Shown here piece by piece: positions 1-47,988 of a DNA stretch of 47,988 nucleotides. A program made the position numbers and the translations under genes. The notes beneath the pieces are model-generated. The model was given only the letters and a program-made list of their open reading frames with translations. It was not told the origin of the DNA and searched no databases. The stretch is from IMG/VR virus record IMGVR_UViG_3300044653_000035, positions 1-47,988 of that record. One strand, given 5' to 3'. This stretch comes from a virus. How positions within the stretch are numbered: the stretch's first letter is position 1; each line of letters opens with the position of its first letter.

Positions 1-127
1 ACCCTGCGGCATAGCCTACCAAGGAGACGGAAATGAACAGCAAAGAGATACGAGCATTTTCGATGAAGCATGATACTGACCTTCCACCGGAAATCGCCTT
101 GCCCCTAAAGCAAGCGCAGATGCTCCG
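1..127. repeat. Terminal direct repeat, left copy
   Basis: These 127 bases are identical to positions 47862-47988. The repeat holds the ribosome binding site and first codons of the gene at 33. A 127-base overlap is what a common maximum k-mer size leaves when an assembler closes a circle, so I read it as evidence of a circular or circularly permuted genome rather than a true packaged terminal repeat. Confidence 0.95.
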
Positions 128-680
128 TGAGATCGCTGCACAACTGGCCGAGATGAACGAGCGTGCCTCCGAGCGCCGCGTTGCGCCAGAGCAGCCCATA
201 ATGAAGTGCCGCTCCTGTGAGGCGACCACGGACACGTTTGAGCCTTACGCGTCCTGCGGGCGATGCGGGGCGATGCTGGTGGACAAGGTTGCGCCAGAGC
301 AGGAGACGCAGTGCGAGGCGTGCATCATTTGCGCGGAACACTTTGCGAGCAACGCAGGCGTTTACGAGAAATGCCACATGCACAGGAATCCTCCCGCGTA
401 TGGAGTTCCCGACACGCCTGCGCCCGTAGCACAGGATGCGGTGAGCGAGGCGCTGGATGCGTATGACGGTCTGGACCCTGCTGACTCATGGCGAGGCTAC
501 TGTCGAGAGGATCGTGCGTTGAACATGAAATGCATGACCGCCGCCCTCCGCACATTCAGCGCCCGCTTGCGGGAGACGGCACGAGAAATTTACTGCGACA
601 AAATGAAGGGTGAACACACGCATGAGTTTGTGCGTTCACTTCACGAAGCGGCGTGTAAACTACTCGGAGAACACGTATGA
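33..680 (+). CDS. Early protein with two cysteine clusters (putative zinc-binding)
   Basis: I do not recognise a family for this 215-residue protein. An N-terminal helical stretch is followed by C59-x2-C62 and C75-x2-C78, which look like a zinc ribbon, and then by C94, C97, C100 and C114, a possible second site. The C-terminal third looks helical and charged. A strong ribosome binding site (AAGGAGACGG) precedes the ATG. The stop overlaps the next start at 677 in an ATGA arrangement. It belongs to the plus-strand early arm, reached from 38386 through the circular junction. Zinc binding is inferred from cysteine spacing only. Confidence 0.8.
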   Translation: MNSKEIRAFSMKHDTDLPPEIALPLKQAQMLREIAAQLAEMNERASERRVAPEQPIMKCRSCEATTDTFEPYASCGRCGAMLVDKVAPEQETQCEACIICAEHFASNAGVYEKCHMHRNPPAYGVPDTPAPVAQDAVSEALDAYDGLDPADSWRGYCREDRALNMKCMTAALRTFSARLRETAREIYCDKMKGEHTHEFVRSLHEAACKLLGEHV

Positions 681-1018
681 CACATGAGGAAGAACGCGCA
701 GCAGTGGAGGCAGCGTGGTCCGATTTGGATGACGATCCGTTCGCTGGCAAAGTGGGCCACGATGGAAAGTATCACGTGTTCCTGCCGGGATGGTTTGAGA
801 ATGGCTACCTTACGCCGAACGCCGCATGGCACGCCGCCTACCTGTATACGGTGGAGCGCCAGCGGCAGATCGCGGAAGTCCAGGAGGAGATTGCGTGGAT
901 AAATGAATGCGCGATTGATCCCCTTATGAGTTCGGCGCAGGAATCCAATATAAAGACTCGCATCCTCGCCGTCGAGCAGCAACGCTTAGAAGATTTACAG
1001 AGCGGCATGAAGCCCTGA
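677..1018 (+). CDS. Hypothetical early protein
   Basis: This 113-residue acidic protein has no family I recognise. Residues 1-30 are rich in Glu and Asp. The middle (GKYHVFLPGWFENGY) looks like a small beta segment, and the C-terminal half is helical (ERQRQIAEVQEEI and onward), possibly coiled coil. It overlaps the preceding gene by ATGA, so the two are probably translationally coupled. A TGACCCGCACGCA phrase starts at its stop codon and recurs at 1425. Confidence 0.75.
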   Translation: MTHEEERAAVEAAWSDLDDDPFAGKVGHDGKYHVFLPGWFENGYLTPNAAWHAAYLYTVERQRQIAEVQEEIAWINECAIDPLMSSAQESNIKTRILAVEQQRLEDLQSGMKP

Positions 1019-1052
1019 CCCGCACGCAGGCACGAAAACAAAAGGAGAGACA

Positions 1053-1427
1053 ATGAAGCATGTAACAGCAATCATGGCAATCCTGCTATCTACGTTAGGA
1101 GCAATGGCTCAAGATGTTAACAGCCCATTTGCTGAAACTCCGGGGCATTGGGTTTTGGTGTATCGCGTAGGTGCGATTCAGAAGCACAAAACATTTCCCC
1201 ACAAATCTGCCGCCGATAATTGGGTAGATCACCAACCATCTACCTATGTAGCGGTCGAATTAAAACACGGCGGGATTTTATATCCCTGCCAAACCTACTA
1301 CACGAATACGTATGAGTATGGCAAGTTGGTTCACTACAAAGAAGTACGCTGCTATTCCAAGGCGGAGGAAGAAGAAAATGAACGTAGGAATCCACCTCAA
1401 ACCGCCTTTGGATGGACGGTGAATTGA
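1053..1427 (+). CDS. Small exported early protein with Sec signal peptide
   Basis: The 124-residue product begins MKHVTAIMAILLSTLGAMAQ, a clear Sec signal peptide with a predicted signal peptidase I cut after A-M-A and Gln at +1. The mature part of about 105 residues has two cysteines (YPCQ and VRCYS), so one disulfide is possible, and a charged C-terminal tail. An AAAGGAGAG ribosome binding site precedes the ATG. An exported protein in an early operon is a candidate for superinfection exclusion or envelope modification, but nothing in the sequence shows its function. Confidence 0.75.
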   Translation: MKHVTAIMAILLSTLGAMAQDVNSPFAETPGHWVLVYRVGAIQKHKTFPHKSAADNWVDHQPSTYVAVELKHGGILYPCQTYYTNTYEYGKLVHYKEVRCYSKAEEEENERRNPPQTAFGWTVN

Positions 1428-1449
1428 CCCGCACGCACGAGGAGGATTT

Positions 1450-1539
1450 ATGCGATTGCTATTCGCAATTCGCAAGTGGCTCAACGGCTACTGCGACAAG
1501 CACCAGAGGATGCACGAACTGATGGGGGTGAAACCGTGA
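1450..1539 (+). CDS. Very small hypothetical protein (29 aa)
   Basis: The product starts MRLLFAIRKWLNGYCDKHQR and ends MGVKP. A strong GAGGAGG site lies just upstream of the ATG, and the stop overlaps the GTG of the next small gene (GTGA). The N-terminal part is basic and amphipathic. The good initiation site and the coupling support a real gene. No function can be assigned. Confidence 0.55.
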   Translation: MRLLFAIRKWLNGYCDKHQRMHELMGVKP

Positions 1540-1643
1540 CCCTATCACCCGTAAACCCCCTCTGGGGATTCGCCTGGTACCTGCCGCCGATGATCGCGCT
1601 TTGGATTTACGATGCGGTGCGCAGCAGGAAGAAAGGGAAGTGA
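1536..1643 (+). CDS. Very small membrane protein (35 aa)
   Basis: The gene has a GTG start overlapping the previous stop. The peptide has a hydrophobic central segment (LWGFAWYLPPMIALWIY) followed by a basic tail (RSRKKGK), which fits a single membrane helix with a cytoplasmic C-terminus. Small one-helix proteins are common in phage early operons. No specific role is visible. Confidence 0.5.
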   Translation: MTLSPVNPLWGFAWYLPPMIALWIYDAVRSRKKGK

Positions 1644-1715
1644 GAGCATCACGCGTCATGTTACCCACTGGCAACTGCTTCCATCGCCCCCACCGGATCG
1701 CAGCGAGGAGAAGGC

Positions 1716-1970
1716 ATGAGCGACTGCACTTTCGTCACTGAGATCGTTAAGACTCGGAAACCACATCGTTGCGTGGTCTGCTGGTGGCCCGTTCCTGTAG
1801 GAGAGGAATGCACGCACTGGACCTGTGTCTTCAATGGAGAGTTTCAGAACAACTACGCTCACAAGGAATGCGCGGCTGACTTAGATGGTGAAGAGTTTGG
1901 ACAAGGGGATGGCGAGCCACCAGAACGCATCAGGACCATGTATCCCGCCCCGCGCCCGGCAAGCGATTAA
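1716..1970 (+). CDS. Putative zinc-finger protein
   Basis: This 84-residue protein has a treble-clef-like pattern: RKPHRCVVC, then GEECTHW, then YAHKECAA, giving C19, C22, a middle cysteine and a final His/Cys pair. The start has a good site (GAGGAGAAGGC before ATG). The C-terminal tail is proline-rich. It lies between tiny early genes and the methyltransferase gene. Metal binding is inferred and function is unknown. Confidence 0.7.
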   Translation: MSDCTFVTEIVKTRKPHRCVVCWWPVPVGEECTHWTCVFNGEFQNNYAHKECAADLDGEEFGQGDGEPPERIRTMYPAPRPASD

Positions 1971-1998
1971 CGCGACGCATCGCAAGGAGTGAGGAAGT

Positions 1999-2658
1999 AT
2001 GAGAGTTCTAGTCGCGTGTGAGTTTTCCGGCGTAGTGCGGGAGGCGTTTCGCAAGCGCGGTCACGATGCTTGGTCCTGCGACTTGATAGCGATTGATTGT
2101 CCGTCCTGCCAAGGGAGCGGCAATTTCTACGGGCCTATGGATGAGGATGATGATTACCTTCCATGCGACGACTGCAACGGCCATGGTTATCGAGGTCAGC
2201 ACATCAAGGGCGACGTGCTCAAGGTTTGCTCCGGTAAGAATCCTGAGTGGGATTTGATGATTGCTCACCCTCCCTGCACGTACCTATCTGTGAGCGGGGC
2301 GCGCTGGTGGAAGGATCGCGTCAAAGAGCAAAGCGCCGCCATCGCATTTGCGCGGAAATTGGGAACTGTGACAGCTATTCCCAAGGTAGCGATTGAGAAC
2401 CCGATTGGAATTCTTTCGCGCGTGTGGCGCAAACCCGATCAGATCGTGCAGCCGTGGATGTTTGGACACGGAGAAACGAAAGCGACCTGCCTATGGCTCA
2501 AAAATCTACCGTTGCTAAAGCCCACGAACATCGTGGAGGGCCGCGAAGGAAGATGCTGGAGGGAGTCGCCGGGAAAGAAGAATGGACTCACGAGACAGCA
2601 GCGGCGCTCGATCACATATCAAGGCATCGCAGACGCCATGGCCGAGCAATGGGGCTGA
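1999..2658 (+). CDS. C5-cytosine DNA methyltransferase-like protein with DnaJ-type zinc insert
   Basis: The 219-residue product resembles short phage Dcm-class methyltransferases. The N-terminus MRVLVACEFSGVVREAF with a following CDL fits the SAM-binding strand. AHPPCTYLS (about 89-97) is the catalytic Pro-Cys motif IV, and AIENPIGILS (about 131-140) corresponds to the ENV-type motif VI. The C-terminal part (KPDQIVQPWMFGH, ETKATCLWLK) completes the family pattern. Between the SAM region and motif IV lie CPSCQGSG (34-41) and CDDCNGHG (56-63), a pair of DnaJ-type zinc knuckles. The likely role is self-DNA modification against host restriction. The target sequence is unknown. Confidence 0.85.
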   Translation: MRVLVACEFSGVVREAFRKRGHDAWSCDLIAIDCPSCQGSGNFYGPMDEDDDYLPCDDCNGHGYRGQHIKGDVLKVCSGKNPEWDLMIAHPPCTYLSVSGARWWKDRVKEQSAAIAFARKLGTVTAIPKVAIENPIGILSRVWRKPDQIVQPWMFGHGETKATCLWLKNLPLLKPTNIVEGREGRCWRESPGKKNGLTRQQRRSITYQGIADAMAEQWG

Positions 2659-2714
2659 GCGCTGGCGGCAGGATAGACGGGGCATTAACCCACGAAGAGG
2701 GAAGGCGAACGGGA

Positions 2715-2915
2715 ATGACGATTAGCGCTAAGAAGTGGAGTCAGAAACAGAAGGACATCGCCAAGAATGAGCAAAAGGTGCTGTTCATGTGGGACATGGA
2801 TAAACGGTACGTTCCCGATCCAAACGACCAGTCAAGAATCCAGGTCTGCGGAGCCATGTCCCGCGATCGAGCGCGACGCATATGGGAAATCATTCAGGAG
2901 CAGGACAACTCCTGA
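2715..2915 (+). CDS. Last gene of the early arm, hypothetical
   Basis: This 66-residue protein begins MTISAKKWSQKQKDIAKNEQ, a basic N-terminus, followed by a short beta/turn region and a helix ending in EIIQEQDNS. I chose the ATG at 2715 because the protein looks natural from there. An in-frame ATG at 2649 overlapping the methyltransferase stop is an alternative. Its stop codon lies in an inverted repeat shared with the stop of the endolysin gene on the other strand. No family recognised. Confidence 0.6.
   Translation: MTISAKKWSQKQKDIAKNEQKVLFMWDMDKRYVPDPNDQSRIQVCGAMSRDRARRIWEIIQEQDNS
2894..2915. terminator. Inverted repeat spanning two convergent stop codons (possible bidirectional terminator)
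   Basis: TCAGGAG at 2894-2900 and CTCCTGA at 2909-2915 form a perfect 7-bp stem with an 8-base loop. The outer three bases of each arm are the stop codons of the endolysin gene (minus strand) and of the last early gene (plus strand). There is no clear T-tract on either side, so an intrinsic terminator is only a possibility. Confidence 0.35.
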
Positions 2916-3373
2916 TACTTCTCCAGCAACTCCCCCATCGTATGCGGCCCGTTGCCCTGCGACACTCCACCAGGAAAACTCTCCCACTCTCCATGGCACG
3001 CCGCAATCGCTCCCTGAATGTTCCCTTCTGTGATGAGTGGGATTGCGCCACGCTCTCTGAGAATTTCGAGCGCATAGGCATCCTGTGATGCCGGGGAGAA
3101 GTCAGGCAGCGCCAGTTCCTTCTTGTACGCCGCCCACCAGTGATAGAGAACCTGGTAACGCCCGCTAGCTGTCGAGTACTGCGGCGGCGGTCCCTTCGTC
3201 CACATCACGGGCGCTCTGTTGAACTGCGGCGCAAAGGGATGGTCTGAGAAGTCGGAAAACGTGGCAGGGCCGTCCACGCCGGTCACAATGGTGTTGTACT
3301 GCGCCCCTTCGCTCCAGCCAATGAGCGACAAAAATGCGGCGAGTGCAGGCGAGGGCGTCACGCTCAACTCCAT
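2894..3373 (-). CDS. Endolysin, lambda R-type lytic transglycosylase
   Basis: The 159-residue product fits the phage lambda endolysin family, which cleaves the MurNAc-GlcNAc bond without hydrolysis. LSLIGWSEGAQYNTIV carries the likely catalytic Glu22, close to Glu19 of lambda R. STASGRYQVLYHWW is the conserved G-R-Y-Q region, and ASQDAYALEILRERG and AIAACHGEWESFPGG follow as in the family. There is no signal peptide, so release should depend on a holin. It is the last gene of the late arm and overlaps the gene upstream by 10 bases, consistent with late expression and host lysis. Confidence 0.85.
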   Translation of the reverse strand: MELSVTPSPALAAFLSLIGWSEGAQYNTIVTGVDGPATFSDFSDHPFAPQFNRAPVMWTKGPPPQYSTASGRYQVLYHWWAAYKKELALPDFSPASQDAYALEILRERGAIPLITEGNIQGAIAACHGEWESFPGGVSQGNGPHTMGELLEKYQELSCS

Positions 3374-4014
3374 CCCGCCGTAATATTCTTCATGCAGTCC
3401 GAATACGGCGCACCGCTCAGCTTAGCATCCAGTTGCTTCTGGAACACGAGCACGTTGGGCTGCCAAGGTGGAGTGACTTTCAGAGCAGGCAGCTTGCGGA
3501 ATTGAGTCGGAGCGGTTTGCGTCACGTTGCCGATGGTCAGGCTGCCGTAGGAGTAGGTCTCGGTTGCGATGCTGAATGTGTCGGTGAATGTGAACGGCAT
3601 GAAGGCACCCGCCGGCGGCATCGGGAAATCGAGCCCAGTATCGGCCCAGTCGTTATTCAGCCACAGTTGCCAGTCGAGAGCGCCTTGAGCGTTCGGCACT
3701 AACTGGCAATCGAGCGCGTAGATTTCGCCCGCTGGACCTGTCACCCTGCGATCAAACTCGAGCGCCTGTGAATTGCCTGCGAGCGCTCCATCGGGATTGA
3801 GCAGGAACGAGAACGCCAGGTTGCCGGAATTGGGCAGCACCGGCCGCACCACATGCCATAAGCCGCCGCTATACTTGGCCGCCGTGCCCACGATGTAAGT
3901 ATGCAGGCCATCAGGAGCCAGAAACGGGGCAAACGCCTGCGGGGGATTGGGCGTTACGGACGCGTCGGTAAAGGTGGGCGTGGGGTAAGTTTCCAGGTTA
4001 AGGTCTTGGATCAT
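3364..4014 (-). CDS. Hypothetical protein in lysis cassette
   Basis: This 216-residue protein starts MIQDLNLETYPTPTFTDASV. I chose this ATG because it overlaps the upstream stop as ATGA. The body is rich in beta-type segments (WHVVRPVLPNSGNLAFSFLL, FMPFTFTDTFSIATETYSYG) and has a single cysteine near the end. It looks like a beta-sandwich, perhaps a virion-surface or carbohydrate-binding protein, but I do not recognise it. Its position directly before the endolysin may only reflect operon order. Confidence 0.7.
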   Translation of the reverse strand: MIQDLNLETYPTPTFTDASVTPNPPQAFAPFLAPDGLHTYIVGTAAKYSGGLWHVVRPVLPNSGNLAFSFLLNPDGALAGNSQALEFDRRVTGPAGEIYALDCQLVPNAQGALDWQLWLNNDWADTGLDFPMPPAGAFMPFTFTDTFSIATETYSYGSLTIGNVTQTAPTQFRKLPALKVTPPWQPNVLVFQKQLDAKLSGAPYSDCMKNITAGWS

Positions 4015-4229
4015 GGGCACTCCTGAGTCATAGCTAACGCTCCTGCGAGGCACTCCTCAGCGGCGAATGGGCATTTCGGCGGCGAACCAGGCGGGGATAA
4101 ATAAGGGCCATGAGCAACGCAACTTCCTCCAGCTCTGTGCTCGCCCTTGTGGCCCTTTTCCAGAGCACAGGGGAACCACCAATTCCATCTCGGAATAAAA
4201 GAGGCTGCAAACTCTCCGCAACAGTCCAT
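4011..4229 (-). CDS. Small Cys/His-rich protein
   Basis: The 72-residue product has Cys and His at zinc-like spacing: FPCALEKGHKGEHRAGGSC, then CPFAAEEC. A C-x5-GH-x3-H pattern of this kind is frequent in small phage proteins. An AGGAGTAAGA site sits right before the ATG, which decides the start over a longer overlapping minus-strand frame at 4057-4323. It overlaps the next gene by ATGA. Function unknown. Confidence 0.65.
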   Translation of the reverse strand: MDCCGEFAASFIPRWNWWFPCALEKGHKGEHRAGGSCVAHGPYLSPPGSPPKCPFAAEECLAGALAMTQECP

Positions 4230-4359
4230 TCTTACTCCTGAATTGCGCGGGCCACTCGCTTCCCACCCCGGTTGTTCCTGTGCTCGTCATAGTACGAACG
4301 CCTTTCGGCTCCTGCTTGTGCACAGGTTACGGGCCATAGCCTTGTCCGCCCGCGCAAAC

Positions 4360-4734
4360 TTATGATGCCGCTGGAGGCGTTGCCGCTGGAATCGCGTTCA
4401 AGCTGGCCACAACAGCGTTCACCCAGTTGGTGATCGTTGTTGCCTGTGCCGCTGTCGGAATCCCAGAGGTAGCCGCGTACTGCTGGAATACCGGCGTGAT
4501 GGCCTGAATGACCAACGCTAGCTTCTGTGTCCCTGTACCGCTTTGCTGGCCTGCCGCAAGCGCTGCTGCCTCAGCTTTCGCCACTTCCGTGACGGTGAGG
4601 TTGTATAGGGTGGCGATGCCCGGGAACGCGATGTCGATGATCGGCTCTGCATCTTGTGCTACGGTCACGGCAATGCCGAACACTTTCTTGAACGCGTTGC
4701 CAATGTCGGACAGAATTGACTTGAAACTAGCCAT
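4360..4734 (-). CDS. Hypothetical Ala-rich helical protein
   Basis: This 124-residue protein begins MASFKSILSDIGNAFKKVFG after an AAGGAG site 6 bases upstream of the ATG. The N-terminus is an amphipathic basic helix. It is followed by a hydrophobic stretch (PIIDIAFPGIATLYNLTV) and a long Ala/Thr/Gln-rich region. It could associate with membrane and lies in the lysis cassette, so an accessory lysis role is possible, but no family is recognised. Confidence 0.65.
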   Translation of the reverse strand: MASFKSILSDIGNAFKKVFGIAVTVAQDAEPIIDIAFPGIATLYNLTVTEVAKAEAAALAAGQQSGTGTQKLALVIQAITPVFQQYAATSGIPTAAQATTITNWVNAVVASLNAIPAATPPAAS

Positions 4735-4999
4735 TTGTTGCTCCTTGAACGTATTGGTTGAACATCTCGGAAATGTGCGAGTCAATCACAGACTCAGGTG
4801 CGAACTTCGCCGCGAGAGAAAACTTTTTGACCACCAGCACGCCCAGACTCGCAGTGCCATCGTAAGTGTAATCCAGAAGCACGTCTGAGGTCCGGAGTGT
4901 GCCTGCTGTCGCGCTCGTCTGCGTGAGTGTTACCCCTTGCGCGGTGGCAAGAGCGCCCTTGAGGGCTAAGAACTGAGCGGGCGTGAGGGGCAGAATCAT
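4727..4999 (-). CDS. Hypothetical protein in lysis cassette
   Basis: The 90-residue product starts MILPLTPAQFLALKGALATA and looks like a small alpha/beta protein (helix, then VLLDYTYDGTASLGVLVVKK strands, then a helix). It overlaps the upstream membrane gene by ATGA and the downstream gene by 8 bases, which supports expression as part of one operon. No transmembrane segment, no known motif. Confidence 0.65.
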   Translation of the reverse strand: MILPLTPAQFLALKGALATAQGVTLTQTSATAGTLRTSDVLLDYTYDGTASLGVLVVKKFSLAAKFAPESVIDSHISEMFNQYVQGATNG

Positions 5000-5247
5000 C
5001 CCGTGGTTTCCTTTGGCGCTATTGGCGTAGCAGGTTCATGAACGGTCTCCGTGAGCACGCTGGTGCGGTTGCTGAGGGCTTGGCCGGTGAGTAAGCCGAT
5101 GCCCGCGCCGATCACGCCGGTAGCCGCGTCCGCTGCGATACCCCATTTCTTGCAGACCACATCGAAAGTCATGCCCAGAATGATGACCACGATAGCAACC
5201 CACGGCGTGTTGATTCCGTTGATCGCAGCTACCAGTTTCATCAGCAT
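4996..5247 (-). CDS. Small membrane protein, holin candidate
   Basis: This 83-residue product has one clear membrane segment (WVAIVVIILGMTFDVVC), a second, Gly/Ala-rich hydrophobic stretch (GVIGAGIGLLTG), and a hydrophilic C-terminal tail. Size, topology and position at the head of a cassette that ends with a signal-less endolysin fit a holin. ATG codons at 5247 and 5241 are both possible starts, and an AAAGG site serves the first. Holin function is inferred from context. Confidence 0.65.
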   Translation of the reverse strand: MLMKLVAAINGINTPWVAIVVIILGMTFDVVCKKWGIAADAATGVIGAGIGLLTGQALSNRTSVLTETVHEPATPIAPKETTG

Positions 5248-5267
5248 ATCTTGCGCCTTTCACTCAG

Positions 5268-5295
5268 ATTCTACCCGCAAACGGTCTAAACGCAA
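5268..5295 (-). promoter_or_regulatory. Possible promoter for the lysis cassette
   Basis: Reading the minus strand, TTGCGT (5295-5290), a 16-base spacer and TAGAAT (5273-5268) lie upstream of the membrane gene that starts at 5247. The -10 match is good and the -35 match is poor. The surrounding 5264-5509 interval has no convincing gene and separates the lysis genes from the rest of the late arm, which makes a local promoter reasonable. A small hairpin (CTTGG/CCAAG, 5365-5380) lies in the same interval. Confidence 0.3.
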
Positions 5296-5509
5296 CCAAA
5301 ATCAGCAGTACATTTGCCCTTTAGAACACCACCAGCACGCGATAACGCTCCCGTCGAGTGGCACCTTGGTTCGTTCCAAGTAGCATCCGTGCAGGCGGCA
5401 AATAGCCCGATCGGTGCCGCGCACGGGCGATGGCATGCAAAGTGTCCCGTTCGGCTCAGACGTTCTGGGCTTAGGCGGCATCTAATTATCCTGTACCGGA
5501 GGTTCGCTC

Positions 5510-5713
5510 ATGATCGGTTTCCTGATCACTCTCCTGATCATCTGTCTCATCGCTTGCGTGGCTTGGTGGATCATCTCGGTGATCCCGTTCCCGCCTCCAC
5601 TGGCCGGGGCGCGCGTGATCCTTCAAATCATCTTGGCTATCATCCTGCTGATTTGGCTGATCTACGCCCTCTTGCCTTTGGCGGGTGGTTTTGGGCACCC
5701 ATTGCTGCGCTAG
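5510..5713 (+). CDS. Two-helix membrane protein encoded against the late arm
   Basis: The 67-residue product is almost wholly hydrophobic, with helix 1 about residues 2-25 (LITLLIICLIACVAWWIISV), a short PFPPP turn, and helix 2 about residues 36-58 (VILQIILAIILLIWLIY). A strong CCGGAGG site lies 7 bases before the ATG. Small two-helix proteins of this look are widespread in phages and bacteria, and Thivi_2564-like is my nearest association. It is the only clearly plus-strand gene besides the HNH gene within the minus-strand arm, and it overlaps the 3' end of the gene at 5640 by 74 bases. Confidence 0.6.
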   Translation: MIGFLITLLIICLIACVAWWIISVIPFPPPLAGARVILQIILAIILLIWLIYALLPLAGGFGHPLLR

Positions 5714-5933
5714 GTTTCCTTTTCGTCTTGCCTAATTTGCCTTCTGCGAGGCTCGATTTCTCAGTCAGCGCAAGCAGAGCGCCCGTGGCCGTCGCCAACT
5801 TCGCAGTTACTTCCTTCAAATTGCCGTCTACGGCCTTCCCGATCTGATTCAGCTTGGCAATGGCAACCGCGCCGAGGGTGGAGAATATCCCGCCGATCAT
5901 GACGTAAAGGCCAGCGGCTTGCACGTCTGTCAT
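5640..5933 (-). CDS. Small membrane-anchored protein
   Basis: This 97-residue product has an N-terminal membrane segment (AGLYVMIGGIFSTLGAVAIA), then a helical region with Ala/Thr/Leu repeats that could be coiled coil, then a very basic tail. It starts four bases past the stop of the upstream membrane gene. Signal-anchor topology and position near the lysis region suggest a holin, pinholin or spanin-like role, but none can be assigned. Its 3' end lies antisense to the membrane gene at 5510. Confidence 0.6.
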   Translation of the reverse strand: MTDVQAAGLYVMIGGIFSTLGAVAIAKLNQIGKAVDGNLKEVTAKLATATGALLALTEKSSLAEGKLGKTKRKPSAAMGAQNHPPKARGRRSAKSAG

Positions 5934-5936
5934 GTG

Positions 5937-6173
5937 TCACTTCCCCACAAAGTGAATGATCAGTGTAATTCCAAGCATGATCAAAGCGCCGAGAGCGGAG
6001 ATGAATGTAGCGATGGCGTAGCGCAATCCCCACGTGGAATTAGAGATTAGTCGCGCTACAATTTCTTCGACCACTAGAAGTCTCGCCGTCACCGATGGGT
6101 TCCCCTTCCCGTCGCCTGTCCACACATCCTGCGCCAGCTTTTCAATTGTTTTCGCATACGGACATGTGGCCAC
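5937..6173 (-). CDS. Small C-tail-anchored membrane protein, XhlA/holin-like
   Basis: The 78-residue product uses a GTG start with AGGAG six bases upstream. Residues 1-48 look cytoplasmic and helical, with a short VEEIVARLI heptad-like section, and residues 50-75 form one membrane helix (YAIATFISALGALIMLGITL). This layout resembles haemolysin XhlA-like phage membrane proteins that assist holins. The role is inferred. Confidence 0.6.
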   Translation of the reverse strand: MATCPYAKTIEKLAQDVWTGDGKGNPSVTARLLVVEEIVARLISNSTWGLRYAIATFISALGALIMLGITLIIHFVGK

Positions 6174-6215
6174 CTCGTTCTCCTGACTCGCATTTGCTAC
6201 TGTACTATTGCGCCG

Positions 6216-8381
6216 TTACGGTGTTCCCAAAAGCAACTGCGGTGCCACGCCGGGTGAAGCCGTCCCACTCCCATACTCCACACCGCCGATCGCTGGAGGA
6301 TTAGGCCGACTAGCTCCGAAAAAGTCTGTCGTAATGCCCATATAAGGCGTTCCGGCACCAATAACAGGACTGCCCGATGTCAGATTCGCCTCAAATGTAG
6401 GGCCAAGAGTTTCATTGAGCAACAGAGGGTCTGTCTGACAGAGGTAATTCGTGGAAGTGATGACGCCGCCTGTCGCCGCTGTGACATAAGGGCATCCGGA
6501 AGTAGGTGTGTTCCAGTAGTCGTTGTGGTCGTCCACGATGGTTGGATTACAGAACGGAGTGCTGCACGTTCCCATCGTCCCACCGCCTTGCCAAGCATAG
6601 GGTATCGCGCTATAGCCATTCTCAAGAATAATGTTGTTTTTGAAAGTGACATTGGCGATGATAGGGTCCGATGTTGTGCAGTTTGCCCACGCTCCTCCTG
6701 AAATACTCCGACAGCCAACAAAAATTGGCTGGCTCGACGCCGCGACTGGAGGCCCGGTAATTGTATTGAAGGCGACGTAAGATTGAGTTTCGTAAGTTGA
6801 AATAATTGCCATTGCAGCGCCACCCGCTCTGCAATAGGGACCGTGGTAGTTGCTTCCAATAGCAGTTGAAAGATAATCGCAATTCCCCACCGCGAAGTTA
6901 TTCCAAATGTAGAACTGCCCCGCACCCTTTAGCTGATTGCCTGAATTTCCCCATGCGTAGACTTGGCTTTCTTCAACCTGTGCATTTTGCTGATCGAAGT
7001 AGAGCGTATCGATTCCATCCTGTGTGTTCCCGAATACCCAGGCCTTGCTCACGATGAACGTACCACCCGTATGTCCAAACCCCATGCCATCGACGCCATC
7101 GCTCTCAGTGTCGAGACTGCTCGTATTCGGTACATCATAAGGAAAGGTGGTCATGCCAGTGGAATTTTGCGCAGCGATCTGCGAAGCAAATGTTACTCCG
7201 CTGGGCAAGCTCACAGAAGATGGATATGGCTCAAGAACTCCGTTCAGCGACACAATGATATTGGTGGCGGTGATCGTGCCTTCGTTGTTACTGTAACTGC
7301 CTCCAGTACCATCGAAACCACCTTGGCCGTTGCCGCTGAATACGGAGTTTGTAATGGTGCCGCCATTCAAAGGGCCGCACTCGCATCCTGTTGCTCCAAG
7401 GCCATGTATCCACATATTGTCGAGGATGAGGTTAGACACCAGCAGCCCTTGAATGCCGTTTCTCCCAATTGCTATGTTCAGACTGGGAGCATTGTTGTAC
7501 TGACCTCCATAGGCATACTGCACATGATCGTCAATATTCAAGCATCCGAACTTGATATTTGCGGTTCCGAGATTGGGGTAATTCGTCCACGAAGTTGCAG
7601 AGAACCCGCCCATATTGAACATCCCGCCCGGAGCGCCCAAAGCATAAAGTTCCGGCATCAATTGCGTGTGACAACCGCTCGGCTCGTCTTTCCCTTCAAT
7701 AGTCGTTGGATGTGTGCTATCCGGTCCTGAAGGCAATCCATACACGGACAGTTGAGCATTTTGGTTATAAGTCGTCGAGCAGGAGCCAGCGAAAATATCT
7801 ATTGCCGCCTGCGGAGCGCCCGGTCCGCACCCCATCGCGTAGCTTCCCGGCTCAATGATTACCGTATCGCCTCCTGCGAAACCGTTCCATACTGTCCCGC
7901 CAGTAGCCAGCAAATAAAACGGGTGGTCGTAAGCACACGCTTGTCCGGTTCCGCTTCCAGGGTATGCCGCATCAGTCTGCCCTGTACAATTCGTTGCATT
8001 GCTGCCATCGGTTCGCACGTACCAGTTGATAGGCGAACGAACCGTGAATAATTGACTTGCGACAGAGCTATTCGTCTGTCCGGATTGAGTTGAGATGGCT
8101 TTCACGGTGACGGTTGTCGTTAGCAGAATCGGCGTTGAATAAGTCTGCGTCGTTCCGCCAGAGCACGTTCCCGCCGTGGGTGCGGTGGGAGTCGATCCGT
8201 CAGTGGTGTAGCAAAGCGTCGCGCCGGACGGAGGGACGAGATACAAGGGGTAGCCTGATGTGCCAGCGGTGTAATATCCCGAACTTCCCGTAATCAGTTG
8301 TCCTTGCGGAGAAAACACCGGGACGGCTAATTGCGCCCATGCGGGAGCGGCTAGGAGGAACGCAAACCGGAGAAACCTTAC
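6216..8381 (-). CDS. Tailspike-like protein: signal peptide, chitobiase C-terminal domain, beta-helix
   Basis: The frame encodes about 720 residues. It opens with RFLRFAFLLAAPAWAQ, a near-perfect signal peptide cut after A-W-A with Gln at +1. About 90 residues like the CHB_HEX_C domain of secreted glycosidases follow (GATLCYTTDGSTPTAP, TVTVKAIS), then a long region rich in short Asn/Gly turns typical of a right-handed parallel beta-helix (GGTITNSVFSGNGQGGFDG, FKNNIILENGYSAI). Such spikes often bind or cleave surface polysaccharide. The mature part has 18 cysteines. The start is a problem: there is no ATG, GTG or TTG near the signal peptide. I placed it at GTA 8381, which overlaps the upstream TAA. 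The next upstream candidate, GTG 8501, would bury the signal peptide. Confidence 0.7.
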   Translation of the reverse strand, partial: VRFLRFAFLLAAPAWAQLAVPVFSPQGQLITGSSGYYTAGTSGYPLYLVPPSGATLCYTTDGSTPTAPTAGTCSGGTTQTYSTPILLTTTVTVKAISTQSGQTNSSVASQLFTVRSPINWYVRTDGSNATNCTGQTDAAYPGSGTGQACAYDHPFYLLATGGTVWNGFAGGDTVIIEPGSYAMGCGPGAPQAAIDIFAGSCSTTYNQNAQLSVYGLPSGPDSTHPTTIEGKDEPSGCHTQLMPELYALGAPGGMFNMGGFSATSWTNYPNLGTANIKFGCLNIDDHVQYAYGGQYNNAPSLNIAIGRNGIQGLLVSNLILDNMWIHGLGATGCECGPLNGGTITNSVFSGNGQGGFDGTGGSYSNNEGTITATNIIVSLNGVLEPYPSSVSLPSGVTFASQIAAQNSTGMTTFPYDVPNTSSLDTESDGVDGMGFGHTGGTFIVSKAWVFGNTQDGIDTLYFDQQNAQVEESQVYAWGNSGNQLKGAGQFYIWNNFAVGNCDYLSTAIGSNYHGPYCRAGGAAMAIISTYETQSYVAFNTITGPPVAASSQPIFVGCRSISGGAWANCTTSDPIIANVTFKNNIILENGYSAIPYAWQGGGTMGTCSTPFCNPTIVDDHNDYWNTPTSGCPYVTAATGGVITSTNYLCQTDPLLLNETLGPTFEANLTSGSPVIGAGTPYMGITTDFFGASRPNPPAIGGVEYGSGTASPGVAPQLLLGTP

Positions 8382-8485
8382 CTTCCAGCGGCCGCCGGAC
8401 TTTGAGTTGGATCTGGTATCGGCGATGTCCCTAACCCGAGCGAAAGCAACGCAAGCACAAAGATTGTGAAGATGAACGTTTTCAT
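8378..8485 (-). CDS. Small hydrophobic peptide upstream of tailspike (35 aa)
   Basis: ATG at 8485 opens MKTFIFTIFVLALLSLGLG followed by TSPIPDPTQSPAAAGR and a TAA. It looks like a signal peptide or membrane anchor with a short Pro-rich tail. Its stop (TAA) overlaps the GTA that begins the tailspike signal peptide. Either it is a coupled leader peptide or it is the true N-terminus of the tailspike displaced by a frameshift. The ribosome binding site is weak. Confidence 0.35.
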   Translation of the reverse strand: MKTFIFTIFVLALLSLGLGTSPIPDPTQSPAAAGR

Positions 8486-8518
8486 GGCACCATGATCTCA
8501 CAAATTGGATGGATTGTC

Positions 8519-9352
8519 TCATAGGCCCGTGAATCCATTCAGGCAAGCCGCCTGGGTGTTCATCTGCGTTCCGGTCTTCACGGATGGATCGGTCGATGCC
8601 CACCACAAGTGAGCAGCAAGGAAATCCGCTGCACCTTCGGCTCGCGCCCCCATTTCATCCATACCTGCGGCAAATCCGCTGGCAGCACACGCCCCTCCGA
8701 ACGACACCATACTATGGCTCACGCAGGTTCCTGATGAACAAATATAGCTCGTGCAGACTCCGGCGCTATTGTCGTAGGTCAAGCCTGTGATGATGAAACT
8801 GGTTGTTCCATAAGTGGTCGAAGTATCGACGACCGCAATTGAGCCGCCTTCCGAGACCAGTACGGGATAGCTTCCGCCGCTGTAACCTCCTCCCCACAAG
8901 ATAGCCCCCGTCCCGTTACCGGCCAAAATTCCAGAGGGGTTAGTTACACTGGTAAATTTAAGGACTGCCATCATTGTGAAGGAACTGCTTGAATTGATCG
9001 CGCTGCTCAATTTAAGCCAGTCGGAAGTTCCATTGAAAGCGGCTGTAGCGAGTGTCCCATTGAGATCATTCGGCGTGTAAACCGGTTCATCGCCACTTGT
9101 GCTTTGCGTGAGGTTAGAACCTCCCACGCTCCCATAATCAGTCAACAAGGTGAGGTTTGTGCTGCTGCCGCAAGATCCGGAGCTGCCGCCGTTGCAGCCA
9201 GTCTTGTAAGAGCCGGCCCATGTGTGAGCCCAGGTGCCGCATGGACCGGCGGCTGCACGCGACTTAAAATCCCGCTGCCCAATCTGCCACTGTGCAGAGC
9301 AAATTTGTGCGGTCAATAACAGTCCGAATATTACCTTGCAGAGACGTTCCAT
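8519..9352 (-). CDS. Exported LamG/lectin-like protein
   Basis: The 277-residue product begins MERLCKVIFGLLLTAQICSAQ, a Sec signal peptide cut after C-S-A with Gln at +1. I chose this ATG because an AGGAG lies 10 bases upstream and it restores a normal signal peptide. The mature region has Gly/Ser/Asn-rich beta strands with the pattern of a concanavalin A-like (LamG) sandwich: TAAFNGTSDWLKLSS, SFTMMAVLKFTS, TSFIITGLTYDNSAGVC. Eight cysteines remain after cleavage. It overlaps the upstream fibre gene by 22 bases. It probably binds a surface glycan, and whether it is in the virion is unknown. Confidence 0.7.
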   Translation of the reverse strand: MERLCKVIFGLLLTAQICSAQWQIGQRDFKSRAAAGPCGTWAHTWAGSYKTGCNGGSSGSCGSSTNLTLLTDYGSVGGSNLTQSTSGDEPVYTPNDLNGTLATAAFNGTSDWLKLSSAINSSSSFTMMAVLKFTSVTNPSGILAGNGTGAILWGGGYSGGSYPVLVSEGGSIAVVDTSTTYGTTSFIITGLTYDNSAGVCTSYICSSGTCVSHSMVSFGGACAASGFAAGMDEMGARAEGAADFLAAHLWWASTDPSVKTGTQMNTQAACLNGFTGL

Positions 9353-12300
9353 GTTGTGCTGGCTCCTGTGGTAACCGTTGACCCGGTATCGTTGCAAACG
9401 TAATAGCTCAGGGTTCCTGAGGCCGAGGGCCACGCTTGGAAGTAAAGCTGCCCGGTGGTTGCCGGTGCCCATCCCGTCACGTCCGTCACGTCAGAATTTG
9501 GCGTGAATGTGGCCGTCATGGTGGTAAGCAGGCCGGTCATGCTTACCGTGCTTGGGGTGCCGGACGAGCCTGTGACGCTGCTGCACGCCCCAGAGGAAAA
9601 GGCTACCGAGCCGCCTACAGTGATTGTCGTATCCGCGACAGGGTACGCTGCTGCGTTTGCATAGGCCGTCGTTGCGATCTTTGTGGAGTTATCGCCTGCG
9701 CTCTGCGTCGTGGTCGTGGGCGATCCAGCGAAGGCAACAGACGACGCGATTTGTGTGCCCGTGATCGTTGCGCTGGTGATGTCAGCCGCGACGATCAAAC
9801 CGCTCGTCACAGCCTGCGTGCTCCCCGCGAAATGGGCTATGCCTACCCCCGGCGAAGAGGATGTAACGCACGACGCGCACGCAATGGTCCCGGTGCTGGT
9901 GATCGTCCCGCCGGTGATGGGTGAAGTGGTGGCGACGCTCGTCACAGTTCCACCGCCGCCGCTGGCCGCCGTGCAACTCGCCCGGATATTCGTCCCGTCG
10001 GATTTCAACGTCACCGTCTCGCTGGCGGTCAAGGTCAGCGTCGTGCCTGAGATATACGTTGAGCAGTTGCCGCCATCCGCAATCGTGGTACCGCTGGCCG
10101 TCCATGTGCCGCCGCTGGAGGTCGTGACGGTGAAGAGCACAAAGGCGCTCGCTGCGGGCGTAGTACTGGTCGCGGAGCCGGTTGCGAAGTAGCACAGGCC
10201 GTTGGCGGGAGTGAAGGAGCCGGTTTCGTCAGTGCAGGCTGCGAGCGCGGGGGCTGGCGGGAATCCAGCGTCTTTGATCTGCCCATTTGTCCCGTTCATC
10301 ACTGCCGCATCGTTGGCCGTCGTGCCGCTTGTCGGCCCTGTGACGATTCCGGCCCCGGTTCCTGCCAGTGGTTCACTGCTCGTGACTGTCGAGGCGGAGG
10401 CCGCAATGGGAACTTGCCCTGCCGTCATGCCGGAGAGACCACTACTACCGCTGCCGCAAGCAGTACCGGTGTTCGTGACGTAGCCCGAAGTGTCGATCTG
10501 CAAACAGTTATGGCCGCTGCCCGCCGCCTGCGTTGGAAACTGGATATTGGGGCTGGTTACTTCAAAGAGAGACGTGAGGCCGACGATCTGATTTGTTACC
10601 TCTAAGTACGATGCGTAACCCTGTCCATGAATCACAACGCCAGTAGCAGTTGCTCCCGTCTCCGCTCCAATGTCGATAAGATTTGTGCCGAGGCCGTAGG
10701 AGCCGTTTGCATATCCGATATGCCCCTGGTTGGTCTTCGTCGAGCCGTCTTGAAAGAATATGCCGCTCAGTTGGTTTGCCTGTGTGCTGTAAACAGCGAT
10801 CGGAACTCCATCACCTGCCGCGATAGTCAGACAGGTCCCGGTGCTGCAAGATGCCAAATTCAAAATCCAGTTGCCATTGCTGTCTGTGCTGATGGGCCAG
10901 TTGTAGTAAGGCGCAAGATTGCTTCCCGGACCGCCCCCAGCCAGCAGTTGATTGTTCGCGTAAGCAGCGAATGTGTTATCTCCGCCCAGAGTCCAGTGCG
11001 TGTTGTCGTAGGAGAAAAACCCTGGATCGGTGTTGGTCTGAATGGCCGACGTAGTGTCGATCAGCAAGTCGTAATCGATGCCCTGAATCGTATTCTGACG
11101 GAGAATCTGCGCGGCCTGCTGGACCTTGTTGATGAAAGTGCCGCTCATCGACGAACCGGTGCCTCCCGCGTAAGTGCTGCCCACATTCGGCGTCATGATG
11201 ATCGTCTTGCAACCTGCTGCCTTCAAGTAATGACTGAGGGAAAGATACTGAGTCACAGCTTGTGGCGCAGTCAGGTTAGGATGGCTTCCGTAACTGCTCA
11301 TGGAATTGAAGAGGCCGCTGCCGCCGAGAATGACATAGTGGTTCCCCGAACCGGCGCACATGGTCGCGTAGTTATTCGTCGTCGCGGCAGACCACATGTC
11401 GGTCACGTTCGATCCACCCTCGGCGTTATTCACAAAGGAAGAGACTCGACCAGTCATCGCACTCAAAGTGGTGAGCTGCTTGGGCCACGGGTTGTTGTAG
11501 CAGAGGCTCGTTCCGCCGATGATGGTGCAACTGGATGCGGGGACCGTAAGTGTAGCGCTCGCTCCTGACCCTGCGCCGCAACCGCTCACCGTCGCTGTCC
11601 CTGTGCCGCTCAATCCTTGACCGAAGTAAGTCAGCGTCCACTGCACTTTTCCTGCCGCATCCGTATAAGCGCCCATGGTGGGCTGTGCTGTGCCAGTCAA
11701 TCCCGAAATGCTTACAGTACAGGTTGCATTCGGTGTATAGCCGGAGCCGCCATTCGTCGCCGAAGGGACCACTTCTCCTTGAACGTCTACCGACTGCTCA
11801 AGCGACGCACCCAGTAGATGCAGGTCGAATGAGGCTGGGAACGGGGAGGAGCCGCCGCTGCCGGGGCAAGCCAAGACGCCCGTACTTGCGTTCACAGTGC
11901 ATGTCGAATTATCGGGCTTCACTCCGCCAAGCGTGGAAGGCTGCGCGATGGGCAGGGTGTAGGAGCCACTACCAACCTGCACGTAGTTCGTACCGTCGTT
12001 GCCAACGGATACCGTAGTCCCATTTGCAATGGTGATGCCCGATCCACTTGGACCGATAATCTGGATCGATTGCCCACCCGTCGTCTTGTTCTCAATCGTG
12101 AAACTGAATCTTCCCGCCGGAGTGATGAGATTTCTTGTCCCGGTCAAACTCACAGAGCTCGTGACGGTAATAACCGAGGGCGATTGGGCGGAGCTCTCCT
12201 GAGCCGTCATCGTGTGGTTAGCATCGGATGCGAAAATGAGCGTCCCATTATTGAAACATGGAAAGCCTTGGCAGCCTAAATTTCCCGTCAGATTAATTTG

Positions 12301-12402
12301 AGGAGCCGGAATTTGAGAAACTGCTCCACGAGAGCAGAAAACAATGGCGATTCCTAACAGGAGGATGTATCCTTTCCTCATGTCAAAGTTAATGGATTTC
12401 AT
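9331..12402 (-). CDS. Exported tail fibre-like protein with split SGNH-hydrolase domain
   Basis: This product of 1023 residues starts at ATG 12402, five bases after GGGAGGG. Residues 1-30 form a signal peptide (YILLLGIAIVFCSRGAVSQ). Residues 195-490 read as an SGNH/GDSL hydrolase: LLGAS (block I, nucleophile Ser200, usual Asp replaced by Ala), NNAEGG (325-330), ILGGSGLFN (358-366) and D466-x2-H469 (block V). About 80 residues of a GGSGYT-type module are inserted after block I. The C-terminal 350 residues are fibre-like (GTVTSVATTSPITGG, NSTKIATTAYANAA). There are 22 cysteines after the signal. Such fibres commonly bind or deacetylate host polysaccharide. Confidence 0.75.
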   Translation of the reverse strand: MKSINFDMRKGYILLLGIAIVFCSRGAVSQIPAPQINLTGNLGCQGFPCFNNGTLIFASDANHTMTAQESSAQSPSVITVTSSVSLTGTRNLITPAGRFSFTIENKTTGGQSIQIIGPSGSGITIANGTTVSVGNDGTNYVQVGSGSYTLPIAQPSTLGGVKPDNSTCTVNASTGVLACPGSGGSSPFPASFDLHLLGASLEQSVDVQGEVVPSATNGGSGYTPNATCTVSISGLTGTAQPTMGAYTDAAGKVQWTLTYFGQGLSGTGTATVSGCGAGSGASATLTVPASSCTIIGGTSLCYNNPWPKQLTTLSAMTGRVSSFVNNAEGGSNVTDMWSAATTNNYATMCAGSGNHYVILGGSGLFNSMSSYGSHPNLTAPQAVTQYLSLSHYLKAAGCKTIIMTPNVGSTYAGGTGSSMSGTFINKVQQAAQILRQNTIQGIDYDLLIDTTSAIQTNTDPGFFSYDNTHWTLGGDNTFAAYANNQLLAGGGPGSNLAPYYNWPISTDSNGNWILNLASCSTGTCLTIAAGDGVPIAVYSTQANQLSGIFFQDGSTKTNQGHIGYANGSYGLGTNLIDIGAETGATATGVVIHGQGYASYLEVTNQIVGLTSLFEVTSPNIQFPTQAAGSGHNCLQIDTSGYVTNTGTACGSGSSGLSGMTAGQVPIAASASTVTSSEPLAGTGAGIVTGPTSGTTANDAAVMNGTNGQIKDAGFPPAPALAACTDETGSFTPANGLCYFATGSATSTTPAASAFVLFTVTTSSGGTWTASGTTIADGGNCSTYISGTTLTLTASETVTLKSDGTNIRASCTAASGGGGTVTSVATTSPITGGTITSTGTIACASCVTSSSPGVGIAHFAGSTQAVTSGLIVAADITSATITGTQIASSVAFAGSPTTTTQSAGDNSTKIATTAYANAAAYPVADTTITVGGSVAFSSGACSSVTGSSGTPSTVSMTGLLTTMTATFTPNSDVTDVTGWAPATTGQLYFQAWPSASGTLSYYVCNDTGSTVTTGASTTWNVSAR

Positions 12403-12841
12403 ACGAACCCTCCCGGAAACCGATGACTGCATTGATTGGCCGTTTCATACGAACAAGATGACCGGCTATGGTAGCTTCAAAATCACCGTAAGCAAGGGCA
12501 AGCAAAAGAATCATCCTGCCCACCGTGTCTCTTACCGCGTCCACAAGGGCGAAATTCCCGAGGGCCTTAACATCGATCATCTCTGCAACAATCCACACTG
12601 CGTGAATCCTAAACATCTCCAAGCGGTTACGCAGCGCGAAAATGTACTTCGCAGTAATGGAATATGCGCCAAATTTGCAAATCAAACTGAATGCAAGAAT
12701 GGTCACCCATACACGCCAGAAAACACCGCCTACGCAAAGCGCGACGGCGCTCGCGAATGCAAGGAGTGCAACAGACAGAAATCTCGAAAGTTTTATCACA
12801 ATAACCTCATGAGACAATCTTCGGCTCGAACGTCCCCGTAA
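12380..12841 (+). CDS. HNH endonuclease, antisense between fibre genes
   Basis: The 153-residue product has a full HNH domain: AHRVSYRVH, then NIDHLCNNPHCVNPKHL (about 64-80) with the Asp-His pair, Asn and final His. A C-terminal zinc-like segment follows (CKNGHPYTPENTAY, ECKECNRQ). It is encoded on the plus strand in the gap between two minus-strand fibre genes, overlapping the first codons of one by 23 bases and the last codons of the other by 35. The start is not certain: ATG 12380 fits the family length, while 12344, 12365 and 12392 are alternatives. It behaves like a free-standing homing endonuclease. No other gene fills 12403-12806. Confidence 0.8.
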   Translation: MSKLMDFIRTLPETDDCIDWPFHTNKMTGYGSFKITVSKGKQKNHPAHRVSYRVHKGEIPEGLNIDHLCNNPHCVNPKHLQAVTQRENVLRSNGICAKFANQTECKNGHPYTPENTAYAKRDGARECKECNRQKSRKFYHNNLMRQSSARTSP

Positions 12842-13874
12842 GCGAATTTGTGGACTGATATAAGTACATAACCACGACGACGCCGAATTGATTTGTGAAG
12901 GTCACCGTTATCGGCGCGTTGAACGCAAAAGGGAAGCCTGTCTCGGCATCGACGAAGGTATGAGAACCGCCGAGGAGCAAGAGATAGATCGCCTGCCCGG
13001 AGACCGTAAACGGCCCGAAGGTTTCGCCTATCGTCTCCGTTCCAAGTTGCACGCTCGGCAAAACGTCTGTCGTCGAAAGCACGGCAGTCGTACCGCTGGC
13101 CGTGACTGTCGAAGTTGCTCCAGATGTTCCGGGTCCAGCGAAGATTCGTGGATTCCAAGTATAAGTCTGAGTAGCCATCTGCGCCGTAGCTCCTATCGCG
13201 TTTAAGGTGACCGTCGTACTGGTCACCGTAGTGTGGTGGAAACTTCCGACGATGGTCCCGCTTGTGAACGGCGAGATTAGATTCAGCGGAGAATCAATGG
13301 AATCGGTGTTGGTGATATTCGCTGATGAAGGGGTGCCGGAGTAGGTTGCGGAGCAAGTGGGATTAGTCACCGTCTGCCCGATTTCAAGCGATCCTCCACA
13401 TCCTGTGAATGAATTGATTGTGAATCCAGCCGTCAAAAATATCGTCACCGCGCCCGTGCAACTATTACCCACTAGCGGCGTGCAGCCGATTCCAGTTAGA
13501 GGCGTGATGGATGACACTCCTCCGTTGACCGTGCTCGCTGCCAGAACGTTTTGATCCGGATAAGTCAATGTTCCGGTGTAGGGGCTGTAGTAAACGACCG
13601 TCACGCATCCCTGCGCCGCGTAAGCGAAATTCTGGCCGAGGCCGTTCGTGAGAAGTGGTTGCGTTAATGGTGTCCCACCTGTTGCTTTCGGATAAAGCGT
13701 CGCCAAAACACCCGCTGGCTGTCCGCAGGCTGATTGGGTGTAGACGTTGATTGTCGCCCCAGATACAGCCTGACCTTGGGCGGTCGAAAGCTGAAACTGA
13801 ATCAGGCCGTAGGTCTGTGCGAGCGCACATCGCACTCCCAGCATAACTAAAATCAGAATGAATATGCGGCGCAT
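12807..13874 (-). CDS. Exported fibre-like protein
   Basis: The 355-residue product begins MRRIFILILVMLGVRCALAQ, a Sec signal peptide cut after A-L-A with Gln at +1. The ATG is preceded by AGGGGGATTG. The first 100 mature residues (YGLIQFQLSTAQGQAVSGA, INVYTQSACGQPAGVLATLY) resemble the small beta domain found at the N-terminus of many phage fibre and baseplate-associated proteins. The rest is Ser/Thr/Gly-rich beta structure. Six cysteines remain after the signal, all in the first half. It is the first of four adjacent exported fibre-like genes. Exact function unknown. Confidence 0.7.
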   Translation of the reverse strand: MRRIFILILVMLGVRCALAQTYGLIQFQLSTAQGQAVSGATINVYTQSACGQPAGVLATLYPKATGGTPLTQPLLTNGLGQNFAYAAQGCVTVVYYSPYTGTLTYPDQNVLAASTVNGGVSSITPLTGIGCTPLVGNSCTGAVTIFLTAGFTINSFTGCGGSLEIGQTVTNPTCSATYSGTPSSANITNTDSIDSPLNLISPFTSGTIVGSFHHTTVTSTTVTLNAIGATAQMATQTYTWNPRIFAGPGTSGATSTVTASGTTAVLSTTDVLPSVQLGTETIGETFGPFTVSGQAIYLLLLGGSHTFVDAETGFPFAFNAPITVTFTNQFGVVVVMYLYQSTNSLTGTFEPKIVS

Positions 13875-13882
13875 CAATCCCC

Positions 13883-14587
13883 CTAACTGCACAATTTGGC
13901 GACAATCGTTCCGCTTCCCGATGTCCCACTGATCGAGTACCGCGCGAAATTCGCCTTTCCATTCCACTGCGTTGTCCCATAAGTCGCCACGCCGCCGCTC
14001 ACCGTAACCACGTTTGTGATGGCGGTTTGCCATTGCGTCGCTGGAGTGTTCGTCATGGCAACTTGGAGGGCCACAACGCAGGCGGTGGGAAGCGTCGGGA
14101 AATTCACTTCGCATTCCAGGTACTCTGGGCCTTGGCCAGCATCCCACGGCACGGTGTAAGGTAGACCGACAGCTTGCGATTGTCCATTGGCTACCGTATC
14201 GCCAACTTCCGGCTGTGGAATCAGACCCGTGCCGCCATCCGCAGTTTTGGAGTAGACATTGTATCCGCTGCCAGTCACCGTCAGAGTACCTACGCCCGTG
14301 GCGGCGGTCACGGAAACCGACGATGCGGTGATCGCCGAATTCGTCACATTAAATTGCGGATCGGTGGCGAGACCATAAGCTGTCAGCACTCCATAGGGGC
14401 TTACAGGAATATCCCCTTCGACAATCGTGAAGTAATAGGTCAGCACTGTTGACGTGGACGCGACCGCGTTGATCGCAATTTTGGTCGAGGCTTTCGTTGA
14501 CGGAAAGCTACCGAACAAATAGGCAGGAATCCCTGGAATCAGTTTCTTCGGCACTGTGGCGAACGGTGATGCGTTGAAAACGGTCAT
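13883..14587 (-). CDS. Putative virion structural protein
   Basis: The 234-residue protein has no signal peptide. It consists of beta-type segments rich in Thr, Val, Ser and Gly (STVLTYYFTIVEGDIPVSPY, TASSVSVTAATGVGTLTVTG), ending ISGTSGSGTIVAKLCS. It overlaps the upstream gene by ATGA and precedes the exported fibre cassette. This suggests a tail or fibre-attachment protein that stays in the cytoplasm. I do not recognise a family. Confidence 0.65.
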   Translation of the reverse strand: MTVFNASPFATVPKKLIPGIPAYLFGSFPSTKASTKIAINAVASTSTVLTYYFTIVEGDIPVSPYGVLTAYGLATDPQFNVTNSAITASSVSVTAATGVGTLTVTGSGYNVYSKTADGGTGLIPQPEVGDTVANGQSQAVGLPYTVPWDAGQGPEYLECEVNFPTLPTACVVALQVAMTNTPATQWQTAITNVVTVSGGVATYGTTQWNGKANFARYSISGTSGSGTIVAKLCS

Positions 14588-16107
14588 GGTTTCTCCTTCA
14601 TCTTGCGCAACTGATTTTTGTACTCGTTCAAGTCTGCTGGCCTGAAGTGAGGATCAAAAGGTTCTTGATAGGGCGGAGCGTAGCGAATCATCGGAAGCGG
14701 CTCTCCAGCGCTCGCCTTTGATGGGAGAAATCCGCGCGGCTGTTCTGGAGGCGGCGTGATCCGAGTCGGATTGATTTCTCTGATTCCGTTCATACTGCCA
14801 GCATAGGGTTCATCACCATAAGGAGCGTTGCCGATTGTGTTTGCTTCAAGCATCTTAGGCTGTATTGGTGGCGGTCCCGGTTTGAAGGCTCCAAAGTCAG
14901 GCTTCGCCGCCTGCGGACGAAATGCCTCCCGCAATGAAACGTCCGTCGGACTTCCGCTCCACCACGGGCGACCGGCTGCAAGGTCGCGCACACCAGAAAA
15001 AATCTGCGCAGGAGCCTGCAATGGGTGCTCCAGACTCAAGTTCGCCATCTTTCCAAATCCGTACGGCTGTTTCGATTCGGCAAGCGTACTCTTTCCGCTG
15101 ACGCGCTCTCCAATCTGCGAGACTTGTCCAAATGCTTGTCGGATTGCTTTTGGTTGAATACCTGCGTCACGCAGCACGGGATCGAGCGCATTTTGCACTG
15201 CCCGTTCCCGCTGCAACATTTGCGCCTGATTCAATCCCTTTTGCTCTGCCAACTTTACCGCTTCGGGATTCGGAACCCTCGATTTCAATTGGCGATTGAT
15301 CGCGGAAAGTTGCTGGCGTTCCGCCTCAAGTTCACGTACGGTAGTCGGACCATCTGGTCCTTGCACGGGCTTATCGCCAATAGCATCTACTGTCTTTTGA
15401 TATGGACCCCAAATCTCATTTTTTGCCGCCGGAATGCGAGCCTGCAAATCAGCCAAGTTGTCCGCGCCCTGTAGGAACGGGCGCGCACCCTGCGTGGCAC
15501 GAATGGTGCTGAGAGCTTTGGGGGAAGCTGGTCCAACTCGCAATCCACGTAATGCGGCAGCGTCGGGATCGCCGATTGCTGCGGAACGAATGGATTTACC
15601 AATATTCGGGAGCGTTTTAATCGTCTCGCCGCCCAATTCGCCGGTCGCCAGCATTCCGGTTCCGGTTCCCAATAAGTCAGTCGTGCCGCGAATCGCGCCG
15701 TGCGCCCGATAATCTTCAAGCGCGCTTTTTCCAAGACTTTCTCCAGTGTCTCCCGGATGTAGAAGAGATTTGAAAATACCCTCTGCGCTGTCGATGGGAT
15801 GAGAGATCAATGGCACCACGTTGCGTGCCACATGTTGTGCGAAATCGTCAACGCCGCTCTTTATTCGACTTTGCCATTCCTCTCGCTGGGGATCAGGTGT
15901 GATGAGGTTGTCTAAGGTGCGCTGCACAGTATTACGCGGATCGCCGGGGAGTGGTTCTCCTGTAGGCGTTCGGTTGCCGGGGTCGTAGGGGTTGCCGGAA
16001 TATTTTGGAGACGATTGTGGCGCAGGGGTAGCGTTAGCATCTTGCCAATCATTTGGCTCGACATTCTGCCAATCACTTACTGCGTTTTGGGTTGCCCCGG
16101 CTGCCAC
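14584..16107 (-). CDS. Putative internal virion / ejection protein
   Basis: The 507-residue product starts at a GTG with GGAGG six bases upstream (MAAGATQNAVSDWQ). It is hydrophilic and helical, with Pro-rich ends and a central region of Ala/Gln/Glu-rich helices (ELEAERQQLSAINRQLKSR, NQAQMLQRERAVQNAL). Its composition and place between the tail protein genes and the fibres match the ejection proteins of P22- and T7-like phages, which enter the cell with the DNA. No catalytic domain is visible. The assignment rests on context. Confidence 0.55.
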   Translation of the reverse strand: MAAGATQNAVSDWQNVEPNDWQDANATPAPQSSPKYSGNPYDPGNRTPTGEPLPGDPRNTVQRTLDNLITPDPQREEWQSRIKSGVDDFAQHVARNVVPLISHPIDSAEGIFKSLLHPGDTGESLGKSALEDYRAHGAIRGTTDLLGTGTGMLATGELGGETIKTLPNIGKSIRSAAIGDPDAAALRGLRVGPASPKALSTIRATQGARPFLQGADNLADLQARIPAAKNEIWGPYQKTVDAIGDKPVQGPDGPTTVRELEAERQQLSAINRQLKSRVPNPEAVKLAEQKGLNQAQMLQRERAVQNALDPVLRDAGIQPKAIRQAFGQVSQIGERVSGKSTLAESKQPYGFGKMANLSLEHPLQAPAQIFSGVRDLAAGRPWWSGSPTDVSLREAFRPQAAKPDFGAFKPGPPPIQPKMLEANTIGNAPYGDEPYAGSMNGIREINPTRITPPPEQPRGFLPSKASAGEPLPMIRYAPPYQEPFDPHFRPADLNEYKNQLRKMKEKP

Positions 16108-17426
16108 GTTTTACCTCCATCCACTGAATAACGGTACTGTCCTGTGCTGGGTGAGTGCTGGACGATTGGCGGAGCTTCGTCCTGATTCCCGTCATTGCGA
16201 TCCGCCATGTGCGCGTATCCCTGTAACCATCCATTCGCCCCAGCGATGCGAGCCTTCAAATCATCCGGACTCTGAGCTTCGCCGAACATTTTTTTCAATT
16301 CCTCTCTATACTGCTGGCCTCCGCGCGATCCAAAATGGGTTCTAACAATAGCGGAGGCTAAGAGGTCGAGGTCTGTATCCAGCTTCGCAAATTGCGGATA
16401 ATCCGTGCCACCCTTGTTCGTCAAAAGCTCGTTCCAGCGTCCAATAGCTGGACCGATTGACTGTGCGAGTTGATCGACTTCCTGGTTGACGGAATTCATC
16501 TGTGGTAGAACCGTCTGCGCCATATCCGCCATATTCCTCGTTTGCGCGGTAGGAGTATTCATGGTGTTCATACCAGAGGGTGTCACAGCGCCGGGAGCGA
16601 CCGTGCTACCGGGGTGAACACCCTGATCGACATAACCACCTTTCCCATCTGGCACCAGAACATTGACGATGGGCGCACGCTGCGGAGCCTGCGATGCCGC
16701 AGCCCACTCTCTCCGCGCCATTGTGCGATTATGCGCACTATCCGGAAGATTACCTTCCGTAAGGAAATCTTTGTAGTATTGCTCAAAATCATTCCCAGGC
16801 GCGTTGGCTTTTTGTGCTTTCAGCCATTCTTCGACAGGTTTTCCGGGGTTCTGTTTCTGCCATGCCTCAAAATCCGTCTTTGCTTGCGGATTTAGAAGTG
16901 CCGAGGCTTGAGCGTTGCGCTCGTTAATTTCAGATTGAGTCAGCGCGGGTTCCTCGGCTGTCTTTTCGCGCGTGGCCTCAGTGGTAGCCTCGCGTTCCGC
17001 GTTCAATCCTGCCTGATTTTCGTCGACAGTATCCTGTTTCTCAAGACCCTGCAATTCCTTTTCTGTAGCTTCGTTAACCGCTCCAGCGTGCTGGCGCGTG
17101 CCGGAGATATCCCGCATGTTCTGATCGCCAAGAATCACCTCGCCAAGCGCATCACCGATATTGCCGAGAATGTGACCAGCTTTCGGCCAGAATCCTTGCG
17201 GTTTAGCCGATGGCTGTTCTTGTTGACGAATCGCGCTCATCAATCTCTGTTCCTGCTGCTGTCGGAACGGATCGGCGCGAAAGACAGGAGCTTGCTGCTG
17301 AGGAGCAGAGCGAATTGTAGGCAGCGTACCTTCCGGCACAGGAGCAGGAGAAATCGTGGGCAAAGGCGCTTGCGCGTCCTCTTGCTCAAGGTCCGGATTG
17401 GATAAAATTCCTAGAGCCTGCGCCAT
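16077..17426 (-). CDS. Putative internal virion / ejection protein
   Basis: The product is 449 residues with a Pro/Gln-rich N-terminus (APLPTISPAPVPEGTLPT), a charged helical middle (KELQGLEKQDTVDENQAGLN, EATTEATREKTAEEPALTQ) and a helical C-terminal half. No cysteine or signal peptide is seen. The end overlaps the next gene by 31 bases. Size, composition and gene order fit an ejection protein of a short-tailed phage. No enzymatic motif is seen. Confidence 0.55.
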   Translation of the reverse strand: MAQALGILSNPDLEQEDAQAPLPTISPAPVPEGTLPTIRSAPQQQAPVFRADPFRQQQEQRLMSAIRQQEQPSAKPQGFWPKAGHILGNIGDALGEVILGDQNMRDISGTRQHAGAVNEATEKELQGLEKQDTVDENQAGLNAEREATTEATREKTAEEPALTQSEINERNAQASALLNPQAKTDFEAWQKQNPGKPVEEWLKAQKANAPGNDFEQYYKDFLTEGNLPDSAHNRTMARREWAAASQAPQRAPIVNVLVPDGKGGYVDQGVHPGSTVAPGAVTPSGMNTMNTPTAQTRNMADMAQTVLPQMNSVNQEVDQLAQSIGPAIGRWNELLTNKGGTDYPQFAKLDTDLDLLASAIVRTHFGSRGGQQYREELKKMFGEAQSPDDLKARIAGANGWLQGYAHMADRNDGNQDEAPPIVQHSPSTGQYRYSVDGGKTWQPGQPKTQ

Positions 17427-17429
17427 ACC

Positions 17430-18056
17430 CTATTCTGCATCCTCGTCTTCGTCCTCATCATCGCCATTGCCTCCCGACGGACCGTATTCGGGAGTTGAAT
17501 TGCCGCCCCCGCCTTTCTTGATCGCGGAAATCAGGTTGGAAGATGAGTTAAGAATCGAATTGAAATTTTGCAGCCAGCCGTGCGATCCAGCATTGACTTC
17601 CGCGTTAATATCTCCGGTCTGGACGCCCATCGCCTTTAGTTGTGCCCCTACATCCGTACCATAGAGACTGCCAAGCCCCTGTGCGCCCTCCTGCTGTTCC
17701 TTGAGCTTCGTCTCCGTGTTCTCGTTGGCAATGTTCGACGAAGCGCCAGCAGCGGCCTTTTCGCGCTCTCTGGCTATGTCATCCATAGAAGCGCCCACGC
17801 CAGAAGCGTTTCCAGTCGCGGCGGCACGTTCGTCTGCCTTGGTTGCCAGACTTCCAGCAACGCCTCCAGCGCCCGCTTGTGAGGCTGAAAGCATGGCCGT
17901 CTGATCTTGTTGGGAAATTCCGCCAGGAGTGGTTAATTCGCGCTGAAGAAACGGTTCAAGAACGCTCGAGATGTTTGAAGCGCTCGCGCCATATTCGGCA
18001 CCCGTTGACTCAGCGGCATTTTCTGCGGCGTTGGCTTGTCCTTGCGCAGCTCTCAC
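17430..18056 (-). CDS. Putative internal virion protein
   Basis: This 208-residue protein, rich in Ala, Gly and Ser, starts at a GTG overlapping the upstream stop (GTGA). It begins MRAAQGQANAAENAAESTG and has repeated small-residue helices (GAGGVAGSLATKADERAAATG, shortened here by eye to small-residue runs) and a strongly acidic tail (DDEDEDEDAE). Composition and neighbours resemble the small internal proteins (gp7/gp14 type) of short-tailed phages. The role is inferred. Confidence 0.55.
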   Translation of the reverse strand: MRAAQGQANAAENAAESTGAEYGASASNISSVLEPFLQRELTTPGGISQQDQTAMLSASQAGAGGVAGSLATKADERAAATGNASGVGASMDDIAREREKAAAGASSNIANENTETKLKEQQEGAQGLGSLYGTDVGAQLKAMGVQTGDINAEVNAGSHGWLQNFNSILNSSSNLISAIKKGGGGNSTPEYGPSGGNGDDEDEDEDAE

Positions 18057-18454
18057 GGCTTCGCCCCCAATTCAAAGACCCAGGCGCACCAGCCGTCTCT
18101 GGCTTGCGTCCATCGTAGCATTTTCATGCGTTTAGAAAAGAACTTTCTGCAATTCGGGACATAACAGACCAATTGCTCGAAGCCTAATTTGAGCGCCTGC
18201 CGAACCAAATCCCGATGAATCATGCGAATTGCATCCCATTTTTCAGCGGGAGTTGCGTCCGGGCGCACCCAGAGATAGATTTCAGGCTGAATTTTCGCGG
18301 CTCCTGCTGCCAAAACCTTCCCATCATGCTCGATTACCGTCTTCATCTGCACGATTTCAGCCGACAAGTCGGGCATTTTGTAATCGAGACCCATCTCGGC
18401 GTGAATCTCAGCGATTCGCAACTGGTCGTGTTCTTCAAAGGCTCTCAGGTTCAT
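18053..18454 (-). CDS. GNAT-like acetyltransferase-fold protein
   Basis: The 133-residue product follows the GNAT pattern: an N-terminal helix (DQLRIAEIHAEMGLDY), central strands with VLAAGAAKIQPEIYLWVRP, then AIRMIHRDLVRQALKLGFEQ, the usual acetyl-CoA-side helix and strand, and a C-terminal strand ending AWVFELGAKP. The Q/R-x2-G-x-G/A acetyl-CoA loop is not obvious, so it may be inactive. GNAT-like proteins are often found among structural genes of podovirus-like phages. GGGAGG lies six bases before the ATG. Confidence 0.6.
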   Translation of the reverse strand: MNLRAFEEHDQLRIAEIHAEMGLDYKMPDLSAEIVQMKTVIEHDGKVLAAGAAKIQPEIYLWVRPDATPAEKWDAIRMIHRDLVRQALKLGFEQLVCYVPNCRKFFSKRMKMLRWTQARDGWCAWVFELGAKP

Positions 18455-19036
18455 TTATGGCCTCCCTACGGTGCTTAAAGGTGGTCTCACAGGGGTTTTC
18501 CCTCGTCCCCACCCGCCTTGCGTTCCCAGAGGGCTTGCCGTGCCGCTGCCGGTGCTTGCGAGAGGCGTCAACTGCGTCGATCCAGTTAAAGTGACGGCTG
18601 TAGGGCTCAAGCCGCCAAAATACACCGGGTCGGACGGAGGAGAGCCGGGGTCTTGTGAATATCCGCGAAAATACCACTTCTGCGTTGCCCCCGAATCGGT
18701 CTTTGACGGTAACTGAAGAAATGTTCCACGTGAAACACCCATATGGACCACGTGCCAATTCAATTGATCTGTGGAATGCTCTAAAAACCATTCCCGCGAG
18801 GTCGTATTCGGCGAAGCGTCGGTAATTGTGGCATGGACGATCTCACCCGACGCCTTGATGTTCAAGGCTCCGATGGTAGGGGGTTTAGGCAAAGCTCCCA
18901 CCGGAGAGGTGCCTGTATTAACTCCGATTCGGTTGAAAGCGCGAACCATGCGCTTCAGAATACTTCCGAGCACAGGATTCTCGTTCTGGATCGCCACCAG
19001 TTCCTTGCCGCCGTCGAAATTTAACCCTTGACTCAA
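18455..19036 (-). CDS. Putative virion protein with fibronectin III-like domain
   Basis: The protein is 193 residues long if started at the TTG at 19036, which overlaps the upstream stop (TTGA) and has GGGGAG seven bases upstream. A GTG at 19063 is the alternative. After a short N-terminal helix (NPVLGSILKRMVRAFNRIG) comes a beta domain resembling fibronectin III (IVHATITDASPNTTSREWFL, NWHVVHMGVSRGTFLQLP, KWYFRGYSQDPGSPPSDPV) and a Gly/Thr/Pro-rich tail. It lies between the large tail protein and the ejection proteins, so it is probably a tail component. Confidence 0.6.
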   Translation of the reverse strand: MSQGLNFDGGKELVAIQNENPVLGSILKRMVRAFNRIGVNTGTSPVGALPKPPTIGALNIKASGEIVHATITDASPNTTSREWFLEHSTDQLNWHVVHMGVSRGTFLQLPSKTDSGATQKWYFRGYSQDPGSPPSDPVYFGGLSPTAVTLTGSTQLTPLASTGSGTASPLGTQGGWGRGKTPVRPPLSTVGRP

Positions 19037-22000
19037 GAACTCGCTCCCCGGAAATCGCCCCACGGATGAGTCTGGAAATCGGCCATCATCTCACCGAGTT
19101 CAAAATACCCCGCGACTGGCGTTCCACTCTGATTCATTGAGAATTCGGTGAAGACTCTCTGCCCTCTTACTTCTTTGCGCCATTCGATGTTGTTGGTCAT
19201 CGAAAATGAAAGCGGAGGGGTGTAGGTTACAGTAAATTGCGCTGTTACATTGGCCCAATTTGGAGAAGAGGGAGGAACGCGATTCATCGGCGTCACTGCG
19301 CTCCAAATCTGCCCTTGATAAACCGCATACTGACCCGCTTGATAGACGCCGGTCGTACTCCAAAGCGGCGGCAATAAATTTGGATAATGACGAATTGTGA
19401 GACCATTTGCTACGGCAGAACCTTGCATGTTCGCCATCCACTTCGCCACGTACTTTTGTCCCGATCCGATCTGCATTGCCTGAGCTTTCTCGGTCCCAGG
19501 CTGCCCCGAAGTCGTATACAGCGGGGCAATCGGCACGCCATCATCTGTCGGCTGAATATCAGGCGAAAGCAAACGATAAATCTTGCCAGTTTGCTTTCCG
19601 TTGCAGAGAAAGATCGTATCGAATCCTTGGAGACCGTCGGCGCAAATTGCCGCGAACGGAGAAGAGATTTGGCCGATAGACCATTTACGTCTCATGTCCA
19701 TCGCCTTCAAATTACCGAACATCGTCACATGGACTGGTGGTGCTCCTTCAAGTTCCTGCGCTGTAGCACAGCCGTCATAGTTGCACATCAGATATACGTT
19801 CGGCTGTGTTGGATTGATGACTGTAGGCGCATTTGGAAGCCAGAAATTCGGAGTGTTCATCGCCACGCCGACATAAAAACGACGCGCACGAAGATCGTTC
19901 ACCAGCCAGAATGTCTGAGATACTTGCCAGTTGATCTGATCCCATAACTGATCTCCTGTCTGCATCGCCTGAAGTTCACGGCTGATGGGCATGGGCTTGC
20001 CGCCTTCAAACACGTTGATCCCGGTCTGATGAAGCGAAATATCCCAATCAGCACCTTGAGAAAAAGCGTTTGGCCCTACCGCTCCCGATCCAGCTTGCGA
20101 GATTTCGCGCGTCGTCCAATAGGAAGGTTCGTAGTTAGCAGCGTCTTCGACTTCGATCAGGGAGGTCGCTTTCTTAAAGCTCAACTGATCCTGAATGACC
20201 GTCGCCCCGTAGACAGGAAATTGATTCGCGGAATTTAGAGTCAATTGACCTGTATCGATGTCTACTTGTTCCGGTTCCTCGGCATAAGAAACCCAAACCA
20301 CGTTTGTTAAAACTGGCTGATTTGTGGGGAAGACTTCAATACGATCAATCTCGTAGTCTCCTCCGTCGGCAATGTTCTGTCCCCAGATGCGAAGTAAAAG
20401 ACCGGCGGGAATCGTTGGAAGCCCAGGTTGCGGAACGAGAGAAAAAGTGTAGGTCTGGAAGTCTGTTGTAAGCGATGCCAGAGGAATAGAAACACTGGCG
20501 AGAGTTGTGCCGTAAATTCCCTGATTGGAATTCGTGAGATCGATGACGATATTCCCCGTCGTCTGCCCGGAGGGAGTTCTCGCAGTGATGCGAAAACTGT
20601 AAGGAACCGGGGAGCCTTGAGGATTCAAGATCGGCTCGTTCCACACGTCCTGATAGGCCGACTGAGTAATCATCCCCAAAGTCGCTTGCGAGCTGCCGCT
20701 GTTGTTGACTACGTAAAGTGAGTTTCCAAAAATGGGACTGACGAGAAGACTCGCCGCAATTGATTGGGCAAATCCTTCATAAACGAGATTAGACGCCGCA
20801 TCCAGATTCCATCCAAGCGGAGTGGGCGAAGCACCTCCGGAAGTTGCGTTATACCCTCCATCGAAACTGAGATTGAGGAAGTTCTGAATCTTGTTCTGGC
20901 AGCCGATGTAAAAAGTGCGCGTAGCGTATTGGAGAATGACCGCCGGATTTCCGAGTTCGATCAGATTGAACAGATTGTTCCCGACTACGTCGATTGCATC
21001 CGATTCGACGAGAACGAAATCCGAGAACGTGAATCGCGCGGTCGTTGTCACGTTGTCTGGCACAAGGAACGACGAAGATGTGTACTGCACCCCGCCTACA
21101 GTGAAAAGAGTCGGGACTGTGGTGGTGTAGAAATTCGCACCCGGAACGCCATTCTGTCCCGCCTGCGTTGTGGCCCACAAACGGGCAATAACATTCGGAG
21201 GGCCGATTGGCGCAGAGACTTGCACGTAATTCGCTCCATTCGCCACATCATAAGTCAGCGGCGGAGAGGGAGCAGTATACAAACCATTCCGGGTAATAAA
21301 AATCCACACGGCTTGCCGGGTTCCTGCGCCGATTGGTAAAGTGCCTCCGGTGGCCGATCCCACTACCGTGATGGTGCCGCCCGTCGAATTTCCGTAAATC
21401 GGATTGACTGTTGTACTTCCGACATTCGGCGCGCCGGGATCGACGATGAACTGCGTACCTGCTGTTGTTGCTTGGCCCTCTTCGACCGCCGTCGGAAAGT
21501 TCAGACTCGACGCGAAACCTGTGATAGCAAAAGTTCCGCTCGTGACGCCTGTCGCCGTCGCAATCAGAGCATCTGTCACATTCAATACGCCGTTGGCATT
21601 GAGAGTATTACTGACGGTCACAAGTTGCCCGGACGTAGGAGCGATGCCGCTGACAAGCTCCCAAGTGTAAGTCGCCGTGCCTCCACTGAGAGCCGTCTGC
21701 GTGATGTTATAGGCACCTGCGTTGATTGCTTCAACGATTGGATAGACTCCATCCCACGCCGATACAGAAGCGCCCGCAATCGAAACTTGTGCGCCGGGGG
21801 CTAAACCGGGAACCGGAGTAGAAGTTGTGACTGTGGCTTGTGTGATCTGATACTGGCCGGTCGATTCGACCGTGTTCTGATAGCTGGAAGTTGGAAGCTG
21901 CACGGTGAAATAATAACGGTAATGATCCACTCCTGGCGGCAAAGCATTTCCGATACTCGTCACTTGGTAGATGCCGTTTCCATAAGGCGCTCCAGAAATG

Positions 22001-23712
22001 TAAACGTAGACCGGATAGCCCGCATTGAACGCGGCGACAAGAACTGTATCTTGCGCGATGGGTTGCGGGGAACCTCCGTAGTATGACGGGGAATAATAGA
22101 CTGTCAGCGTATTTCCTGCTGAAGTCGATCCAGGTCCGGCACTCCACAAAAGAACACTCAAGTGTCCCGGATCGGTGATGTCTGAGTTAGCCTCTGGTTG
22201 GGTGATCGTCGCAACCGGATAGGTGTACTGCGGGGTGAAAGTCGCACCGCTTTGAGAGAACGGCCCTCCTGCACCAATCGTAGACGCGACCTGAAATCCC
22301 GATCCGCTCAGGCCTGTCGAAAGAACGATAAGCGTCTGACCGTTTAGCCCCGATGCCCCTCCGGTTAACCCCGCGAAAGTTCCGACTTCGCCAGCGACGT
22401 AAGTGTTTGTCGCCGTGATTTCCGCGACCGATCCCGTGAAGGTTACGCTAGTGATATTTGCGATAGAACCGGACGCCTGAGAAGCCGTGACCGAGCCTGG
22501 CGAAGCTGGACCCACTTGCGTGATCCGGTCCCACCAGCCACCTTCAAAGTTGTATTGCCGGGGAATGTCCGTACCGGTTACCTGTCCCGTGAGAGTCGAA
22601 TTGGCAACGAAAGCACGGTCATAGACCGTCGCGCCGCTTCCATAACTACCTGCCGTCGATCCCACGAGAATTGGAGTCAGGACTCCGGGATTCGAGGTCG
22701 TATTTTCGAGATACCACGTTCCGTTGGCATCGAGCGCAAGTTTGTAACTGATCCCTGTCGGCGAAAGAAATTGGCCGACGTAATTGAAGTTCGCAGCATC
22801 AGGAACGAAATATGCCTGCAAGGTTACATAGCCGATAAAGATCGTCGCTGTTCCGCTGCTGGCATAGGTGATCCGCAGCCCGAAGGTAGTGCTGTTCAAG
22901 TCTGAATAAGACCACCCGCTTCCGAAAAGATTATTCATTCCCCCGACTGGAATTGTCGCTGGAGCGCCCAGACTACTGAAGGCTGTTACGGGTGTCCCGA
23001 CAGGCACTCCAGCCTTGAGCAGTTGAACGCTGATCTGTCCAAAGACCGTGCTCGCAGAATTCACATAAGTAAGTATCGAGACGACAAATCCCTGTGGAGT
23101 CTGATTTGAAGGAATAGAAAACCCGAACTGTTTGATGTCGATGGCGTCTGTCTGCGAAAGAACGCCGGAGGGTGTGGCGATACCGCTGTCCGCGCCAGAG
23201 TAAGTGGGAAGAATCTGCGTGACAGGCGAGAACGTGACTGAATTTCCGGCAATGGTAACCGGCGTGAAAATGAGTCCGTTAAGCTGCGGAGCGTTAGTCA
23301 ATCCGGAAATTGAATAGGTTTGACCCGCTGTGATCGCAGGAGGCGTCGAAGCAAAGGTGAGCGTAAGAACCGTCTGGAGAAACGAAGTGCCAGTCACAGC
23401 CATCTGCACGTTTGTGATCGTCAACGTAAATGGCGACAGAGAAGCACTGGCATAAAGACCAGTGTTCGTCAATACGTTCGCGGGATTCGACCACACCGCC
23501 CCACCCAGAGACGTATCAACTGCCGTCCCTCCTGGTGAAGGGCCGACAGAAGCTCCAGAATAAGTGAAAGGATTATTAAGGCCGCTGCGTTGCATGACGC
23601 GCGCGGCGAGAAAGTCCGTGTCATAGGTACGCGGACTTGCGCCATCGGGAAGCTCTGCCGGCCGTAATGACGCGACCAGACCGCCCGATGGCACGATGGA
23701 TACTTGCGCCAA
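19033..23712 (-). CDS. Giant tail / DNA-stabilisation-like structural protein
   Basis: This 1559-residue protein is the largest in the genome. The N-terminus (PSGGLVASLRPAELPDGASP, with DTDFLAARVMQRSGL) and the C-terminal third (MPNFW-type strands, LMCNYDGCATAQ, DTIFLCNGKQTGKIYRLLS) look like propeller-type tail proteins such as P22 gp10-like stabilisation proteins. The middle is a chain of Ig-like or module repeats (AGEVGTFAGLTGG, VSIAGASVSAWDGVYPIV). Only about five cysteines occur in the whole chain. It starts at TTG 23712, just after the upstream TAG. A GTG a few codons later is also possible. Likely part of the short tail or its hub. Confidence 0.6.
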   Translation of the reverse strand: MAQVSIVPSGGLVASLRPAELPDGASPRTYDTDFLAARVMQRSGLNNPFTYSGASVGPSPGGTAVDTSLGGAVWSNPANVLTNTGLYASASLSPFTLTITNVQMAVTGTSFLQTVLTLTFASTPPAITAGQTYSISGLTNAPQLNGLIFTPVTIAGNSVTFSPVTQILPTYSGADSGIATPSGVLSQTDAIDIKQFGFSIPSNQTPQGFVVSILTYVNSASTVFGQISVQLLKAGVPVGTPVTAFSSLGAPATIPVGGMNNLFGSGWSYSDLNSTTFGLRITYASSGTATIFIGYVTLQAYFVPDAANFNYVGQFLSPTGISYKLALDANGTWYLENTTSNPGVLTPILVGSTAGSYGSGATVYDRAFVANSTLTGQVTGTDIPRQYNFEGGWWDRITQVGPASPGSVTASQASGSIANITSVTFTGSVAEITATNTYVAGEVGTFAGLTGGASGLNGQTLIVLSTGLSGSGFQVASTIGAGGPFSQSGATFTPQYTYPVATITQPEANSDITDPGHLSVLLWSAGPGSTSAGNTLTVYYSPSYYGGSPQPIAQDTVLVAAFNAGYPVYVYISGAPYGNGIYQVTSIGNALPPGVDHYRYYFTVQLPTSSYQNTVESTGQYQITQATVTTSTPVPGLAPGAQVSIAGASVSAWDGVYPIVEAINAGAYNITQTALSGGTATYTWELVSGIAPTSGQLVTVSNTLNANGVLNVTDALIATATGVTSGTFAITGFASSLNFPTAVEEGQATTAGTQFIVDPGAPNVGSTTVNPIYGNSTGGTITVVGSATGGTLPIGAGTRQAVWIFITRNGLYTAPSPPLTYDVANGANYVQVSAPIGPPNVIARLWATTQAGQNGVPGANFYTTTVPTLFTVGGVQYTSSSFLVPDNVTTTARFTFSDFVLVESDAIDVVGNNLFNLIELGNPAVILQYATRTFYIGCQNKIQNFLNLSFDGGYNATSGGASPTPLGWNLDAASNLVYEGFAQSIAASLLVSPIFGNSLYVVNNSGSSQATLGMITQSAYQDVWNEPILNPQGSPVPYSFRITARTPSGQTTGNIVIDLTNSNQGIYGTTLASVSIPLASLTTDFQTYTFSLVPQPGLPTIPAGLLLRIWGQNIADGGDYEIDRIEVFPTNQPVLTNVVWVSYAEEPEQVDIDTGQLTLNSANQFPVYGATVIQDQLSFKKATSLIEVEDAANYEPSYWTTREISQAGSGAVGPNAFSQGADWDISLHQTGINVFEGGKPMPISRELQAMQTGDQLWDQINWQVSQTFWLVNDLRARRFYVGVAMNTPNFWLPNAPTVINPTQPNVYLMCNYDGCATAQELEGAPPVHVTMFGNLKAMDMRRKWSIGQISSPFAAICADGLQGFDTIFLCNGKQTGKIYRLLSPDIQPTDDGVPIAPLYTTSGQPGTEKAQAMQIGSGQKYVAKWMANMQGSAVANGLTIRHYPNLLPPLWSTTGVYQAGQYAVYQGQIWSAVTPMNRVPPSSPNWANVTAQFTVTYTPPLSFSMTNNIEWRKEVRGQRVFTEFSMNQSGTPVAGYFELGEMMADFQTHPWGDFRGASS

Positions 23713-23713
23713 G

Positions 23714-24778
23714 CTAGTTGCCGTCCTTGAGGAAGTACGCGGACCAGCTAATCAAATCCCCCGTAACACTGGAAGGATAAGCTCCCGTGATCTTCGCAAG
23801 AGCCGCAGCCGACACCGCCGATCCAGTAAATACCGGGGCCTGTACCCCAGTGATCCCAGATGCGCCGGTCACTTCCGATAATGCGCCTGCCGCCACACCA
23901 AGAGCAGTTGTGACGCCGCCGCTGGTCGTTGTGATCGTCGGAGCAGAGTTTGTACCGGCAGGCGTGAATCCGGCTGACTCAAAAGGATAGAGATTCCAGT
24001 TCCTCTGGTCAGCCTGATAGATGATTCCCGACGCCGCGCTCGATGAACAGATGAACGAAGTCGGAGCGCATGGGTTCTGAGCGATAGCCGTTCCAGAGTC
24101 CGAGCCAGCCGATCCAGTCAACGCCGAGAGAATCGCAAACGACGTCTGATTCGCCCAGAGAACCGTGAACTGCACGCCGTTCATCAGCAACCCAAGAACG
24201 GTCGTCAAGCCAGAGAAAGTGACTGACGCGCCCTTGAAGAAATTGTTCGCTGCGGTCACGGTGATGTAAGCGGGCGTTCCACCGGATGCCGCAGTTGCCG
24301 AAAGCGACGTGACTGTTGCTGTGACGTTATTCCCCGTCAGGCCGTAAGTGAAAAATTTGCTTCCACTCACCGCCATTCCTGTCTCGCCCGATCCCGAGCC
24401 GGTCGCGGTATTGACGAAGGTGAATTGGCTGCTTGTCGCTGTGACAACCTGGACCGTCTGACCATTGAGCAAAAGACCGATGGTTGTCGTCAGACCCACG
24501 AACGTGATGCTCTGTCCTACGACAAAGCGATTCGCGGCGGTCGCGGTTATTGTCCCAGCGGAGGCCGATAGTGCTGTGATGAGGGCTGTGCCGTTTGAAT
24601 TAGTTCCACCTGTCGCATAGACAGCTCCTGTGAGAATGTTTGTCCAGTCCAGAGACTCAGGTCCGCCGAACTGATTGCCTACTGAGGCAGCGAGTTGAAT
24701 TTTGCCGAAGACATGCTGGAACCGCTGTTCCATCTGCATACCTTTCGGATAGTTTGAAGCGAAGATTTGATTTGCCAT
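23714..24778 (-). CDS. Structural protein with two internal repeats
   Basis: The product has 354 residues. Two copies of a roughly 60-residue module are visible: ATAANRFVVGQSITFVGLTT with LLLNGQTVQVV, and VTAANNFFKGASVTFSGLTT with LLMNGVQFTVL. The same pattern recurs in the giant tail protein. Conserved-looking ends (MANQIFASNYPKGMQMEQRF and LISWSAYFLKDGN) suggest a fixed virion core with the modules inserted. Likely a head or tail structural protein. The precise role is unknown. Confidence 0.6.
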   Translation of the reverse strand: MANQIFASNYPKGMQMEQRFQHVFGKIQLAASVGNQFGGPESLDWTNILTGAVYATGGTNSNGTALITALSASAGTITATAANRFVVGQSITFVGLTTTIGLLLNGQTVQVVTATSSQFTFVNTATGSGSGETGMAVSGSKFFTYGLTGNNVTATVTSLSATAASGGTPAYITVTAANNFFKGASVTFSGLTTVLGLLMNGVQFTVLWANQTSFAILSALTGSAGSDSGTAIAQNPCAPTSFICSSSAASGIIYQADQRNWNLYPFESAGFTPAGTNSAPTITTTSGGVTTALGVAAGALSEVTGASGITGVQAPVFTGSAVSAAALAKITGAYPSSVTGDLISWSAYFLKDGN

Positions 24779-24830
24779 TTAGGTTGGCCCTCCTCGGGTC
24801 CAAAGTTGCGGTTATCCGCTCCTCGCGGGG

Positions 24831-25652
24831 TTAACGTTGGCCTCCCCACTCATCCCCTTCACCGCCGAAAGGTTGAACGTGGTAAGGCATTCCTTGATTG
24901 CGTTTCGTCCATTCATTCAGAAAGTCGTTGATCTGCTCCGTCGCCCAGGCTAATGCCCCTGGAAGAATCAGAGCACCCTGCCGCAGCGCAATCTGCTGCA
25001 AGGTCATAGCGGCAAGAACATCAGTTGAATCGTTGATGGGAATGAATGTGTATTGCGTGTTCACTCCCGGCGTAAAAATCGAAATGACCTGCGCCTGAAA
25101 CCGCAAACGAATATCTATCGTCGAAAGCGATCCGGGCATATAGACCGCATCCTGACGATATTCCCAGAAATTGTTATAGGTTCCCTGATATCCGCTTGGA
25201 AGCCCCTGCGGACACTGCGTCATCGGTTGAAAATCATCGTTCGATCCATTCAGTCTTTCCCAGACACGCTCGACCATCAGACAACTCGACGGAAGATTGG
25301 AAAGATTGTTGTAGGTCAGGCCGTTGAAATATCCGACATACGTCAATGCAACCTGCACGCTAGGATCGGGCGCCGCCGCGCCTTGCGTAGGACTTACCAA
25401 CGGAGGGATTGCCAAAATGTCAAAGTTGTCGACGATCAACATCGGCCCGCTGGCGGTTCTTAATTTCCGCGCAAGATTCCGGTACGCAGAACTAAAGGCA
25501 TTCATCATAGTGACTGAAAGCGCCGGGTTATCGGGAAACAACTGACCCTCACCCAAAGTCGCCGTAGCTCCGGGCATATCATCCTGCAACCATGTGCGGG
25601 CGAGATTCGTCACACTCTGGATGCTTGGATACGGATTAGGTCCAGTCGCCAT
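24831..25652 (-). CDS. Putative head-tail connector protein
   Basis: This 273-residue product begins MATGPNPYPSIQSVTNLART. Helices at both ends (MNAFSSAYRNLARKLRTASG, WATEQINDFLNEWTKRNQG) flank a beta-rich centre. The layout and its place downstream of capsid and neck genes and upstream of tail genes fit the adaptor (gp4/gp11-like) of short-tailed phages. AAGGA lies just before the ATG. No catalytic motif. The assignment is mainly contextual. Confidence 0.5.
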   Translation of the reverse strand: MATGPNPYPSIQSVTNLARTWLQDDMPGATATLGEGQLFPDNPALSVTMMNAFSSAYRNLARKLRTASGPMLIVDNFDILAIPPLVSPTQGAAAPDPSVQVALTYVGYFNGLTYNNLSNLPSSCLMVERVWERLNGSNDDFQPMTQCPQGLPSGYQGTYNNFWEYRQDAVYMPGSLSTIDIRLRFQAQVISIFTPGVNTQYTFIPINDSTDVLAAMTLQQIALRQGALILPGALAWATEQINDFLNEWTKRNQGMPYHVQPFGGEGDEWGGQR

Positions 25653-25724
25653 GTCGTTCCTTCGTCCGAGAACCCGGCACTATCGGCAGGGAGACGGTTC
25701 CCGCCTAGCACCGGGCCTCGAACC

Positions 25725-26612
25725 TTACTCGGCAGCTTCAGCCGATTCCTGCGCCTTCGGCGGACGGCCCGGACCAGGCCACCACCGTTTTTCTGGCGGC
25801 ACATCTTCACGCTTCCGTTTCCCTGACATGACGGTGCGTTCCCAATCGATCACACAAAGATCGCCATCATCGTCTTTGTGGTAAGCAAGCCCTTGCGCAA
25901 CCTGCTGTCCGCAATTCGGGCATGGCATCTTCGGTTTGTATGCCTTGTACGCAGGTCGTTCCTCCTGGTAGAACTCCAGCGCTGTGCGAACGTCCTTCGA
26001 GTCGAAACCAGCCGCCGCCATGAGACGATCTGCGGCCTTCGGGTCTTCGGCCTGGAATTTGTCGTACATATTAATCACGAAGCGATAGAAACGGTCACGC
26101 TTTGCCTCCGCCCGCGCAATTTCCTTGTCTTCGGGAACGAGATTCGTAGACCAGAACACGCCCTGCTTCGAGAAATTCGTTCCCGATTGCACAGCAAAAT
26201 AAGCGTCCATCTTGCCGTAATCTTCAATGTCCTGATTCAACGTGGGATTCGTCGGGTCACAAATGTCTTGGGCGATCCTCTTCGCTCCTGAATTTCCCCT
26301 GTGATAAACGAACGGATCAGCCCCGGTCCCGAACACATCTTCAACACGCTGCGGGAAAGGCTCGGGAATCGGAATTCCGAAACGTATATACCGTTCGTTT
26401 GCCTTGCACGCCGGAATTTCGATCTGATTCAGGAGGGCATGTGAGGTTTTGAGATCGCGCCTGCCACAGGTAAAGAGATACACATGAAACTGCGGCTGCT
26501 GCATCTCGTAACGAGAATCAGTCGGGGGACGATTGACGGCGCGATTGAATTGCTTTTGAACTTCAACCGCTCGCGTCTGATCCGGTACTGCATCTGTGAT
26601 TAGTTTTCCCAT
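25725..26612 (-). CDS. Hypothetical protein with C-terminal zinc ribbon
   Basis: The 295-residue product has an N-terminal globular part and a C-terminal CPNCGQQVAQGLAYHKDDDG segment followed by CVIDWERTV, a single CxxC with a His and a later Cys that could bind zinc. The C-terminus is basic then Pro/Ala-rich. AAGGAG lies upstream of the ATG. It is found in the head/neck section and may help assembly. No family recognised. Confidence 0.65.
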   Translation of the reverse strand: MGKLITDAVPDQTRAVEVQKQFNRAVNRPPTDSRYEMQQPQFHVYLFTCGRRDLKTSHALLNQIEIPACKANERYIRFGIPIPEPFPQRVEDVFGTGADPFVYHRGNSGAKRIAQDICDPTNPTLNQDIEDYGKMDAYFAVQSGTNFSKQGVFWSTNLVPEDKEIARAEAKRDRFYRFVINMYDKFQAEDPKAADRLMAAAGFDSKDVRTALEFYQEERPAYKAYKPKMPCPNCGQQVAQGLAYHKDDDGDLCVIDWERTVMSGKRKREDVPPEKRWWPGPGRPPKAQESAEAAE

Positions 26613-26624
26613 TGTTCCGTCTCC

Positions 26625-27278
26625 TTATGCTTGCTGAAATCCGCGCTGTAAACGCGGTTTTGATCCGAGCCACTTTGTCCACTGCTTTTCCATGAGCCTG
26701 ATACGATCTTCAATTTTGGACGGTAAAAGCAGCGGCCTTTTGGCGTCCTTGGCAATCGATTCGATTGCTGCTTCAAGCCTGCGTTCCGCCTGAATTTTCT
26801 CAGCAAGCGCAAAAGCTCTGCGGCGCTCGATAGATTCTTTCCGAGCCGCCAAAATGACCGGGATCACCATGTCGATGATTGCGGAATTAAGGGGCCACGG
26901 CTCAATCTCCATCTTGCCGTCATTGAACGATGTCCAGACCAATTTTGCTGCGATCTTGTAACGGCCTCGATGCGGGAAAGGGCCGAGCGTTGAAAGGCCC
27001 GTCGTCTCATCCCGGTGAAGGAAAAACCACAAACCTTCGCCGCCGAAAGTTTCTGGCCCGTCCCATTCGAGCAGCATCCAGTATCCGTGGCGCGGAGGGT
27101 AAGGGCAACCATTGGCGACATAGACCTGCCGATAACCGGCGAAATGATCCTCAGGCCACACGCCCCCAGCACGCATGGTTTCAGACTGCGACCAGACGAG
27201 CTTAAAGTTAGGATCGCCATAGCGATTCTTTCCCCCGGCGCGGGTGATGCGATCCTGAAAATGAGCAGGGCAATTCAT
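26625..27278 (-). CDS. Conserved-type phage protein of unknown function
   Basis: The 217-residue product begins MNCPAHFQDRITRAGGKNRY. I chose this ATG because it overlaps the upstream stop as ATGA. The N-terminal half is rich in aromatic residues and looks enzymatic or beta-rich (YGDPNFKLVWSQSETMRAGG, YWMLLEWDGPETFGGEGLWF). The C-terminal half is a charged helix (ERRRAFALAEKIQAERRLEA). Similar proteins occur near phage neck genes as far as I recall. No function known to me. Confidence 0.65.
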   Translation of the reverse strand: MNCPAHFQDRITRAGGKNRYGDPNFKLVWSQSETMRAGGVWPEDHFAGYRQVYVANGCPYPPRHGYWMLLEWDGPETFGGEGLWFFLHRDETTGLSTLGPFPHRGRYKIAAKLVWTSFNDGKMEIEPWPLNSAIIDMVIPVILAARKESIERRRAFALAEKIQAERRLEAAIESIAKDAKRPLLLPSKIEDRIRLMEKQWTKWLGSKPRLQRGFQQA

Positions 27279-27634
27279 CGCGCCCACTTTCCGATGATGT
27301 CCTGATAGTTGACCGTAAAATAGCGTTGGCCCGGTTCGGTGTCGCTGAATTGGATTGTGGTCCCGATGCCTTTGAGGATGCGAACAATATCGCCGACGTG
27401 GATCACAAGAACAATTGGTCCTGCGATTACTTCGCAGTAGAGACATGGCTCTGCGTAAGCGTCCGGGCTAACAATCATGCCCTCATCGGGAAGTTTCAGT
27501 TCCCGCAAAAGCACCGAATCATTAACCGGCTCGAACCTGACAAGTGTGGGCCGGAAATCGTCGTAGTGGGTTTCTGATTCAGGAATGCGAACTTCGCCGT
27601 CTTCGTTCAGCTTGCGATTGTCTACCAGTTCCAT
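27275..27634 (-). CDS. GroES-like co-chaperonin (Cpn10 family)
   Basis: The 119-residue product has an N-terminal extension of about 30 residues and then the GroES pattern: FEPVNDSVLLREL corresponds to RPLHDRVIVKR, LPDEGMIVSP to the mobile-loop/roof region, CEVIAGP to GEVLAVG, HVGDIVRILKGIGTTIQF to KVGDIVIFNDGYGVK, and YFTVNYQDIIGKW to the final strand. GroES caps the GroEL folding chamber, and phage versions such as T4 gp31 adapt it for the capsid protein. This gene lies just after the major capsid gene, with an HNH gene between. The family call is by motif order and not by search. Confidence 0.7.
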   Translation of the reverse strand: MELVDNRKLNEDGEVRIPESETHYDDFRPTLVRFEPVNDSVLLRELKLPDEGMIVSPDAYAEPCLYCEVIAGPIVLVIHVGDIVRILKGIGTTIQFSDTEPGQRYFTVNYQDIIGKWAR

Positions 27635-27655
27635 TTTCTCTCCGTCTCTTGAGGG

Positions 27656-28138
27656 TTAATACTGCGCCAAGTATGCGGCAGCGAGAGATGGCCAGTTATC
27701 GACTTTTTCCACCACCGCCAACGCCCGATTACACCAATTACAAACCAAGCCACGTACCCTTCCGGTCACATGATCATGATCAATGGATAAACCCACCAAA
27801 GTTCCGTATTTCGCATTAGCTCTTTCCTCTGGACGCTTACAAACGGCGCATACGTGATCCTGCTTCTCAAGTGTCTCCGTATACCATTCGACCGTTTTCC
27901 CATATTTCTTGCATTTTGCCTTCAATTCTCTCTGGCGCATCATGCCGTAATGTTCAGAGCGATGTCTCTTTGCCCAAGAACGGCGGATTTCGTTGTAGCG
28001 TTCTTTATGAGCCTTAATCCATGCTCGGTTAACCTTCGCCGTACACTCCTTGCAGTAACCGACGGGTTTTCCATTCCTGCGGTACCAGTTGCTATCATCC
28101 TTCTCTGTTTGACACTTTCTGCACATCAGGTTTGGCAT
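27656..28138 (-). CDS. Endonuclease VII-like HNH protein
   Basis: The product is 160 residues starting at ATG 28138, six bases after AAGGAG. An N-terminal zinc ribbon (C6, C9, C29, C32) is followed by a basic helical linker and a recombination endonuclease VII-type domain: HVCAVCKRPEE, LSIDHDHVTGRVRGLVCNWC with the Asp-His-Asp-His core, then NRALAVVEKVDNWPSLAAAY. Endonuclease VII resolves DNA junctions, and many relatives are free-standing homing endonucleases. Its place as a self-contained unit between capsid and chaperonin genes favours the homing interpretation. Confidence 0.8.
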   Translation of the reverse strand: MPNLMCRKCQTEKDDSNWYRRNGKPVGYCKECTAKVNRAWIKAHKERYNEIRRSWAKRHRSEHYGMMRQRELKAKCKKYGKTVEWYTETLEKQDHVCAVCKRPEERANAKYGTLVGLSIDHDHVTGRVRGLVCNWCNRALAVVEKVDNWPSLAAAYLAQY

Positions 28139-28189
28139 CGCAATCTCCTTATATTCAAGGATATACGATACCAAACCAAATGTCTACTA

Positions 28190-29533
28190 TCACGCCTGAA
28201 GGTATCCGCAATTGCTGAAGTACAATCCACTTCTTGGAGCCTTATTGCACAGTTGCAGGAAAGCGTCGTAAACGAACATCCTGTCAGTTATGTACGTGCC
28301 ATTTGTGGTGCCCACGTCTGGAACCGGCATCACAGTGTTCCCGCCGCCGAAATCGTAAAGCCCGATTTCTTTGAGCATGCCGATGACCCAGTTCGACATC
28401 ACCAGACCGTCTACGCGGCTCGGATCGGCCTGATAGCTGACCTGGTACTCGCGCATCCCGAAGGTTTTGGACATCATCTTGCGCCCGATGTCCATTGCAT
28501 CGGAACCCTTTTCGAGATTCTGGGTAATCATGCGCTCGTAGAACTGAGCATTGAGCGTCCAGACCTGATCCGGCTGCCCGTACCAGACCATTGACTCCAT
28601 CGCCTCGGCGTCCGAACCCAACGCACGCCCGAGCAGGATGAGCGCCCGCTGAAAGTCCGAAGGCGTGATCTGCTGGCCGAGCTTGTTGATCGTGGGAGTC
28701 GAGAGACGGCCCGGATAGTTGGCGCGGCTCAAACCGCCAACTGTGCCGGTGTTCGAGTTGATGTTCCAGTAGTGAATGTTGGCGAGACCCGATCCTTGAG
28801 CACTCGAAGAACCGGAAATGACCACGTAATCACCATTGGTCGTGCCAGAAGGCAGGTTGGTCGAAAACCACACTGTCTGCGCTACGGCGTCGTTATAACT
28901 CACCGTCGCGGAGCCGGTTGAGCCGCCGCGCTGCGTTCCGCCTTCGCTCGACCAGAAGGTGACTACCTGCTGATCGGTAAAGCTGGCCGCGTTGGTGATG
29001 CCAGAGATGTAGCTAGTGGTTGCGCCGGTGCCTGATCCGCTTGAGACCGTCGCCGTGGTCGGGATGATGGCGATGGTTCCCGATCCCACACCTGGACCCG
29101 CGATCTGCGCCGAGATACCAGTACGAAACGAAGCCAGAGAACGCTTGACGAGATCGGTCGAGATTTCAACCAATCCACGCTCTTTGCCTGCGGTCGCAAT
29201 TTCCGAGAGGTAGGTGTATTCGGTCACGCCGAAGAAACCCACCGGAGCTTGTGCGAAGGCGGCGGTCAGGATGCCGGTGCCACGCAAGAGGGAGGTTTGG
29301 TCGCCAGTACCGGTGACGATGGGAGCGCCACCCTGGATGACCATTGTGTTGCGCCAAGCGGGACGCCCCGTTGCGGCTCCAGCAGCGGTTTCGTTGGCGA
29401 TGTTGACTTTCTTCGCCCGCTTCTCAAAGAATGCGAGATCGTCTTCAAAAAGCGGAATAAGTTCGGCAATTTTTCCGTCTACCTCTTCCAGTTCGATAGA
29501 CTGGACGGCAGATTCGGTCATCGGATTCGGCAT
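28190..29533 (-). CDS. Major capsid protein
   Basis: This 447-residue protein comes directly after the scaffold gene. The N-terminus is helical and acidic (VDGKIAELIPLFEDDLAFFE). PGRLSTPTINKLGQQITPSD, GSDAEAMESMVWYGQPDQVW and MMSKTFGMREYQVSYQADP have the feel of an HK97-type A-domain. A Gly/Ser/Thr-rich segment (about residues 145-270) looks like an inserted surface domain. Two cysteines occur near the C-terminus. A GGAG site precedes the ATG and a candidate promoter lies at 29701-29729. The assignment rests on gene order, size and composition. Confidence 0.75.
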   Translation of the reverse strand: MPNPMTESAVQSIELEEVDGKIAELIPLFEDDLAFFEKRAKKVNIANETAAGAATGRPAWRNTMVIQGGAPIVTGTGDQTSLLRGTGILTAAFAQAPVGFFGVTEYTYLSEIATAGKERGLVEISTDLVKRSLASFRTGISAQIAGPGVGSGTIAIIPTTATVSSGSGTGATTSYISGITNAASFTDQQVVTFWSSEGGTQRGGSTGSATVSYNDAVAQTVWFSTNLPSGTTNGDYVVISGSSSAQGSGLANIHYWNINSNTGTVGGLSRANYPGRLSTPTINKLGQQITPSDFQRALILLGRALGSDAEAMESMVWYGQPDQVWTLNAQFYERMITQNLEKGSDAMDIGRKMMSKTFGMREYQVSYQADPSRVDGLVMSNWVIGMLKEIGLYDFGGGNTVMPVPDVGTTNGTYITDRMFVYDAFLQLCNKAPRSGLYFSNCGYLQA

Positions 29534-29700
29534 GGTCTTTGCTCCAGAATGAGATAAGCCTTTCGGCTGTACATCAGTCTGAGTGCAGAGACATGCTTTT
29601 TAACGACGTTGCCCGTCGATCTCGCGCTCGGCTTTTAATGCGCTCCCGATGCTAGTTTCACGTCATCGCGGACGCGGGAGGTATTTCGAGTGTTGCAGGA

Positions 29701-29729
29701 AATATAGCACCGTCTACGCCAATTTCCAA
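29701..29729 (-). promoter_or_regulatory. Candidate promoter for the major capsid gene
   Basis: On the minus strand, TTGGAA (29729-29724), a 17-base spacer and TATATT (29706-29701) resemble a sigma-70 promoter, matching 4 of 6 and 5 of 6 consensus bases. It overlaps the end of the scaffold gene. Transcription would start near 29694 and give a leader of about 160 bases before the capsid start. The 29534-29713 gap holds no gene. Confidence 0.45.
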
Positions 29730-30961
29730 ACTTTTCCTTGCTTGACGATGTTCTTTCCGGCAGAATTAACCGCCTCCCCGTTCATAATTGCGTCCTCGGC
29801 AGCTTTCCGCCCACCGAATTTCGCAATCGTCTTGGGATAATCAATGGAAACCGTGACTCCTCCCGGCGCTGCCGTCACGTCAGGCTTTTTATTTGGGTCC
29901 ACGGGCGCTTTTTTGATGAATCCATACCGCGCCCGCAGTTCCAGGCGAACGGCATCCTTAACCCGCTGATCTGTTTGGGATTTCAGGTAATCGGCGGTGG
30001 TCGGATCGACCTTACGAGTGCGTTCATTGACCTTGGAAGCGATAGTGGACTTGAAAAGTGGGTCATTATTCCGCTCTTTTTCGATCCGCTTCCATACATC
30101 GGCACGAATTATCGCCAAAACTTCAGGAGTGAGGCCGTATTCCTTCGCTTGCACGCCTAATTCCTTGTCGATGGCCTGCTCTGCGTGAGTCATCGCGGCG
30201 TCGAAGGTCGTTTTTACGCTCCCGGCGAACTCGCGCTGATGAAATTGTTCCCGTTCGGTCTCCCACGCGGCTTGTTCGGGAGGTTTGCTATCAGTACCTT
30301 TTGCGCCGAAAACATTCTTGCCCCAATTAACGATCTTCGCCAGAATAGATTTTGCCTGGTCGGGTTTGTTTTCGTTGAATGCGGCCACCATCGCGTCGAT
30401 GGCTTCCGGAAGGCCCTGCGAGTCCAGATAGCTTGAGATATGCGGCTGGAGGGCTGCTGAGACCTCGGAGGCATTACTCTTACCAAGTTCCCTGAGCAGA
30501 CCGGGCAGAATCTTCGCAATTCCGGCCCGATCCTCTGGAGTTTGCAGGATCATCGGGAGCACGCGCTCGTCACCGGCGGCAATGAGCGAATCAACTTCCC
30601 GCACCTGCGTATCGCGGGTCTGCATCTCAGCGAGCTTTTCGCGTCCGCCTACCGAGTCCAGAGCTTGCTTGATTTCGCGCGCCTCACGGACTGTTGGCGC
30701 TACAGTCTTCCATGATTTCAGCTCACCGAGAGCGCGCTCGATCGTCTTAACGTGCTCGGCGTTCTCTGGCACAGCCCTTTGCGCGGCAAGATACTTCCGC
30801 AACGCATCAGGCTGCTGCCGTCGGTCATTCTTATCGTCCGGCTGTGTTGACTGAGTTGGTTCCTGTGTTTTGTCCGGTTGACTTGTTCCGACAGGGGTTT
30901 CCTGTGTCGAGTCCGTGCTTACGGGGGCTTCCAATACCGCTGCTGCGCCGTCTCCGTCCAT
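29714..30961 (-). CDS. Scaffold-like protein
   Basis: The product is 415 residues, acidic, Gln/Glu/Ala-rich and predicted helical throughout, with an unstructured N-terminus (TDSTQETPVGTSQPDKTQEP) and a basic C-terminal part (RFGFIKKAP-like strands, SAGKNIVKQGKVWKLA). Position between portal and major capsid genes and composition match a scaffolding protein that guides procapsid assembly. An AAGGAGACGG site precedes the ATG. No protease motif is visible. Confidence 0.7.
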   Translation of the reverse strand: MDGDGAAAVLEAPVSTDSTQETPVGTSQPDKTQEPTQSTQPDDKNDRRQQPDALRKYLAAQRAVPENAEHVKTIERALGELKSWKTVAPTVREAREIKQALDSVGGREKLAEMQTRDTQVREVDSLIAAGDERVLPMILQTPEDRAGIAKILPGLLRELGKSNASEVSAALQPHISSYLDSQGLPEAIDAMVAAFNENKPDQAKSILAKIVNWGKNVFGAKGTDSKPPEQAAWETEREQFHQREFAGSVKTTFDAAMTHAEQAIDKELGVQAKEYGLTPEVLAIIRADVWKRIEKERNNDPLFKSTIASKVNERTRKVDPTTADYLKSQTDQRVKDAVRLELRARYGFIKKAPVDPNKKPDVTAAPGGVTVSIDYPKTIAKFGGRKAAEDAIMNGEAVNSAGKNIVKQGKVWKLA

Positions 30962-30974
30962 TACCGTCTCCTTA

Positions 30975-33557
30975 TCAATTCAACTGTTTACCGCTAAGTT
31001 CCGTCTTCACAGTTTCTTCGGCTCCCTGTGCATTTGTACCTTTGATTTCATGTGTCACAAGATGCGGACCCATTTCCTCTGCCGCCGCCGGATCGACAGC
31101 CACATCCATCTTGCCCAGCATCGTCGCCTGCCATTGCGGAGGCATCTTGTCGAGCGCCGCCGTGATACTGACCTTCGGCTCGACCGGTTGCTGATTCTGC
31201 TTTGCAATGGCTTTGGCCGCTGTCTGATGCTCATTCCAGTGAAGATGAAGATTCGCAAAGCCCGCGCGTTCGGCGCCAATCTGCGATGCAAACATTCTCC
31301 GACCTTCGGGAGAAATCATCTTTTGCAGGCAGCACATCATCTCGATAGCGTCTTCTTCCGATCCATCGGCCCGCACAGGAACGCTTGAAATTAACGGCGC
31401 GCTCTGCTGCAATTGCTGTAATTGCTCCGTGAGCTCCTGAATGGTTTTGAGACCCGCCTCTAATCCATCCGCAGCCTGGGGAGCGGGTTGGAGACCTTGC
31501 GCCATCTCCTGCTTGATGACCGCTTCGCCCTCTTCCATCTTCGTTGTGAGCAACTGAATCTGCTGTTGGAGCTGAATGATCTTCGGATTGGGCTGCGGTT
31601 TCCCTGAAAGAAGAATGGTAAATTCTCCCTCCTGTTTCTCCCATGATTCGGCAGCGGGAATGGTAAGTCCCATCCGCGCGGCGTCTTTAATCACACGCGC
31701 GTTCGCCGGGGAACCCATGATCGTCGCAATGAAGGGATTGGTCCCCATTTCCTGAATCAACTGCCAGACTCTTTCCTCGCGCTCAGACCAGCTCTCAGGG
31801 AAATTGGTATCCGTTTCAGCGACGGCGAGCAAATTCTCCTGAATCTCCTCCATCTCGACGCGCAACCGTCCTTGGCCCGGAATGATGCGGTCGAATATCT
31901 TGCCCTTGTTGACACGCGCGTTCCACATCACCGCTTGGCGGGTCACATTCGAGAGAGCTTTGCAGGTAGCCGCCCACGGCTCGCTGAGACGGGTCAAAGC
32001 GGAGTCGTTGTCCATCTTCGCTTCGCCCAGCGTTCCTTGTTCGCCGCCCTCCTGCTGCTGTCCCATGAGGGTGAGTTGCGCGCCCGTGAGAACCTGAGCA
32101 AGCGGTCCAGCAAACCACTGGATGAAATCTGGAAGGGCTGGTTGATGTGTGGGCATCGGGTCTTGCAGGATGGGAAGAACGTTCGGCGTGACCTTTGACG
32201 AGCTAAAAGGCTCTTTCTTGCCTGGAATGTTCCCGCTTTGGCGAAGTTGCGGGACATTGAAGACCGTATCGTCGTAGAAAACTCTCGGGACGGTCGAGGT
32301 AAAGAATTTGCTAATGAGATCAACCCAATTATCGAGGATCATGTTCGGGCCAGAATAGGCTTCAGTCAGCGCGCGGCGATTCTGACCCTTCCCCGTTCTG
32401 GCATGAGAGATTGTCAGAACTTCTTTCCACGACTCATTGCGGACGAAGGCCAATTCCGTGCCGGCGTATACAGCAAGCAAGCCTTTCGGATAAGTTTGCA
32501 GGAACCAATTCCGAGCAGTTTCTTCGCAGGAATCATCCCAAAAGAATGCGGGCGTCAACCAAACCCTCAATCGGGTCGTATCATTGATCTGCCCTTGGCC
32601 AGTGACATTGCGCCCACGGATGGCGAGCTTAATCGACTCGCGTAATACGCGGTCAAGTTCAAGTTCCCCTATTCCTGCGCTGCCTCCCTGAATATTCTTG
32701 GCGATCCACGGGAACTCGGCGCGCAAACTCGCGGTATCTTCCTCATCTGCGATGATCTGGTAAGGACTGTTTTCGTGGTCATCAACGGCGATACGTCCTT
32801 TATGCTCCAGTTTTCCATAGACCGAAAGGACCGTTTGGATGCGCGGCTTCTTGCTTTTGCCGCCAGGCTGCGTCGATTCTTCAGTCTCTGGAACCACATC
32901 GGGAGTGTCGTCTTCAAAACCGAATCGCTGCGCATCGGCTACGGGGCGCATGTACCAAGCAGCGAGTTCATCGGTGCAGTAATATCTAGCGGCTTTGGTT
33001 GCGCCTTCCTTGTAATTGGCGTCTTCCTGAATGAAGAATTTGAGTTTATTGGCTGCGGCAGCCGCAGTAGCGGCCTTATCTTTGTCGGTACGCGCTGTGA
33101 ACTCGGTCTTGGGCAAATCACGGGTAAGCGCGTTCACGATGATGTCGTTATGCGCGCCGATGATGCCTATGTCGTAGAGGGAATTGAGCGCCGCGCCCCC
33201 GTAAATGTCATAACCACTGGAACTCGACTGGAAGGCGATGTTAAACCCGCCGTCCTTGCGCGGAATCAATCTATGAAATCCGCGATCCATCAGTTGCAGA
33301 CGTTGCGCTTGCCCTATTTCCAGGCGTCGTCCTAAAGTCTCTCTCTGGCAGGCAGCAATGACCATTGAACGCAGGTTCTCGGCCAAACGCAGTTTTCCAC
33401 CGCGCTCCTCATCGAGCATCTGCTTGGTCCACTCTTTTTGGTCGGAAACATCGAAGGGAGCGTACAGGCCAAGAGTCGAAGTATCGGGTCCGGGGATCTC
33501 TTTCTCGTCCGGGACTTCCTCGGTTGCTTCTGAGGTTACTTCGTCGTCAACTGGCAT
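30975..33557 (-). CDS. Portal protein
   Basis: This 860-residue protein sits in the portal position between terminase and scaffold. It has the size and features of the large portals of P22-like short-tailed phages: an N-terminal acidic arm, a mixed alpha/beta wing, a long helical stem region (GPNMILDNWVDLISKFFTST), and a C-terminal coiled coil rich in Gln (IIQLQQQIQLLTTKMEEGE, ELTEQLQQLQQ) like the barrel helices. Portals form the dodecameric DNA channel. The start overlaps the previous stop as TGATG. The family call is contextual, without a database search. Confidence 0.75.
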   Translation of the reverse strand: MPVDDEVTSEATEEVPDEKEIPGPDTSTLGLYAPFDVSDQKEWTKQMLDEERGGKLRLAENLRSMVIAACQRETLGRRLEIGQAQRLQLMDRGFHRLIPRKDGGFNIAFQSSSSGYDIYGGAALNSLYDIGIIGAHNDIIVNALTRDLPKTEFTARTDKDKAATAAAAANKLKFFIQEDANYKEGATKAARYYCTDELAAWYMRPVADAQRFGFEDDTPDVVPETEESTQPGGKSKKPRIQTVLSVYGKLEHKGRIAVDDHENSPYQIIADEEDTASLRAEFPWIAKNIQGGSAGIGELELDRVLRESIKLAIRGRNVTGQGQINDTTRLRVWLTPAFFWDDSCEETARNWFLQTYPKGLLAVYAGTELAFVRNESWKEVLTISHARTGKGQNRRALTEAYSGPNMILDNWVDLISKFFTSTVPRVFYDDTVFNVPQLRQSGNIPGKKEPFSSSKVTPNVLPILQDPMPTHQPALPDFIQWFAGPLAQVLTGAQLTLMGQQQEGGEQGTLGEAKMDNDSALTRLSEPWAATCKALSNVTRQAVMWNARVNKGKIFDRIIPGQGRLRVEMEEIQENLLAVAETDTNFPESWSEREERVWQLIQEMGTNPFIATIMGSPANARVIKDAARMGLTIPAAESWEKQEGEFTILLSGKPQPNPKIIQLQQQIQLLTTKMEEGEAVIKQEMAQGLQPAPQAADGLEAGLKTIQELTEQLQQLQQSAPLISSVPVRADGSEEDAIEMMCCLQKMISPEGRRMFASQIGAERAGFANLHLHWNEHQTAAKAIAKQNQQPVEPKVSITAALDKMPPQWQATMLGKMDVAVDPAAAEEMGPHLVTHEIKGTNAQGAEETVKTELSGKQLN

Positions 33558-33757
33558 CAGTGCCTCATCGCGGCAAAGCCTTTGGCGCTCGCTTTCATCT
33601 TACGCACTGCTGGCGAGTCACCGGGCTTCGGTTCCTTATCGGATGCCGGTATCTTATCACCCAAAGGAATGTGAAGCGCACGATGCAAGGCTCCAGGGCG
33701 CTCGGTAAAGCTGCCCTGGGAGCCAAGATCGACCGTCTTTTTCTTCGTGCCGTACAT
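33557..33757 (-). CDS. Small basic phage protein
   Basis: The 66-residue product starts MYGTKKKTVDLGSQGSFTER, followed by PGALHRALHIPLGDKIPASD and a basic tail ending KGFAAMRH. The GSF-x3-PGALHRAL-x-IP pattern is one I associate with small phage proteins encoded near head genes. An AGGTGA lies just before ATG 33757. A GTG at 33763 is an alternative start. Function unknown. Confidence 0.65.
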   Translation of the reverse strand: MYGTKKKTVDLGSQGSFTERPGALHRALHIPLGDKIPASDKEPKPGDSPAVRKMKASAKGFAAMRH

Positions 33758-33763
33758 GGTCAC

Positions 33764-34210
33764 CTACGTGGTTTGAGCGAAGGAGACTCCGGTTGCCAGA
33801 ATGATTTCAGCGCCCGGTGTAATGGTCGCCGAAAGTGCCTGACTTGTGCTCGCACTGGTGGTCGAGTACGAGATCGCCAGTGGATTTGTTTCGCTCTCCA
33901 CCCATCCAGACGGCAGCGGAACAGAAACGATCAGGCCGGTTGAATCGACGGTGGGCGAAACGTTGGGGTCATTCGACGTTACCTTGACCACGGCGTCCGG
34001 CGCAAGAATCGACCCCGGAGGGGCCAGAGTGCCGGTATAGATGAGCGTGTTTCCTGCTTCGACAGGTAGCATTGTAATCTCCGTGAAACTGATGCGGGTT
34101 GATAGTTCGTGACGGGATTCTTTCCAGAGCAGATCGACGCGCCGCGAGATACATCTGACCTCTTCCCGTAGCAGGTCAATCGCAGCGTAAAGCCGTTCGC
34201 CATCTCTCAT
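33764..34210 (-). CDS. Hypothetical protein with coiled-coil and beta domain
   Basis: In this 148-residue protein, residues 1-40 form a charged helix (ERLYAAIDLLREEVRCISRR) and the rest is an Ig-like beta domain (GNTLIYTGTLAPPGSILAPD, DSTGLIVSVPLPSGWVESE). It overlaps the upstream gene by ATGA. It could be a small head decoration or fibre-attachment protein. No family recognised. Confidence 0.6.
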   Translation of the reverse strand: MRDGERLYAAIDLLREEVRCISRRVDLLWKESRHELSTRISFTEITMLPVEAGNTLIYTGTLAPPGSILAPDAVVKVTSNDPNVSPTVDSTGLIVSVPLPSGWVESETNPLAISYSTTSASTSQALSATITPGAEIILATGVSFAQTT

Positions 34211-34398
34211 CTCTTTTTCCTCGGCAAGTCACGGTTTAGATGACTCTCGACGATCTTAGAGCTTTCCGGGCCGGAAGACCGTTCAGGAAGAGACACTCCT
34301 TTCGCCTCAGAATCCCATTGCTTCACCCGCGAATCACCTAAAGCAGCGTGGCCGGATGGAGAATTTGCCCATCGCAACTGCCGTTTCGATACAGGCAT
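34207..34398 (-). CDS. Small basic phage protein, DUF3008-like
   Basis: The 63-residue product begins MPVSKRQLRWANSPSGHAAL, a pattern (MPVSK-x-Q-x-R) typical of small phage proteins near the terminase and portal genes. It is very basic and ends NRDLPRKKR. The start is set by AGGAG five bases upstream and a TGATG overlap with the preceding gene. Function unknown. Confidence 0.65.
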   Translation of the reverse strand: MPVSKRQLRWANSPSGHAALGDSRVKQWDSEAKGVSLPERSSGPESSKIVESHLNRDLPRKKR

Positions 34399-34799
34399 CA
34401 GTACTCCTGATCGGACTCGCCTTCCATGCCGTCCTGAGCATCTTCCCCGTGAGCGCAGTGACCACTGAGGCAAGCAGCCGTCTCGTGCGCTTCCTCGCCG
34501 GTCGCGTGCTTGGAATGATGCTTGTGGCCGTCAGGGTGCTCAGATTCAACGGTGTGCTCGCCCTCTTCGCCTTCGGCAGGGTGCGTGGTCTGCGTCTGCA
34601 TTGCGGGCCCGTGCTCGGCGACGACAGCATGAGGGTCTTGCTCATCCATTCCTTCATCTTGTTCGCCCTCGGCAGGCGAATCGAGAATCGCCGAGGACGC
34701 TTTGTTCTGCCTCCCTGCTTTGGCGTCCGAATGAACGTTGTGCGCCCGCATTCTGGACGCCATCGAGTGCTTTGAACCATCACGTGCAGTGAAAGCCAT
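34398..34799 (-). CDS. Acidic His/Glu-rich hypothetical protein
   Basis: The product has 133 residues. After a short basic start (MAFTARDGSKHSMASRMRAH) it becomes strongly acidic, with many His and Gly (HPAEGEEGEHTVESEHPDGH, KHHSKHATGEEAHETAAC). It looks disordered and could bind metal through its histidines. It is expressed with the small genes between terminase and portal. No family recognised. Confidence 0.6.
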   Translation of the reverse strand: MAFTARDGSKHSMASRMRAHNVHSDAKAGRQNKASSAILDSPAEGEQDEGMDEQDPHAVVAEHGPAMQTQTTHPAEGEEGEHTVESEHPDGHKHHSKHATGEEAHETAACLSGHCAHGEDAQDGMEGESDQEY

Positions 34800-34805
34800 G
34801 ATCCC

Positions 34806-34991
34806 TCAATTCTTGCTTGCCGCGAGCAAGGAACTCATCGCGGTCACGCGGTCATTGTTGCAGGAATTGTACCCCGCCGTGAAAGCTAAGTCTACGCACT
34901 CCATCACAAGCCGCTGCACTTCCGGAGTCTGGCCGGTGATCTGAATGGCGATTTGACTCTGAGCTTCCTCGACTGTAAGTGGCTTGCTCAT
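34806..34991 (-). CDS. Small helical hypothetical protein
   Basis: The 61-residue product, MSKPLTVEEAQSQIAIQITG and onward, is mainly helical with a short central Cys (MECVDLAFTAGYNSC). It overlaps the upstream coiled-coil gene by ATGA, supporting coupled translation. No family recognised. Confidence 0.6.
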   Translation of the reverse strand: MSKPLTVEEAQSQIAIQITGQTPEVQRLVMECVDLAFTAGYNSCNNDRVTAMSSLLAASKN

Positions 34992-35269
34992 TGCTTCTCC
35001 GGCTCATTCAATTCTGCCGTCTGGCTGCGGCGGATGCTGTCCCAATCTTGCGGGGTTGGGTCAGGAAGAGGAGGAGGGGGTGAATTGTCTCTGTCGCGCT
35101 TGAGGAATAATTGATTCTGGAGGGAGCGCTTTTCCTCTTCGAGTTGATCTATCTTCCGTTCCTGACGCGCGATGACCGTTTGCAGGTCCGAAACGCGCAG
35201 ATCGTGCCACGCGCGAAACTCCGCAGCGCGTTCCTTGATGAGATCGAAGTGTGCGCGGCTAAGCCACAT
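34988..35269 (-). CDS. Small coiled-coil protein
   Basis: I start this 93-residue protein at ATG 35269, which overlaps the terminase stop as TAATG and has GAGGG upstream. ATG 35284 is an alternative. Residues about 20-60 form a coiled coil (VIARQERKIDQLEEEKRSLQ), followed by a Pro-rich linker and a short charged tail. It could be a terminase accessory or head-assembly protein. Function unknown. Confidence 0.6.
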   Translation of the reverse strand: MWLSRAHFDLIKERAAEFRAWHDLRVSDLQTVIARQERKIDQLEEEKRSLQNQLFLKRDRDNSPPPPLPDPTPQDWDSIRRSQTAELNEPEKQ

Positions 35270-36831
35270 TATTCCCTCATCCACTCAGGTCGGTTGTCCT
35301 CGACCTGCGCCTTTTCCCGGTCCAGTGTCGCTTTCACCTGCTGAATCCTGCGCCACATAGGGTCTTCGATAGCAGCCAGCCTTTCGGCCAACTGCTCCTC
35401 TTCATCCTTAGGGTTAACGCTGGCGAAGAATGACATCGCCAATGTATCGCCGCAATCCGGGGAAGCCAATCCCCGCTTCATCATATCCTCTTTTCGCTCA
35501 AGTTGTATCTGATTTTTTGAGCTGAACATGTACTCGACGCCGGTTAGGTCAGTCTCTAACTCAGCTTCGTCGGGTATCTGAGCCGTCTCAAGCCATCCGC
35601 GCATCCGTCCCCATGCCTCAGCGCGGCGATTGAAATACATGAACGGATCATGAGCTGGTTGCGCCCCGTGAAACTCCTGAAGAATAACGTTCTTATGCTC
35701 GATAAACCACTTGCAAGCGCGTTCGTTGAAGCGAAGAAAATCAACCACCCCGCCGCCGATACCGTCTCCATCAATGACGATGGTGCGCGGGCATTCACGC
35801 TCTGCCTGCTCCAAGACGCGGAGAGCTACTTGAGGAACATCCAGGCCGCGCAACTTTGCCAGTATGCGGAAATGCGGACCTTGACGAAGGCCAATAACGC
35901 TCTGATTCTCACCAAAGCGTGCTACGTCCACGCTCATCACGCGGAAGCCGGTCGGAGAGGTGATACGCTTGCGAGCCGCCGCGACTAAATCCTGAGGGAT
36001 AAATTGCCTGCTGCCCGCACGCGGAAACTCCCCGCGAACGCGAACGCGCACAAAGTCAGAGTCTTCGCCGTAATCGTCAACCCATTCTTGGAATAGTTGC
36101 TTATTTGTCCCTGGAACGTTGCGGGAATCGATCTGCTTCGTGATCCAGCGGTGGCGTTGGGAGCCGAAACACTCACGAAATCTGCCAGTGTTCTCGGTTG
36201 GATTCCCGAACGCGATCCAGATAATCTCCGTACGCTCGTCCGTTAAAGCGCCCGAAGTAACTTCCCACACGATGTCATCGATGGTGCTGGACTCGTCGTA
36301 GATGATGACGATGCGCTTCCCGGAGTTGTGCAGACCGGCAAAAGCGCCGGGATTGTTCTTCGACCATGTATTCACGTCCGCGCGCCAAGTTCGTTCGTGC
36401 TCCTGATCGCGTGGCGTGATTGACTCAGCCTTTACATCCCACCAATGCGCGTTAATGCCGAGCTTGAACCATTTCGTGATCTCTGGCCAAGTTTTAGTCT
36501 CGATCTGCTTGCCGGTACCCGCCGTGACCGTGATGCGGCAGTCCACACAGGTACTCATCGCCCAATCCATCACCCAAGCGATAAGGGCCGATTTACCGAT
36601 TCCGTGGCCTGACGCGACTGCAAGCTGTAGAGGAACGAAGCGGCGATGGCTATTGAGATGGGTGCAGATTGTGCGGAGGGTGTCTATTTGCCATTCGTGA
36701 GGGCGGGAATCAGCTAGTTCTCCGGCCTCGCCCCAAGGATAAGCAAACTTCACGAATGATAGAGGATCGCTCTTGAAGCGAATGATGCTCTCGGCTAATT
36801 GATCCTCAAGACTCGATGCGCTTATCGGCAT
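35269..36831 (-). CDS. terL: Terminase large subunit
   Basis: The 520-residue product is the DNA-packaging motor. The ATPase has Walker A GHGIGKSA (74-81) and Walker B IVIIYDE (174-180). The RNase H-like nuclease has VDVARFGENQS (Asp302), IVIDGDGIGG (Asp354/356) and SPDCGDTLAM (Asp462). These acidic residues should bind the metal ions for DNA cleavage. It overlaps the small subunit gene by 26 bases and its stop overlaps the next gene. The ribosome binding site is weak, so it is probably coupled to the small subunit. The packaging type cannot be told from sequence alone. Confidence 0.95.
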   Translation of the reverse strand: MPISASSLEDQLAESIIRFKSDPLSFVKFAYPWGEAGELADSRPHEWQIDTLRTICTHLNSHRRFVPLQLAVASGHGIGKSALIAWVMDWAMSTCVDCRITVTAGTGKQIETKTWPEITKWFKLGINAHWWDVKAESITPRDQEHERTWRADVNTWSKNNPGAFAGLHNSGKRIVIIYDESSTIDDIVWEVTSGALTDERTEIIWIAFGNPTENTGRFRECFGSQRHRWITKQIDSRNVPGTNKQLFQEWVDDYGEDSDFVRVRVRGEFPRAGSRQFIPQDLVAAARKRITSPTGFRVMSVDVARFGENQSVIGLRQGPHFRILAKLRGLDVPQVALRVLEQAERECPRTIVIDGDGIGGGVVDFLRFNERACKWFIEHKNVILQEFHGAQPAHDPFMYFNRRAEAWGRMRGWLETAQIPDEAELETDLTGVEYMFSSKNQIQLERKEDMMKRGLASPDCGDTLAMSFFASVNPKDEEEQLAERLAAIEDPMWRRIQQVKATLDREKAQVEDNRPEWMRE

Positions 36832-37219
36832 TCTTTAACCTGTCGGCTAATTCTACCGAACCGGAAAGCTCAACTTGCTGCTTCTCGCCGTATTTCTTGG
36901 GAATGCGCTTGCTCAGCATCCACTTGCGCGTATCTACCTTAAGACGTTGCAGTTGCACCCAAGCGGGATCAATTCTGTCTTCGACAATGCGCGGTTCCGC
37001 GTTGCATTCATCTTCAAGCGCTTCGAAATCGCGCTCGGCCCGAATTTCCATCGCGCGCGCGTATTGTTTCGCAAATACTTCATCTGCTTCACATTGTCGA
37101 ATGATTGCTGCGGCTGAGATACCGAATTCTTCGCCGGTTTCGCGTAATGTTGCGCCTTCTGAAATATGGACGAGCACTAAGCCCATCATTGTCGGCGTCC
37201 AATCAATCGCGGCTGGCAT
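36806..37219 (-). CDS. terS: Terminase small subunit
   Basis: This 137-residue protein has an N-terminal helix-turn-helix-like region (GATLRETGEEFGISAAAIIR) that fits DNA recognition. A helical middle (RAMEIRAERDFEALEDEC) and the KWMLSKRIPKKYGEKQQVEL segment are typical of phage small terminases. It immediately precedes and overlaps the large subunit gene. The small subunit recognises the packaging site and regulates the large subunit. Confidence 0.85.
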   Translation of the reverse strand: MPAAIDWTPTMMGLVLVHISEGATLRETGEEFGISAAAIIRQCEADEVFAKQYARAMEIRAERDFEALEDECNAEPRIVEDRIDPAWVQLQRLKVDTRKWMLSKRIPKKYGEKQQVELSGSVELADRLKNADKRIES

Positions 37220-37308
37220 CAGGCGCTCCGCAAATGCTCAAGATGAGCAGCGAAAAATGCTGCGCGTTCTTGTTCGGTAGGGATGTCGTCATGCCAGCGC
37301 AAATCCAT
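37219..37308 (-). CDS. Very small hypothetical protein (29 aa)
   Basis: The product is MDLRWHDDIPTEQERAAFFA with AHLEHLRSA. It starts in a TAATG overlap with the upstream peptide and ends in a TGATG overlap with the terminase small subunit, so it is probably translated by coupling. The same frame is also open upstream to an ATG at 37437, which would give a 72-residue product instead. No function known. Confidence 0.45.
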   Translation of the reverse strand: MDLRWHDDIPTEQERAAFFAAHLEHLRSA

Positions 37309-37430
37309 TACGCCGCCCTCACCCACCGCCCCAGATGCTCCTGGAAGACAGGGATCACTTGCGGCTGCTTGCGTGTCTGCACGCGGAGCAGCGTGTGAAT
37401 CTGGACGGGCTGGGTCGTGTTGGTTTTCAT
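37308..37430 (-). CDS. Small basic hypothetical peptide (40 aa)
   Basis: ATG 37430 opens MKTNTTQPVQIHTLLRVQTR and ends in the TAATG that starts the next peptide. The peptide is basic and unremarkable. No strong ribosome binding site is seen, and the alternative overlapping frame from 37437 is equally possible. Low-confidence call. Confidence 0.35.
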   Translation of the reverse strand: MKTNTTQPVQIHTLLRVQTRKQPQVIPVFQEHLGRWVRAA

Positions 37431-37471
37431 GGCACATTGGATGAGAGTTTACACGCGTTACGTTCGCAAAT

Positions 37472-37618
37472 CTAGCGGATTTTCTTCTTCGCGTCAACTC
37501 GCCGTTTTCGATTACTCGCCACGAGTTTTTGTATCTCTTGGTTCTTGAGCCACTTGCGGACACTCGTCTGCACTCGTTGCCAACGAGTAAGGCGAGTAAA
37601 TTTCCAGCCGATTGTCAC
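37472..37618 (-). CDS. Small very basic protein (48 aa)
   Basis: A GTG start overlaps the endonuclease stop (GTGA). The product MTIGWKFTRLTRWQRVQTSV followed by RKWLKNQEIQKLVASNRKRR and VDAKKKIR is rich in Lys and Arg, with no acidic patch, and could bind nucleic acid. Coupling and composition support it as a real gene. Function unknown. Confidence 0.5.
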   Translation of the reverse strand: MTIGWKFTRLTRWQRVQTSVRKWLKNQEIQKLVASNRKRRVDAKKKIR

Positions 37619-38328
37619 GGCTGTTTCCTTTCTTCACGCCAGTCGTCGCGGGCGATCGCGTCAAGCATGTTAGCTCCGAACGGAAAATCTTTGCTCGGAT
37701 GCACGACGATTACCTTCGGCGTGAATGCTTGTCGTGCGAGAGGGATGAGTTTCGGCGGGGGAGCCGGTTTTGGCTGCATGGCAGCCTTGATTTCCGCGAT
37801 GACTTGCGGCAGTTGCGTTTTGACCTGGGCATTCGTAAACCGAATCACCGTCCATCCCATTTTCGTCAGCCCCCGAGTACGGCTCGCGTCCTTTTTCTTT
37901 TGAGCTTCGTCATCGTGATAGCTGCCATCAACTTCGACCGCAAGCTTGCCGGGGAGAATCTGGATGTCCACGAAGTAGCAACCCGCGCGTGCTTGGGGTT
38001 GATAAGGAATCTTTTCGCGCTCTAGTTCAACACCGAGGCGAATCTCGCTGGGCGTCCTATTCTTGAGCATCTGCTCGTGCTTCTGTGCCCCGGATAGACC
38101 CGACCACTCATGACCCTTATTCTGTTTGGCCTTCTTGCCCCTGCGCCTTTTGGGATGAGCCGGAGCGAATAACGCAACGACCGCAGCGATCTTGGCTTTC
38201 TTCTGTTTCTTGGTAAGTGGCGAGCATTGCAAGCAATAGCGCGTAGCCCCACAGATTACCGCCTGCCTGTATTCCGCATCAGAGAACGATTCTTTCGGTA
38301 AGTCAGAACGGCAACATTTGCACAGCAT
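37615..38328 (-). CDS. DUF559/Vsr-like endonuclease with N-terminal zinc ribbon
   Basis: The 237-residue product starts at ATG 38328, nine bases after GGAG, and is the first gene of the minus-strand arm. The N-terminus has MLCKCCRSDL and ATRYCLQCSPLTKKQ, a likely zinc ribbon. The C-terminal half reads as a PD-(D/E)XK nuclease: TPSEIRLGVELEREKIPYQ (Glu), CYFVDIQI (Asp) and LAVEVDGSYHDD (E-x-D), as in DUF559 and very-short-patch nucleases. It may act in DNA processing before packaging or in host DNA cleavage. The nuclease fold is clear, the role is inferred. Confidence 0.75.
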   Translation of the reverse strand: MLCKCCRSDLPKESFSDAEYRQAVICGATRYCLQCSPLTKKQKKAKIAAVVALFAPAHPKRRRGKKAKQNKGHEWSGLSGAQKHEQMLKNRTPSEIRLGVELEREKIPYQPQARAGCYFVDIQILPGKLAVEVDGSYHDDEAQKKKDASRTRGLTKMGWTVIRFTNAQVKTQLPQVIAEIKAAMQPKPAPPPKLIPLARQAFTPKVIVVHPSKDFPFGANMLDAIARDDWREERKQP

Positions 38329-38349
38329 AAAATAAATCTCCAGACCCCA

Positions 38350-38381
38350 TTGACAATACGATGATGATACTCTATTGTCTA
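38350..38381. promoter_or_regulatory. Palindromic bidirectional promoter/operator
   Basis: Plus strand: TTGACA (38350-38355), 17 bases, TATTGT (38373-38378). Minus strand: TAGACA (38381-38376), 17 bases, TATTGT (38358-38353). Each -35 overlaps the -10 of the opposite promoter, because GACAATA and TATTGTC form a perfect inverted repeat around a 14-base centre. The plus transcript should start at the ATG at 38386 (leaderless) and the minus transcript near 38346, 18 bases before its gene. All plus-strand early genes and all minus-strand late genes diverge from here. Confidence 0.7.
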
Positions 38382-38385
38382 ATTC

Positions 38386-38523
38386 ATGGCAAACAAAATC
38401 TGCAAACGGTGCGGCCATGACTGGCAGACGCGAACCACGGCGAAACCGCGTCAGTGCCCGCATTGTAAGTCGCCGAAGTGGAACGAGGAACGCAAGCAAC
38501 CCAAGCCAGCCAAGGCCGCATAG
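38386..38523 (+). CDS. Small zinc-ribbon protein, probably leaderless
   Basis: The 45-residue product begins MANKICKRCGHDWQTRTTAK, then QCPHCKSPKWNEERKQ, giving two CxxC pairs (C6, C9, C24, C27) as in a zinc ribbon, and a basic tail. The -10 element ends 7 bases before the ATG and there is no ribosome binding site, so the mRNA probably starts at the ATG itself. It is the first early gene. Basic zinc ribbons in this position often bind nucleic acid or act as regulators. Function unknown. Confidence 0.7.
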   Translation: MANKICKRCGHDWQTRTTAKPRQCPHCKSPKWNEERKQPKPAKAA

Positions 38524-38547
38524 CAGCCGAAGGAGAGGTGAGAGCAG

Positions 38548-39003
38548 ATGAAACGACAGATGAAGGGTCACAGGTGGACAAACGACGAGTTGGCCTCTCT
38601 GATTCGCATGTGGGGCGACAACTTGCCCGTGGTCGAAATCGCAGAGACGTTGCAGGTAACCATACCTGCTGTCAGCAAGATTCTAACGCGGATGCGCAAC
38701 GCAGGAGTTCCGCTTCTCTATCGCCCCAAGGGCCACAAAGCTGGGCGTACCAACAAGCTCTGGAGTCACGCGGAGGTCGAGTATTTGTTGCGCCGCCGCA
38801 CCGACAGGATCACCGTGGTGCAAATCGCGGCGGAAATGAACCGCACCCCCTACGCTGTTAACGCGATGATCCAGAAAATGCGTAACGAAGGCGTAAATGT
38901 GGAAATGCTCGGGCAGGGTGTTCGGAGGCTTTGGAATCCCGAAACTCTCCGCGCCTGCACCGCAGATCCCACATCGCCACTCAACAAAGCATGTATCCAA
39001 TGA
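38548..39003 (+). CDS. Tandem helix-turn-helix DNA-binding protein, GcrA/Myb-like
   Basis: The 151-residue product has two similar units. The first is HRWTNDELASLIRMWGDNLP with VVEIAETLQVTIPAVSKILT, and the second is KLWSHAEVEYLLRRRTDRIT with VVQIAAEMNRTPYAVNAMIQ. Each has a leading Trp, a helical arm and a helix-turn-helix like GcrA or SANT domains. Two copies could contact two half-sites. It lies directly beside the palindromic promoter, so it is the best candidate for a regulator of the two arms. GGAGAGG precedes the ATG; M5 is another possible start. Confidence 0.75.
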   Translation: MKRQMKGHRWTNDELASLIRMWGDNLPVVEIAETLQVTIPAVSKILTRMRNAGVPLLYRPKGHKAGRTNKLWSHAEVEYLLRRRTDRITVVQIAAEMNRTPYAVNAMIQKMRNEGVNVEMLGQGVRRLWNPETLRACTADPTSPLNKACIQ

Positions 39004-39089
39004 TCCGCCTTCTCAAGCTGTACTGGCAGTGTGTGCTGAAACCCATCCCCGACGAGGATCGCGGGTGGTGGCAGGCGAATGGAATGTGA
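39000..39089 (+). CDS. Very small hypothetical protein (29 aa)
   Basis: The product starts MIRLLKLYWQCVLKPIPDED and ends RGWWQANGM. It overlaps the upstream regulator stop as ATGA. Trp-rich and partly basic. Coupling is the main support. Function unknown. Confidence 0.45.
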   Translation: MIRLLKLYWQCVLKPIPDEDRGWWQANGM

Positions 39090-39096
39090 GGGTGTG

Positions 39097-39276
39097 ATGG
39101 AATTGAAACCGTGTCCGTTTTGCGGCGAGGAGCCTTACTGTGGAAACGATGCGCAGGGATGGGCTGTGCTTTGCGCATCTGCTAACTGCGACGTGTCACC
39201 TACAACCGCCTATCACGATACCGAATGGAGAGCAATTGCGGCTTGGAACAGGCGCGCTGACCCCACGCAGCCCTAA
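39097..39276 (+). CDS. Lar-like restriction alleviation protein
   Basis: The 59-residue product MELKPCPFCGEEPYCGNDAQ followed by VLCASANCDVSP and EWRAIAAWNRR fits the Lar family: a CPFCG zinc site, a second CxxxxC and the closing AI-x-AWN-x-R motif. Lar proteins reduce restriction by type I enzymes in the original system; many family members are untested. GAGG lies five bases before this ATG, which I prefer to the upstream ATG at 39079. Confidence 0.75.
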   Translation: MELKPCPFCGEEPYCGNDAQGWAVLCASANCDVSPTTAYHDTEWRAIAAWNRRADPTQP

Positions 39277-39307
39277 CGCATCACGGGTGGGAAGGAGAGA
39301 AAGAGAA

Positions 39308-39556
39308 ATGCGAAGAATGGTCAAGTTCGGTGTGTATGAACGGCGTGAGCGTCCACACAGTAAGGTCACTGTGACTCACAGCGGAGTGTACTTCAATCGA
39401 CGGGGCGCGAACGAAAGTGAGCAGGCCGTGATTTATCACACTTTCAATGAGCCGGAATACAACACACAGGTCATGACTTCGCGTGATTTTCTAGCAACGC
39501 ATCGCTATGTCGGCAAGATGATGAGAATTCACAGCGTCGAAGAAAGGCTACTATGA
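39308..39556 (+). CDS. Hypothetical early protein
   Basis: The 82-residue product (MRRMVKFGVYERRERPHSKV) has alternating strand-like segments (TVTHSGVYFNRRGANESEQA, VIYHTFNEPEYNTQVM) and a basic helix at the end. AAGGAG lies upstream. The stop overlaps the next small gene (ATGA). No family recognised. Confidence 0.6.
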   Translation: MRRMVKFGVYERRERPHSKVTVTHSGVYFNRRGANESEQAVIYHTFNEPEYNTQVMTSRDFLATHRYVGKMMRIHSVEERLL

Positions 39557-39645
39557 CCGCCCACATGATGCCCGCTGACGAACTATGCACGCGCATTCTG
39601 GCCGGCATCGCCGTTGCGCTCGTAATCATCATGATTATTAGCTGA
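39553..39645 (+). CDS. Very small one-helix membrane protein (30 aa)
   Basis: MTAHMMPADELCTRILAGIA is followed by VALVIIMIIS. The C-terminal half is a strongly hydrophobic helix of about 18 residues. It overlaps the upstream stop as ATGA, and the next gene's GAGGAG site follows its stop. A small membrane peptide of unknown role. Confidence 0.5.
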   Translation: MTAHMMPADELCTRILAGIAVALVIIMIIS

Positions 39646-39653
39646 GGAGACTT

Positions 39654-39866
39654 ATGGACCACGAAATCGAAATGAAGGCTCTAACCGATGCCGTCAACGT
39701 TCTCATGCAAGCGCAAGTAAAGTTGGCGGACTGGTACGGTCCTGAGGGCATGAAACTCACCCGCGCTTACGAGTATCTGCGTAAACAATTGCGGCCCATG
39801 GTCGAAGAGATTCTGGCTGATCCCGAAAAAGGCAGCCTGAGGAGCAGTGATGCAGGACGAAGATAA
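39654..39866 (+). CDS. Small helical hypothetical protein
   Basis: The 70-residue product (MDHEIEMKALTDAVNVLMQA) is mostly helical with a central WYGPEGM turn and a charged end. GAGGAG lies seven bases before the ATG. The 3' end overlaps the next small acidic gene. No family recognised. Confidence 0.6.
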   Translation: MDHEIEMKALTDAVNVLMQAQVKLADWYGPEGMKLTRAYEYLRKQLRPMVEEILADPEKGSLRSSDAGRR

Positions 39867-39963
39867 ACTGCGCGACCAGTACGACGCGGAACTGACGCAC
39901 GACGATCCGCACAGCCCGTACTACGATGGGCCGGATGACGAGGATGGAGACGACGATGAGTGA
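39850..39963 (+). CDS. Very small acidic protein (37 aa)
   Basis: The peptide begins MQDEDKLRDQYDAELTHDDP, is almost wholly acidic, and ends in a run of Asp/Glu/Gly (GPDDEDGDDDE). GAGGAG precedes the ATG. Its stop lies inside the start of the exonuclease gene. Very acidic small phage proteins sometimes mimic DNA, but that is only a possibility here. Confidence 0.5.
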   Translation: MQDEDKLRDQYDAELTHDDPHSPYYDGPDDEDGDDDE

Positions 39964-40807
39964 GCGCTTTATCGGCTTCAAATACGGGATGCCGTTCGAG
40001 GAGTATGACGCCGTGGACGCGCTCAATGGATCGTCACTGGTCCATATCCGCCGGAGCCCGATGGCTTATCGGTTCGCAATGGATAATCCCCAGGAACCCA
40101 CCGATGCCATGAAACTCGGCACCGTGATCCATACCGCGATTCTGGAACCGCCGTTACTTGGCAAGATCGCGGTCTGGGGTGTGACCGAGGAGCAAAAGGT
40201 TCGGCGCGGCGCGGTATGGGAAGCGTTCAAGAAAGCGAATGAGGGCCTGATCCTGCTCACGAAATCGGAACAGGCTGAGGTCGCGGATGCTGTCGATGGT
40301 GTCTACGCCTGCAATGTGGCCCGCGACTATCTCTGTGCCGATGGCAAGACGGAAGTGAGCATGTTCTGGGTCGATGAGTCGGACCGCTACTGGAAAGGGC
40401 GCATCGACAAGCTCATCAAGACGGCGCACACGGCTAAGATTGTGGATCTCAAAAAGACGCGGTGCTGCTCCAGCCGCCGGTTCGGATCGCAAGCCTATGC
40501 GCTCTCGTATCACATCAAGGCCGCAATCTACGTGAGCGGATACCAGACCTTGACCGGCGTGAGGCCGAAATTCAAGTGGGTGGCTATCGAGGCGAAGAGG
40601 CCGTTCGAGTGCGCCGTGTACCGGGCCACGCCGGATGTGCTCACGATTGGCGGCGAGCAGATGATGGGTCTTGTGCGGACGCTGGAAGAGTGCGAGCGCA
40701 CGCAGAACTGGCCACCGGAGCAGGAGCAGGAAGAGGATTTGATTCTGCCTGAGTATGCGGCAAGTGATGCGGACGCACTGGAAGAGTTCGCGGAAGTGGA
40801 GGGTTAG
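39956..40807 (+). CDS. RecE-like PD-(D/E)XK exonuclease
   Basis: The product is 283 residues starting at ATG 39956, overlapping the acidic gene. It shows the DUF3799/RecE-type nuclease pattern: SSLVHIRRSPMAYRF and KLGTVIHTAILEP (His59), KTEVSMFWVD (Glu133), WKGRIDKL (Asp151), IVDLKKT (Asp164, Lys166) and a downstream Q-Y helix (YALSYHIKAAIYVSGYQTLT). Such enzymes resect DNA ends 5' to 3' for recombination and pair with a single-strand annealing protein, here perhaps the next gene. Confidence 0.85.
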   Translation: MSERFIGFKYGMPFEEYDAVDALNGSSLVHIRRSPMAYRFAMDNPQEPTDAMKLGTVIHTAILEPPLLGKIAVWGVTEEQKVRRGAVWEAFKKANEGLILLTKSEQAEVADAVDGVYACNVARDYLCADGKTEVSMFWVDESDRYWKGRIDKLIKTAHTAKIVDLKKTRCCSSRRFGSQAYALSYHIKAAIYVSGYQTLTGVRPKFKWVAIEAKRPFECAVYRATPDVLTIGGEQMMGLVRTLEECERTQNWPPEQEQEEDLILPEYAASDADALEEFAEVEG

Positions 40808-41449
40808 ATGGCAAGTGAGGCAGTAAAGCGCGAGTTGCCGGGGAGCTACAGCGCCATGTATCCGAGCCGATTCATGAAGGCTGACGGGTTCAAGGGCAAG
40901 AAGCTCCAGTTCACCATCAAGGCCATCTTCGGCGAGGATTTGCTCTCGTCTGAGGATGAGGCCACCAAGCAGGAATGGATCACGCAATTCGAGGAGACGC
41001 GGCTTGAGTGGGTGATGAATAAAACAAATGCTTATTGCCTCTTCCGCATGTTCGGCGGCGACCCGCATTCATGGGTGGGCAAGCGCATCGTTCTCTTCGG
41101 CCAACCTGGGGTATGGTTCGGCGAGAAAGGTGAAGCAATTCGCGTCTGGGGAAGCCCCGATTTGACTGAGGATTTGCCAATAACGCTGCGATTCTTGCGC
41201 AAGAAAAAGGATCGCAACATGACGCTTCGCAAGACCGTGGCGACTAACGGTACAGCATCCACCATTGCTCCGCAGCCAGCAATCGCCCAAGCGCAACCGA
41301 CCACGTTCACCATCAGCGAACGGCTCGCGCAGATATTCACACTTCTGGGATGGAACGCGGCCACGCAACAGAACTGGCTTGTGGCGAACGCGAACATGAG
41401 CGATGAGCAGATGGTATCCAAACTGGAACCGCAACTCGACACCGACTAA
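40808..41449 (+). CDS. Recombination partner / ssDNA-binding-like protein
   Basis: The 213-residue product begins at the base after the exonuclease stop. The N-terminal 130 residues (YPSRFMKADGFKGKKLQFTI, LEWVMNKTNAYCLFRMFGGD, HSWVGKRIVLFGQPGVWFGE) are beta-rich and look like an OB-type fold I associate with phage proteins beside exonucleases. A Pro/Gln/Thr linker and a small C-terminal helical domain follow. A role as ssDNA-binding or annealing partner is inferred from position and fold impression. Confidence 0.55.
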   Translation: MASEAVKRELPGSYSAMYPSRFMKADGFKGKKLQFTIKAIFGEDLLSSEDEATKQEWITQFEETRLEWVMNKTNAYCLFRMFGGDPHSWVGKRIVLFGQPGVWFGEKGEAIRVWGSPDLTEDLPITLRFLRKKKDRNMTLRKTVATNGTASTIAPQPAIAQAQPTTFTISERLAQIFTLLGWNAATQQNWLVANANMSDEQMVSKLEPQLDTD

Positions 41450-41485
41450 CCAGCAGTGAGCGCGAGGAGCGCAAAGGGAGATAGC

Positions 41486-41902
41486 ATGGCAGGACGAGTT
41501 TTGGAAATGAGACTAGCTCACCAGCAAGAGACGGAAACGTGCTACGAGTGCGGGGTTGAGTTCGCGTCCCCTGTGCTCGCAAATCGCCATCGTGATGGGA
41601 AGACTTTCTACTGTCCGAACGGCCACGGCCAATGCTACACGAAAACAGAAGAACAGAAGTTGCGGGAGCTTTTGGCGGCCGAGAAAAGCAGACGCGAGCA
41701 GGCTGAGCGTGACGCTGAATGGCACCGCGCCGAAACGCGCAAGGCGGAACTAGCAGCGTCGAAGGCGAAGAAAGCGCTCAAGAAGGTCGAGACGCGCGTC
41801 AACGCTGGAGTTTGTCCCCACTGTAACCGCACTTTCCAGCAGCTCGCCCGGCACATGCAATGCAAGCACGCAACGATCATCACTACGGAGGCACAGCAAT
41901 GA
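41486..41902 (+). CDS. Zinc-finger coiled-coil protein
   Basis: In this 138-residue protein the N-terminus has CYECGVEFASPVLANRHRDG and FYCPNGHGQC, a zinc-like cluster. A Lys/Glu/Ala-rich coiled coil (AEKSRREQAERDAEWHRAET) follows, and a classic C2H2 finger ends it (CPHCNRTFQQLARHMQCKH). C2H2 fingers are uncommon in bacteria but known in some phage proteins. GGGAG precedes ATG 41486. Probably binds nucleic acid. Confidence 0.7.
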   Translation: MAGRVLEMRLAHQQETETCYECGVEFASPVLANRHRDGKTFYCPNGHGQCYTKTEEQKLRELLAAEKSRREQAERDAEWHRAETRKAELAASKAKKALKKVETRVNAGVCPHCNRTFQQLARHMQCKHATIITTEAQQ

Positions 41903-42255
41903 CGCAGACCATTGACGACGGCATAGACCTTGAGCGCGGCACAGCGAACGTGGAGCGGATACTGCACACTGAGCACGGGTCGCCAAGCGAGGGCGTGACT
42001 CTGACATTGCCTCCCCAGCCCACCCCGCCTGCATCTCAGGCACCCGCGAGGAAGCAGCGGTCAGATGCGGGGAAACCACGGGAGAAGAAAGCGGAGCCGG
42101 TCGCCGGGCGTCTCACAAAAGACCAGGCGGAGAAAATTGGTCACATGGCCGCAGGGGTACGCATCAAGGACCAACTGGCGAAGGAAGCTGCCGAAGAATA
42201 CGAACGTGCCTACGGCGAGTTCAAGGCGTATCTCGACAAACTCACAATCGCGTAG
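41899..42255 (+). CDS. Hypothetical early protein
   Basis: The 118-residue product starts MTQTIDDGIDLERGTANVER in an ATGA overlap. A Pro/Gln-rich disordered centre separates this from a C-terminal helical region (KDQAEKIGHMAAGVRIKDQL, AKEAAEEYERAYGEFKAYLD). No family recognised. Confidence 0.6.
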   Translation: MTQTIDDGIDLERGTANVERILHTEHGSPSEGVTLTLPPQPTPPASQAPARKQRSDAGKPREKKAEPVAGRLTKDQAEKIGHMAAGVRIKDQLAKEAAEEYERAYGEFKAYLDKLTIA

Positions 42256-42282
42256 CCTTTGGCGCGGGAAGGGATGAGGGAA

Positions 42283-43134
42283 ATGAACTGGATTGAAGAC
42301 GCAAACGGAAACAAATGTTCCGAGGAATATTTCGGATCGAAAGAGACCGCGCAGGCGGCGCTCGATAGCCTAATAGACTGCAAAAATTGTGTTAACTGCT
42401 CGGGCTGCTCGGACTGCTCGGACTGCTCGCGCTGCTCGGACTGCTCGGACTGCTCGGACTGCTCGCGCTGCTCGGACTGCTCGCGCTGCTCGGACTGCTC
42501 GCGCTGCTCGGACTGCTCGCGCTGCTCGGACTGCTCGCGCTGCTCGGGCTGCTCGGGCTGCTCGGACTGCTCGGGCTGCTCGGGCTGCTCGGGCTGCTCG
42601 GACTGCTCGGACTGCTCGGACTGCTCGGACTGCTCGGACTGCTCGCGCTGCTCGGACTGCTCGCGCTGCTCGGGCTGCTCGGGCTGCTCGGACTGCTCGG
42701 ACTGCTCGGACTGCTCGGGCTGCTCGCGCTGCTCGGACTGCTCGGGCTGCTCGGGCTGCTCTAATATCGCGTGGCTCAATGAAAAGAAGAACCTGAAAGG
42801 CGATCCCACGTCAACCTGGAGCGGACCGCCGTACATCCCGAAGATCGAGAACATCCACACGCGCATTTACGAAGCCGCGTCGATTCCCCCAGAAGCTCTT
42901 GAAATGGCAACTTGGCACACCTGCGGCACAACGCATTGCCGGGGCGGCTGGGCTGTGTTTCTGACTGGCGATGCAGGCAGAGCACTGGAAACGTTCCACG
43001 GCACATTGCTGGCCGCGCAACTGATCTACCGCGAGAGTGGCTACGCCATCAATCCGTGCCGGTTCTTCGACAGCAATGAAGAGGCCCTTGCCGACATGAA
43101 GCGACTGGCCGAGGAAGAGAAAGCCCAGAAATAG
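42283..43134 (+). CDS. Cys-x-x tripeptide-repeat protein with conserved C-terminal domain
   Basis: The product is 283 residues. After 36 normal residues come CKN and CVN and then 41 consecutive Cys-Ser-X units, where X is Asp, Arg, Gly or Asn. Such a repeat could form a narrow beta-helix or bind many metal ions. The last 110 residues form a globular domain (YIPKIENIHTRIYEAASIPP, MATWHTCGTTHCRGGWAVFL, NPCRFFDSNEEALADMKRL) that I have seen as the tail of phage repeat proteins. ATG 42283 is chosen by AAGGG nine bases upstream; an ATG at 42274 is close. Function unknown. Confidence 0.7.
   Translation: MNWIEDANGNKCSEEYFGSKETAQAALDSLIDCKNCVNCSGCSDCSDCSRCSDCSDCSDCSRCSDCSRCSDCSRCSDCSRCSDCSRCSGCSGCSDCSGCSGCSGCSDCSDCSDCSDCSDCSRCSDCSRCSGCSGCSDCSDCSDCSGCSRCSDCSGCSGCSNIAWLNEKKNLKGDPTSTWSGPPYIPKIENIHTRIYEAASIPPEALEMATWHTCGTTHCRGGWAVFLTGDAGRALETFHGTLLAAQLIYRESGYAINPCRFFDSNEEALADMKRLAEEEKAQK
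42397..42765 (+). repeat. 9-bp minisatellite, 41 units
   Basis: Forty-one direct units of TGCTCGxxC (TGC TCG GAC, CGC or GGC, with a last TGC TCT AAT) code for Cys-Ser-Asp/Arg/Gly. Units differ mostly in the first two bases of the third codon, so length changes keep the frame. All six frames are open across it, so overlapping long open frames here are artefacts. Confidence 0.9.
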
Positions 43135-43154
43135 TTCTACGCGAGGAAACGAAA

Positions 43155-43469
43155 ATGGAAAGCGTGAAGTTTGAGCGCGTGGCAATGAGGGACGTTCCCG
43201 ATCCGGTGAACAAGCGCACTCAGCGCTCCGTGTATTGGGAGGCTTTTGAGGCCATCATTTCGCTGCCATCGGACGAATCCTTCGCCATCAAGATTCCCGT
43301 CAAGGGTCAGCCTCACGCGAACTCTGTAGTCAATAAGCTGCGCCAATGGGCAGACTTCTATGCGCCGCAAAAGTTCATCCTTGCGAATCGGGCCTCAGAC
43401 TACAAGGCAATGTGGTGCTGGTGGATTCCCATAGAGCAAAAGCCCAAGAGGAACGGAAAGAATCATTGA
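43155..43469 (+). CDS. Hypothetical early protein
   Basis: This 104-residue protein begins MESVKFERVAMRDVPDPVNK. Its centre resembles a small alpha/beta fold (YWEAFEAIISLPSDESFAIK, KLRQWADFYAPQKFILANR) and it ends with a Trp-rich then basic segment (AMWCWWIPIEQKPKRNGKNH). It lies between the repeat protein and the replication gene. No family recognised. Confidence 0.6.
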   Translation: MESVKFERVAMRDVPDPVNKRTQRSVYWEAFEAIISLPSDESFAIKIPVKGQPHANSVVNKLRQWADFYAPQKFILANRASDYKAMWCWWIPIEQKPKRNGKNH

Positions 43470-43525
43470 ATCACGATGGGGCGATGACAAGAAATAGCTT
43501 GCAAAACGCGCGGAGGCGCATCACA

Positions 43526-44524
43526 ATGTTTAATAGTCCGCCCCGTGCCGACTGTGGGTGCCCTGGGGTTGCTCCCGGAGCCGTTCAAGTGGATGGCGAG
43601 TGTTCTCAGCACTCGCCTCCAGCCTCACTGAGAGAGGTCCAAATGCCTGCTAAATGGCAGCAGTGGATGCCATTCCATATCGACCGCTTCTTTGGAAGTC
43701 CCGCCGTTCAGGCGATGGCTCCAGCCTGCCAGATGGGCTATCTCAGACTGCTGACGTCATGTTGGCAAAGCGAAGATTGCGCGGTATCGTCTGACCCGTT
43801 GGATTTGGCCGAAAAGAGTGGGCTCGGCGATGAACTTTGGGCGACTCATGGCCCGCGCATCCTACGTAAATTCGAGGCCATCGACGGCTCCGAAAGACTC
43901 CGTAACGCCATTTGCTTCGCGGAGTGGGAGAAAGCCAAAGCGTCCTACGGAAAAAGAGCCGCAGCCGCTGAAAAAACGAATAGCGTGCGCGTTCCAACGC
44001 AAAGCGTTGCGGTTAGCGAAGATAAAACCATCGGTGACCGAGCGGTGACCGTTTCAGGTCGTGTTGGTGTTAATGTAAGTGTTTCCTCTCAAATGAATCA
44101 CGTTGACGTCGCGCGCGCGGTCGGCGAGCGTTGCGGGATAACTTCGCCTCGCGTATGGCAGGCGATTGAGGCGCAAGCGCGAATCGAGATTACGGACGGA
44201 CGCACAGTGCAGGATGTGGCTGAGGAAATGGTGACGTCATGGCAGAACTACCAGACAGCCAAGCCGAAGTTAAACGCGCCGCCAGGGGCTGAGAAGTTCT
44301 TCGGTGAAGGCATGTGGCGCGACCAGTCAACGTGGAACTGGAAGGATTCGCCAGCGCGCACGATCCCATCTGCCGCATCTTATGCCGCCGCCGATGACGA
44401 ATACGCGCGAGAAGAACGCCGAGGCTACGAGATGTGGCTTGGCATGAACGAAGCGTACAAGGCTGCAAATCCGTGGAAGGGTGAGATTCCGACTTGCGCC
44501 GAAGTGGCGCGGAAAGCGAATTGA
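43526..44524 (+). CDS. DUF1376-like replication/primosomal protein
   Basis: The 332-residue product contains the DUF1376/YdaU-type N-domain: WMPFHIDRFFGSPAVQAMAP with CQMGYLRLLTSCWQSEDCAV and LDLAEKSGLGDELW. A variable linker and a C-terminal helical domain (SPRVWQAIEAQARIEITDGR, YEMWLGMNEAYKAANPW) follow. These proteins are usually replisome organisers that recruit host helicase. A Cys-rich extension (ADCGCPGVAPGAVQVDGECS) precedes the domain. ATG 43643 with AGAGG would start at the domain itself. No helicase gene was found, so host helicase is presumably used. Confidence 0.65.
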   Translation: MFNSPPRADCGCPGVAPGAVQVDGECSQHSPPASLREVQMPAKWQQWMPFHIDRFFGSPAVQAMAPACQMGYLRLLTSCWQSEDCAVSSDPLDLAEKSGLGDELWATHGPRILRKFEAIDGSERLRNAICFAEWEKAKASYGKRAAAAEKTNSVRVPTQSVAVSEDKTIGDRAVTVSGRVGVNVSVSSQMNHVDVARAVGERCGITSPRVWQAIEAQARIEITDGRTVQDVAEEMVTSWQNYQTAKPKLNAPPGAEKFFGEGMWRDQSTWNWKDSPARTIPSAASYAAADDEYAREERRGYEMWLGMNEAYKAANPWKGEIPTCAEVARKAN

Positions 44525-44525
44525 G

Positions 44526-44678
44526 ATGGAAATGGACGCGATTGAAAAGGTTCTCAGGGCCGCTACGGAAGAATTTGGGTGCTGCCCAACGTGGGCGATA
44601 CCGCTAACCGAAGCATGGGAAGAGCTTGCCGAACTGCGAAAGAAAGCGGCCTTGCAGCTCGCCAAAGTCGAAAAGTAG
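44526..44678 (+). CDS. Small helical protein (50 aa)
   Basis: The ATG begins one base after the upstream stop. MEMDAIEKVLRAATEEFGCC followed by PTWAIPLTEAWEELAELRKK is helical with two adjacent Cys. Position suggests coupling to the replication gene. No family recognised. Confidence 0.5.
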   Translation: MEMDAIEKVLRAATEEFGCCPTWAIPLTEAWEELAELRKKAALQLAKVEK

Positions 44679-44736
44679 GCAACTGTATTTGCACTGCGGG
44701 AAGGGTGCCGCGTAACGAGCGAGGCGAGAGGGATGA

Positions 44737-44943
44737 ATGGAATATCAGTGGCGTGAACACATCAGGCATCGCGGGCGCATCGAGAGGCTCTTGCGCCGCG
44801 TTTGGCTTTGGTCGCGGGTCGTGGGCCGCATGGATGACGGATTCAGAATCGGGCCTATCCTCGCATGGATAATCGCGGGTCCTGTGCATGAAACGTGCGC
44901 GTGCGCTAAGTGTGCCGACCCCGCGCAGCAGGTCAGGCGATGA
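44737..44943 (+). CDS. Small basic hypothetical protein
   Basis: The 68-residue product MEYQWREHIRHRGRIERLLR is very basic at the start, has a hydrophobic centre (GFRIGPILAWIIAGPV) and ends with ETCACAKCADPAQQ, a Cys cluster. It overlaps the next gene by ATGA, which supports it. No family recognised. Confidence 0.5.
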   Translation: MEYQWREHIRHRGRIERLLRRVWLWSRVVGRMDDGFRIGPILAWIIAGPVHETCACAKCADPAQQVRR

Positions 44944-45179
44944 AACATTTCGTGATTGCGACAGCGTTACGCGGCCCAGTAAACCCGCCAGAGCCGCTCG
45001 ATCCCGCCAATCAGCGCATCCTGGATCACGTCGTCGCAGGCGAGGCGTATTTCGCGCAGTTGGAACGCGATCCGCCGATCTCGCATTGGAGGCAGGTGGC
45101 AATGGCAAAACGCCCCGTCAAGTCCGATTACCGCGACAGGCCGTTCAATCACAGGCTGCATTGGTGGGAGGTCGCATGA
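44940..45179 (+). CDS. Hypothetical early protein
   Basis: The 79-residue product MKHFVIATALRGPVNPPEPL overlaps its neighbours by ATGA at both ends. The chain is Pro-rich, then helical (NQRILDHVVAGEAYFAQLER), then basic with paired Trp near the end. No family recognised. Confidence 0.55.
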   Translation: MKHFVIATALRGPVNPPEPLDPANQRILDHVVAGEAYFAQLERDPPISHWRQVAMAKRPVKSDYRDRPFNHRLHWWEVA

Positions 45180-45379
45180 AACTAGCCATTCGCCGGGCTC
45201 CCTCCGGTATGCAGCGCACCGACGTAGGCCATGCCGTGCGGGGCTTGCGGATCAGGGGCGATGTCCAGGCGGTACAGCAGGCGTTAGCGCGGCATATCGA
45301 CGCAGCTCCATTCCTGCACGCGGGGATGGTGAATGAGGATTGTCCGGCGTGCAGAGAAATGGTTAGGAGGCTCAAGTGA
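45176..45379 (+). CDS. Small basic protein with CxxC
   Basis: The 67-residue product MKLAIRRAPSGMQRTDVGHA is basic and helical, ending NEDCPACREMVRRLK with one CxxC. The ATG overlaps the previous stop, and its own stop overlaps the next GTG. No family recognised. Confidence 0.55.
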   Translation: MKLAIRRAPSGMQRTDVGHAVRGLRIRGDVQAVQQALARHIDAAPFLHAGMVNEDCPACREMVRRLK

Positions 45380-45555
45380 TTCGAGCGACTTATTGGGTGC
45401 TGTGGGCCGGGGAGGCGGTGTTTCTGGCCGTTCTCTGGCACGAATGGGGATGGCAATCCGCCGTAATCTCTACGTTGCTGTGCATGGTGGAGGGCACGCG
45501 CATTGAGGTCGGCAGGCAGATCAAGGCTTTGCGGCTTTCAGAAAGGGCGAGATGA
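45376..45555 (+). CDS. Small membrane-associated protein (59 aa)
   Basis: The gene has a GTG start in a GTGA overlap. The N-terminal part is hydrophobic and Trp-rich (TYWVLWAGEAVFLAVLWHEW), then QSAVISTLLCMVEGT, then a basic helix. It may have one or two membrane segments. It ends in an ATGA overlap with the nuclease gene. Function unknown. Confidence 0.5.
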   Translation: MIRATYWVLWAGEAVFLAVLWHEWGWQSAVISTLLCMVEGTRIEVGRQIKALRLSERAR

Positions 45556-45911
45556 GCAAGACACCAGAGGGGCAGATTCTCAAAGCGATCATGGATTGGC
45601 TGGCGGCGAAGCATATTCTCGCATTCAGGCAAAATAGCGGCTCTCTTCGCAATCCAGCGGGCAAGCCGATTCGTTTCGGCGTTCCCGGAATGGCCGATAT
45701 TTTGGTGTTTCAACGGTGCGAATTTAGATTGGGGGCAAATGGAGAATCAATCGTTCTAGCCCAAACGATTCGGCCGCTGTGGATTGAGTGCAAGGCCGCC
45801 AAAGGCAAGCAAAGTGAACTGCAAAAGAGCTTTCAGGCTCAGGTTGAGAGCGAAGGCCACAAGTATGTGGTCGCCCGCTCAATAGAGGACGTTGAAGAGG
45901 CCCTGCGATGA
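45552..45911 (+). CDS. VRR-NUC nuclease
   Basis: The 119-residue product matches the VRR-NUC group of PD-(D/E)XK nucleases: an N-terminal helix (GQILKAIMDWLAAKHILAFR), IRFGVPGMADILVF with the catalytic Asp, RPLWIECKAAKGKQS with the E-x-K pair, and a final FQAQVESEGHKYVVARS segment. Stand-alone VRR-NUC proteins are structure-specific nucleases that can act on DNA junctions. Coupled to its neighbours by ATGA. Confidence 0.85.
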   Translation: MSKTPEGQILKAIMDWLAAKHILAFRQNSGSLRNPAGKPIRFGVPGMADILVFQRCEFRLGANGESIVLAQTIRPLWIECKAAKGKQSELQKSFQAQVESEGHKYVVARSIEDVEEALR

Positions 45912-46315
45912 GCCACATCCCTCTGGAATCAGCGTTTTTGTGCCCTTGCGGCCTCGTAGGCGACTCCTCCACGCAATGCGCCTGCGGCAATGCCCTCGGC
46001 CTGCTGTGCCTCGCCAAGGTGCTGAACCGGGAGAGCACGGAGCCTGCAATGGTCAGTTTTAGGAGTTTAGAGACCCGTGGCGCGTCCGATGGCACTTGGT
46101 GCGAGTTGCGGGACTCCAGCGACCAGCAAAGCGGCCTTGAGGCTCTAAACTGCGAAATCTGCCTCAAGGCCAGAGTGACCCGGCTAATTGAGCAGGTGCA
46201 GGTCTGTGAGGGGTGCGTTACGGCTGCGACGTGGGAAAGGCGGTCTACGGCGTATCCGGATCGGGAGATTGTGCAGGGTATCGAGTTCTACAACCCAGCA
46301 AGGAGAGCATCATGA
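45908..46315 (+). CDS. Cys-rich hypothetical protein
   Basis: The 135-residue product begins MSHIPLESAFLCPCGLVGDS with C12-x-C14 and CACGNALGLLCLAK, then NCEICLKARVTRL and CEGCV later: several CxxC-type pairs suggesting zinc sites. It overlaps the nuclease stop and the next small gene by ATGA. No family recognised. Confidence 0.6.
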   Translation: MSHIPLESAFLCPCGLVGDSSTQCACGNALGLLCLAKVLNRESTEPAMVSFRSLETRGASDGTWCELRDSSDQQSGLEALNCEICLKARVTRLIEQVQVCEGCVTAATWERRSTAYPDREIVQGIEFYNPARRAS

Positions 46316-46380
46316 AACGATTCGCAGCAGTGGTTATTGCGCTGGCCTGTTTGCCAGTGCACGCGCAGATGAGGAGGTAA
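46312..46380 (+). CDS. Signal-peptide-like micropeptide (22 aa)
   Basis: MKRFAAVVIALACLPVHAQM ends in RR. It is essentially a Sec signal peptide with an A-x-A-like cut site (VHA, then Q) and almost no mature part. The ATG overlaps the previous stop, and its last codons form the AGGAGG site of the next gene. It may be a leader that couples translation, or the remnant of a truncated secreted protein. Confidence 0.4.
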   Translation: MKRFAAVVIALACLPVHAQMRR

Positions 46381-46382
46381 TT

Positions 46383-47084
46383 ATGAAGAAGCGTGGCAGT
46401 GTGTTGCAATCCGACATTCCCAAGATGATTCCAAATCCTGCTTATTTCAGCGATGAAGTGGTCAAAAGGCGTCTCGATCAATTTAAGAGTTCTTTGGCGG
46501 GATGGGGTGAATCTCCAGAAGATTACTTTCCCGCTGATTACGGCAAGGAGCTTCCCGAAGCTGGAGGCTGGATCATGCTCCTGCTATCTGTACGAGTGGG
46601 TAAGGCTGTGGGTGAGACTGTCAAGAAAATCACGGTCCCCCACTTGTCCATCTGGTACGCCACGCCGACGACAATTCTTTGCGGTAAGCAGTTTGATGGG
46701 GTCAAGTTGCCGATGCACCAAGCCATCATTCGTACACTCGATGGAGATGTGCACGTATGGCCACATGAATACACAAAGGTTGATCTCGCTAAGTATTTGG
46801 AATTCACGGATGGAGAGGGACTTCATATTCGTTTTCTTCATCCAGAAACCGGCGGATTCGACGAAAACAAACTGCATTACATCCGCTCGCGGGGCATATC
46901 TGAGGCCGAGGCCAAGCGGTGGCTCCTACCAGAGTTAAACAATCCAAACTTCTGCTATTTCGAATTTGATTCCGAGATTACGGAAGTCTTTGGGGAGGGC
47001 TATGGGATGCCTTACCTGACAAGGATCAATCACCAGCGCCGTCGCGCTTCTGCAACAAGTGTGACCGCCCCCGCAGCAGACTGA
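46383..47084 (+). CDS. Hypothetical protein with SufBD-like motif
   Basis: The 233-residue product has AGGAGG just upstream of ATG 46383. The N-terminal part looks enzymatic or regulatory (EAGGWIMLLLSVRVGKAVGE, TVPHLSIWYATPTTILCG), and the C-terminal part has LHYIRSRGISEAEAKRWLL, a sequence resembling the end of SufB/SufD proteins. The match is too short to claim function. It ends with a basic tail. Unknown role. Confidence 0.55.
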   Translation: MKKRGSVLQSDIPKMIPNPAYFSDEVVKRRLDQFKSSLAGWGESPEDYFPADYGKELPEAGGWIMLLLSVRVGKAVGETVKKITVPHLSIWYATPTTILCGKQFDGVKLPMHQAIIRTLDGDVHVWPHEYTKVDLAKYLEFTDGEGLHIRFLHPETGGFDENKLHYIRSRGISEAEAKRWLLPELNNPNFCYFEFDSEITEVFGEGYGMPYLTRINHQRRRASATSVTAPAAD

Positions 47085-47105
47085 GGCGGGGTAGAGGAGG
47101 AAACG

Positions 47106-47336
47106 ATGCCGAGAATGGTTGAACGCATTTGCGCAAACAACGAGTGCCGAACGATTTTTCAGGCTCGCGTTGCTGACGTGGCGCGAGGGTGGGCTAAGTT
47201 CTGCTCCAAGTCCTGCAAGGCGGTAGTGCAGGAATCAAGGACGCATCAGTACCGCAACCACATCCGCCGAGAGGATTCAGGCGATTGCATTGGGCATCCA
47301 TTCGAGAGCGGATATTTCGGTCATGGGCAGGAATAG
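47106..47336 (+). CDS. Small zinc-finger protein
   Basis: The 76-residue product has ICANNECRTIFQARVADVAR and RGWAKFCSKSCKAVVQES: C-x4-C and C-x3-C spacing around a basic helix, like several phage zinc fingers. It lies just before the Mom-like gene. Probably binds metal, and perhaps DNA. Function unknown. Confidence 0.65.
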   Translation: MPRMVERICANNECRTIFQARVADVARGWAKFCSKSCKAVVQESRTHQYRNHIRREDSGDCIGHPFESGYFGHGQE

Positions 47337-47385
47337 ACAAATCTCGCCCCCGCCCGGATTCGGCATAGGGACAAGGAGGGAAGGA

Positions 47386-47853
47386 TTGCAGATTAGACGC
47401 GCACAACCGAGCGAAACGCGAGAGTTGAAGGACTGGATCGCAGCGCATCACTATCTGCACTATTGTCCGCCAGGATTTGTGAACCTCTTTGAGTTCATCG
47501 AAGGGAAAGAGTTGATCGGGGGAATGCTACTCGGGCGTCCTATCGCAAAGCAATACAATCCCGACAAGGTTCTCCAGTTGCACCGCATGTTCTTTGTGGA
47601 CCAAACGGAGCGTTTTGTTGAGAGTCACGGCCTCGCTCTGATGAGAAAGCATGTGCGGACGTGGATGCCGCGGATCAAGGGGTTGCTCTCGTACAGCGAT
47701 CCATCCGTGGGACACGAAGGAACAGTCTACGAGGCCGACAACTGGTGCGAACTCGGCATGACCGACGAGGGTTGGGGAAAGGGTTGGGAGTCAAGGGACG
47801 GGCGCACCGGCGAAAAGAAGAGCAAGAAAATGCGATGGTTTAGGACGCCGTAG
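47386..47853 (+). CDS. Mom-like GNAT acetyltransferase-fold protein
   Basis: The product is 155 residues starting at TTG 47386, six bases after AAGGAGG. The sequence follows the GNAT fold (FVNLFEFIEGKELIGGMLLG, KVLQLHRMFFVDQTERFVES) and ends with LLSYSDPSVGHEGTVYEADN followed by WCELGMTDEG. This SY-x-DP-x2-GH-x-GT-x-Y-x-A-x-NW pattern matches my memory of Mom-family proteins, which add a methylcarbamoyl group to adenine and protect phage DNA from restriction. An ATG at 47323 would overlap the upstream gene. No co-activator gene such as Mu Com was identified. Confidence 0.65.
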   Translation: MQIRRAQPSETRELKDWIAAHHYLHYCPPGFVNLFEFIEGKELIGGMLLGRPIAKQYNPDKVLQLHRMFFVDQTERFVESHGLALMRKHVRTWMPRIKGLLSYSDPSVGHEGTVYEADNWCELGMTDEGWGKGWESRDGRTGEKKSKKMRWFRTP

Positions 47854-47861
47854 CCGCGCTG

Positions 47862-47988
47862 ACCCTGCGGCATAGCCTACCAAGGAGACGGAAATGAACA
47901 GCAAAGAGATACGAGCATTTTCGATGAAGCATGATACTGACCTTCCACCGGAAATCGCCTTGCCCCTAAAGCAAGCGCAGATGCTCCG
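47862..47988. repeat. Terminal direct repeat, right copy
   Basis: This copy is identical to positions 1-127 and joins the right end to the left end. The spacing preserves the early operon across the join, with the Mom-like gene leading into the gene at 33. Confidence 0.95.
47894..47988 (+). CDS. Partial second copy of the gene at 33 (truncated by window end)
   Basis: The first 95 bases of the gene at 33-680, including ATG and upstream AAGGAG, are repeated here and cut by the end of the window. This is the repeat artefact and not a second gene. Confidence 0.9.
   Translation, partial: MNSKEIRAFSMKHDTDLPPEIALPLKQAQML

Follow-up and report, generated by a model that had tools for sequence, protein, structure and literature searches.

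Predicted Sec-exported, cysteine-rich proteins of tail-spike and fibre type in a recurrent gene cassette of Acidobacteriota phages

We analysed a 47,988-nt stretch of viral DNA (IMG/VR record IMGVR_UViG_3300044653_000035; "the window" below) and found four consecutive genes, A, B, C and D, at the 3' end of its structural module. They encode proteins of tail-spike or fibre type with Sec-type signal sequences and many cysteines. The cassette recurs in phages infecting Acidobacteriota and is not a one-genome oddity. Our preferred reading is that these are real tail spikes and fibres which would be rerouted through Sec and oxidatively folded, with A at least docking on virions outside the cytoplasm; we consider this as likely to be right as wrong.

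All four genes are on the minus strand. Protein A (12807..13874, 355 aa) consists of a signal peptide (13818..13874, MRRIFILILVMLGVRCALA before Q), an adapter domain homologous to the tail-spike N-terminal domain (13533..13817) and an unknown C-terminal part. Protein B (9331..12402, 1023 aa) has a signal peptide (12316..12402, MKSINFDMRKGYILLLGIAIVFCSRGAVS before Q, with the Shine-Dalgarno sequence GGAGG 6 bases upstream), fibre-type repeats and a fibre-like C-terminus that it shares with prophage spikes. An SGNH-like stretch with a DxxH (DNTHW) motif was read in B by eye; the assignment was not recovered by the Pfam scan. Protein C (8519..9352, 277 aa; signal peptide at 9293..9352, MERLCKVIFGLLLTAQICSA before Q, Shine-Dalgarno AGGAG) is LamG-like, also by eye, and has no family match in PHROGs, NCBIfam or Pfam. 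These collections yielded almost nothing for A, B and C as a group. Protein D (6216..8501) is of the right-handed beta-helix type, with CHB_HEX_C_1/Fn3_assoc and choice_anch_Q domains and a signal-type sequence at 8334..8381 ((V)RFLRFAFLLAAPAWA before Q). Pfam found no muralytic or spanin domain behind the signals of A to D, so they do not qualify as SAR endolysins or spanins. Directly upstream of A lies a conserved structural-module gene without a signal (13883..14587, minus strand), which marks the equivalent site in relatives. The same operon encodes a large tail protein of cytoplasmic type (19033..23712, minus strand, 1559 aa, 5 Cys, no signal), which was used as the query for finding relatives. 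An HNH_3 endonuclease gene (12344..12841) between A and B is on the plus strand and lies outside the cassette.

Signal peptides were predicted with a rule-based Sec/signal peptidase I scorer, not with SignalP. In calibration with ten known E. coli signal peptides, nine scored at least 6 (the tenth, 5.43), and composition-matched random peptides reached 6 at a frequency of 0.003. A, B, C and D scored 8.26, 6.75, 6.02 and 7.22, respectively; none of the other 22 structural-module genes reached 5. A positive n-region, an h-region and an A-x-A type site within the first ~30 residues are clear in A, B and C, and in D by sequence with its start unresolved. Position 8381 in D is a GTA codon, not a start codon, and no in-frame ATG, GTG or TTG precedes the hydrophobic stretch nearer than the GTG at 8501, from which D would have a 40-residue leader. 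The proposal that any phage genome yields such signals was rejected because the scorer, applied to seven control phages, picked out no fibre or spike, only ORFs that were small, lysis-type, membrane, antisense or unannotated. Among the signal-bearing proteins the n- and h-regions vary, while the A-x-A/S type site and the Q after it are near-constant. The +1 residue is Gln in all four cassette proteins. In one genome of the host family (that of a related prophage's host), 39% of predicted signals have +1 Gln against a background of 4%; the cassette thus agrees with the host cleavage preference, as far as predicted signals from a single genome can tell. It was concluded that export is strongly supported in silico, with cleavage and export themselves inferred from sequence alone.

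The total cysteine counts of A, B, C and D are 7, 23, 10 and 18 and, with signal peptides removed, 6, 22, 8 and 18. In the family as a whole, the mature cysteine number is even in 25 of the 29 signal-bearing proteins (p = 5e-5; 15/35 in control virion proteins), which is not attributable to chance. Cysteine content is 1.93% versus a median of 0.58% (p = 5e-6). The explanation that host secreted proteins are simply Cys-rich was rejected, as predicted host secreted proteins have a median of 0.32% Cys. Ten cysteines are invariant between D and its homologues in the cultured phages Tunturi 1, 2 and 4 (gp17/gp114). In the adapter domain a conserved Cys pair is found in seven of eight signal-bearing members and in neither of the two signal-less ones. 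Conserved and paired cysteines, as disulfide-bonded proteins should have, are thus indicated by the even counts, the ten invariant positions of the D family and the pair that tracks the signal. Structure models, by which Cys pairing was to be checked, were of low confidence (mean pLDDT 35 for A with a 6-row alignment and 31 for D as a single sequence). The disulfide bonds remain an inference, with no Cys geometry from structure available.

The original prediction had placed Sec signal peptides on A, B and C and the same kind of N-terminus with an unclear start on D, and had counted 6, 22, 8 and 18 mature cysteines, all even, against about 5 in the 1559-residue tail protein. All of this held when reading frames, signal-like N-termini and cysteines were computed anew; only the start it gave for D, at 8381, fell on the GTA codon. 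Its picture of a four-gene fibre/spike cassette, secreted and disulfide-bonded in appearance, is supported by recurrence, by homologues with and without a signal, by the ten conserved cysteines of D and by the +1 Gln.

Fifteen more phages or prophages of Acidobacteriota have equivalent signal-bearing, Cys-rich cassettes. Two relatives (G001 and G002) share synteny across the structural module and have the cassette at the same site within the structural/tail operon, with 41-54% identity at the N-terminus. The others are G003, two Granulicella-type prophages (G007 and G588), G564, G749, G758 and G644, three IMG/VR genomes (G794-G796), and the cultured Tunturi 1 and Tunturi 2 (podoviruses) and Tunturi 4 (siphovirus). 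Among GTDB genomes, a portal profile matched in Acidobacteria only, and a major capsid profile matched none. For C and D, IMG/VR yielded no close relative, and for B the phage collection yielded none. Some homologues lack the signal: such pairs occur in the A type and between G564 and G599/G524, and the signal-less G524 protein matches a PHROG tail-fibre family (1e-77). Close counterparts that carry the spike domain but no signal do not have the conserved Cys pair.

One rival explanation is that the N-termini merely resemble signals and are uncleaved hydrophobic segments for virion assembly or for membrane interaction at entry. In its favour, there are no experimental cleavage data, D has no proper start, and the c-region of both A and B contains a charged residue. 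Against it, the A-x-A/S type site and Q stay near-constant despite differing n- and h-regions and match the host family's own secreted proteins; signal-less homologues, those of the A adapter among them, begin at the residue where the mature protein would begin; and the cysteines track the signal. We regard this rival as very unlikely.

An adapter profile built from 16 domains, that of A included, matched the N-terminal domain of the PDB 9vyg/9vyh tail spike (E = 2e-6) and, weakly, the head-binding domain of P22 (E = 0.03-0.09); the A-type profile alone ranked 9vyg at the top with E = 0.009. No MAT structure was among the PDB matches of the adapter profiles and the S74 domain was absent in Pfam scans, so membership of the Bdellovibrio MAT superfamily is not supported. 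Over 396 Acidobacteriota genomes the A-domain profile matched in one only. An adapter-type domain with a signal also occurs in two chromosomal genes (G234 and G703) with no phage genes seen nearby; the domain alone is therefore no proof of a virion part. G003, G007 and G588 encode the adapter as a signal-less protein of its own, so the fibre exported there may be unattached.

In the preferred reading, the cassette proteins would be expressed late alongside the structural genes and exported by the host Sec system, signal peptidase I would cut just before Gln, and the proteins would fold with disulfide bonds in the periplasm. Since the virion-binding domain directly follows the signal, mature A (and its relatives) would most likely dock on virions at or after lysis, when the inner membrane has been breached, and the last step of virion assembly would take place outside the cytoplasm. 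The other three, B (esterase-like), C and D (beta-helix), would probably be receptor- or polysaccharide-processing companions produced likewise. The original prediction had left three options: attachment after lysis, action outside the cell, or assembly through the envelope. The choice is unsettled; extracytoplasmic assembly onto the virion is favoured because the domain that follows the signal of A matches the virion-binding domain of a tail spike. Besides the separate adapters of G003, G007 and G588 and the two chromosomal genes, two points count against the spike reading: a released protein would be diluted after lysis, which would hinder docking, and no virion-docking domain was recognised in B, C or D, A alone having one.

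The main rival, which remains possible, is that these are free secreted enzymes or binding proteins, exported late to cut or modify host exopolysaccharide or the outer envelope and so ease lysis, spread and release from debris. It is favoured by the presence of three to five distinct proteins in each genome, by enzyme-type domains (a GDSL esterase in G564; beta-helix and CHB_HEX domains in both D and Tunturi gp17), by the position of the relatives' cassettes just before the lysis genes, and by the signal-less adapter or fibre that some genomes retain (gp111 of Tunturi 4, the adapter of G007). An exported SGNH esterase beside the spanins of Xanthomonas phage PBR31 (PMC10975493) provides a precedent. 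Against it, A and the G564 family keep at their mature N-terminus a tail-spike virion-binding domain that a free enzyme would not need, and no other recognisable spike is left beside the cassette in the window, G001 or G002, nor is a signal-less separate fibre recognisable in the window's structural module.

A further rival, decoration of the infected or lysogenic cell surface to block superinfection or to mask receptors against re-adsorption to dead cells, is unlikely. Export with a receptor-binding architecture would suit it, and two relatives (G007 and G588) are prophages. Against it stand the late structural operon, which is not a lysogenic-conversion position, the lack of any lipobox or outer-membrane anchor seen in the cassette proteins, and the fact that isolates which form plaques, for example Tunturi 1, also carry the cassette. 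A bolder version of the preferred reading is that many Acidobacteriota tailed phages finish their virions outside the cytoplasm, where Sec-exported, periplasm-folded spikes would join fibreless particles at or after lysis; here we lean slightly towards doubt. If true, extracytoplasmic completion would be a virion-assembly route undescribed for tailed phages. Recurrent signal-bearing, disulfide-rich spikes in Acidobacteriota phages, whose hosts form a major soil phylum, would also alter how the host-range proteins of these phages are annotated and expressed for study, and would pose the problem of how an exported spike reaches a particle that is made in the cytoplasm.

The accepted view is that the fibres and spikes of tailed phages fold and are assembled inside the cytoplasm, and no description of exported ones was found in the literature searched (a partial collection). 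The main signal-bearing phage proteins named in papers on other phages are lysis proteins such as spanins and SAR endolysins. These, like the PBR31 SGNH esterase (gp40), also leave the cytoplasm, but mostly serve small lysis functions and are not spikes or fibres. The Bdellovibrio MAT fibre proteins (PMC10769870) are cellular and not phage-borne, with no sequence link found. Pantoea WceF (PMC7949094) is a tailspike-like beta-helix trimer that is exported and acts on exopolysaccharide, but it is a bacterial gene product with a Tat signal and no virion. P22-type tailspikes and the 9vyg/9vyh spike share with the cassette the N-terminal virion-binding domain (seen in A alone), the spike or enzyme C-terminal parts and the place in the structural operon; they differ in that the cassette has a Sec signal before the domain and Cys-rich mature parts. 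Known tailspikes fold in the cytoplasm. Tunturi 1, 2 and 4 of Tunturiibacter (PMC11924767, whose main text says nothing of signal peptides) have the same type of signal-bearing, Cys-rich cassette but belong to separate phage lineages; because these phages are in culture, the cassette is directly testable in them.

The window, an IMG/VR virus record, carries a 127-bp direct terminal repeat and is therefore probably a complete genome, either circular or terminally redundant. Its structural module lies on the minus strand, from the terminase gene (35269-36831) to the gene of a 1559-aa tail protein (19033-23712). Several smaller genes follow, and then the minus-strand fibre/spike-like genes A (12807-13874), B (9331-12402), C (8519-9352) and D (6216-~8381). 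The terminase is about 45% identical to those of epsilon15-like phages (e.g., phiV10 and Pseudomonas phage AF). It is a mosaic: only its last ~73 residues match the syntenic IMG/VR contigs G001 and G002, and the remainder is epsilon15-like. In a portal profile search of GTDB genomes, relatives were found in Acidobacteria MAGs only (one a Granulicella contig), so the host is most likely an acidobacterium. On the plus strand, a 291-aa protein (42259-43134) with 47 cysteines (16%) matches PHROGs of unknown function, and a small 124-aa protein (1053-1427) has a clean signal peptide (MKHVTAIMAILLSTLGAMA, with Q after the predicted cleavage site).

The original prediction assigned clear Sec signals to A-C and a similar N-terminus with an unclear start to D. 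Its frames and cysteine counts held on recount, and so did the signals with a rule-based Sec/signal-peptidase-I scorer: A, B, C and D scored 8.26, 6.75, 6.02 and 7.22, while the known E. coli signals used as reference, ten in all, ranged from 5.4 to 7.6. The chance rate at score 6 is 0.003, and none of the 22 other structural-module genes in the window reached 5. B and C are preceded by good Shine-Dalgarno sequences. The start of D remains unresolved, since a GTA codon precedes its hydrophobic stretch and the nearest in-frame start (GTG 8501) would give a long leader. A 35-aa open frame with a hydrophobic start (8379-8484, minus strand; MKTFIFTIFVLALLSLGLGTSPIPDPTQSPAAAGR) has a stop overlapping this GTA. 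Between A and B, an HNH_3 endonuclease gene lies on the opposite strand (12344-12841, plus); the antisense of its 3' end can be read as a further signal-like start (VIKLSRFLSVALLAFASAVA).

The search for relatives with conserved signals, proposed in the original prediction, found them in close, distant and cultured phages. G001 and G002 are syntenic with the window across the structural module. Directly after the homolog of 13883-14587, the gene next upstream of A, G001 encodes a single 1572-aa protein (start MFRKLVFLLVTLGVSFGAAKA, then QSYGL after predicted cleavage; 30 mature cysteines) and G002 encodes three large signal-bearing proteins (23, 10 and 30 cysteines). More distant members with signal-bearing, cysteine-rich proteins are G003, G564, G749, G758, G644 (signal by eye), the Granulicella-type prophages G007 and G588, and IMG/VR contigs G794-G796. 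In these two prophages, which belong to the lineage of the window phage, the adapter has a gene of its own without a signal, and downstream of it come a signal-bearing fibre of ~1150 aa and then a lysozyme (L048, G007:C158; L059, G588:C64). Signal-bearing genes are also present in cultured Tunturiibacter phages (PMC11924767). Tunturi 1 and 2 each have five, located between a tail gene and the endolysin; four of the five encode large, cysteine-rich proteins (10-34 cysteines). The siphovirus Tunturi 4 has two (gp113 and gp114). No signal was found on the fibres of Tunturi 3 or on those in the examined part of Tunturi 5. No fibre or spike scored as signal-bearing in seven control phages (T7, phiV10, AF, Mx8, 11b and parts of crAss001 and phi14:2); the matches there were a spanin and lysis-type, small membrane, antisense or unannotated ORFs.

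The median cysteine content is 1.93% for signal-bearing proteins and 0.58% for fibres lacking a signal (p = 5e-6, with members only partly independent). Of the signal-bearing proteins, 25 of 29 have an even number of cysteines (p = 5e-5). Across 400 kb of a single genome, G524, which comes from the family containing the Granulicella-type prophage host, Gln occupies +1 in 39% of predicted signals against a 4% background. We infer that the cassette follows the cleavage preference of its host and yet differs from plain host secreted proteins; simple likeness to the latter was rejected because those predicted in G524 are cysteine-poor (0.32%).

Signal-less forms of the adapter domain that lies behind the signal of A are found in G003, G007 and G588, where the proteins begin MA in place of the Q that follows predicted cleavage. 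In a second branch, G564 reads MKLKALLFAFLLPVPLHA and, after the cleavage site, QGVRYDSN, as against MSGIRYDGN in signal-less G599 and MAGIRYDSN in signal-less G524; the G524 protein has a PHROGs match to a tail-fibre family (1e-77). The cysteine pair VC...PCT is present in seven of eight signal-bearing and neither of two signal-less members of this branch. In the A branch a different pair is common to G001 and G002 and absent from signal-less forms; window A lacks it. Cysteine thus tracks the signal.

A profile of 16 adapter domains, including window A, matches the N-terminal part of the PDB 9vyg/9vyh tail spike over residues 15-82 (E = 2e-6), followed by head-binding-domain entries of P22 tailspike (0.03-0.09). 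Single-branch profiles each ranked 9vyg first (~0.008-0.009). Only ~126-129 residues are listed per spike chain in 9vyg, which might reflect a particle-bound N-terminal domain. The mature N-terminus of A is therefore most likely a virion-binding domain, an inference from sequence alone. D has CHB_HEX_C_1/Fn3_assoc and choice_anch_Q domains with weak beta-helix similarity, and shares ten invariant cysteines with its homologs, Tunturi 1/2 gp17 and Tunturi 4 gp114. B contains fibre-type repeats, and by eye one stretch of it reads as a degenerate SGNH hydrolase; a clear GDSL domain is found in the signal-bearing spike of G564. C is LamG-like (by eye). Signals and cysteines excepted, D, B and C are inferred to be ordinary spike/depolymerase architectures.

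The export-type signals, the cysteine conservation and the tail-spike homology of A, all read from sequence, are strongly supported. We propose that the spikes would fold oxidatively in the periplasm and dock to virions once the inner membrane is breached. P22 spikes can join otherwise complete particles. A serious rival is that A-D-type proteins are free secreted enzymes and not virion parts, because several genomes encode three to five of them, some also keep a signal-less adapter or fibre, and two such genes are chromosomal. The latter, in Acidobacteriota chromosomes (L128 13810-17256, G234; L130 14016-16406, G703), encode cysteine-rich proteins that carry both a signal and this adapter-type domain; within several kb of them, no phage genes were seen. 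Phage spikes and host exported proteins may have been exchanged.

The original prediction knew of no described phage system with such a cassette. Nothing contrary was found in the literature searched, which held no description of exported spikes in tailed phages; among phage proteins, it reported signals on spanins, endolysins and holins, on an SGNH esterase and, as a single call, on an internal virion protein. Exported fibre-like proteins are also known in Bdellovibrio and Pantoea, but these are bacterial genes. The domain behind the signal of A resembles the N-terminal domain of the P22 tailspike and the 9vyg spike, and our preferred reading is that the cassette encodes tail spikes by homology, with a putative export route not described in that literature.
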